A stretch of DNA of 38,934 nt from Desulfonatronum sp. (lineage in GTDB: Bacteria; Desulfobacterota; Desulfovibrionia; Desulfovibrionales; Desulfonatronaceae), in NCBI GenBank assembly GCA_011049455.1, contig DSBL01000077.1, positions 1-38,934 on the forward strand, written 5' to 3'. Below the pieces are notes generated by a model that worked only from the letters and a program-made list of their open reading frames with translations, had not been told where the DNA came from and made no database searches. How positions within the stretch are numbered: the stretch's first letter is position 1; every line of letters starts with the position of its first letter. The translations under genes and the position numbers were made by a program. Shown in pieces: positions 1-38,934 of this stretch.

Positions 1-233
1 ATCAGGATCGCACCGAAAACGATGATCAGGATGCCCACGGCCGTGATGATGCCTTCAATGGACAGGGCCGCGACATACCCGACGGGCAGACTCCAGACCG
101 TGATCCCGGCCACGGCCGTGGCCAGCCAAGCCAGCGGCATGGCTCTGGTGGCTGGCCAGCGCAGGCCTGCCATGAGCACCAAGGCGAGAACAATGGGAAG
201 CGCGGAAACGAGCGCCAGGGCTCCGAGAGACAT
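1..233 (-). CDS. lctP: L-lactate permease, N-terminal part (runs off the window)
   Basis: This is the first 77 codons of an inner-membrane L-lactate permease (LctP/LldP family), which takes up lactate with protons. The reading frame starts at the ATG at 233, after an AAGGGG-type ribosome site, and runs off the left edge. The peptide begins MSLGALALVSALPIVLA and continues with GLRWPATRAMPLAW and VGYVAALSIEG, which match the start of this family: a first membrane helix, a short Arg-rich loop, then further hydrophobic helices. An upstream in-frame stop rules out a longer start. It lies directly downstream of por on the same strand, the order known from the Desulfovibrio lactate/pyruvate oxidation region, so lactate uptake and pyruvate oxidation are probably co-expressed. 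A TATAAT on the minus strand (370-365) in the gap could be an internal promoter, but no good -35 box accompanies it. The family call is from memory of the family sequence; the rest of the gene is not visible. Confidence 0.8.
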   Translation of the reverse strand, partial: MSLGALALVSALPIVLALVLMAGLRWPATRAMPLAWLATAVAGITVWSLPVGYVAALSIEGIITAVGILIIVFGAIL

Positions 234-381
234 GGACAGCCCCTTGTGGAGAAGTCAGGTTATGAACGTTTCGAAGGGAAATACCCGTTTGGTTATCCGT
301 TTCGTCCCATCATAGTCCTGCCCTACCGGTTGAACAGAAGCGTCTTTACCGCGGTTATCCCCACATTATAAACATCACCAA

Positions 382-413
382 GGGCAGCGCCGGCCCGGCG
401 GCCGGTGCTGCCC
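382..413 (-). terminator. GC-rich hairpin between por and lctP
   Basis: GGGCAGC (382-388) pairs with GCTGCCC (407-413), and a second, inner stem of about five pairs surrounds a short loop. It lies 14 bases past the por stop codon. On the minus strand the stem is followed by TTGGTGATGTTT rather than a clean U-tract, so it may be a partial terminator or an RNA-stability element that sets the por:lctP ratio. Confidence 0.4.
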
Positions 414-426
414 GGACTCTCAAACT

Positions 427-4402
<3,976 letters not shown>

Positions 4403-5920
4403 ATGACTCCTAAACCGCGAACACATTCCGTCAACGTCCTTTTGCTCTATCCCGAGATTCCGGATACATTCTGGAGTTTCAAACACGCTTTGAAATTCGT
4501 GCGTAAAAAGGTCTCCTCGCCCCCGTTGGGATTGTTGACCATTGCGGCCATGCTTCCAAAGCATTGGAATTTGCGTCTGGCGGATTTGAATATCCGGGGA
4601 TTGTCCAGGTACGATCTGACCTGGGCGGAGTATGTTCTGATCAGCGCCATGACCGTGCAGCGGAAATCATCCCGAGAGGCGATCAAGAGGTGCAAGGAGG
4701 CCGGCTTGACCGTGGTCGCCGGCGGTCCGCTGTTCACGGTGGAGCATGAGCATTTTCCCGAGGTTGATCATTTTGTGCTCAACGAGGCCGAACTGACCCT
4801 GCCTGAATTTTTGAAGGACTTGGCCAAGGGGAGAGCCAAACGAATTTATTCCTCGGATACGTACGCCGACATCGAAAAGGCGCCTGCTCCTCGCTGGGAT
4901 CTGCTGGAAATGAAGCAGTACGCGAGCATGAGCGTCCAGTACTCCCGGGGATGCCCGTTTAATTGCGAGTTTTGCAATATCACGGCATTGTTGGGCCGTA
5001 CGCCGCGCAACAAAAGCGCCCCTCAGATGATTGCCGAACTGGACAGTCTGTACAATCAGGGTTGGCGGGGCGGAGTCTTCTTTGTTGACGACAACCTGAT
5101 CGGAAACAAGCGCCGGCTGAAAACCGAACTGCTGCCCGCCTTGATCAGCTGGAGAAAAAACAAAAAGGGCGTCCCCTTCGGTACCGAGGCATCCATCAAC
5201 CTGGCCGACGACGAAGAACTCTTGAGCATGATGGTTCAGGCCGGCTTTGATACCGTGTTCATCGGGATTGAAACGCCCAACGAAGCCAGTTTGGCCGAAT
5301 GCGGCAAAGGGCAAAACATCCGCCGCGATCTGATTCGAGACGTGAAACGCATTCAGCGCTTCGGGATCCAGGTCCAGGGAGGATTCATCGTTGGTTTTGA
5401 CCATGACGAGCCAGCCATATTCACTCGCCTTGTGGATTTCATCCAAAAAAGCGGCATCGCCACAGCCATGGTCGGTCTTTTGCAGGCCCCTCCCGGCACC
5501 AGGCTTTACAACAGGCTCAAGCATGCCGGACGGCTGCAGGAAGGAATTTCCGGCGACAATGTGGATGGAACCACGAACATCCTGCCGGTCATGAATATGG
5601 AATTGCTGTGTAACGGGTACAAGGAGATCCTGAAGAACATCTATGCGCCCAAGGCCTATTACAAACGGGTGATGACCTTTCTGCGGGAGTACAACCTGCC
5701 GAGCAACAAACATCCATGGCGTATCCGGCGCATTTCCGAAAGCCTGATGGCCCTGTCCCGATCCATGATCAGCCTGGGCATCCTGGGACGGGAACGGTTC
5801 CACTACTGGAAACTCTTTTTCTGGACCTTGTTTCGCCGGCCAAAAGCCCTGCCCTTGGCCGTGACCCTGGCCATCTACGGCTATCACTTTCGGCGGGTGT
5901 GTGAATTGCGAGTCTTGTAG
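4403..5920 (+). CDS. B12-binding radical SAM protein (DUF4070-type, HpnP-like family)
   Basis: A 505-residue protein with an N-terminal cobalamin-binding-like Rossmann domain (about 10-140) and a radical SAM domain. YSRGCPFNCEFCNITA carries the CxxxCxxC cluster ligands C184, C188 and C191. The blocks FFVDDNLIGNKRR, TEASINLADDEELL and GIETPNEASL, and the C-terminal extension after about residue 410, match the family that includes hopanoid C-2 methylase HpnP and many uncharacterised class-B-type methyltransferases. The usual DxHxxG lower-ligand motif is not present; the equivalent stretch reads DLNIRG, so any cobalamin would bind without the histidine. The start has a strong AAGGAGG. No hopanoid or bacteriochlorophyll genes are nearby, so the substrate cannot be named; hopanoid methylation is only one possibility. 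The gene stands alone on the plus strand, divergent from por. Confidence 0.85.
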   Translation: MTPKPRTHSVNVLLLYPEIPDTFWSFKHALKFVRKKVSSPPLGLLTIAAMLPKHWNLRLADLNIRGLSRYDLTWAEYVLISAMTVQRKSSREAIKRCKEAGLTVVAGGPLFTVEHEHFPEVDHFVLNEAELTLPEFLKDLAKGRAKRIYSSDTYADIEKAPAPRWDLLEMKQYASMSVQYSRGCPFNCEFCNITALLGRTPRNKSAPQMIAELDSLYNQGWRGGVFFVDDNLIGNKRRLKTELLPALISWRKNKKGVPFGTEASINLADDEELLSMMVQAGFDTVFIGIETPNEASLAECGKGQNIRRDLIRDVKRIQRFGIQVQGGFIVGFDHDEPAIFTRLVDFIQKSGIATAMVGLLQAPPGTRLYNRLKHAGRLQEGISGDNVDGTTNILPVMNMELLCNGYKEILKNIYAPKAYYKRVMTFLREYNLPSNKHPWRIRRISESLMALSRSMISLGILGRERFHYWKLFFWTLFRRPKALPLAVTLAIYGYHFRRVCELRVL

Positions 5921-6146
5921 CAGCAAAGACATCAGCCAGCGCAATACCATGGCCCAGGGCACCCGCTTTTGCGGACTGGAACTGGCGGCCTGTCGTCTTC
6001 GGATCTTCAAGGCCATGGGGTTGGGGCTGCTTTTGCCCAGCGCGAATCCTGCCTGCACTGCTTCAAGGATCTGGTGGGGCCCGCCCCTGGCCCCATTGCA
6101 GGGCCGGCGGCCAACAGGACCGATATGCCTGCCAGGGAGGCCATAG
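5901..6146 (+). pseudogene. Possible small Cys-rich (two CxxC) reading frame, apparently frameshifted
   Basis: A GTG at 5901 lies inside the 3' end of the radical SAM gene in another frame and opens an 81-codon frame beginning MNCESCSSKD, with MAQGTRFCGLELAACRLR following. Its third codon positions are G/C-rich, as in real genes here, up to about position 6050. From about 6050 a different forward frame looks better and supplies a second CxxC (ESCLHCFKDLVGP) before reading on toward 6190. One product joined by a frameshift near 6050 would be a small protein with two CxxC pairs, perhaps a zinc ribbon. It could be a decayed gene, a sequencing error, or chance. I do not recognise a family. Confidence 0.35.
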
Positions 6147-6173
6147 GCCGGTTTTTCTCAGGCAGGGAAGGAC

Positions 6174-6190
6174 ACTGGAAAAATTCCAGT
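6174..6190 (-). terminator. Hairpin after the amidohydrolase gene
   Basis: ACTGGAA (6174-6180) and TTCCAGT (6184-6190) form a perfect 7-bp stem with a 3-base loop, four bases past the amidohydrolase stop codon. The run of T in the loop is not followed by a U-tract, so termination strength is uncertain. It sits between two convergent genes. Confidence 0.35.
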
Positions 6191-6194
6191 AAAG

Positions 6195-7820
6195 TCATGC
6201 TTGGTGCACGATCCGTCCGTCGAAGACGGTCATGGAGACTTGAGTGTCAGCGATGCTTGAGGGATCGACGTTAAAAATGTCCTGGTCCAGGACGATCATG
6301 TCCGCGAATTTTCCAGGGGTGACGCTGCCGTGGAGGTGGCCCAGGCCGTAGGCCCGTGCGGGGGAAATGGTGTACGCGGCCAAGGCTTCGTCCAGGCTGA
6401 TCTTCTGTTCGGGATGCCAGCCGCCCCAGGGAGTCCCGTCCATTCTGGCCCTGGTCACCGCGGCCTGGATGCCCGCCAATGGAGTGGGATCGCAGACCGG
6501 GCAATCCGAGCTGAACAGCAGGGGCACCCCGGCATCGAGGATCGAGCGGAAAGCATAGGCATGGCGGCCCACCGCACCGGCGCACTGATCGATCATGTTG
6601 ATGTCCAGGATCATGTTCGGCGGCTGGGCCGTGACCGGCATGTTCAGGCCGGCCAAACGGCGGATGTCCTCCTGGCGGATCACCTGGACGTGTTCAATGC
6701 GGTGCTCCAGGGCCAGGGGCGGCGCGTCTGGCAAACGCTGCTCTTGCAGTTTCTGAAACAGGGTGATCAGCTCCCGGTTGGTCCGGTCGCCGATGGCATG
6801 GACCATCACGGACAGGCCGGCCTCTTCGGCGGCTTGGGCTTCCCGGAGCATTTCGTCCGGGGACAGCACGCACAGGCCGGTGGTCTTGGTGTCCAGGTAG
6901 GGTTCGAGCATCCAGGCCGTGCGAGCGCCCATGCCGCCGTCCATGAAGTATTTCAGGTGTCCCAGACGGAGGTATTCGTCGCCTAAGCCCGTGCGCAGGC
7001 CGATTTCCGCGGCCGCGGCCCGGTTTTCTCCGGGCAGGCTGGTCCAGCAACGCAGAAGCAAGCTTCGTTCCTGACGCAGAGCCTGCCAGGCCCGGAAGGT
7101 CAGGGCGGACTCGGAGATGTTTCCGGCCAGGCGCACGTCGTGAATTCCGGTCAGGCCCAGGGCGTGCAGTCCTGCCTGGGCCTCGTGCATGACCTGCAGG
7201 ACCCGGACAAAGGAGGGTTCCGGGATGGAGCTTTTCACGCAGTTTACGGCCTCCTCGCGGAGCACGCCGGTCAGTTCTCCCCGGGGATCCAGCTCGATCA
7301 GTCCGTTGGAGTTTTTCGCCGTGTCCGGTCCGACGCAAGCCAGTTCCAATGCTCGGGAATTGGCCACGGCCAAGTGCAGGTCGCAGCGCCAGATGAGCAC
7401 GGGGCGGTCCGGGCAGGCTTGGTCCAGATCCTGGCGCAGGGGCAGACGGTTTTCCGGCCAATCGGATTCGTTGAAGCCCTGGCCTTGGATCCAGCCGTCC
7501 GGGGTCTCGGTCTGGTTTTGGGCTCGGAGCAGAAAGAGGCAGTGGTCCAGGCTCTGGGCCATGTTCAGCGGCACGCCCCGGCGGCCCATGGCCCATTGGT
7601 AGTAGTGGAAGTGGGAGTCCCAGAAACCGGGCAGAACAAGCCGGCCTCCCAGGTCGATGCGCCGGGTGTGCGGCCCGCCGGACAGAGGTGACCTGACCTC
7701 GGGGGAGACGTCGAGGACGGTCCTGCCCCGGACTGCCACGGAAGCGGCCCAGGGCATGTCCGGATCCATGGTGCGGATCCGCGCGTTATCCAGGATCAGT
7801 TCAGGCAGCGGCACGGGCAA
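6195..7820 (-). CDS. Amidohydrolase of the YtcJ/Amidohydro_3 type
   Basis: A 541-residue metal-dependent hydrolase with a TIM barrel. The metal ligands can be placed: DSHFH gives H70 and H72, [10 protein letters not shown] gives the likely carboxylated lysine K290, VMVHAIGD gives H341, EHRIEHVQ gives H377 and FSSDCPV gives D439. Small beta-sandwich segments occur at both ends, and there is no signal peptide, so it is probably cytoplasmic. Relatives hydrolyse N-acyl or N-formyl compounds, but few have known substrates. The start is a TTG directly after the TAA of the racemase gene (a GTG two codons in is the alternative), which implies translational coupling. It is the last gene of the solute-transport run; that context suggests it deacylates or opens a ring of an imported amino-acid derivative, which is inference. 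Confidence 0.85.
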
Positions 7821-8873
7821 TTAGAGCAAAAAGCCTTGGGGAAAAGGATCGTGTTCGTCCAGGACGAATTCATGGCGCCCGGTGATCTGGGCGCTGCCGG
7901 AGATGCGCACGGCGACCGCGGGAAAATTGCCCACCGTGAGGGTCTGCTGGATGCCGGCCGTGAAGGCCGTGCCCAGGGGCCCGGTATTGACGTATTCCTG
8001 ACCGGGGAACAGGCAGCCTCGGTGAGAGAGCAGGGCCAGCTTGGCCGCGGTGCCGGTGCCGCAGGGCGAGCGGTCCAGGTGGCTTTCCCCGTAGACAACC
8101 AGGCCGCTGCCTTCGCACCCGCCCGAATGACGGTAGAATTCAACGACATCCACGCTGGTCGCATCAAGGTGTTGCGGATGGGCAACATGCACCTGTTCGT
8201 TGGCCAGGTCAATAATACGCATGCCCAGGTCGACCAGTGCGCGGTGGGTCAATTCAACGGACTGCAACGCGGACTGGTCCAAGTCGACCAAGGCGAAAAA
8301 ACCCCCGGCATAGACGAGATCGATGCGGATGCGCTCCAGCTGGCCGGGCACGTTGATGCCGACGTCGGTTTTAAATGCAAAGCAGGGCACCGTGGTCAAG
8401 GAAATCGAAATAACGCGACGATCCCGGACCCGGGCGACCACTGGCAGGCAGCCTGCGGGCGCGTCCACGAGCAGGTCCAGATCGTATTCGTCCTCTTCTG
8501 AAGCCTGAGGAAGTTGCAGAGCCCCGGTTTCCAAAAAGGCGGTCGCCGCGCCGATGGTGGCATGGCCGCAGAGGTGGGGATAACGGCGGGCGTCCATGTA
8601 GATCAGTCCGAAAGCGGCTCCCGGAGTAACGGGTTCGGTGACCGCCGCGGCCACCATGTCCCGGTGGCCGCGCGGTTCCCTGGTCAGGAGCAGCCGGATA
8701 TGATCAAGACGGTTCTGGAAAAAGGCGCGCTTTTGGGCCATGGTCGCGCCAGGAATCGAACCGGTTCCGCCGATGATCAGCCGGGTTGGTTCGCCCGCGG
8801 TATGCGAGTCAATGGTGGTGATGCGTTGGGGGTAGAGGGCCTGGAAGGACCGGCACGTGAAGGGATTGTTCAT
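7821..8873 (-). CDS. Proline racemase / 4-hydroxyproline epimerase family protein
   Basis: A 350-residue cytoplasmic enzyme of the proline racemase superfamily, which inverts the alpha-carbon of proline or hydroxyproline without a cofactor. Both catalytic cysteines are present: C102 in HLCGHATIG and C271 in RSPCGTGTAAK. This argues for a racemase or epimerase rather than trans-3-hydroxyproline dehydratase, where one cysteine is replaced. The N-terminal DSHTAGEPTR and the GGCEGSGLVV block are also family hallmarks. The ATG lies one base after the stop of the upstream ABC ATPase gene and the amidohydrolase follows directly, so the three are probably one translationally coupled unit. No D-amino-acid dehydrogenase, proline reductase or hydroxyproline catabolic gene is visible nearby, so the substrate (proline, hydroxyproline, or another imino acid) is open. 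Confidence 0.85.
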   Translation of the reverse strand: MNNPFTCRSFQALYPQRITTIDSHTAGEPTRLIIGGTGSIPGATMAQKRAFFQNRLDHIRLLLTREPRGHRDMVAAAVTEPVTPGAAFGLIYMDARRYPHLCGHATIGAATAFLETGALQLPQASEEDEYDLDLLVDAPAGCLPVVARVRDRRVISISLTTVPCFAFKTDVGINVPGQLERIRIDLVYAGGFFALVDLDQSALQSVELTHRALVDLGMRIIDLANEQVHVAHPQHLDATSVDVVEFYRHSGGCEGSGLVVYGESHLDRSPCGTGTAAKLALLSHRGCLFPGQEYVNTGPLGTAFTAGIQQTLTVGNFPAVAVRISGSAQITGRHEFVLDEHDPFPQGFLL

Positions 8874-8874
8874 C

Positions 8875-9975
8875 CTATTGCGCCGGCAGGAGGCCGCAGT
8901 GTTTCGGCGGCACGTGCACGTCCACGGCGCAGCCGATCTTCAACAGCCGCTGGTCCACGAGGTTGATCACGTGCATTTCCAGGCCGTTGTCCAGATGGAC
9001 GAAGTAAATGACTTCCCCGCCCATGTAGCTGCGGTCCTTGATCAGTCCGGTGAAGCGGTTTTCCGTTCCGCCGCCGTTGATTTCACCCTTGGGCGCAACG
9101 CTCGGTTTCTGGGCCCGGATGACCAGCTCGACGCGACTGTTCTCGGCCCAGTCCTTGGGATGGGCCACCTGAAAGACAGCACCGTCATCCAGTTTGATGC
9201 GGTACAGACCGTTTTCCTGGTCGATCACGGTGCCGGGAAAGAAATTGGACGTGCCCAGAAAGTCGGCCACGAAACGGTTCACCGGGAAGTTGTAGACCTC
9301 CTCGGGCGGCCCCTCCTGCTGCAACAAGCCGTCCTGCAAGACCACGATCCGGTCGGACATGCTCAAGGCCTCGCGCTGGTCGTGGGTCACGAAGATGGTG
9401 GTCACGCCCAGCATCTGCTGCAGGTTGTCGATCTCCCGGCGCATCTCCTCGCGCAGGTTCTCGTCCAGAGCCGACAGCGGCTCGTCCATGAGCAGCACGT
9501 CCGGTTCGATGACAATGGCCCGGGCCAAGGCGATGCGCTGCTGCTGGCCCCCGGAAAGCTGGGCCGGATAGCGTTTCTCCACGCCCGGCAAACGGACCAT
9601 TTCCAGGGCCGTCTTCACCTTTTCCTGGATTTCAGTCTTGGGCATGTTGCGGTACTTCAGGCCGAAGGCCACGTTGTCGAAAATGGTTTTGTGCGGGAAC
9701 AGGGCGTAGTTTTGAAAGATCATGCCCAGGTTGCGCTTGTGGATGGGCACGTCGTTGACCCGTTTGCCCTTGATCAGGATGTCCCCGCCGCTGGGGTGCT
9801 CCAGGCCGGCGATCATTCTGAGAATGGTTGTCTTGCCGCACCCGGAAGGGCCGAGCAATGTCACCAGCGTGCCCTGTTCGATGTCCAGGTCAATGGGTTT
9901 TACGGCGCGGATCTTGCCAAAATTTTTGTATAGGCCCCTGAGCTGAACGGCAAAGCCGTTGGCAGTGGAATGCAC
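8875..9975 (-). CDS. potA: Pot-type ABC transporter ATP-binding protein
   Basis: A 366-residue ATPase of the spermidine/putrescine (Pot) importer class. Visible motifs are Walker A GPSGCGKTT, signature LSGGQQQR, Walker B VLLMDEP and the H-loop FVTHDQREA. A C-terminal TOBE-like domain (about 280-360) is typical of this class. It starts at a GTG at 9975 with a GGGAG ribosome site about ten bases upstream. Its partner permeases and binding protein are probably the potB/potC/potD-like genes at 13785-16801, from which it is separated by a complete OpuC cassette. That cassette has its own ATPase, so this one is otherwise unpaired. The leader resembles that of opuCC, and an inverted repeat lies just upstream. 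The solute is unknown; the symbol marks the family only. Confidence 0.88.
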   Translation of the reverse strand: MHSTANGFAVQLRGLYKNFGKIRAVKPIDLDIEQGTLVTLLGPSGCGKTTILRMIAGLEHPSGGDILIKGKRVNDVPIHKRNLGMIFQNYALFPHKTIFDNVAFGLKYRNMPKTEIQEKVKTALEMVRLPGVEKRYPAQLSGGQQQRIALARAIVIEPDVLLMDEPLSALDENLREEMRREIDNLQQMLGVTTIFVTHDQREALSMSDRIVVLQDGLLQQEGPPEEVYNFPVNRFVADFLGTSNFFPGTVIDQENGLYRIKLDDGAVFQVAHPKDWAENSRVELVIRAQKPSVAPKGEINGGGTENRFTGLIKDRSYMGGEVIYFVHLDNGLEMHVINLVDQRLLKIGCAVDVHVPPKHCGLLPAQ

Positions 9976-10006
9976 GGCGAGAAACTCCCTTTGTTGCAGG
10001 TTTACG

Positions 10007-10126
10007 ATCCATTGTCCCGCACGGGTTTTTCATCAGGCGAAGGAATGGCTCCGCTTTCCCGGGAGGAATACGTCAAGGTCGCACCTTTTTTTGCGGGGGG
10101 CCATCCCTTCGCCTGTGACAATGGAT
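10007..10126. repeat. Imperfect inverted repeat between opuCC and the Pot-type ATPase gene
   Basis: ATCCATTGTC at 10007-10016 is matched exactly in inverse at 10117-10126. Inside it, CAGGCGAAGGAATGGC (10034-10049) is matched in inverse at 10100-10115 with one mismatch. A 17-base insert separates the two blocks on the left arm against one base on the right. The right arm ends two bases before the opuCC stop codon. It could be a small mobile-element remnant or an RNA structure that ends or processes the opuC message. Confidence 0.6.
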
Positions 10127-10128
10127 TG

Positions 10129-11043
10129 TTAAAGTAATTTTTTGTCCTTCAGCCACTGTTTTGCAACACTGGTCACGTCTTTATGCTCCACGTCGACATC
10201 GGCGTTGAGACGTTGCATGGAATCAGTGTCCAGGTTCTCAGCCAAAGGCTTCAGGATTTCCCTGATTTCAGGGTGCTTGTCCAAGACCTCTTTTCTCACG
10301 ACCGGCGCCGGATTGTATACCGGAAAAAAGTTCTTGTCGTCATCAAGGTTGACCAGATCAAAGGCGGCAATGCGACCATCCGTGGCAAAGCCCATGGCGG
10401 AGGTGACCTGGTTGTTTCTCAAGGCCAGATAGGTCAGGCCCATATCCATCCTTTTGACGGCCCGGACCGGCATTTGGAATTCATAAAGCTCCATGAGCGC
10501 CCTGAATCCGTCAGGTCTTTCCCAGAATTCCGCCTCCAGGGCAAACGTGATGTCATCAGGTTTTTTTTCAACGTGTCGGCCAAAATCACTGATGCTTTTT
10601 ACGCCCAGTTGCTCAGAGTCTTCCTTGCGCATCATGATGGTATAGGTGTTGTTGAAGTCAACCGGATCCAGCCAGACAAGGCCTTTTTCGGCGTCGGCCT
10701 CCTTGACCCACTCATAGACCTTTACCGGGTCGGTCATGATTGCGATATCCTCTTGGTTGTAAAAAACCGTATACGCCGTGCCCGTGTATTCAAAATACAT
10801 ATCGATTTGTTTGTTTTCCAGGGATTGCCTGGCAATCGCCGTCCCCACGCCTGTTCGCAATTCAACGTCGAATCCATGCTTTTCCAGAAGCAATTTTGCC
10901 AGTTCGGGCAGAATATATTGCTCTGTGAAATTTTTTCCACCGATAGTAATTTTTTTGTCCTGGGCCAACAGGCTGTCCGGTACCAGCAGACATGCGCAAA
11001 CCAACGCTATTGCCACAACACAACATGAAACTTTTTTTTGCAT
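10129..11043 (-). CDS. opuCC: OpuC-type glycine betaine/choline-class substrate-binding protein
   Basis: A 304-residue exported solute-binding protein of the OpuAC family that delivers quaternary-ammonium solutes such as glycine betaine to the OpuC permeases. A Sec signal peptide covers about the first 28 residues, with a hydrophobic core and a cut near LLAQ; two cysteines in the core do not form a good lipobox. The mature protein starts with KITIGGKNFTEQYILPELA and has TGVGTAIARQSL and DMYFEYTGTAY, all typical of OpuCC/OsmX proteins. The ribosome site AAAGGAG precedes the ATG at 11043. It is the last of four opuC genes, in the order ATPase, permease, permease, binding protein, which differs from Bacillus opuC. 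The exact ligand cannot be read from sequence here. Confidence 0.9.
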   Translation of the reverse strand: MQKKVSCCVVAIALVCACLLVPDSLLAQDKKITIGGKNFTEQYILPELAKLLLEKHGFDVELRTGVGTAIARQSLENKQIDMYFEYTGTAYTVFYNQEDIAIMTDPVKVYEWVKEADAEKGLVWLDPVDFNNTYTIMMRKEDSEQLGVKSISDFGRHVEKKPDDITFALEAEFWERPDGFRALMELYEFQMPVRAVKRMDMGLTYLALRNNQVTSAMGFATDGRIAAFDLVNLDDDKNFFPVYNPAPVVRKEVLDKHPEIREILKPLAENLDTDSMQRLNADVDVEHKDVTSVAKQWLKDKKLL

Positions 11044-11089
11044 GAGAAACTCCTTTGTTTAAATTTTTACGAAAGAAAAATTCACGTCG

Positions 11090-11818
11090 TCAGTCAGCAA
11101 GTCTGATTCCTTTTGGAATGATGATCACCCCGATGAGTTCAATCAGATAGTCGCCGATCAGGGCCAGCAGGATCACCGGAAGGGCGCCGGCCAAAAGTTT
11201 GTCCGTTTGCATCAGATTGATCCCGGTGAAAATGAGATCGCCCAGGCCGCCTGCACCGATAAGGTAGCCAAGGGCGGCGGTGCCGATATTGATGACCAGA
11301 GCAACCCTGATGCCGGTCAAGATGACGTTCATGGCGTTGGGGAGTTCGATTTGAAACAGGATTTTTCGGGGGGTCATTCCAATGCCCTTTGCTGCGTCAA
11401 TGATGGCCGGAGATACGGAAAGGATGCCGGCCAGGGTGTTTCTGGCAATGGGCAGGGTTGAATAAATGAACAGGGCAAAAATCGCCGGTTTGGACCCTAT
11501 TCCCAGAAAACTCATGACAATGGCCAGAACAGCCAAGGAAGGGATGGTCTGCCCAAGCCCGATGACATACATGACAATCCCGGCGTATTTTTTGAATTTT
11601 TTTCTGGAAACAAATATGCCCGCGGCCAGGCCGGTTACAATGGCCATGCCCATGCTGATCAAAACAAGGTGCAGGTGTTGCCTGACAAGGAACAATACAT
11701 ATTCCTGCTCCCAGGGATCGGAATAATATTCTATCAGGCCGACCCGTTCAGCACCAATTCCCATGATGAAGAACAGGGCCAGGAGAAAAAAGCGATACCC
11801 TTTTGTTGTTGTACTCAT
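11090..11818 (-). CDS. opuCD: OpuC-type ABC permease (second)
   Basis: A 242-residue inner-membrane permease of the glycine betaine/carnitine/choline class, with about six membrane helices and a long hydrophobic N-terminal helix. The cytoplasmic loop that contacts the ATPase reads AAKGIGMTPRKILFQIELPNAM, with its usual Gly. The end, IGAGGLGDLIFTGI, is characteristic of the family. The ATG at 11818 has GAGGAT upstream, which overlaps the stop of the preceding permease gene, so translation is coupled. It is 25 residues longer than its partner at 11829-12479, and the two probably form a heterodimeric channel with OpuCA on the inside and OpuCC on the outside. The B/D naming is by order only. Confidence 0.87.
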   Translation of the reverse strand: MSTTTKGYRFFLLALFFIMGIGAERVGLIEYYSDPWEQEYVLFLVRQHLHLVLISMGMAIVTGLAAGIFVSRKKFKKYAGIVMYVIGLGQTIPSLAVLAIVMSFLGIGSKPAIFALFIYSTLPIARNTLAGILSVSPAIIDAAKGIGMTPRKILFQIELPNAMNVILTGIRVALVINIGTAALGYLIGAGGLGDLIFTGINLMQTDKLLAGALPVILLALIGDYLIELIGVIIIPKGIRLAD

Positions 11819-11828
11819 CGACAGATCC

Positions 11829-12479
11829 TCAAATTTTCAAGCCTTTGGGAGTAAGCAGCCGCTCCAAGGAACTCATGCCCAAGTCCACGAAGACAGCCAG
11901 GAGCGAAACACCCAAGGCGCCCGTCAGAATCATGGCCTCGTGTGAACGGGCGATTCCCTGCTGAATGAATACGCCAAGTCCGCCCGCGCCGACATAGGCG
12001 GCAATCGCGGCGATGCCAATGTTCATGACCGCGGCGGTTTTGAGGCCGGCCAGGATGACGGGTACGGCCAATGGGATTTCAACTTCCCGCAACAGTTGCC
12101 ATTTGGTCATGCCCATGCCTTTTCCGGCGTCCACCAAAGCCGGGTCCACGTTTTTTATGGCGATGTAGGTGTTCCGGATGATTGGCAATAGGGAGTACAG
12201 CACCAGGGCGATGACCGCGGGGACCTTGCCCAGACCATGGCCGACAAGGGCAAGAACCGGAAGCATCAGGCCGAACAGGGCAATGGAAGGAACGGTCATG
12301 ATGATATTGGCTCCACCAAGGACTTTCTGGGCCAATTCCTTTTTTTTGGTGATCAAAACGCCCAAAGGCACGCCTATGCACATGGCGATAACCAGGGACA
12401 GGGCGACCAGCCAGACGTGCTCCCAGAGCAGAAAAAAAGTCCTGGAAAGATTTTGATCAAGAAAAGTCAGCAGATCCAT
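11829..12479 (-). CDS. opuCB: OpuC-type ABC permease (first)
   Basis: A 216-residue inner-membrane permease of the betaine/carnitine/choline importer class. Hydrophobic helices alternate with short loops; the ATPase-contact loop reads DAGKGMGMTKWQLLREVEIPLA, and AAYVGAGGLGVFIQQGIA near the end is a family hallmark. The ATG at 12479 is preceded by GAGGAT and lies 14 bases after the stop of the ATPase gene. It pairs with the permease at 11090-11818. Length and order match OpuCB of other bacteria. Nothing odd is seen in base use or frame. Confidence 0.88.
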   Translation of the reverse strand: MDLLTFLDQNLSRTFFLLWEHVWLVALSLVIAMCIGVPLGVLITKKKELAQKVLGGANIIMTVPSIALFGLMLPVLALVGHGLGKVPAVIALVLYSLLPIIRNTYIAIKNVDPALVDAGKGMGMTKWQLLREVEIPLAVPVILAGLKTAAVMNIGIAAIAAYVGAGGLGVFIQQGIARSHEAMILTGALGVSLLAVFVDLGMSSLERLLTPKGLKI

Positions 12480-12493
12480 AATAGTTATCCTCG

Positions 12494-13621
12494 TTACTCG
12501 TCATGATCATCCGCGTAGAGTTCCAAAATGGCCTTTTGAATGTTTTTGTAGCTGATGGTTCCAGCAAATTTGCCATCGTCGTCCATGACGGGAAAATTCA
12601 TCACATCATGCAAAAGCATGGCTGATAGGGCGTCCCGCAATGGTTCTCTGGTGCCCAGTTCCTCGGGAAAGCTTTCAGCCAGGTCCTTGAGCTTCCCCTG
12701 CTCGTATTTGAGAAGCTTTGGCGTGACATGACCCAGGACTTTGTCTCCCTTAAGCACGATGGCAAACTTTAATCCTTGTTCCTCCATCATTTTCAGGGTT
12801 TCCTCGGCATTGCTTTCAGCCTGAACGATATTCTTGGGATGGGGGTTGATGGCGTCTCGAATTTTTAACAATCCAAGAACCTTGAGTGCCCTGTCCGCGC
12901 CCACGAAGTCCGATACGAACTTGTTGGCCGGGCGCATCAGAATGACTTCCGGGGTGTCAAATTGAACAAGTTTCCCGTCCTTGAATATGGCGATTTTGTC
13001 AGCCATTTTTATCGCTTCGTGGATGTCGTGAGAAACAAAGGCGATGGTTTTTTTGAGTTTGGCCTGAAGCTTCAAGAATTCATCCTGGATCTGGTTTCTG
13101 TTGATGGGATCGATGGCTCCGAAGGGTTCGTCCATGAGCAAAATTTCCGGGTCGGCGGCCAACCCCCTGGCCACGCCGACCCTTTGCTGCTGTCCGCCGG
13201 ACAGTTCCACGGGGTAGCGGTCCCGATAGATTTTCGGGTCCAGTTTTACCAGATGCAAAAGTTCGTCAGTCCGGTCCTTGATCTTTTCTTTGTTCCACTT
13301 GAGCATTTTGGGGACAACGGCGACATTGTCGGCAATGGTTTTATTGGGGAAAAGCCCTATTTGCTGGATGACATACCCCATGCTGAGCCTGAGTTTTTGG
13401 GGATTCACGTCCATGATGTTCTTTTCGGCAACGCGGATGTTGCCGCTGGATATGCTCTCGAGCCTGTTGGTCATTCGCAAAAGAGTTGTTTTGCCGCATC
13501 CTGACGGCCCCAGAAAAACAGCGGTTTCCCCCTGTTTGATCTCAAAAGTGACGTTGTCGTTGGCCGTGACCGCGTTTTTTCCCACTCCGAAAAATTTGGT
13601 CACGGAATCGTATTCAATCAT
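12494..13621 (-). CDS. opuCA: OpuC-type ABC ATPase with C-terminal CBS domains
   Basis: A 375-residue ATPase that powers betaine-class solute import. Motifs are Walker A GPSGCGKTT (about 40), signature LSGGQQQR, Walker B ILLMDEPFGAID and H-loop FVSHDIHEA. After about residue 250 come two CBS modules, the last with DVMNFPVMDDDGKFAG. In OpuA/OpuC systems such modules sense ionic strength or cyclic dinucleotides and gate transport, so this ATPase probably carries the osmotic control of the importer. The ATG at 13621 has GGAG about eight bases upstream. A TATAAC -10 candidate sits 30 bases upstream, so the opuC genes may have their own promoter even though they are inside the Pot-type gene run. 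Confidence 0.9.
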   Translation of the reverse strand: MIEYDSVTKFFGVGKNAVTANDNVTFEIKQGETAVFLGPSGCGKTTLLRMTNRLESISSGNIRVAEKNIMDVNPQKLRLSMGYVIQQIGLFPNKTIADNVAVVPKMLKWNKEKIKDRTDELLHLVKLDPKIYRDRYPVELSGGQQQRVGVARGLAADPEILLMDEPFGAIDPINRNQIQDEFLKLQAKLKKTIAFVSHDIHEAIKMADKIAIFKDGKLVQFDTPEVILMRPANKFVSDFVGADRALKVLGLLKIRDAINPHPKNIVQAESNAEETLKMMEEQGLKFAIVLKGDKVLGHVTPKLLKYEQGKLKDLAESFPEELGTREPLRDALSAMLLHDVMNFPVMDDDGKFAGTISYKNIQKAILELYADDHDE

Positions 13622-13643
13622 ATTCCACTCCGCTGCATGCTGT

Positions 13644-13680
13644 TTTGTGTGTTATATCGCCAGGATGTATTCTTTTCTTG
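13644..13680 (-). promoter_or_regulatory. Candidate opuC promoter
   Basis: On the minus strand, TATAAC (13656-13651) would place transcription start near 13644, about 23 bases before the opuCA ATG. The matching -35 region (about 13679-13674, AAGAAA) is poor, so an activator or alternative sigma factor would be needed. Confidence 0.3.
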
Positions 13681-13707
13681 TTTCGAGCGTGCATGCGTGG
13701 TGTCGCT

Positions 13708-13739
13708 CAACGGGGACGCATGGCGATGCGCCCCCGTTG
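13708..13739 (-). terminator. Long hairpin between the Pot binding-protein gene and opuCA
   Basis: CAACGGGG (13708-13715) pairs perfectly with CCCCGTTG (13732-13739). Inside, after a 2x2 internal loop, GCAT pairs with ATGC around a 4-base loop. It lies about 45 bases past the Pot binding-protein stop codon and upstream of the opuC promoter candidate. No U-tract follows on the minus strand, so it is either a Rho-assisted terminator or a structure protecting the 3' end of the Pot transcript. Confidence 0.45.
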
Positions 13740-13784
13740 TTCCCTGGTTTGTTTTTCCGGGAAATCTTTATTTCCGGATGGGAA

Positions 13785-14930
13785 CTAACTCGTGGCCATG
13801 ATCCGATCCCACTGCTCGGCCCACTCCACCTGCTTGCTGTTCCAGTAGATGGGATCGGCGAACAGATAGCCTTCCAGCTTGCCGGTGGGGTCAAAGGCCG
13901 GCAGCTTGCGGATGCTTTCCGGCAGATCCACTTTGGAGGGATCCAGACTGGGCGGATACATCTGGCCTTCGGCCACGGCAATGGAGGCCTCAGGCGCGAG
14001 CATGAAGTCCAGCAGTTGCTGGGCCACGTTCAGATCCGTGCCCTTCATTACGAAGATGCATTCCTGCCAGGAGTAGCAGTTTTTCGGGGCCAAAAAGCCG
14101 ATGGGGTAGCCTTCGCTTTGCAAGTGGGCGACCCGGCCGGACCAGGCCACGGTGGCATGGATTTCCTCGCCGGCCAAAAGACTCATCAGCTCCGCGCCGG
14201 AGCCCCAGTATTTCTTGACCATGGCCACCTGGGCGCGCAAGGCGTCCCACACTGCCTTGATGTCCTGGATGTCGTTGGGGTTCTGGCCGGTATGCAGGGC
14301 TGCGTACCAGATGTTCGTGCGCCACTCGCCCCAGCTGCCCAGGTTGCCTCGCACGCTCTCGTCCCAGAGCAGAGAGGCGCCCAGCTCCTCGGCCTTTTCC
14401 TTGGGGATGTATTTGGTGTTGTAGGCGATGCCGGTCTGCCCCAGGTTGTAGGGCACGGCGGACAGGGCATTCGGGGTGATTTTGCGGTACGGTGTAATCA
14501 TCGACTCCATGACCAGAGCCAGATTGGGGATTTTGCTCTCATCCAAAGCGGAATGGAATTCCAGCCCGACATAGCGGGCGTAGTCGAACACGCCGCTCAA
14601 GTGGGCCAGGTTGAACTCGCCGCCCGGTGGAAACGAGGCGATGACGCGGGTCAGATAGGTGTCCATGTCGCCGAATTCGCCGTCAATGACGCGCACGCCG
14701 GTGGCCTTGGTGAACGGGTCGAAGGCATGCCGTCGGAAGGCCTGGGAGGTGGTTCCGCCCCAGCCGTCAAAGCGGATGGAGCCCTGGGCCAGGGCCTTGC
14801 TCATCATGCTGAAGGGACCGCCCACCAAACCGGCGGCAACGCCGGCCAAAGCACAGTACTTGACGAAATCCCGGCGGGAAAGGTCGCCGGCCAAATGGCG
14901 TTCATGAACATCTTTGAGTTGTTTTTTCAT
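13785..14930 (-). CDS. potD: Pot-type ABC substrate-binding protein with Tat signal
   Basis: A 381-residue periplasmic solute-binding protein of the PotD/SBP_bac_8 class. The N-terminus carries a twin-arginine signal, SRRDFVKYCALAG, with a hydrophobic core to about residue 48, so it is exported folded by Tat; this is less common than Sec for such proteins. The mature part has the family's GWGGTTSQAF start, the TGIAYNTK block and a Trp/Tyr-rich second lobe. The start at 14930 is chosen for the AGGAGG nine bases upstream; a longer TTG-start frame has no support. Directly upstream lies a 13-copy octamer repeat. The genes for its two permeases precede it, and the ATPase is beyond the opuC cassette. 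The ligand is unknown; polyamines, lysine-related or proline-related compounds are candidates from context. Confidence 0.87.
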   Translation of the reverse strand: MKKQLKDVHERHLAGDLSRRDFVKYCALAGVAAGLVGGPFSMMSKALAQGSIRFDGWGGTTSQAFRRHAFDPFTKATGVRVIDGEFGDMDTYLTRVIASFPPGGEFNLAHLSGVFDYARYVGLEFHSALDESKIPNLALVMESMITPYRKITPNALSAVPYNLGQTGIAYNTKYIPKEKAEELGASLLWDESVRGNLGSWGEWRTNIWYAALHTGQNPNDIQDIKAVWDALRAQVAMVKKYWGSGAELMSLLAGEEIHATVAWSGRVAHLQSEGYPIGFLAPKNCYSWQECIFVMKGTDLNVAQQLLDFMLAPEASIAVAEGQMYPPSLDPSKVDLPESIRKLPAFDPTGKLEGYLFADPIYWNSKQVEWAEQWDRIMATS

Positions 14931-14942
14931 GGTGTCCTCCTG

Positions 14943-15045
14943 GTTCAAAGGTTCAAGGGTTCAAAGGTTCAAGGGTTCAACGGTTCAAGAGTTCGATGGT
15001 TCGAGGGTTCATGGTTCAACGGTTCAGCGGTTAAGTCGTTCATGG
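14943..15045. repeat. Tandem octamer repeat, consensus GTTCAAGG, about 13 units
   Basis: Thirteen head-to-tail units of eight bases (one is seven) begin GTTC or GTTA, with drifting last bases: GTTCAAAG, GTTCAAGG, GTTCAAAG, GTTCAAGG, GTTCAACG and so on. The first five are nearly identical and later units decay. The array lies between the potC-like stop and the potD-like ribosome site, abutting the latter. On the transcribed strand it reads CCTTGAAC repeats, within the leader of the binding-protein gene. Confidence 0.9.
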
Positions 15046-15140
15046 TTGAGAAGGCAAGGTTTGCAGGGCTGATTGCGGTTGAGGGTTTCGCAGTTTTGTT
15101 GGGGGCCTGAATGTTGAAAACTCCACCCGTTGAATTGTGC

Positions 15141-15932
15141 CTAACTCTTTGAAAACCTCCTGATGAAGTATCCTGCCAAAAGCGGGATCATGATGGTGAA
15201 GACGATCATCACCGTGCCCAGGGCGTTGATCTCCGGGCTGACGGAATGCCTGAGCATGCCGAAAATGCGTACGGGTACGGTCTGGTGTTCCGCCGTGGCC
15301 CAGAACAGGGTGGCGGTGATGTCGTCAAAGGAAATGGTGAACGAAAACAGCATGCCGGCAAGGACCGCAGGCATGAGCAGGGGCAGGGTGACCTCCTTGA
15401 AGGTTTGCAGCGGGTTGGCGCCCAAAGACAGGGCCGCTTCCTCGTAGACCCGCTTGATGCTGACCATGCGGGCCTGCACGATGAGCAGAACATAGGGCAG
15501 GGTCAGGACCACGTGGCCGGCCAAGAGCAGGGCGAAGCTCTTGGGCTGCTGCAGCCAGCGGATGAACAGCAGCAGGGCCACGCCCAGGACCACCTCGGGA
15601 ATCATGATCGGTGCCAGAAGCAGGGTGTTCAAGGTGTTCTTGCCCTTGAAGCGGTAGCGCACAAAGGCCATGGCCGCGGGCACTGCAATGGCCGAGGCGA
15701 TCAGCGCGGTCAGCGTGCCCAGGACAATGGAGTTTTTGAAGGCCCGCAGGATGGATTCGTTCTGGGCCAGTTGGGCATACCACTTCAGGCTGAAGCCCTG
15801 CATCGGAAAGCTGGCGAATTGCTGCGGGTTGAAGGACAGAACCACGACCACGGCAATGGGCAGGAACATGAACACGTAGACCAGGATGGTGTACAACCTG
15901 ATCAAGGACCAGCCGGATACTTTCAGTTTCAT
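15141..15932 (-). CDS. potC: Pot-type ABC permease (PotC-like)
   Basis: A 263-residue inner-membrane permease with about six helices. The ATPase-contact EAA loop is EEAALSLGANPLQTFKEV, followed by the TLPLLMPAVLAGM helix. The FTISFDDITATLFW segment is typical of PotC-like proteins. The ATG at 15932 lies six bases from the end of the potB-like gene, and its AGGA ribosome site is inside that gene's end, so the two are coupled. It forms the transport channel with the potB-like protein. A gap of about 210 bases, with the octamer repeat, separates it from the binding-protein gene. Confidence 0.88.
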   Translation of the reverse strand: MKLKVSGWSLIRLYTILVYVFMFLPIAVVVVLSFNPQQFASFPMQGFSLKWYAQLAQNESILRAFKNSIVLGTLTALIASAIAVPAAMAFVRYRFKGKNTLNTLLLAPIMIPEVVLGVALLLFIRWLQQPKSFALLLAGHVVLTLPYVLLIVQARMVSIKRVYEEAALSLGANPLQTFKEVTLPLLMPAVLAGMLFSFTISFDDITATLFWATAEHQTVPVRIFGMLRHSVSPEINALGTVMIVFTIMIPLLAGYFIRRFSKS

Positions 15933-15937
15933 GGCGT

Positions 15938-16801
15938 CTATCCTTTAAAGGCCTTGAACAGCGTGTTGATGCCCAGGTAGCGGTTGTAGGTCCAAACGAT
16001 GCAGCCCAGAAGCAGCAAAAGGATCACGCTGATGGCCGAGCCAAAGGGCCAGTCCAGGGTGCCGATGACCCGCTTGAAGATCAGGTTGGCGATCATTTCG
16101 TTGCCCGGCCCGCCCAAGATCATGGGCGGCAAATAAGTGCCGGCCGTGAGTACGAACACCAGCAGGCAGCCGGCGCTGACCCCGGGCAGGCTCAAGGGCA
16201 GGGTGACTTCCTTGAACGCCTGCCATTCATTACAGCCCATGCTGCGAGCCGCTTCCAGCAGGTTCTTGTCGATGGCCTCCAGACTGACGAAAATATTCAG
16301 GATCATGAACGGCAGCAGATACTGGATCAGGCCCATGAGCACGGCGGCCTCGTTGTACAGCAGGGACAGGGGTTCGGAGATCACCCCCAGGCGCATCAGG
16401 GTGTGGTTCAGAAAGCCCGTGGTTCCCAGGATGTTGATCCAGCTCATGGTCCGGATGATGAAGCTGATCCAGAAGGGGATCATGATCAGCAGGATCAAGG
16501 CCCTGCGGTAGCGGGATTTGCTGCGGTAGAAGAAATAGGCCGGAACATAGCCCATGACCAGGCAGAGGAAGACGCAGATCACGGCAACACGCAAGGTCCG
16601 GAAAAGAATGGTCGGGTAGAACAGATCTTCGAAAAAACGGGCGTAATTGCCGAACTGAAAGGCCGGGATCACCGCTCCGGTGGGGGCGCGCAGCCAGAAA
16701 CTGTAAACCACCACGAACAGCACCGGCACGACAAGCAGCAGGAACACGGCTGTCAGGGACGGTGAAAGCAGTAGCCAGGGTCGAAGCTTGTTCTCCTTCA
16801 T
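15938..16801 (-). CDS. potB: Pot-type ABC permease (PotB-like)
   Basis: A 287-residue inner-membrane permease. The first helix, SLTAVFLLLVVPVLFVVVY, follows a short positive N-terminus, and the EAA loop is EAARSMGCNEWQAFKEV. The start at 16801 overlaps the stop of the acetyltransferase gene as ATGA and has GAGGAAAC upstream; the longer frame reaching 16966 runs back through that gene and is not credible. This overlap ties the transporter to beta-lysine acetylation on one message. It pairs with the potC-like permease that follows. Substrate specificity cannot be read from permease sequence. Confidence 0.88.
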   Translation of the reverse strand: MKENKLRPWLLLSPSLTAVFLLLVVPVLFVVVYSFWLRAPTGAVIPAFQFGNYARFFEDLFYPTILFRTLRVAVICVFLCLVMGYVPAYFFYRSKSRYRRALILLIMIPFWISFIIRTMSWINILGTTGFLNHTLMRLGVISEPLSLLYNEAAVLMGLIQYLLPFMILNIFVSLEAIDKNLLEAARSMGCNEWQAFKEVTLPLSLPGVSAGCLLVFVLTAGTYLPPMILGGPGNEMIANLIFKRVIGTLDWPFGSAISVILLLLLGCIVWTYNRYLGINTLFKAFKG

Positions 16802-17736
16802 GTTGTTTCCTCGGGGCGCAACGACAGATACCAGACATGCATGCTTTCCAGGTCTCCGGCGATATGGGTGTTGTTGGGCAAAGTTCCGCCAAAAACGTAT
16901 CCGGCCCGGGCAAAGGTGATGTTCATGCCGAAGGACGCGGCCCGGGCAATGGTGTACAGGGTGCACAGGCCGGCTTGTTGCATTTTTCGGCCCATGTGCT
17001 CCAACAAGGCCCCGGCGAGCTTGCGGCCGCGGTATTCCGGCAGAGTGGCGAAATCAGTCATTTCCGCGGCGGCCAGGGTAAAGTCCATCTCGGCCGAGGC
17101 CAGGGCCACGGGTCGGCCATGCACCAGGACTCCGTAGTAGCGCACGTTTGTAGCCATGGACCGGCGCAGATAGTCCGGGTCGAAGATGGGAAAGGGATAG
17201 GAATCAAACACCGCGGCGTACAGGGCGGCCATGTGTTCGGTCTGATCCGGCGTCATCCGGACAATGGCGGCGTCGCGGGGCAGGCGGGGTCGGCTGAGGG
17301 TAGCGGCCTTGGCGTGAGCCGTCTCCAGAACGTCGGCCAACATTTGCGGGTCTTCCGGACGTTTGCGCCAATCGGCAAAGTAGCGGCCCAGAAAAGCGCC
17401 CCCTTCGCGTCCGTTGAACATTCCGGGAACAAAGGCTTCAGTGCTGAACCCGGATCGGGTGAACCGGGGGGCCATGGTTTCCTGTACCTTGGCGAAGATT
17501 TTGGTGTACCCGTGCTCTCGAGCCAGTTGTTCCAATCTGGGCACGATGTCCGGTTCGTCTTGGGGCGCCAGGTGCATCAGGTAGGCCCGTTTGTTCAACG
17601 GGCCGTGCTGGACCAAGGAGTTGCCGATATGTTCCAGAGTGTCGGTCGGCCTGGACGCGATAGGGCGGCTTAAAGAAGCCGCACCTGTTAGTGGAGCACG
17701 GCAATGACGGCTGGTAGAATTCGATTTTAGCTTCAT
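16798..17736 (-). CDS. ablB: Probable beta-lysine N-acetyltransferase
   Basis: A 312-residue protein with a C-terminal GNAT acetyltransferase fold (about 150-290). The acetyl-CoA loop is ATLPEYRGRKLAGALLEHM. The N-terminal part, with GNSLVQHG, NKRAYLMHL and GYTKIFAKV, is characteristic of the AblB family. AblB moves an acetyl group from acetyl-CoA to the epsilon-amino group of beta-lysine, giving N-epsilon-acetyl-beta-lysine, a zwitterionic compatible solute known from methanogens and some bacteria. The start at 17736 has GGAAG eight bases upstream; a start 17 codons earlier is possible. It follows kamA, the gene for the first step, by 186 bases and overlaps the downstream permease gene. The pairing with kamA strongly supports the call. 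Confidence 0.85.
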   Translation of the reverse strand: MKLKSNSTSRHCRAPLTGAASLSRPIASRPTDTLEHIGNSLVQHGPLNKRAYLMHLAPQDEPDIVPRLEQLAREHGYTKIFAKVQETMAPRFTRSGFSTEAFVPGMFNGREGGAFLGRYFADWRKRPEDPQMLADVLETAHAKAATLSRPRLPRDAAIVRMTPDQTEHMAALYAAVFDSYPFPIFDPDYLRRSMATNVRYYGVLVHGRPVALASAEMDFTLAAAEMTDFATLPEYRGRKLAGALLEHMGRKMQQAGLCTLYTIARAASFGMNITFARAGYVFGGTLPNNTHIAGDLESMHVWYLSLRPEETT

Positions 17737-17922
17737 CGAAACTTCCTTTCCGGTCTCGCAGGACAAAGCCGTTGCATGAGAGGGCAAGCATGATTGCTGA
17801 AAATGTTTGGCAACGGGTTTGTTCGGCAGGGCCGGGATCGGTGGGACAGTCGATCAATCCATAATCGAACCCGACCGGCTTTCGGCAGTCTCGGATTTAC
17901 CCAATCAGGGGATGGCCCCGTG

Positions 17923-19344
17923 CTAGGCGACATGGTTTCTGCGCTCCATACGGGCGTTGTCGCTGGGGGTCAGGCTGCACGTGTCGTCCCAGTCCGAGAG
18001 CAGCTTTTCAATGCCCACGCATTGCTCCACGGCGTCGTCCTCCTTGAGCTGGAGGTTGCAGGCCTCGCAGTTGCGATCGCAGAAATGGGTCTCGAATCGT
18101 TCCGGCTCGGAGTAAGTGGTGATCACGCCCTCGAAATTGCGCAGGATGACCTTGTTGGCGCCCCAGGATACAATGTAGTTGGGCATGACCGGGATCTTGC
18201 CGCCGCCGCCTGGCGCGTCAATGACGTAGGTGGGCACGGCAAAGCCGCTGGTGTGGCCGCGCAGGCTCTCCATGATCTCGATGCCTTTGCCCACGGGGGT
18301 GCGGAAATGGCTCAGGCCCTCGGAAAGGTCGCACTGGTAGAGATAATAGGGGCGGACCCGGTTCTTGACCAATTTCTGGTTCAAGGTGCGGATCAACCGC
18401 TGGCAGTCGTTGACCCCGGCCAGCAACACGCTCTGGTTGCCCAGGGGGATGCCCGCGTCGGCCAGGCGGGCCAGGGCTGATCTGGAGGTGACCGTGATTT
18501 CCCGGGGATGGTTGAAGTGGGTGTTCAGCCACAGCGGATGATGCTTTTTGAGCATGCGCACCAGATCGTCGGTGATGCGGTAGGGCAGGACCACGGGCAT
18601 GCGTGTGCCGATGCGCACCACTTCCACGTGGTCGATGGTCCGCAATTCCCCGAGAATCCAGTCCAGGCGCTCGTCTGAAAGCATCAGGGGATCGCCTCCG
18701 GAGAGCAGCACGTCCCTGACCTGCGGGGTGTTGCGGATATATTTGATTCCTCGTTGCAATTCCCTCTTGCCGGGCACGGATTCACGATCCAAATCCCCGA
18801 CCTTGCGTTTGCGCGTGCAGTGGCGGCAGTACATGGAGCAGATGTTGCTGATATGGAACAACACCCGATCCGGGTAGCGATGGGTGATGTTCGGAGCCGG
18901 ACTGTCCTCGTCCTCGTGCAGGGGATCGATCATGTCGTGGCGGCTGACCACCAACTCTTTGGGGGAGGGAAAAGCTTGTCGGAAGACAGGATCGTTTTCA
19001 TAGTCCGTCGGATCGATCAGGGACAGATAGTAGGGCGTCACGGACATGGGAAACTTGTCCGTGGTCTGGGCAAAGGCGCGGCGCTGCAGATCCGGAAAGT
19101 GCACGCCCAGGAGCCGTTCAAAGGTGACTATGTCCTTGACGGCGTTGCGGATGTGCCATTTCCAGTCGGTCCATTGGGATTTCCAGTCGGTCGGTGGCGG
19201 GCTGTTCAGGGAATCGGAGCGGCCCTGAATCTTTGGGCCGGCGGTTTTGCTTTGCTGTTCAAGGGGTGAATGCCTGTGCGGGCTGGTCAATTTGTAAGTC
19301 ATTCGTTTGGCGGCCTTGTGTTGCCGCTTGCTGATCTGGTCCAT
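17923..19344 (-). CDS. kamA: L-lysine 2,3-aminomutase
   Basis: A 473-residue cytoplasmic radical SAM, PLP-dependent enzyme that converts L-lysine to L-beta-lysine (also called ablA when paired with ablB). The cluster ligands are C169, C173 and C176 in [18 protein letters not shown] lysine K383 lies in [11 protein letters not shown]. The two aspartates that hold the substrate's side-chain amine in characterised lysine aminomutases are present as D339 (YQCDLSEG) and D376, which favours lysine over glutamate. Candidate zinc ligands are C314, C422, C426 and C429. An extra, low-complexity N-terminal stretch of about 60 residues precedes the conserved core. The ATG at 19344 has AGGGAGG just upstream. 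The 136-base upstream gap holds a perfect palindrome and follows a LuxR-type regulator gene. Confidence 0.93.
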
Positions 19345-19448
19345 TTTCCTCCCTTGTTGCAGTGGTTGGAGGACGTAAAATAACGCCTCTTTCACAGCAT
19401 GGAACTAAAACAGGGTTGGAAAGACAAGGCAAGGTGGGATAATGGGCA

Positions 19449-19478
19449 CTTATCGGGTATTTATGCATACCCGATAAG
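19449..19478. promoter_or_regulatory. Perfect palindrome between regulator gene and kamA
   Basis: CTTATCGGGTAT (19449-19460) and ATACCCGATAAG (19467-19478) are perfect 12-base inverted arms around a 6-base spacer. It starts two bases after the regulator's stop codon and about 105 bases before the kamA start on the minus strand. No U-tract follows on either strand, so an operator for the adjacent regulator is at least as likely as a terminator. Confidence 0.5.
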
Positions 19479-19480
19479 CA

Positions 19481-20734
19481 TTATTCCAGCAATTCCTGCT
19501 GGTGCAGAAAGGAGAAGAGCGAAATTCTCCGGCCCTTGAGGCCGAGTTTGCGGCGGATGTTCTTGCGGTGGGTCTGGATGGTGTCAAAGGAGGCGTTGAG
19601 CAGTTCGGCAATGTCCTTGGTGGCGCTGCCAAGGCGGATCAGTTTGCAGATTTCGATTTCCCGCGGGGTCAGTCTGATGAGCAGGGGAGACATGCCCTTG
19701 GATGATCCGGCGGTCATTTCCTGGAGGCGTTCCTGGATCATTGTCTTGAGCGTGTTGCGCAGCTCCGGTGAGGCTTCTGAAGCCATGCGGTCCAAGGCCG
19801 GAAGAAAATCCTCCCGAATCTCCCGGAGCACTTCCCGGCGCACCTCGCGTTTTTCTTTTTCCGTGGAGCGGACCACGTTGCGCAATGCCAGGTTCATCCC
19901 TTCCACTTCTGCTTTCTTGCGGCGCAGGCCTTTCTCCAAAAGCGTCCGTGCGGTCAGATCCCGCAGAGCCAAATGGAACAGGGCAAAGCCTTCCAGGTCA
20001 ATGCGCCAGAGCGTGGCTTCCACGGGCCGTTCAATTTTTCCGGTGGTCAGACAGGTCCTGCGGGAGGTCCATCGGGCGCCGTCTTTCAAGGTGGAGAACC
20101 TTTTTTCCACCTTTTTCCAGTCCTGGGAACTGAACAGGGTTTTGGCTTCCCGTCCGTACAGCCCCAGTTTTTCGGGGTCCAGCAGCTCCGACGCCATGGG
20201 GTTGGCCGCGTATACAAGGTGGTCTTCACACAGCAAAAGCATGGCGTCCTGAACCCCGTCGAACATGGCGCCAAACAACTGGATGGAATTTTCCAGAGCC
20301 TGGATGTTTTCCCCGATGCGTTCTTTATAAGAGTCGCGAAGTTTCTGCAGGGATTTGATGTTCGTGGCCAGGACGACAAAGCCATTTGGCGAAAAAAAGG
20401 TCGGCAGCGGAATGATCCGCAGGATCCATGCGCCCTTGCCGCTGGGGGAGGAAACTCTGTGGACGCGGTTTACGGGATAGCGGGCCAAGGTTTGATTCAA
20501 ATCCTCGGTTTTCAGATTCAATACGTTCCAGAAAGGTTGGCCCACCGGATTTTTTGGAAATTCGTCAGGACCACTGGCGTTGCTCGCCAACACCGTGCCC
20601 AATGGATCGGCAAACAGCACGTGGTCACTGAAAGCTCTCACAACAGTGGACAGTTCACCGGAAAAGCGTGTTCGGCCAGGTGCGGGCTGCGTCACCGGGG
20701 CGCTGCGTCGGGAAGAGCCTGTGTTGCCTGTCAT
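19481..20734 (-). CDS. PAS-domain LuxR-family transcriptional regulator
   Basis: A 417-residue cytoplasmic regulator with no receiver or membrane segment. PAS-like sensory regions cover about 25-130 and 140-255, the second with YAANPMASELLDPEKLGLYGR. A charged helical, probably coiled-coil, stretch rich in K, E and R lies at about 260-330. The C-terminus is a LuxR/GerE helix-turn-helix: LTPREIEICKLIRLGSATKDIAELL, then DTIQTHRKNIRRKLGL. This layout is common in deltaproteobacteria and activates or represses nearby genes in response to a ligand bound by PAS. It lies between the tandem KamA-like gene (52 bases upstream) and kamA (downstream), so it probably controls this cluster. The signal is unknown; osmotic state or lysine level is a guess. 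The ATG at 20734 has only a weak ribosome site. Confidence 0.85.
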   Translation of the reverse strand: MTGNTGSSRRSAPVTQPAPGRTRFSGELSTVVRAFSDHVLFADPLGTVLASNASGPDEFPKNPVGQPFWNVLNLKTEDLNQTLARYPVNRVHRVSSPSGKGAWILRIIPLPTFFSPNGFVVLATNIKSLQKLRDSYKERIGENIQALENSIQLFGAMFDGVQDAMLLLCEDHLVYAANPMASELLDPEKLGLYGREAKTLFSSQDWKKVEKRFSTLKDGARWTSRRTCLTTGKIERPVEATLWRIDLEGFALFHLALRDLTARTLLEKGLRRKKAEVEGMNLALRNVVRSTEKEKREVRREVLREIREDFLPALDRMASEASPELRNTLKTMIQERLQEMTAGSSKGMSPLLIRLTPREIEICKLIRLGSATKDIAELLNASFDTIQTHRKNIRRKLGLKGRRISLFSFLHQQELLE

Positions 20735-20786
20735 GCTGTTTCAGAAGATCCTGGAGAGTGGGGCGGCTTGCATTGGATTTTTGGAA

Positions 20787-23252
20787 TCACGCATTGCCAT
20801 GGCCAAGGAAAAAGGCCGGATTGGTGCGCACGGTCATGCCCATCACCGGGACCACCGGGCGGCCATGTTCTTCCCTGGCTCCCCCGGGCCATGAAAAATC
20901 CGGATACATACGTTGAAAGAGCTTTTTGGCGTAAGGCCCAAGGCGCATGAAAACCCGCTTGTCTTCGGTCTGCACGATGCGCGCGTTGAGATTGAAATCC
21001 GCGTCCCCGAGCACTGTTTTGACCACGTACAAGGGCACTTCCCGACCGCTTTCGTGGCGGCGCAGATGCGTGGCGATGTCGATCACCGTGGCGGCGTCGA
21101 TGGGTTGGTCCGCGTTCCATTTATCCTGGACGGGCAGTCCGGCCACGTAGAGGTTTTGCAGCTCGATGCCGATCTGGCGGCAGTTGTAGCAGATGCGCTT
21201 CATTTCCTCGGGCGAGTCGTTGATCCCGGCCAGCAGAACAATATTGTTGTAGACCGTGACGCCGCAATTGATCAGCCGGCGGATGATCTCGCCGTGCACC
21301 AGACGAAATTCGCTGGAATGGACGAACTGGGTTTCCAGCTCCAGGCGGGTCGGGGCGGCCGGGTCAAGGGCGTTCAGGACAGTGAGTTCAGCGATCACCT
21401 CATCGGTGAAGGCTTCGGGTTCGTAGGCGAACATCAGGCTGCGCACGCGCAACGCCGTCACATGGGCGATGTCTTGCAGGGCGACGGCGAAGTCGCGGAC
21501 CGCGGGCAGATAGTCGAGGATCCGGCCTTCAGCTGCCAGCACCACATCCGTGATGTCCGTGTTGTTGCGGATATAGTCCACAATGGCCGGCAGCTGGTCG
21601 TGCGCGGCAACGTCCACCTCGGCCTGGGCCAGGTGCGTGCGCTGCACCCAGGCCAGACCGGTGGGCACGATGCTTTGCAGAATGCGTGAATCCCGGCGAA
21701 TGATTTCCTGGACCCGGCTCAAGGCATCCGGGTCGAAATCGCTTACGGGCGGGGCGGGTTCCGAAAGGCGGCCAAGGTAGAGGGAGTCGTCCCCGATTCC
21801 GGCCATGAACAGGGTGTCCAGCGTGCCCCCTGGGTCGACCCTGCTGGTTTCCAGGGCAAAGCGCGGGGCGAATTCCCTGAAATACTGCTCAGTATACGGG
21901 GTGCGGAGCCAAAGCATTTCCGGATCATCCCGGCTTTGTTCCACAGCCCAGCCGCTGGTGTTCCAGTCGATCTTGCCGATTCTTGTGGCCGTGCAGAAGA
22001 TGGGCATGGCCCGATCCGGGAGGTGGCCGCGCAGATGGGCCGAGGCGGCGTGTCCGACCGAAAGGGGGGTCCAGTAGATGTTGTTGCCCTGGATGGGACT
22101 GCATGGAATATAGACGTAATGCAGCTCCGAGCCCACGGCTCGCAACTGGGCGTACAACCGGGTCAGTTCCTCGCCGCTGTCGTTGCAGTCCTTTAAAAAC
22201 GGGGTCTGGGTGTACACGCTCACCCCGCCGCGCACCAGCCTGGCAATAATCTCCAGGCTGTGATGGGAAATCTCGTCCGGATGGATGAAGTGGGTGGCGA
22301 TCTCGATTTTCTTGCCGGTTTTTTGCAGGTCCCGGTTCCGGTGGATCAAATAGTTCAGCCAGAACTCCTTTCGGGCGAAGAACAGGGAAGGATAGTAGGA
22401 GATGCACCGGGAGGCGATGCGGATGGTCTGGATGTGCGGGATGGCGGCCAATCCGGCCACGGCGCAAGTCAGGGTGGTTTTGTTCATCAGCGGTTCCCCG
22501 CCGGTGAGCACGATTTCCTTGATCCGGGGGGAGGCCGCTATGTAATCCAGAGCCTTTTGCACGTCCTTCACCGTGGGCGCGGCCTGGTTGCGGCAGTCCT
22601 TGTGCTTGCGGAAACAGAATCGGCAGTAAACCGGGCAGCTCATGTGCAGCACGAAGATGGGCCGGTTCTGGTACATTTGTTCCAGCAGACCCTGATGAAA
22701 CTGACCGATCCAGGTGTTTTTAAGGCCGGTTTCATCCAGCTCCTGGACAAAGGGCATGAACTGATAGGCCACGTGGCGGGAGAGCCGGGCCTGGCGCAGG
22801 ACATGACGGGACAGTCTGACCGGGTAGGTGTCGATGACGGTTTGCAGGTCCTCGCGTTCGGCCTGGGGAACGACGGTGTTGGTCAATTCCTCGTACTGCC
22901 GCACGCTGCGCACCGTGACAAACCCGTCCCCGGGCAGGACGACTTCCAGAAGGGCCAGAACGAACCGTTCAGGCAGCGCAATGCCGGATACGGCCACTTC
23001 GGTTTGTCCGTCGTGGCGCAGCACGGCCACTTGATCCAGGACATTCTTAAAAAAGGAGGCTTCATTTTTTTCGCAGGCGCGCAATAGGTTTCCGAACCGA
23101 TCCCCGTCCCGGATCACGGCGTAAAAATTCCTGCCCAGAAAAAACTCCGCGCCCCACTGCTGGAGAAAATCGATTGCCCGGGAACGCAACTGTTCCAGGG
23201 GAACCTCAACGCGTTGCCCGGAAGGGACGAATCGAACTGAAAATGTTTTCAC
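20787..23252 (-). CDS. Tandem KamA-like radical SAM protein with degenerate second half
   Basis: An 821-residue protein I cannot assign to a characterised enzyme. Residues 1-120 are an unrecognised N-terminal domain. Residues 140-460 resemble the lysine aminomutase fold: SCPVYCRFCFRKHKD carries C206, C210 and C213, GGEP is at 251-254, and IGKID (K427) aligns with the PLP-lysine region, though the GGGGK motif and substrate aspartates are absent. Residues 530-780 repeat the same fold: VVLAAEGR matches IVLTGGEP, ETQFVHSSEF matches ATHFIHPDEI, and NNIVLLAGINDSPEEM matches TQTPFLKDCNDSGEEL. The three cluster cysteines are lost; the segment reads GLAWVQRTHLAQAEVD. So it is one active-looking and one dead-looking half in a single chain. 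It starts at a GTG at 23252 and precedes the regulator and kamA. An aminomutase-like or regulatory partner role is inference. Confidence 0.8.
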   Translation of the reverse strand: MKTFSVRFVPSGQRVEVPLEQLRSRAIDFLQQWGAEFFLGRNFYAVIRDGDRFGNLLRACEKNEASFFKNVLDQVAVLRHDGQTEVAVSGIALPERFVLALLEVVLPGDGFVTVRSVRQYEELTNTVVPQAEREDLQTVIDTYPVRLSRHVLRQARLSRHVAYQFMPFVQELDETGLKNTWIGQFHQGLLEQMYQNRPIFVLHMSCPVYCRFCFRKHKDCRNQAAPTVKDVQKALDYIAASPRIKEIVLTGGEPLMNKTTLTCAVAGLAAIPHIQTIRIASRCISYYPSLFFARKEFWLNYLIHRNRDLQKTGKKIEIATHFIHPDEISHHSLEIIARLVRGGVSVYTQTPFLKDCNDSGEELTRLYAQLRAVGSELHYVYIPCSPIQGNNIYWTPLSVGHAASAHLRGHLPDRAMPIFCTATRIGKIDWNTSGWAVEQSRDDPEMLWLRTPYTEQYFREFAPRFALETSRVDPGGTLDTLFMAGIGDDSLYLGRLSEPAPPVSDFDPDALSRVQEIIRRDSRILQSIVPTGLAWVQRTHLAQAEVDVAAHDQLPAIVDYIRNNTDITDVVLAAEGRILDYLPAVRDFAVALQDIAHVTALRVRSLMFAYEPEAFTDEVIAELTVLNALDPAAPTRLELETQFVHSSEFRLVHGEIIRRLINCGVTVYNNIVLLAGINDSPEEMKRICYNCRQIGIELQNLYVAGLPVQDKWNADQPIDAATVIDIATHLRRHESGREVPLYVVKTVLGDADFNLNARIVQTEDKRVFMRLGPYAKKLFQRMYPDFSWPGGAREEHGRPVVPVMGMTVRTNPAFFLGHGNA

Positions 23253-23305
23253 GCAATGCCGCCTTTGGACTTGAAGATGAACAGCCCGTTTCGATCAAAA
23301 AGCTT

Positions 23306-24847
23306 TTATGCAGAGTCTTCTTTTTTGGAAATTTCGGTTTTGCGGGGCCGGCGGCGTTTTTTCCCGGGGCCGGTTTTAGATTTCGCATCCCCGCGGGCCA
23401 TGGACTTCACGCCCTGCATGTCTTTGGGCTTTGCTTCGGGCTGCGGGGCCGCGGTGTTCATGGACTGCTGATAGAACTCGTCCAGGAGCAGGGCCAGCAA
23501 AGAAGCGTTGTCCTCTTCCCGGGCGAATTCGTGGGCCAGAGAGGAAAACCGGGCCGCCCGTTCCTTCTGAATGAAGGACAGCTTGCGGCGCTTGTTTTCC
23601 AGCATCACGGCGATGCGGTTTCCCAGCACGGCAATGACGTCCTCTTCCTCGGGGGCCGGGCGCTCCAGCATTTTGATGTTGAACCGGGCCGCGATGCGGC
23701 CCAGCTCGATTTTTTCCATCAGATCCACCAGGGTGATCACCGTGCCCGACGCCCCGGCCCGGCCCGTGCGTCCGGCCCGATGGATATAGGATTCCGGGTC
23801 CTCCGGGGACTCGAAGAGAAAAACATGGGACAGTCCCGGAATGTCGATGCCCCGGCCGGCCACGTCCGTGGCCACGAGAAAGCGCAGGTTGCCCGCGCGG
23901 ATGCGGGCCAGGACCTGTTCGCGTTTGTTTTGGGAGAGATTGGAGGAAATGTCCTCGGCGTCGAACCCGTATTGCTGAAGCACGGCCGTGACATATTCCA
24001 CGTTGTTCTTGGTATTGCAGAAGATGATCGCGGAGGTGGGGTTTTCCATCTCCAGCAGACGGATCAGGACGCGATCGCGCTGCATGCGCGGGACCACGCA
24101 AAAGACGTGCTCGATCTCGGCGATGTAGATCTGGTCCCCGGACAGCCCCAGAAAAGCAGGTTTATGCAGGAATTCCTCGGCCAGGCGGAGCACGCTTTCC
24201 GGATAGGTGGCCGAGAACATGAACGCGTCCGCCCGCCGGCGCGGCAAATAGCGCTGCAGTTCGCGCATGTCCGGGTAGAAACCAACGGAGAGCATCCGGT
24301 CGGCCTCGTCAAAGATGAGCACCCGCAGATGATCCAGGTCCAAGCTGCGATTGAGCAAGTGGTCCAGGATCCGGCCCGGTGTGCCCACCAGCAGGTGGGC
24401 GCCCTGGCGGAACGCATCGATCTGGGCCTGATACCCGACGCCGCCGTAGACCGGAACCACATGCAATCCGGTGTCTCCGGCCAGCAGCCCGGCCTCCTCG
24501 GCCACCTGGCGAGCCAGTTCACGAGTGGGAACCAGGACCAGGGCCTGGCATTGCGTTTTTTGCGGATCCAGGCGCTGCAAAAGGGGCAGAATGAACGCAC
24601 CGGTCTTGCCGCTGCCGGTGCGGGCCTGGACCATGACGTCCTTTCCGGCCAGCACGTAGGGCATGGCCTTTTGCTGGACCGGCATCAGGTCGGTCCAGCC
24701 GGCCCGTGCACAGGCCTGTTGCAGGGAGGGCGAAAGGCTGTCGAGGGTCAAATCCTGGAGAAGAGGTTCGGTGGGTTGCGTGGTGTCAGTGGTGGTGCTG
24801 GGCGAATTTGCATTGTTCATTGGGTTCATTTTGTTCATTTCATCCAT
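23306..24847 (-). CDS. DEAD-box ATP-dependent RNA helicase
   Basis: A 513-residue cytoplasmic RNA helicase. In order: Q-motif region with MPVQQKAMP, motif I ARTGSGKT, Ia PTRELARQ, GG, Ib TPGRILD, motif II DEAD in IFDEADRML, motif III SAT, and the helicase-C motifs ATDVAGRGIDIPG and HRAGRTGRAG. The tail from about 455 is Lys/Arg-rich with KKRRRPRKTE, which would bind RNA. The N-terminus, MDEMNKMNPMNN, comes from a short repeated DNA stretch with several in-frame ATGs, and no clear ribosome site marks one; 24847 is the longest choice. It could serve ribosome assembly or RNA decay. It lies between purL and the tandem KamA-like gene on the same strand, with gaps of about 50 bases. Confidence 0.92.
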   Translation of the reverse strand: MDEMNKMNPMNNANSPSTTTDTTQPTEPLLQDLTLDSLSPSLQQACARAGWTDLMPVQQKAMPYVLAGKDVMVQARTGSGKTGAFILPLLQRLDPQKTQCQALVLVPTRELARQVAEEAGLLAGDTGLHVVPVYGGVGYQAQIDAFRQGAHLLVGTPGRILDHLLNRSLDLDHLRVLIFDEADRMLSVGFYPDMRELQRYLPRRRADAFMFSATYPESVLRLAEEFLHKPAFLGLSGDQIYIAEIEHVFCVVPRMQRDRVLIRLLEMENPTSAIIFCNTKNNVEYVTAVLQQYGFDAEDISSNLSQNKREQVLARIRAGNLRFLVATDVAGRGIDIPGLSHVFLFESPEDPESYIHRAGRTGRAGASGTVITLVDLMEKIELGRIAARFNIKMLERPAPEEEDVIAVLGNRIAVMLENKRRKLSFIQKERAARFSSLAHEFAREEDNASLLALLLDEFYQQSMNTAAPQPEAKPKDMQGVKSMARGDAKSKTGPGKKRRRPRKTEISKKEDSA

Positions 24848-24893
24848 TTTGCTGATGCGTGGTGTAGCTTATGCAGTTCATTGAATACAACGG

Positions 24894-27884
24894 CTACCAG
24901 TCCAAGGTCGTCTTCCAGGCCGCGGCCAAATCCTCCACCCTTGCGTCGATCAAGGGTTTGTCATGTTGGCATACTCGCAGGACCGGTTCAGCCATCACGT
25001 GACCGATACATCCCAGGTGATGGCCCGTGAACAGGGCTTCAAAGGCCGCGGCCCGGTCCGGGGCCACGCAGACCAGGAGCCTGCCGGCGGATTCGCTGTA
25101 AAGCAGCGTTTCCAAAGAGAGATTTCCTGGGCACGCCGGGGCGGAAGCCAGGTCGACGGCGGCGCCCAGCCGGCCGGCAATGGCCATTTCCGCCAGGGCC
25201 ACGCCCAGACCGCCGTCGGAAAGATCGTGGGCCGCATGGACCAGCCCGGTTTTGATGGCCTGATGCAGGGTCGCATATCTGGTCCGGTTGGCCAGGGCGT
25301 CCACCTGGGGGACCTCGCCTCCGGCCAGCCCCAATTCCGCGGCCAGTTCGCTGCCGCCCAACTCGTTCCTGGTCAGCCCCAAGAGGTAGATCAGGTCACC
25401 GGGAGTTTTGAAGTCCGAGGTGACGCAGGCGGTCACGTCGTCCACCACGCCGATCAGGGAAAAAAGGATCGTGGGGGGCACGGAGATTTTCACGCCGCCC
25501 ACGGAGTAGTCGTTCTTCATGGAGTCCTTGCCCGAGACGCAGGGCACCCCGAATGCCAGGCAGAAATGAGCCAGGGCCTGGTTGGCCCGGACCAGCTGGG
25601 CCAGCTTGAAACGGCCGTCCGGGTTTTTTTCGGACTGCACGGGATCGCACCAGCAGAAATTGTCCACCCCGGCCATGCGTGCGGGGTCCGCGCCCACGGC
25701 CACGGCATTGCGCACAGCTTCATCCACGGCGTTGGCCGTCATCCAGTAGGTGTCCAGGTCGCTGAATTTGGGGCAGATGCCGTGGGAGACCACGAGTCCC
25801 TGATTCGAATCCAGGACCGGACGAAGCACGGCCGCGTCCATGGGGCCGTCGCATTGTGCGCCCATGAGCGGCTTGATCACACTGCCGCCCTGGACCTCAT
25901 GGTCGTACTGGCGAATGATATATTCCTTGCTGCACACGTTGAGCCGGCCCAGCATCCGCTGGAGCAGGCCGGTTTGGTCGGCCTGAACGGGAACAGCCTC
26001 GGCCTGCGTCCGGCTCGGTGCGGGCCAGACGGCCGCAAGGCGCATCTGGGGCGCGCCGTCGTGCAGAAAGTCCATGTCCAGGCAGGCGACCGTACGCTGG
26101 GCAAAGCGCACGTGAAACAGGCCGGAATCCGTAAAGCGGCCCAGGGCCGTGGCTTCCACATCCATGCGCCGGGCCAAATCGAGAAACGTGTCCAGGTGCT
26201 CGGGCGGCACGGCCGCGGTCATTCGTTCCTGGGCTTCGGACAAAAGGATCTCCCAGGGCTTAAGCCCGTCGTATTTCAGCGGCGCCAGGCTTAAGTCCAG
26301 ATCACAGCCGCCGGTATCGCGGGCCATTTCACCCACGGAAGAACTCAACCCTCCGGCGCCGTTGTCCGTGATGGCCCGGTACAGACCCGTGTCCCTGGCC
26401 TGCATCAGGAAATCGTACATCTTGCGTTGGGTGATGGGGTCGCCGATCTGCACGGCCGTGGCTGGCGAGTCCTCATGCAGTTCCTCCGAGGAAAAGGTGG
26501 CGCCGTGGATACCGTCCTTGCCGATGCGGCCGCCGATCATGACTATCGCGTCCCCGACCGCCGCGCTTTTGACATGGCTCGGTCGGCCCTGGATCACGGC
26601 CGGCATGACGCCCACGGTGCCGCAGAAGATCAGCGGTTTGCCCAGGAAGCGTTCATGGAAGACCAAGGAGCCGTTGACCGTGGGGATGCCGGACTTGTTG
26701 CCGCCGTGTTCCACGCCTTCGCGCACTCCCTCCAACACCCGGCGCGGATGCAGCAGGCGCGGGGGCAGGGGCTGGTCGTGAAAGGGAGAGGCCAGGCAGA
26801 AGACGTCGGTGTTGCAGAGCAGGTTCGCGCCCAGGCCGGTGCCCATGGGATCCCGGTTCACACCCACGATGCCGGTCAAGGCCCCGCCGTAGGGGTCCAG
26901 GGCCGAGGGGCTGTTGTGGGTTTCCACCTTGACGCAGACGTTGACGTCCTCGGAAAAGCGGATCACCCCGGCATTGTCCTTGAACACGGACAAACAGAAG
27001 TCGTCGGGTCCCATGCGGCGGCGGAGCAGGGCCGTGGTATCCTGGATATAGGTTTTGTACAGGCTGTTGACGGTTTGAAAAGTGTGTGCGGCCTGATTCT
27101 GGTAGTTGATTTGAGCGTTGAAGATTTTGTGTTTGCAGTGTTCGGACCAGGTCTGGGCCAGGGCTTCCAGTTCCACGTCCGTGGGTTGGGTCGGCAGGCC
27201 CAGGGCAATTCGCGACGCGGCAACGTCCGGCTGCTCGTAGTAGGTGCGGATGGCCTGCATTTCCTCCAGGCTCAGGGCCAGGACCCCGGCCCGGCTGATG
27301 TCCGTCAGCTCCGTGTCGCTGAGGCCGGAGAGGACCACGGTGGCCACGGCGGCGCTGGGTTTGCCCGCGACCTGGGCGGCCTGGGCCGGGAAACCCGGGG
27401 AAACGGCCCACTCTTTCCGACTTTTGTAGGCAAAGCGATGGATCAGTTCATTGGCCAGCAGATCCACGGCGATGCGCCGCACGTCGGCCTCGGTCAGGGA
27501 TCCGGACAGCAGATAACGGGTGGAGGTGTAGACGGCGAAGTCGCGGGGAAGTGGCCTGGACAGGTCCAGGACCATGGCCACGCTTTGGGTCGCGGTGCGT
27601 CCTTCGTTGTCCGTGACCCCGGGGCGGAAGCCCACTTCCAGGGTCCAGTCGAAATCACCGGGCAGGGGATCAAGGGAAGCGACCTGCAAGACCGGGTCGT
27701 CCAGTACGTGCGCCGCCAGGACCTGGCGAATTTGCGCCTCGTCCAGCCCGGCCACGGTGAACACCTTGACCGTGCGCACCTCGCGCAGGCTCAGGCCGAT
27801 TTCGCTGGTGATCTTGCGGCAAATTCGGCGGCCTTGCACGTCCATGATCTGGGGTCGCGGCCCCACTTCCACGCGCCAAAGCAT
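24894..27884 (-). CDS. purL: Phosphoribosylformylglycinamidine synthase, PurS-PurL fusion without glutaminase
   Basis: The fourth step of purine synthesis: FGAR to FGAM using ATP and ammonia from glutamine. The protein has 996 residues. The first 160 or so resemble PurS-like domains (LWRVEVGPRP..., then FDWTLEVGFRPGVTDNEG). The PurL core follows with TWSEHCKHKIF, ETHNSPSALDPYGGALTG and DPMGTG, then a second AIR-synthase-like half with GGLGVALAEMAI. It ends without the glutamine amidotransferase domain of the 1290-residue proteobacterial PurL, so a separate PurQ must supply ammonia; none is in the window. The start at 27884 has CAGGAG upstream; the frame extends to 28298 only as an overlap with the next gene and is not used. 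Confidence 0.93.
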   Translation of the reverse strand: MLWRVEVGPRPQIMDVQGRRICRKITSEIGLSLREVRTVKVFTVAGLDEAQIRQVLAAHVLDDPVLQVASLDPLPGDFDWTLEVGFRPGVTDNEGRTATQSVAMVLDLSRPLPRDFAVYTSTRYLLSGSLTEADVRRIAVDLLANELIHRFAYKSRKEWAVSPGFPAQAAQVAGKPSAAVATVVLSGLSDTELTDISRAGVLALSLEEMQAIRTYYEQPDVAASRIALGLPTQPTDVELEALAQTWSEHCKHKIFNAQINYQNQAAHTFQTVNSLYKTYIQDTTALLRRRMGPDDFCLSVFKDNAGVIRFSEDVNVCVKVETHNSPSALDPYGGALTGIVGVNRDPMGTGLGANLLCNTDVFCLASPFHDQPLPPRLLHPRRVLEGVREGVEHGGNKSGIPTVNGSLVFHERFLGKPLIFCGTVGVMPAVIQGRPSHVKSAAVGDAIVMIGGRIGKDGIHGATFSSEELHEDSPATAVQIGDPITQRKMYDFLMQARDTGLYRAITDNGAGGLSSSVGEMARDTGGCDLDLSLAPLKYDGLKPWEILLSEAQERMTAAVPPEHLDTFLDLARRMDVEATALGRFTDSGLFHVRFAQRTVACLDMDFLHDGAPQMRLAAVWPAPSRTQAEAVPVQADQTGLLQRMLGRLNVCSKEYIIRQYDHEVQGGSVIKPLMGAQCDGPMDAAVLRPVLDSNQGLVVSHGICPKFSDLDTYWMTANAVDEAVRNAVAVGADPARMAGVDNFCWCDPVQSEKNPDGRFKLAQLVRANQALAHFCLAFGVPCVSGKDSMKNDYSVGGVKISVPPTILFSLIGVVDDVTACVTSDFKTPGDLIYLLGLTRNELGGSELAAELGLAGGEVPQVDALANRTRYATLHQAIKTGLVHAAHDLSDGGLGVALAEMAIAGRLGAAVDLASAPACPGNLSLETLLYSESAGRLLVCVAPDRAAAFEALFTGHHLGCIGHVMAEPVLRVCQHDKPLIDARVEDLAAAWKTTLDW

Positions 27885-27987
27885 TCGCTCTGCTCCTGTT
27901 TCTTTTGTATAGGGGTGAGGCGATGTCCCTGCATTGAAAACCGACAGTGTGGGCATCCGGAAACACAAGGGTCTTCTGATGGGTCTC

Positions 27988-30441
27988 CTACTTCGCTTCG
28001 ATGATCCGGTCCCCTCCGGCCTTCTTGGCTGCGTATGACGCCCGGTCCGCCCGGTTGAGCAGCTGCTGGGGGGACTCCTGCAGATCAAACTGCGCCAATC
28101 CGATGCTGAGACCAATGCTTCCCTGGAAACGGTCCTCCATGGCCTGCATGATGCGTTCGGCAAGATGGCGCAACTGGTGCATCTCGGTTTCGTTGGCCAA
28201 CACGGCGAATTCATCGCCTCCGTAGCGGGCGGGAAAATCCATCCCCTTGCGGACGATTTTGCGCAATAATTTGCCGATGTCCCGCAAGGCCGCGTCACCG
28301 GCCTGGTGCCCTTGGGTGTCGTTGATGTTCTTGAAACGATCCAGGTCGAAAAAAATCAAACCCAGGGGGCGCTTGGAGCGGCGGATCCGGCTGGTTTCCC
28401 TGTCCAGGATCTCCAGAAAATGCCGTTGGTTGAACAGACCCGTGAGGTCGTCGAACATGGCCTGTTGCCGCAGTTTTTCCTCCAGCCTGCGAACCGTGCT
28501 CAAATCCCGGCCCACGACCAGGTATTCCCTGTCTTGTCCGGCTTCCACGGGCAGGGGGGAAAACAGCAGTTCCAAGGGGATGGCCGGGCCGCCTTCAAGA
28601 AAGAGGATGACTTCCTGGGGCGTGGTCAGTTTCTGGAGAAGATCCCGGCTCCAGGTGTCGGTGAAATCGCCTACGGGCTTGGTGATGGAAAAGAGATTCA
28701 TGCCCATGATCTGCGGCGGCATCTGTGATGACGTGAAGGTGATGGTGCCCTGGGAGTCGGTGGTCAAAACCACGTCCCGCATGGCGTTGATGAGGCCCCG
28801 CAGAAAGTCGCGTTGTTTGAGCAGTTGTGTTTGCAGTTCGGCGGCATCCTTGATGTTTTCCAGCAGAACCAGGATGTCCTTGCGTTTTTTATTGATGATT
28901 TTATGGGCGGTAAGATACAAGCACGGCGTGGAGATGTCCGGAGTCGTGCCCGGAGGGCAGAAAAGGGCGTTCATGGAGCCTTGCTCAGGATCCTTGATAA
29001 AGGAGCGCCACGACGCTTCAGCATGTACAAGGCCGGTCGCGTCCAGGGCCTTGTAGAGATCCTTGCCATGAACCACGTTCATTCCAACAAGTTGGCTCAT
29101 GCTGGCATTGGCGTCCATCACCCTGCCGGAGGCGTTCAGCCATGCAACTCCAAGGGGAAGCTTGTCCAGCAGGCGGGCCTTGTCTTCGAGAACGGCCGTG
29201 CGCAGGGCGTATTGCTCCAAGGCTTGGCTGAGAAAACAGGCGTAATACTCCAGCTGGATCAAAAGATCCTGGTCCAAATATTTATGAGGGATACGCAGCT
29301 CACCCCAGGTCTGCTCTCCAGCAGTCAGGGCAAAACAATGGCTTTGGTGGATCCATGTCAGCTCCTCCGGCATGACGTACGTTTGGATTTCATGCAGGAT
29401 CTCGCCGAGGTGACATCGAAACAACGACCATTGTCTTTCCCTGGGCCATTTCAGGCCCAGTTCCCAGGCCTTCAGGTTCCATTGGAAACGCAGGTGTTTT
29501 TGAACAATTTTGGCTAATGATTCCAATCCGCCGGTGGCGTTGGTCAGGTCCAGGCTCAAAAAAAAGATGCGCTGGATGGTTTCCACGGATTGGGCCGCCA
29601 ATCGGGCGTCGGACCTGTGATCAGCAAGATCGAGCAGCTTGGTCAGCGAGGTGAAGCGCTGCAGGATCAAGGCGCGAATGCCTTCATAGCCGCTGTTGGA
29701 AATGGAAAAATGTTCCTGCAGCGCGTATTTGAACCTGATCTGTTCCAGAGGGTCGGCGTCCGGTGTCAATTCCGTTTCGGCCCAGAATGTGCCCATGATG
29801 ACGCATTGGGTCAGCGGAGGGTGTTCCTTGAGATGGCCAAGGTCATGGTGATGGGCGATGGCGCTGAGGGTCTCTTGGGGCAGTTCCGTTTCGGCCAGGA
29901 GGTCGCAGCTCAGGTTTTCGTGTTCCGTCAGTGCGAGAAAATATTGCTGGTCCTTTTCCTGTTGATGTTTTCGCGGGGTTTGATCCTTGGGGGACAGCAG
30001 CAGTGAGAGATCCTTGAGCAAAGCGCTGAGATAGGCCTGGCTCGATTTTTCCGGACAATGGTTTTCAGCCAAAGCCTCGGCCGCCAGGGAGGACCAGATG
30101 GTCAGGCGCCAATTATGAAGGGCCTTGTTCTTGCGCTGAACATCGGGATGAAAGGCCTTGAAAAGCGATATGCTCAAGATAATTTTCAGGATTTCTCGAA
30201 TACCCAGGATGACGGCGGCGCGTTGGATGTCCAATACCTTCTGGCTTAGCCCGTAAAAAGGAGAGTTCACGAGGGTCAGCACGCTAACGGTCAGGGCCGG
30301 ATCGAGTTTGATGAGCTGCGCGATGCGACCGAAGTCGGCCGCGGGATTGAGGATCTCCCGCAACAGGGTGAGCAGGGTGGGCGGAAAGGTCCGTTGGAGG
30401 GTTTGAGCCAGTGAATCCTTGGGAAGATGTTTATCCATCAT
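27988..30441 (-). CDS. HDOD-PAS-GGDEF protein, probable diguanylate cyclase
   Basis: An 817-residue cytoplasmic signalling protein. The N-terminal HDOD domain (about 1-210) has LIKLDPALTVSVLTLVNSPFYG and the helix with AAVILGIREI. A middle region of about 200 residues is unassigned. Two PAS-like segments follow (about 420-530 and 545-650). The GGDEF domain (about 655-817) has FFDLDRFKNINDTQGHQAGD and the intact active site YGGDEF, so it should make c-di-GMP from two GTP. The feedback-inhibition site that normally reads RxxD reads KGMD, so product inhibition may be weak. There is no EAL domain, membrane helix or receiver. It is 24 bases downstream of the polyprenyl synthase gene and 103 bases upstream of purL. 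Start 30441 or 30438 (two consecutive ATGs). Confidence 0.9.
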   Translation of the reverse strand: MMDKHLPKDSLAQTLQRTFPPTLLTLLREILNPAADFGRIAQLIKLDPALTVSVLTLVNSPFYGLSQKVLDIQRAAVILGIREILKIILSISLFKAFHPDVQRKNKALHNWRLTIWSSLAAEALAENHCPEKSSQAYLSALLKDLSLLLSPKDQTPRKHQQEKDQQYFLALTEHENLSCDLLAETELPQETLSAIAHHHDLGHLKEHPPLTQCVIMGTFWAETELTPDADPLEQIRFKYALQEHFSISNSGYEGIRALILQRFTSLTKLLDLADHRSDARLAAQSVETIQRIFFLSLDLTNATGGLESLAKIVQKHLRFQWNLKAWELGLKWPRERQWSLFRCHLGEILHEIQTYVMPEELTWIHQSHCFALTAGEQTWGELRIPHKYLDQDLLIQLEYYACFLSQALEQYALRTAVLEDKARLLDKLPLGVAWLNASGRVMDANASMSQLVGMNVVHGKDLYKALDATGLVHAEASWRSFIKDPEQGSMNALFCPPGTTPDISTPCLYLTAHKIINKKRKDILVLLENIKDAAELQTQLLKQRDFLRGLINAMRDVVLTTDSQGTITFTSSQMPPQIMGMNLFSITKPVGDFTDTWSRDLLQKLTTPQEVILFLEGGPAIPLELLFSPLPVEAGQDREYLVVGRDLSTVRRLEEKLRQQAMFDDLTGLFNQRHFLEILDRETSRIRRSKRPLGLIFFDLDRFKNINDTQGHQAGDAALRDIGKLLRKIVRKGMDFPARYGGDEFAVLANETEMHQLRHLAERIMQAMEDRFQGSIGLSIGLAQFDLQESPQQLLNRADRASYAAKKAGGDRIIEAK

Positions 30442-30465
30442 CGGTCCATGAAAAGATTGAGCATG

Positions 30466-31461
30466 TTATTTGTCCCGCTGCAAGGTGTGGGTCAGCGCTT
30501 CTTCAAGCACCTTTCGTTCCGCGGTGTCCGGAAGTTTTTCCAGGGCGGCGGCGGCCAGGTTGACGAAATACGCGGCGCGTTGGCGGGTGACGCCGACGCA
30601 TCCGCTGGTCTGGACCTCATCGATGATCGCGGCGATCCTCTGTTCGGACAAGCACGGAGTCCGTTGCTTCGAAGCCGATGTTTTCAGGGTAAACTCGGAC
30701 AGCAGATTGTTTCGTCGGGATTTTGAAAGCCCTTCCAGATAGAGTATCAAAGGCAAGGTCAGCTTGCCCTCGCGCAGATCCCCTCCAACGGGTTTGCCGG
30801 AAATCTCGGCCCGGGCTTCATAGTCCAGGGCGTCATCAGTGAGCTGAAAGGCAATGCCCAGGTTGATGCCGTAGTCCAGGGCGGCCTGTTCCAACACCGG
30901 GTCGCCGCCCGCCAGAATCGCCCCGCAATGACATGCGGCCTGGATCAGAAAAGCCGTCTTGCCGGTGATGATTTCCAGATAATGATCCTGGGACAAAGTC
31001 GGGGTGTTGATCCAGTCCAGTTCCTGGATTTCACCGGTCGCAGTGTGCATGATGGCTTCAGAGACTCGCAGGCTCAAGCAGGGGTTGCCGTATTCCGCCA
31101 CCAGGCGATTGCCCAAGGCCAAGAGCACGTCTCCGGCCAAAATGGTTTCGGTTTTTCCGAAAACCAGATGCGCCGTAGTTATTCCGCGGCGCAGATGGCT
31201 GTCGTCCAGGATGTCGTCATGGAGCAGCGTGGCCGAATGAAAGAATTCCATGGCGCAAGCCAAAGGATAGACATCATCGGAAACCCGGCCACACCCTCGG
31301 GCAAAAAGAATGGTCAGCAGGGGCCGCAGGCGCTTGCCGCCGGCCTGCAGCACATGCCCGGCAACGGAGCGGACCAGGGGCTGCAATTTTTCCGTTTCCC
31401 GGGCCAGGAAGTCGTTGATTATGGGGAGTTCTTGGCGCAAATAGCGGTGAAGGCCGTGCAT
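30466..31461 (-). CDS. ispB: Polyprenyl diphosphate synthase (long-chain trans type)
   Basis: A 331-residue cytoplasmic prenyltransferase that extends allylic diphosphates with isopentenyl diphosphate to make the side chain of menaquinone. Motifs are GGKRLRP (41-47), the first Asp-rich motif HDDILDD (D82, D83, D86), GDVLLA, GKTA and the second motif TDDALD (209-213). No bulky aromatic residue sits at the fourth and fifth positions before the first Asp motif (SATLLHDD), which favours a long product such as a hepta- to nonaprenyl chain. The start at 31461 is chosen because the protein then begins in register with the family; a TTG 12 codons upstream is the alternative, and no strong ribosome site marks either. 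The upstream gap holds a large inverted-repeat element. Menaquinone fits electron flow to the Dsr membrane complex. Confidence 0.88.
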   Translation of the reverse strand: MHGLHRYLRQELPIINDFLARETEKLQPLVRSVAGHVLQAGGKRLRPLLTILFARGCGRVSDDVYPLACAMEFFHSATLLHDDILDDSHLRRGITTAHLVFGKTETILAGDVLLALGNRLVAEYGNPCLSLRVSEAIMHTATGEIQELDWINTPTLSQDHYLEIITGKTAFLIQAACHCGAILAGGDPVLEQAALDYGINLGIAFQLTDDALDYEARAEISGKPVGGDLREGKLTLPLILYLEGLSKSRRNNLLSEFTLKTSASKQRTPCLSEQRIAAIIDEVQTSGCVGVTRQRAAYFVNLAAAALEKLPDTAERKVLEEALTHTLQRDK

Positions 31462-31562
31462 CGAAAAGTTGTTATCCGCTTCCCCTGCCCAACGCAAGCA
31501 TTCTTGTCGGGTTTCCCTGTTTGAGGCAGTGCCGGGCGGGGAGCATCAGAAGTTTGTCCCAA

Positions 31563-31737
31563 GCAGGATGGGTCTTGCTTTTCAGCGCAGTTGCTCTGTC
31601 TGACCGAGCCAGGATTCGTCAGTTCAAATGATTGCCGGGAGCATCCATCGGTCGTTCTGTTTCCATTGAGCAATCGTTTGAACATACGAGCCGGCGAGGG
31701 AGTTTGCGACAGCGCTGAAAAGCAAGACCCATCCTGC
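31563..31737. repeat. 175-bp element with perfect 26-bp terminal inverted repeats
   Basis: Bases 31563-31588 (start GCAGGATGGG, end TTTTCAGCGC) are the exact reverse complement of 31712-31737. Nested inside, GTTCAAATGATTGC (31622-31635) is the reverse complement of 31670-31683 with one mismatch. Outside, TTTGTCCC (31553-31560) recurs inverted at 31760-31767. No reading frame of interest lies within, and no target duplication is obvious. It fills most of the 343-base gap between the radical SAM-TPR gene and the polyprenyl synthase gene (31462-31804); the rest of that gap shows nothing recognisable. A MITE-like mobile element or a structured RNA would explain it. Confidence 0.85.
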
Positions 31738-31804
31738 GATCAAATGGAATGGGGACAACGGGACAAATTCCTAATGCAGCTTGCCGGGCGAAACCAAAAA
31801 TCGC

Positions 31805-33478
31805 TCAGCTGGACAAACCGAGCCTGAGCATCTGAGGAGAGCCGGGAAACCTGCGGGCCAGTTCACGAGCCTGCGCATCTTTTCCAAGATTCATGTAACT
31901 GACGCATAGACAGGCCGCCAGGGTTTCACTGTCCGGGTGCTTTTTCACCCCCTCGGAAAGCTCCCTGAGGGATTCCGCATACCGGCCCTGCTTTTGTCTG
32001 ATGATGCCCAGACCCAGGTATGCTCTCTCATTGGGATGAAAAGACAGCGACTTCAGATACAGTCTTTCGGCCACGGTCTCTTTTTCAGGAATGGCCTCCA
32101 AAGAGGCAAAATCACCGTGGCTGAAGGTCATGCCCAGCCTGGACAGAAAATCCGCATGGCTTTCGTAAAGTTCTTTGTTGTCCACCAGGCTGATGGAATC
32201 GGCAAATTCCGGCAGGCGACGATAATACTCGGAGCGCAGTCTTTGACCAAATGTGACGACCATATCGGCCGTCAGGCGCCTGTCTGTTTCAAAGTACTTG
32301 ATATGCTCAATCCTGTTGAGCCAGATGTCGTCATTAATTTTCATCCGGTGTTTGAAATCGTCATACAACGCAGTGCCTGGAAAGATTTCCAGGATATAGA
32401 AAATGACGTTCAAAGGCTTGATCTGGTTGATCAGGTTTGTGGTTTCCCGAATGGTCTGGGCATTTTCACCGGGAGAACCGTAGATAAAATACGCCCTGGC
32501 CAGGATGCCGTAACTGACGGTGAGGTCAAAGGCCCTTTTGATGTCCTGCGCATCAATCCTCTTGTTCAGGGATTTTCTGATTTTTTCCGAACCGCTCTCC
32601 ACGCCGTAGCTTATCTGGATGCAACCGGCCTTGCGCATCCACAATAGCATGTCCTCATCCACGTAATTGACCCTGGAAATGGCGAACCAGGCAATCTTCA
32701 GTCCCCGGTCGATGATCTGTTGACAGATATCAATGATCCGACCCTTTTTCATGGTAAAGGTGTCGTCGGAGATGTAGAAAAACTTGACGCCCTTGTTGTA
32801 AAGCTGTTCCAACTGGTCCACGAAATACCCGGCTGAATGGAACCTGACCTTGCGTTTCCAGAATTTCGGAGATCCGCAAAAGGCGCAATTCGCGGGACAA
32901 CCCCTGGCCGAGACAAGATGCTGAAACGTGAAGTACTTGCTCGGAGAGGGCAACATGTCCAAGTCCTGAATGAATTCAGCCTGGCCGGTGCTGACGATTT
33001 TCCCTCCCTGCCTGTGGCCGATCCCCCTGACTTTTTCGATTCCCTGGGCGTCGCCATTTTCCAGATGCTCAACAAGACCCAAGAAACTGTATTCACCTTC
33101 ACCGAGTACAGCGTAGTCGATTTCCTTGAAGTTTTTGAGCAGATGCTTCCACAAGAAGGTTGTCCCGATTCCGCCGAACACAATGGTCACACCCGGGAGG
33201 ATCTCCTTGGCGGCCCGTGCAATTTCAATACCGCCGTAACGGTTGGCGTTCACAATGGAAAAACCGATGATCGCGGGTTTTTTTTGTTTCAGAACGTCCC
33301 TTATCTTCGCGGGATCTTCATTTATATCATACCAATTGAGAATCTCCACGTCATGGCCGTGTTCCATGAGCAAGGCGCCGATATAGTGGAGCCCAATGGG
33401 AGTGACGCCCACATCTTCGGTATGGAGCTTATGAGCCCGGGCTTCCAGGCATGGGGGATAGATGAGTATGATTTTCAT
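31805..33478 (-). CDS. B12-binding radical SAM protein with C-terminal TPR-like repeats
   Basis: A 557-residue protein. Residues 1-135 form a cobalamin-binding-like domain (MKIILIYPPC, VFGGIGTTF, VLGEGEYSF), again without a clear DxHxxG histidine motif. The radical SAM domain (about 185-400) has SARGCPANCAFCGSPK with ligands C194, C198 and C201, and GVESGSEKIRKSLNKR typical of the B12 group. Residues about 455-555 look like TPR helices (RAYLGLGIIRQKQGRYAESL, ETLAACLCVSYMNLG), suggesting a protein partner. Such proteins methylate or rearrange unactivated carbons in lipids, peptides or cofactors; no substrate can be named. The start at 33478, 19 bases after the cobT stop, gives the conserved N-terminus, but its ribosome site is weak; the longer frame reaching 33748 overlaps cobT and is rejected. 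Confidence 0.85.
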   Translation of the reverse strand: MKIILIYPPCLEARAHKLHTEDVGVTPIGLHYIGALLMEHGHDVEILNWYDINEDPAKIRDVLKQKKPAIIGFSIVNANRYGGIEIARAAKEILPGVTIVFGGIGTTFLWKHLLKNFKEIDYAVLGEGEYSFLGLVEHLENGDAQGIEKVRGIGHRQGGKIVSTGQAEFIQDLDMLPSPSKYFTFQHLVSARGCPANCAFCGSPKFWKRKVRFHSAGYFVDQLEQLYNKGVKFFYISDDTFTMKKGRIIDICQQIIDRGLKIAWFAISRVNYVDEDMLLWMRKAGCIQISYGVESGSEKIRKSLNKRIDAQDIKRAFDLTVSYGILARAYFIYGSPGENAQTIRETTNLINQIKPLNVIFYILEIFPGTALYDDFKHRMKINDDIWLNRIEHIKYFETDRRLTADMVVTFGQRLRSEYYRRLPEFADSISLVDNKELYESHADFLSRLGMTFSHGDFASLEAIPEKETVAERLYLKSLSFHPNERAYLGLGIIRQKQGRYAESLRELSEGVKKHPDSETLAACLCVSYMNLGKDAQARELARRFPGSPQMLRLGLSS

Positions 33479-33497
33479 CGCGTTGCAACAAGCATGT

Positions 33498-34625
33498 TCA
33501 CCCGGAATTTCCGTCATCTTTGATCCCAGCCTGACTGAAGCTGGCCATGTTGTTGTACATGGCTGCGGCAGCGCGGAGGATCGGAATGGCCAGGGCCGCC
33601 CCGGTTCCTTCTCCCAGGCGCATGTCCAGGTCCAGGATCGGCCGGGCGTTGAGATGTTCCAGGATGATCCGGTGGCCAGGTTCGGCAGAGCCATGGGCGA
33701 AAAAAACATATTCCTGAACCACAGGCCGACATTTCCATGCCGCGACATAGGCGGCCGTTGAAATGAAGCCGTCCAGGACCACGGCCAGCTTGTGAAAGGC
33801 GCTGCCCAGGATCAGTCCGGCCAAGCAGGCGATTTCCAAACCTCCCAGAGCCGCCAGGATGTTCATGGGATCGGCGGACGCCACGGCTTTATGATTGACG
33901 CTCAACGCCTGCCGGATCACTCGTGCTTTATGACGCATGCCGTTCTGGTCCAGTCCGGTGCCGGGACCGGTAATCATTTCCGGGTCCAGCCCCAGATAGG
34001 CGCAGTAGAGGGCGGTGGCGGCCGTGGTGTTGGCAATTCCCATTTCGCCTGTGCCCACGGTTCGAACGCCCTTGCCTGCTGCTCGCGAGGCCAAGCTGAA
34101 GCCCAATTCCAGAGCCTGTCGGCATTCGGCCTCGGTCAGCGCCGGCCCTTGGGTCATGTCCGCCGAACCTTGCCGGATTTTTCGGCTGATCAAGTTCGGT
34201 GCGTCCTGGAAACCAGGACCCTTGACCCCCGCATCCACGACCACCAGGTCCACCCCGGCGCAGGCAGTCAGGGCGTTGACGGCCGCGCCCTTGTTCAGGA
34301 AGTTCAGCACCATTTGCCTGGTCACTTCCTGAGGGAACAGGCTGACGCCCCGGGCGGCCACCCCGTGGTCCGCGGCGCAGGTATAAATGCACGCCGGATC
34401 AACCTGGGGGGCGGGGCCGCGCCCGGCGGACGCATTGATCAGCGCCAACTGCATGGCCAGGGATTCCAGGCGTCCCAAACTGCCTTTGGGCTTGGTCAAA
34501 TGGTCCACGTGGACCTGGATGGCCGGCGCGAAACCGCGTTCCAGGGGTGTGATCCCGGCTGTGATCCGATCCAGTTCACGCCAAGGGGATAACGTCAAGA
34601 TCTTGTTCAAGGACTTACGATCCAC
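33498..34625 (-). CDS. cobT: Nicotinate-nucleotide:dimethylbenzimidazole phosphoribosyltransferase
   Basis: A 375-residue enzyme that activates the lower-ligand base of cobalamin by making alpha-ribazole phosphate from nicotinate mononucleotide and a benzimidazole. Diagnostic blocks are LTKPKGSLGRLE, AADHGVAARGVSLFP, GTGEMGIANTTAA and LGEGTGA, whose Glu (E339) corresponds to the catalytic glutamate of the Salmonella enzyme. It starts at a GTG 13 bases after the pfk stop, with no clear ribosome site, so coupling to pfk translation is likely. Cobalamin is a plausible cofactor of the next gene, a B12-type radical SAM protein, and of the one at 4403. No cobalamin riboswitch is visible upstream. 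Confidence 0.93.
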   Translation of the reverse strand: MDRKSLNKILTLSPWRELDRITAGITPLERGFAPAIQVHVDHLTKPKGSLGRLESLAMQLALINASAGRGPAPQVDPACIYTCAADHGVAARGVSLFPQEVTRQMVLNFLNKGAAVNALTACAGVDLVVVDAGVKGPGFQDAPNLISRKIRQGSADMTQGPALTEAECRQALELGFSLASRAAGKGVRTVGTGEMGIANTTAATALYCAYLGLDPEMITGPGTGLDQNGMRHKARVIRQALSVNHKAVASADPMNILAALGGLEIACLAGLILGSAFHKLAVVLDGFISTAAYVAAWKCRPVVQEYVFFAHGSAEPGHRIILEHLNARPILDLDMRLGEGTGAALAIPILRAAAAMYNNMASFSQAGIKDDGNSG

Positions 34626-34638
34626 TGTATTTGGAGCG

Positions 34639-36006
34639 TCACGATCCGATCCTGCAGGTGGAGCCCTGGGGGTATTGGTCCAGCGTGCTCAGCATGTGGA
34701 CGGGCTGACCGGTGGACTGCAGGACCGCCTGCCAGTAGTTGCTCATGGTGTTGATTTTTTTTCGTTTTCCGGCAACCAAATCAAGAGGCAAATGCACGTA
34801 ATGCCCGTAGAGTTTGCTCACGACCATGCCGGTCTTGCCGGCCATGGCCGCGTGCACGGCGTTTTGGCCCAGGAAGCCGCAATAGACGCGGTCATTGGCG
34901 TTGGCCGGGATGGAGCGGATGATGTAGCTGGGATCGATGTATTTCAGGGTGTACTCCATGTTCTGGGCGGTGAAATAGGTGTCGATTTCCCGGCGTAGCA
35001 GGCCGCAGATGTCCCGCAACACCGGGTTGCCCGAGGCGTCTGTTTCGCTGGAAGCGGCCAGCAGGTCCTGGCCGGCGCCTTCGGCCACGACAACCACGGC
35101 ATGGCCGCGGCGGCGCAGACGTTCGTACAGGACGTGCAGAAAACCCGCTGGACCGTGGAGTTCAAAGGGATCTTCCGGAATCAGGACATAGTTGACGTCC
35201 TTCAGCGCCAGGGTGGCCTGGGCCGCGATAAAGCCGGATTCCCGGCCCATGAGCTTGACCATGCCGATGCCGTTGGGCGCGCCCAGGGCCTCGGTATGGG
35301 CGCAACGGATGGCTTCCGTGGCCTTTTCCACGGCTGTGTCAAAGCCGAAGGAGCGGGGTACGAAGTTGATGTCGTTGTCAATGGTTTTGGGGATGCCGAT
35401 GATGGACAGCTTCAACCCGCGAGAGGCCACTTCCTCCTGGATTTTCAGCGAGGCCTGCATGGTCCCGTCTCCACCGATAAGGAACAGAACGCTGACGTTC
35501 ATCCGCTCCAAGGCATCAACGATTTCCGTTGGTTTTTGCGGTCCCCGGGAGGAGGCCAGCACGGTCCCGCCGAATTCATGAATGCTGGCCACCTTATCCG
35601 GCTTCAACTCCATCAAGGGATGGCCGAATTCGGGAATAAAGCCTTGCAGGCCGTAACGGATGCCGACCACCGAGGCCACGCCGTAGCTATGGTGCGCGGT
35701 CATGACAATGGCCCGGATCACGTCGTTGATGCCCGGACACAAGCCGCCGCAGGTGACCACGGCGCACTTGGTCTTGGAGGGATCAAAATACAGTTTTTCC
35801 CGCGGCCCGGCAGGTTCGAATTCGTGAATATTCCCCCCGTATGAGGCTGATTCGCCTTCCTTGTTGGCAATGGCTACGGGCACGCCCGGTTTGTCGGCGA
35901 TAAAAAGGGCGCATTCCAGGGTCGATGAGATCTTTGCGGGACCCAAGGCGGAAATTTTCGTGGAAATGTCATTGGATGCGGACTTGCGAGACTTTTTGGC
36001 CGGCAT
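34639..36006 (-). CDS. pfkA: 6-phosphofructokinase, ATP-type of the PPi-PFK-related clade
   Basis: A 455-residue cytoplasmic kinase of fructose 6-phosphate, longer than the 320-residue classical bacterial form. GGDGT (178-182) has the Gly used by ATP-dependent enzymes where PPi enzymes have Asp, while PKTIDND (206-212) has the Lys typical of PPi enzymes and of the atypical ATP-PFKs of trypanosomes and plants. The MGRESG block and PEDPF follow the same clade. An N-terminal extension of about 75 residues, with an Ala/Lys-rich start, precedes the core. The ATG at 36006 has a strong AGGAGG; the longer frame to 36192 lacks support. Phosphoryl donor cannot be proved from sequence, but ATP is more likely than PPi. 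cobT follows directly. Confidence 0.88.
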   Translation of the reverse strand: MPAKKSRKSASNDISTKISALGPAKISSTLECALFIADKPGVPVAIANKEGESASYGGNIHEFEPAGPREKLYFDPSKTKCAVVTCGGLCPGINDVIRAIVMTAHHSYGVASVVGIRYGLQGFIPEFGHPLMELKPDKVASIHEFGGTVLASSRGPQKPTEIVDALERMNVSVLFLIGGDGTMQASLKIQEEVASRGLKLSIIGIPKTIDNDINFVPRSFGFDTAVEKATEAIRCAHTEALGAPNGIGMVKLMGRESGFIAAQATLALKDVNYVLIPEDPFELHGPAGFLHVLYERLRRRGHAVVVVAEGAGQDLLAASSETDASGNPVLRDICGLLRREIDTYFTAQNMEYTLKYIDPSYIIRSIPANANDRVYCGFLGQNAVHAAMAGKTGMVVSKLYGHYVHLPLDLVAGKRKKINTMSNYWQAVLQSTGQPVHMLSTLDQYPQGSTCRIGS

Positions 36007-36595
36007 GATTCCTCCTGATGTATGTGGCGCCCGACAATAAAAGCGCATTTGGCATGCGATTCCGGGAAGGATTCGTTCCATCGCGCATGTGCGGGGCTCA
36101 CTTGGATGTGCTGCATGACTGGTGGAGAAGTTGCACCTTATAATGGTCATGCGAACGGGAAAAGGCTGCAAAATGTACCGGAAAATCCACAAGGGCCGGA
36201 GTATTTTTAATCGGGATTCTCCTGAAAAATCTAAAATAAGGAAAAAGTCTCAGGTTTTCAAGAACGAAGCGCAGATCCGTGGTGATGCACCGCCAATCGT
36301 TGCCATGCCCGGATAATCCGCGCAAAGTCCTGAAATGCCGCTCAATGGGGAGAGACGAAGATAGAGGCATTTAAAACCGCGAAACTGATGGGAGCCATGG
36401 GACGGTTTGCCTGAAGACGAACGAATTTCTGTCTACCCGGCTTGACACAAATTTCTCAATTGGATACTCCCAACTCACTGCATAAGTGCGCACTTCCATT
36501 GATCTCGACGAGCCGGGGCGTCATGTTGCGCGTCCGTGAGTCCGTAACCGGCAAGCAAGGCTGGGCATGAGAAGAGGATTGTACGAGGAGGATGC
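36007..36595. promoter_or_regulatory. Divergent regulatory region between pfk and the dsr-linked genes
   Basis: This 589-base gap has no convincing gene. On the plus strand, TTGACA (36442-36447) followed after 16 bases by ATACTC (36464-36469) is a good -35 with a poor -10, giving a start near 36476. Just downstream, AAGTGCGCACTT (36484-36495) is a perfect 12-base palindrome suited to be an operator. A perfect TATAAT also occurs at 36139-36144 with ATGACT 18 bases earlier; it could start a long leader or small RNA. The ribosome site GAGGAGG lies just before 36596. Confidence 0.4.
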
Positions 36596-37159
36596 ATGGA
36601 CAATGATTTGATCAAGCTTCTCAGAAAAAACAAGGCCATGCTCATAGAAAAGTGGGTGCTGATGACCTTGCAGACTTACCCGGATCAAAGCGCCCGCTTT
36701 TTCATCAAGGAAAAAAATCCATTTGCCAACCCTGTAGGAAACACCCTCGAACACAGCCTGACCGAGCTTTTTGATGCCTTGGTCGATGGCCAGGATATCA
36801 AGACAATTGTCCCCATTTTGGACGGGATGGCCCATATTCGTGCCGTTCAGGGGTTCTCTCCCTCCCGATCGCTGTCTTTTCTTTTGTTTCTCAAGGAAAT
36901 CATCCGTCAGGAATTGAATGAAGATGTCCGTCGGCTGAACCTGCACGAGCAGGCGGTTGATTTTGGAGCCAGAATCGATGGAGTTCTCCTGCTGGCTTTT
37001 GACGCCTTTATGAAATGTCGTGAGAAGCTCTATCAAATCCGTGTCAATGAAATGCTGAGGCAACATTCCGGACTCCTGAAGCGGGCCGGGCTGGAATGCG
37101 TTTATCCGCAAGAAAAGGATGGGGGACATCGCGGCGTTAACCTGGAAGAGTCAAATTAA
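36596..37159 (+). CDS. RsbRD N-terminal domain protein linked to dsrMK
   Basis: A 187-residue, mostly helical soluble protein. MDNDLIKLLRKNKAMLIEKW and the middle LSFLLFLKEIIRQEL match the RsbRD N-terminal (non-heme globin-like) sensory domain, without the STAS output domain of true RsbR stressosome proteins. Similar small proteins are regularly encoded just before dsrM in sulfate reducers, which makes the call firm even though the role is unknown; sensing or assembly of the Dsr complex is speculation. The ATG has GAGGAGG seven bases upstream. dsrM starts 16 bases after its stop, so it is the first gene of the dsr message seen here. Confidence 0.82.
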   Translation: MDNDLIKLLRKNKAMLIEKWVLMTLQTYPDQSARFFIKEKNPFANPVGNTLEHSLTELFDALVDGQDIKTIVPILDGMAHIRAVQGFSPSRSLSFLLFLKEIIRQELNEDVRRLNLHEQAVDFGARIDGVLLLAFDAFMKCREKLYQIRVNEMLRQHSGLLKRAGLECVYPQEKDGGHRGVNLEESN

Positions 37160-37175
37160 AGCGAGGTAACGGTAC

Positions 37176-38207
37176 ATGGCTGTTTGGTATTCACTCATCG
37201 CGGTTTTAGCATTGGTCCTGATCGCGTTTTTAGGAGCGGGAGTGTTGGGCTTGCAGGTTGTTTTCGGAGTCTTACTTCCCTACGCAGCGATCCTTTTGTT
37301 CATTGTCGGCTTCATTTATCGCGTTGTGGACTGGGCGCGTTCCCCTGTTCCCTTCCGCATTCCCACAACCGCAGGGCAGCAGTACACTCTGCCCTGGATC
37401 AAGTCCGATCAGCTGGACAATCCCCACAACACCTGGGGCGTTGTCAAACGGATGGTCCTGGAGATCCTGTTTTTCCGGTCTTTGTTTCGAAATACCAAAA
37501 CCGAACTCCAGGACGGCAAGCTGGCCTATGGATCCAGCAAATGGCTCTGGCTGGCCGGCATTGCGTTCCACTATTCCTTTCTGATCATCGTGATCCGGCA
37601 TCTTCGGTTCTTCACCGAACCCTTGCCGGCGTTGGTGCACCATATCGAGGTGGTGGACAGCATTCTGCAGATCGGGGTGCCGGTTCTCTACCAGACCGAC
37701 GTTCTTTTTCTGGCCGCCGTGTCCTATCTTTTCCTGCGCCGGGTGGTCATCCCTCAGTTGCGCTACATTTCCTTGCCCGCTGATTATTTCGCCCTGTTCC
37801 TTATTCTAGGCATCGGCGTCTCCGGCGTGGTCATGCGGTACTTCACCAAGGTGGACGTGATGAGCGTCAAGGTCCTGACCATGGGACTGGCCACCTTCAG
37901 ACCGCACATTCCCGAAGATCCCATCGGGGTCGCTTTTTACATCCATCTCTTTCTCGTCTGCATTCTTCTGGCCTATTTCCCCTTCAGCAAGCTCATGCAC
38001 ATGGGCGGCGTGTTCCTCAGCCCGACCCGGAATCTGGCCAACAACAACCGCATGAAACGGCACGTCAACCCGTGGAACTATCCGGTCAAGGTGCATAAGT
38101 ACGAGGCCTATGAAGACGAGTTCAGGGAACACATGGTGAATGCTGGTCTGCCGGTGGAAAAACCCCTGGAAAGAAAGACAGCCGAGCAAGCTGAGCATAA
38201 GGAGTAA
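37176..38207 (+). CDS. dsrM: Sulfite-reduction-associated membrane cytochrome b subunit DsrM
   Basis: A 343-residue inner-membrane protein of the NarI-like cytochrome b family, the quinol-facing subunit of the DsrMKJOP complex that links the menaquinone pool and the cytoplasmic DsrC trisulfide cycle. An N-terminal helix pair (about 5-55) is followed by a loop with TLPWIKSDQLDNPHNTWG and then more helices carrying His residues for haem, such as AFHYSFLIIVIRHLRFF, and the C-terminal FSKLMHMGGVF. The C-terminal tail is charged and cytoplasmic. Length is normal for DsrM. The ATG follows GCGAGG, and dsrK starts six bases after the stop. Confidence 0.93.
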   Translation: MAVWYSLIAVLALVLIAFLGAGVLGLQVVFGVLLPYAAILLFIVGFIYRVVDWARSPVPFRIPTTAGQQYTLPWIKSDQLDNPHNTWGVVKRMVLEILFFRSLFRNTKTELQDGKLAYGSSKWLWLAGIAFHYSFLIIVIRHLRFFTEPLPALVHHIEVVDSILQIGVPVLYQTDVLFLAAVSYLFLRRVVIPQLRYISLPADYFALFLILGIGVSGVVMRYFTKVDVMSVKVLTMGLATFRPHIPEDPIGVAFYIHLFLVCILLAYFPFSKLMHMGGVFLSPTRNLANNNRMKRHVNPWNYPVKVHKYEAYEDEFREHMVNAGLPVEKPLERKTAEQAEHKE

Positions 38208-38213
38208 TGAAGC

Positions 38214-38934
38214 ATGACCCTACTAAAGCCTGAAGAATTGCTGCGGGGGATTTCCTACATTCCCCCCAAGACGAACTGGATGGATGTTCCCCTGGAGATC
38301 AAGCCCAGCAGGTACTGCTACGCGGCCGGTCCCGCCAGCTTGGAATACGTGAGCATGCCCAATCCGCGGGACTGGAACCCCCTGGAGGACGACTGGAAGC
38401 TACCGGACAACTGGAAAGAGATCGTCATCAACGGGATGAAGGAACGGTTGGAGAAATTCCGCAGCTTCAAGGTGTTCATGGACATCTGCGTACGCTGCGG
38501 GGCCTGCGCGGACAAGTGTCATTTTTTCATCGGCTCGGGGGATCCCAAGAACATGCCGGTGTTGCGGGCCGAGCTGATCCGCTCCGTATACCGGGGCGAA
38601 CTGACCAAGGCCGGGCAAATCCTGGGAAGACTGGCCGGCGGTCGAAAGCTGACCCTGGATGTGCTCAAGGAGTGGTGGTATTATTTGTACCAATGCTCCG
38701 AATGCCGGCGCTGTTCGGTTTACTGTCCGTACGGCATCGACACCGCGGAGATCACCATCATCGGCCGGGAACTGCTCAACCTTCTGGGGTTGAACATTGA
38801 CTGGATCGCCAAGCCGGTGGCCAACTGCTACCGCACCGGCAACCATATGGGCATTCAGCCCCACGCCATGAAGGGCATGTTCGACTTTTTCTGCGACGAG
38901 ATCGAGGACATCACCGGAGTCCGGGTTGAGCCCA
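38214..38934 (+). CDS. dsrK: DsrK, N-terminal part (runs off the window)
   Basis: The first 240 codons of the HdrD-like iron-sulfur subunit of DsrMKJOP, which is thought to reduce DsrC trisulfide or disulfide on the cytoplasmic side. The frame opens at the ATG at 38214 with AAGGAG upstream and has no stop before the window edge. Two ferredoxin-type motifs are visible: CVRCGACADKCHFF (about residue 90) and CSECRRCSVYCPYG (about residue 161). The conserved start has YIPPKTNWMDVP and SRYCYAAGP. The CCG-type catalytic domain expected further on lies outside the window. It follows dsrM with six bases between, as in other sulfate reducers. Confidence 0.93.
   Translation, partial: MTLLKPEELLRGISYIPPKTNWMDVPLEIKPSRYCYAAGPASLEYVSMPNPRDWNPLEDDWKLPDNWKEIVINGMKERLEKFRSFKVFMDICVRCGACADKCHFFIGSGDPKNMPVLRAELIRSVYRGELTKAGQILGRLAGGRKLTLDVLKEWWYYLYQCSECRRCSVYCPYGIDTAEITIIGRELLNLLGLNIDWIAKPVANCYRTGNHMGIQPHAMKGMFDFFCDEIEDITGVRVEP

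Follow-up and report, generated by a model that had tools for sequence, protein, structure and literature searches.

What does a protein do that reads as two lysine 2,3-aminomutases (LAM, KamA family) in tandem, of which only one keeps its cofactor residues? The question is raised by a gene of Desulfonatronum sp. that lies in the window, by which we mean the whole stretch of 38,934 nucleotides analysed here (contig DSBL01000077.1). Alignments of its relatives together with predicted structures show a conserved family of two-barrel proteins, in which one predicted half is fully equipped and the other is cofactor-less (Table 1). A preliminary description made from the DNA letters had this anatomy right, but did not mention that residues 1-128 form a separate N-terminal domain.

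Table 1. The two-barrel gene, its parts and its neighbours in the window
Feature	Position	Strand	Basis
Two-barrel KamA-family gene, 821 aa	20787..23252	-	Open from GTG start to stop without internal stop; relatives aligned
N-terminal domain, residues 1-128	22869..23252	-	Kept across the family; no match in Pfam or in a profile-based PDB search
First barrel, about residues 130-470, radical SAM KamA-type, putatively catalytic	21843..22865	-	NCBIfam, PDB match, alignment
CPVYCRFC, cluster cysteines C206/C210/C213	22614..22637	-	Invariant, 43/43
K427 in IGKID, aligned to LAM PLP lysine K337	21972..21974	-	Invariant, 43/43
Second barrel, residues 478-821, predicted fold as barrel 1, without cluster Cys or PLP Lys	20790..21821	-	Profile, model
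D750, acidic residue of barrel 2 at the PLP-lysine position	21003..21005	-	E in 34, D in 9 (n=43)
PAS + LuxR-type HTH regulator, 417 aa	19481..20734	-	Domain/family models
Canonical lysine 2,3-aminomutase AblA/KamA	17923..19395	-	TIGR03820, 750.6 bits vs cut-off 525.4
AblB, beta-lysine N-acetyltransferase	16798..17787	-	TIGR03827, 310 bits vs cut-off 205; true start probably downstream
PotB-like permease, cluster importer	15938..16966	-	77% identity to L105 PotB; start uncertain, overlaps ablB
PotC-like permease, cluster importer	15141..15932	-	75% identity to cluster counterpart
TAT-exported solute-binding protein, cluster importer	13785..14948	-	68% identity to cluster counterpart
PotA-like ATPase, cluster importer	8875..9975	-	65% identity to L105 PotA
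Proline-racemase-family enzyme	7821..8873	-	51% identity to L105 cluster member
Amidohydrolase	6195..7820	-	47% identity to L104 cluster member, which is Amidohydro_3 by Pfam

The Pfam Radical_SAM match is confined to residues 206-258 of the protein, while six NCBIfam KamA-type models match two stretches of it, and TIGR00238 matches the two halves of the homologous gene in a relative's genome separately (E 4.9e-34 and 4.7e-16). AlphaFold models reached a pTM of 0.89 for the whole protein and 0.83 for the second half alone. By Foldseek, the best PDB match was lysine 2,3-aminomutase 2a5h for the whole model as well as for barrel 2 alone, and the lower-ranked matches of barrel 2 were again mostly radical SAM enzymes; barrel 2 is thus predicted to be a barrel of the radical SAM type. 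Structure prediction, which the preliminary description had named as the test of this point, left the reading standing. The two halves are also recognizable as homologues in profile-profile comparison (25-26% identity over 251-254 columns, E 4e-30), and hhalign against AblA gave E 1e-32 for half 1 and E 1e-16 for half 2.

The CxxxCxxC motif that had been read at C206/C210/C213 is confirmed in the first half of all 43 near-full-length tandem sequences of our family alignment and is missing from the second half. In barrel 2 the three cysteine columns hold V/I/A/D, L/I/S/P/Y and L/V/I, with a cysteine in none of the 15 members compared. The column of the PLP lysine holds lysine in every first half and glutamate or aspartate in every second half. 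Profile comparison, alignment and model therefore bear out the earlier statement that the second half repeats the core without the three cysteines. Seven residues are common to both halves (H217/H540, E317/E638, Y347/Y668, R371/R692, E376/E697, R414/R737 and D429/D752) and do not occur in the 22 single-barrel KamA proteins compared. With each of the other KamA groups tested, the second half has at most one residue of this exclusive kind in common. Five of the seven (E317, Y347, R371, E376, R414) recur in L027, a protein of genome G553 that has a similar C-terminal tail and differs from the tandem protein in having a single barrel, which retains the cluster motif and the lysine, and in its gene neighbourhood. 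On these sequence similarities we take L027 to be the single-barrel protein closest to the tandem family. The seven residues common to the halves and the five in L027 support the internal duplication already proposed over a fusion of dissimilar KamA proteins. We also built a tree that included single-barrel KamA proteins and whose root is unsafe owing to long branches; in it each half formed one well-supported group and the main groupings were mirrored in both, which argues for joint inheritance of the halves from a time before the family spread. In G553 this single-barrel KamA-like gene (L155:9154-10239) lies amid sugar-nucleotide, acyltransferase and ligase-like genes, in what reads as a surface-polysaccharide cluster.

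Barrel 2 is under purifying selection (dN/dS 0.18-0.36), with the strongest constraint in barrel 1 (0.03-0.12), and its R538 aligns with R215 of barrel 1, that is, with the substrate-carboxylate arginine of LAM. Taken together, the fold, R538, the shared residues and the purifying selection are more in keeping with a pseudo-enzyme that binds a ligand or mimics a subunit than with a remnant in decay, and we infer a ligand-binding or structural role. Such a pseudo-enzyme would take the part that a second subunit has in the LAM oligomer, bind an amino-acid-like ligand without turnover, or do both. The N-terminal domain and barrel 2 might even be a unit with a separate function, such as ligand binding, to which barrel 1 is attached as a dispensable catalytic module. 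This is what one genome of the same genus, G407, brings to mind: an in-frame deletion of 311 codons (L013:9947-11566, L039:7946-9562) removes the whole catalytic barrel, the N-terminal domain and barrel 2 stay open and keep an unchanged dN/dS (0.15-0.18, relative to the nearest intact gene), and no separate barrel 1 was found elsewhere in that genome. However, this is a single metagenome-assembled genome (MAG), in which the short gene could be a real short form, a recent deletion or an assembly error, and barrel 1 is the slowest-evolving part in intact pairs; we consider a dispensable barrel 1 quite unlikely. Fragments at contig edges in G411, G446, G730, G776, G811 and G843 were counted as truncated and not as short forms. 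In G634 the gene looked naturally split in two; this reading was rejected, the gap being a run of N.

Which reaction might barrel 1 perform? C206, C210, C213, R215, Y194, R197 and K427 are invariant in the 43 aligned sequences; R215 aligns with the carboxylate-binding arginine of LAM (R134), and Y194 and R197 align with its PLP-phosphate residues (Y113/R116). The loop before the PLP lysine is two residues shorter than in LAM. Since KamA groups that read NIGKIP or TGKIE in place of GGGGK keep the lysine in the identical column, IGKID is a plausible PLP site. The earlier account of this region, with a lysine in the first half and none in the second, thus stands, but the GGGGK site that it ascribed to single-domain KamA proteins is not universal among them. 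Barrel 1 departs from LAM at two positions, D293 and D330, which we take to be the residues holding the epsilon-amino group of lysine in the LAM structure (2a5h). Both aspartates are present in the canonical KamA of the window, and they are replaced by Ser385 and Ala422 in barrel 1; lysine is therefore not bound as in LAM. A lysine substrate would need another acidic contact, for which E376, D413 or D429 are candidates by alignment, or else the substrate would be a different one.

Compared with AblA/KamA (TIGR03820; 2a5h), the tandem protein has in common the barrel fold, CxxxCxxC, the lysine column, the equivalents of R134 and Y113/R116 and, in several genomes, a position next to ablB; it differs in having two barrels and a new N-terminal domain. 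It scores 172.4 bits against TIGR03820, whose cut-off is 525.4, and the C-terminal LAM_C domain (PF12544), a strong match in the KamA of the window, finds no match in it. The TIGR00238 KamA subfamily model gives 172 bits over two stretches (cut-off 199.2). Models for TIGR00238, arginine and glutamate 2,3-aminomutases and EpmB match both halves, all with scores below their curated cut-offs, and as far as seen these proteins have no second barrel. Literature searches found no account of a tandem KamA or of the gene cluster around it; we therefore regard this double-barrelled LAM relative as undescribed.

Relatives with roughly 45-73% identity over essentially the full length were found in Desulfovibrionales, in Desulfobacterales-type genomes and in one Acidobacteria, one deltaproteobacterial and one Eremiobacterota MAG; a search of viral contigs found no relative of the tandem protein. 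The spread is patchy. At a strict threshold just 1 of 395 genomes across the phylum was positive, namely the window's own; at a looser threshold there were 14 of 247 in its order, two of these 14 being single-barrel proteins; and the tandem gene is present in 36 of 242 genomes of the Desulfobacterales-type order of G625. The genome of the window (G000) holds five further KamA-family genes (on C1, C17, C19, C59 and C90) of several subtypes, reading GGGGK, NIGKIP, TGKIE and AGGKIP.

The usual neighbour of ablB is ablA, and the other LAM subfamily, yjeK, was never found with ablB (PMC2821294). Synthesis of N-epsilon-acetyl-beta-lysine via ablA and ablB was proposed for Pelobacter carbinolicus (PMC3543383). 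Among the 242 Desulfobacterales-type genomes, for many of which completeness is not given, 22 carried ablB and 14 canonical AblA above the cut-off. The tandem gene has a strong genomic link to ablB: it was found in 17 of the 22 ablB genomes and in 19 of the 220 without ablB (Fisher p 2.8e-12, which overstates the case because related genomes are not independent). Canonical AblA showed no association (1/22 vs 13/220), so that ablB mostly occurs without AblA in this group of sulfate reducers. The link to beta-lysine metabolism that had been suggested from the window is supported by this co-occurrence. In G625, G656, G699 and G704 ablB lies directly upstream of the tandem gene on the same strand (G666 has a partial ablB), and in six further genomes the distance is below 10 kb; in many it is absent. 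Seven genomes have the tandem protein as their sole KamA-family member. Four of these carry ablB (G656, G684, G707 and G773, the last as a partial match below the cut-off), and three do not (G405, G413, G627). AblB proteins from tandem-only genomes interleave with those adjoining kamA and form no subfamily of their own. As an alternative supplier of beta-lysine we considered the NIGKIP-type KamA (L057), which is present in 35 of the 242 genomes and in just 8 of the 22 with ablB, and hence cannot be the general partner of AblB. AblA-like proteins with scores of 435-512 bits are frequent, yet ablB is found in few of the genomes that encode them. G712 and G748 (L131, L133) have ablB immediately downstream of an ABC transporter of the amino-acid type, and neither a KamA gene nor a tandem gene is visible there.

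We tentatively favour, with close to even confidence, a two-barrel radical SAM aminomutase of the KamA type that stands in for AblA and whose second barrel is a pseudo-enzyme. Barrel 1 would cleave SAM and shift the amino group of a PLP-bound amino acid from C2 to C3; judging from the genomic pattern, the resulting beta-amino acid may be the one N-acetylated by AblB, in place of the product of canonical AblA in many sulfate-reducer genomes. The AblB partner and the one-strand layout in several genomes resemble the AblA-AblB pathway for N-epsilon-acetyl-beta-lysine. In contrast to that pathway, AblA is missing from most tandem genomes, and genes for an importer, a racemase, an amidohydrolase and an M23-like protein are added.

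The tandem gene of the window heads a one-strand series with the PAS-LuxR regulator, kamA, ablB and the PotB-, PotC- and PotD-like genes, the gaps between the first four being 52, 85 and 135 bp. This order had led to the proposal that, by virtue of its second half, the protein acts as a sensor or partner tuning the neighbouring KamA. Among the loci examined, however, kamA adjoins the tandem gene in the window only, and the role first assigned was shaped by this peculiarity. The seven genomes with the tandem gene and no other KamA have already largely refuted such tuning, and the complete catalytic equipment of barrel 1, the half with the strongest constraint, also speaks against it; we regard it as very improbable. 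The wider search that the preliminary description had called for did recover a real family of two-half proteins, but one that tracks ablB and not ablA/kamA. Its remark that the gene lies next to a regulator is true of the window, but the regulator is not conserved in place: relatives of PAS-LuxR recur, some way off, in just two further loci, and other loci have IclR or sigma-54 regulators. Rfam searches of the window and five loci gave nothing at the gathering score, and thus no known riboswitch at that score.

The typical locus of the G625 group carries on one strand IclR, potB, potC, a solute-binding protein, potA, proline racemase, amidohydrolase, a class I aminotransferase and ablB, and on the opposite strand the tandem gene and an M23-like protein. 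The full locus is present in G644, G684, G739 and G808, and the window holds most of the cluster, split there by a four-gene ProX/ProW/ProV-like transporter between PotA and the remaining importer genes (10129-13621, minus strand), which reads as a glycine-betaine type. By our tally, at least part of the importer lies near the tandem gene in 21 of the 36 positive genomes of the G625 order, and the M23-like gene in 17; the latter also flanks the tandem gene in four Desulfonatronovibrio-group genomes. This stand-alone protein of about 220 aa (L105:10489-11154 and relatives) matches the central portion (residues 390-573) of PRK06148, a family of proteins of about 1015 aa (NF004799); it is not present in the window. 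In G413, where the tandem gene is the only KamA gene, an aminotransferase that reads as ornithine aminotransferase (L032:7628-8836) lies 36 bp upstream of it, a possible hint at ornithine as substrate.

These neighbours count against a stand-in for AblA, as the importer, racemase, amidohydrolase, aminotransferase and IclR look as catabolic as osmolyte-making. The tandem genomes without ablB, the exchange of D293 and D330 and the score below the TIGR00238 cut-off also speak against it. The protein might instead be a KamA-fold radical SAM enzyme for another substrate, perhaps with other chemistry, that serves a pathway taking up a nitrogen compound through the PotABCD-type transporter and degrading it, with AblB acetylating an intermediate of that pathway and not beta-lysine. 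The cluster with its importer, proline-racemase-family enzyme, amidohydrolase, class I aminotransferase, IclR/sigma-54 regulators and M23-like protein would suit such a pathway, as would S385/A422 in place of the lysine-binding aspartate pair, the family-specific E317, Y347, R371, E376, R414 and D429, and the half of tandem genomes that have no detectable ablB (19/36). Nevertheless, barrel 1 keeps all its counterparts of the PLP lysine, of the residues contacting the PLP phosphate and of the arginine for the substrate carboxylate, which points to an amino acid aldimine, and the AblB of the cluster is not a separate subfamily. We find this explanation doubtful. It is possible, and we give the idea a measure of credence short of belief, that the family is a new class of aminomutase in which the duplicated barrel without cluster and PLP is an obligatory ligand-binding or regulatory half, and in which either the beta-amino acid produced or the binding mode differs, in a pathway of import and processing, as yet unassigned, to which AblB belongs. 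The barrel 2 of this proposal retains the carboxylate arginine and the H/E/Y/R/E/R/D set, and has an invariant acid in place of the PLP lysine. For the AblA stand-in that we favour, the proposed setting would likewise be a cluster whose products take up and process a nitrogen compound as well, and the substrate would be lysine or a relative.

To conclude, the tandem gene occupies the place of the missing normal aminomutase in many marine and salt-lake bacteria and probably does that kind of job. The product of the normal enzyme, beta-lysine, feeds a protective solute, and AblB is the marker used to predict the synthesis of the osmolyte N-epsilon-acetyl-beta-lysine. The tandem protein also offers a natural experiment on the use of a radical SAM/PLP barrel after the loss of both cofactors. 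Of the candidates for the missing enzyme this family is the best, and it would change the annotation of osmolytes in bacteria of marine and haloalkaline sediments.
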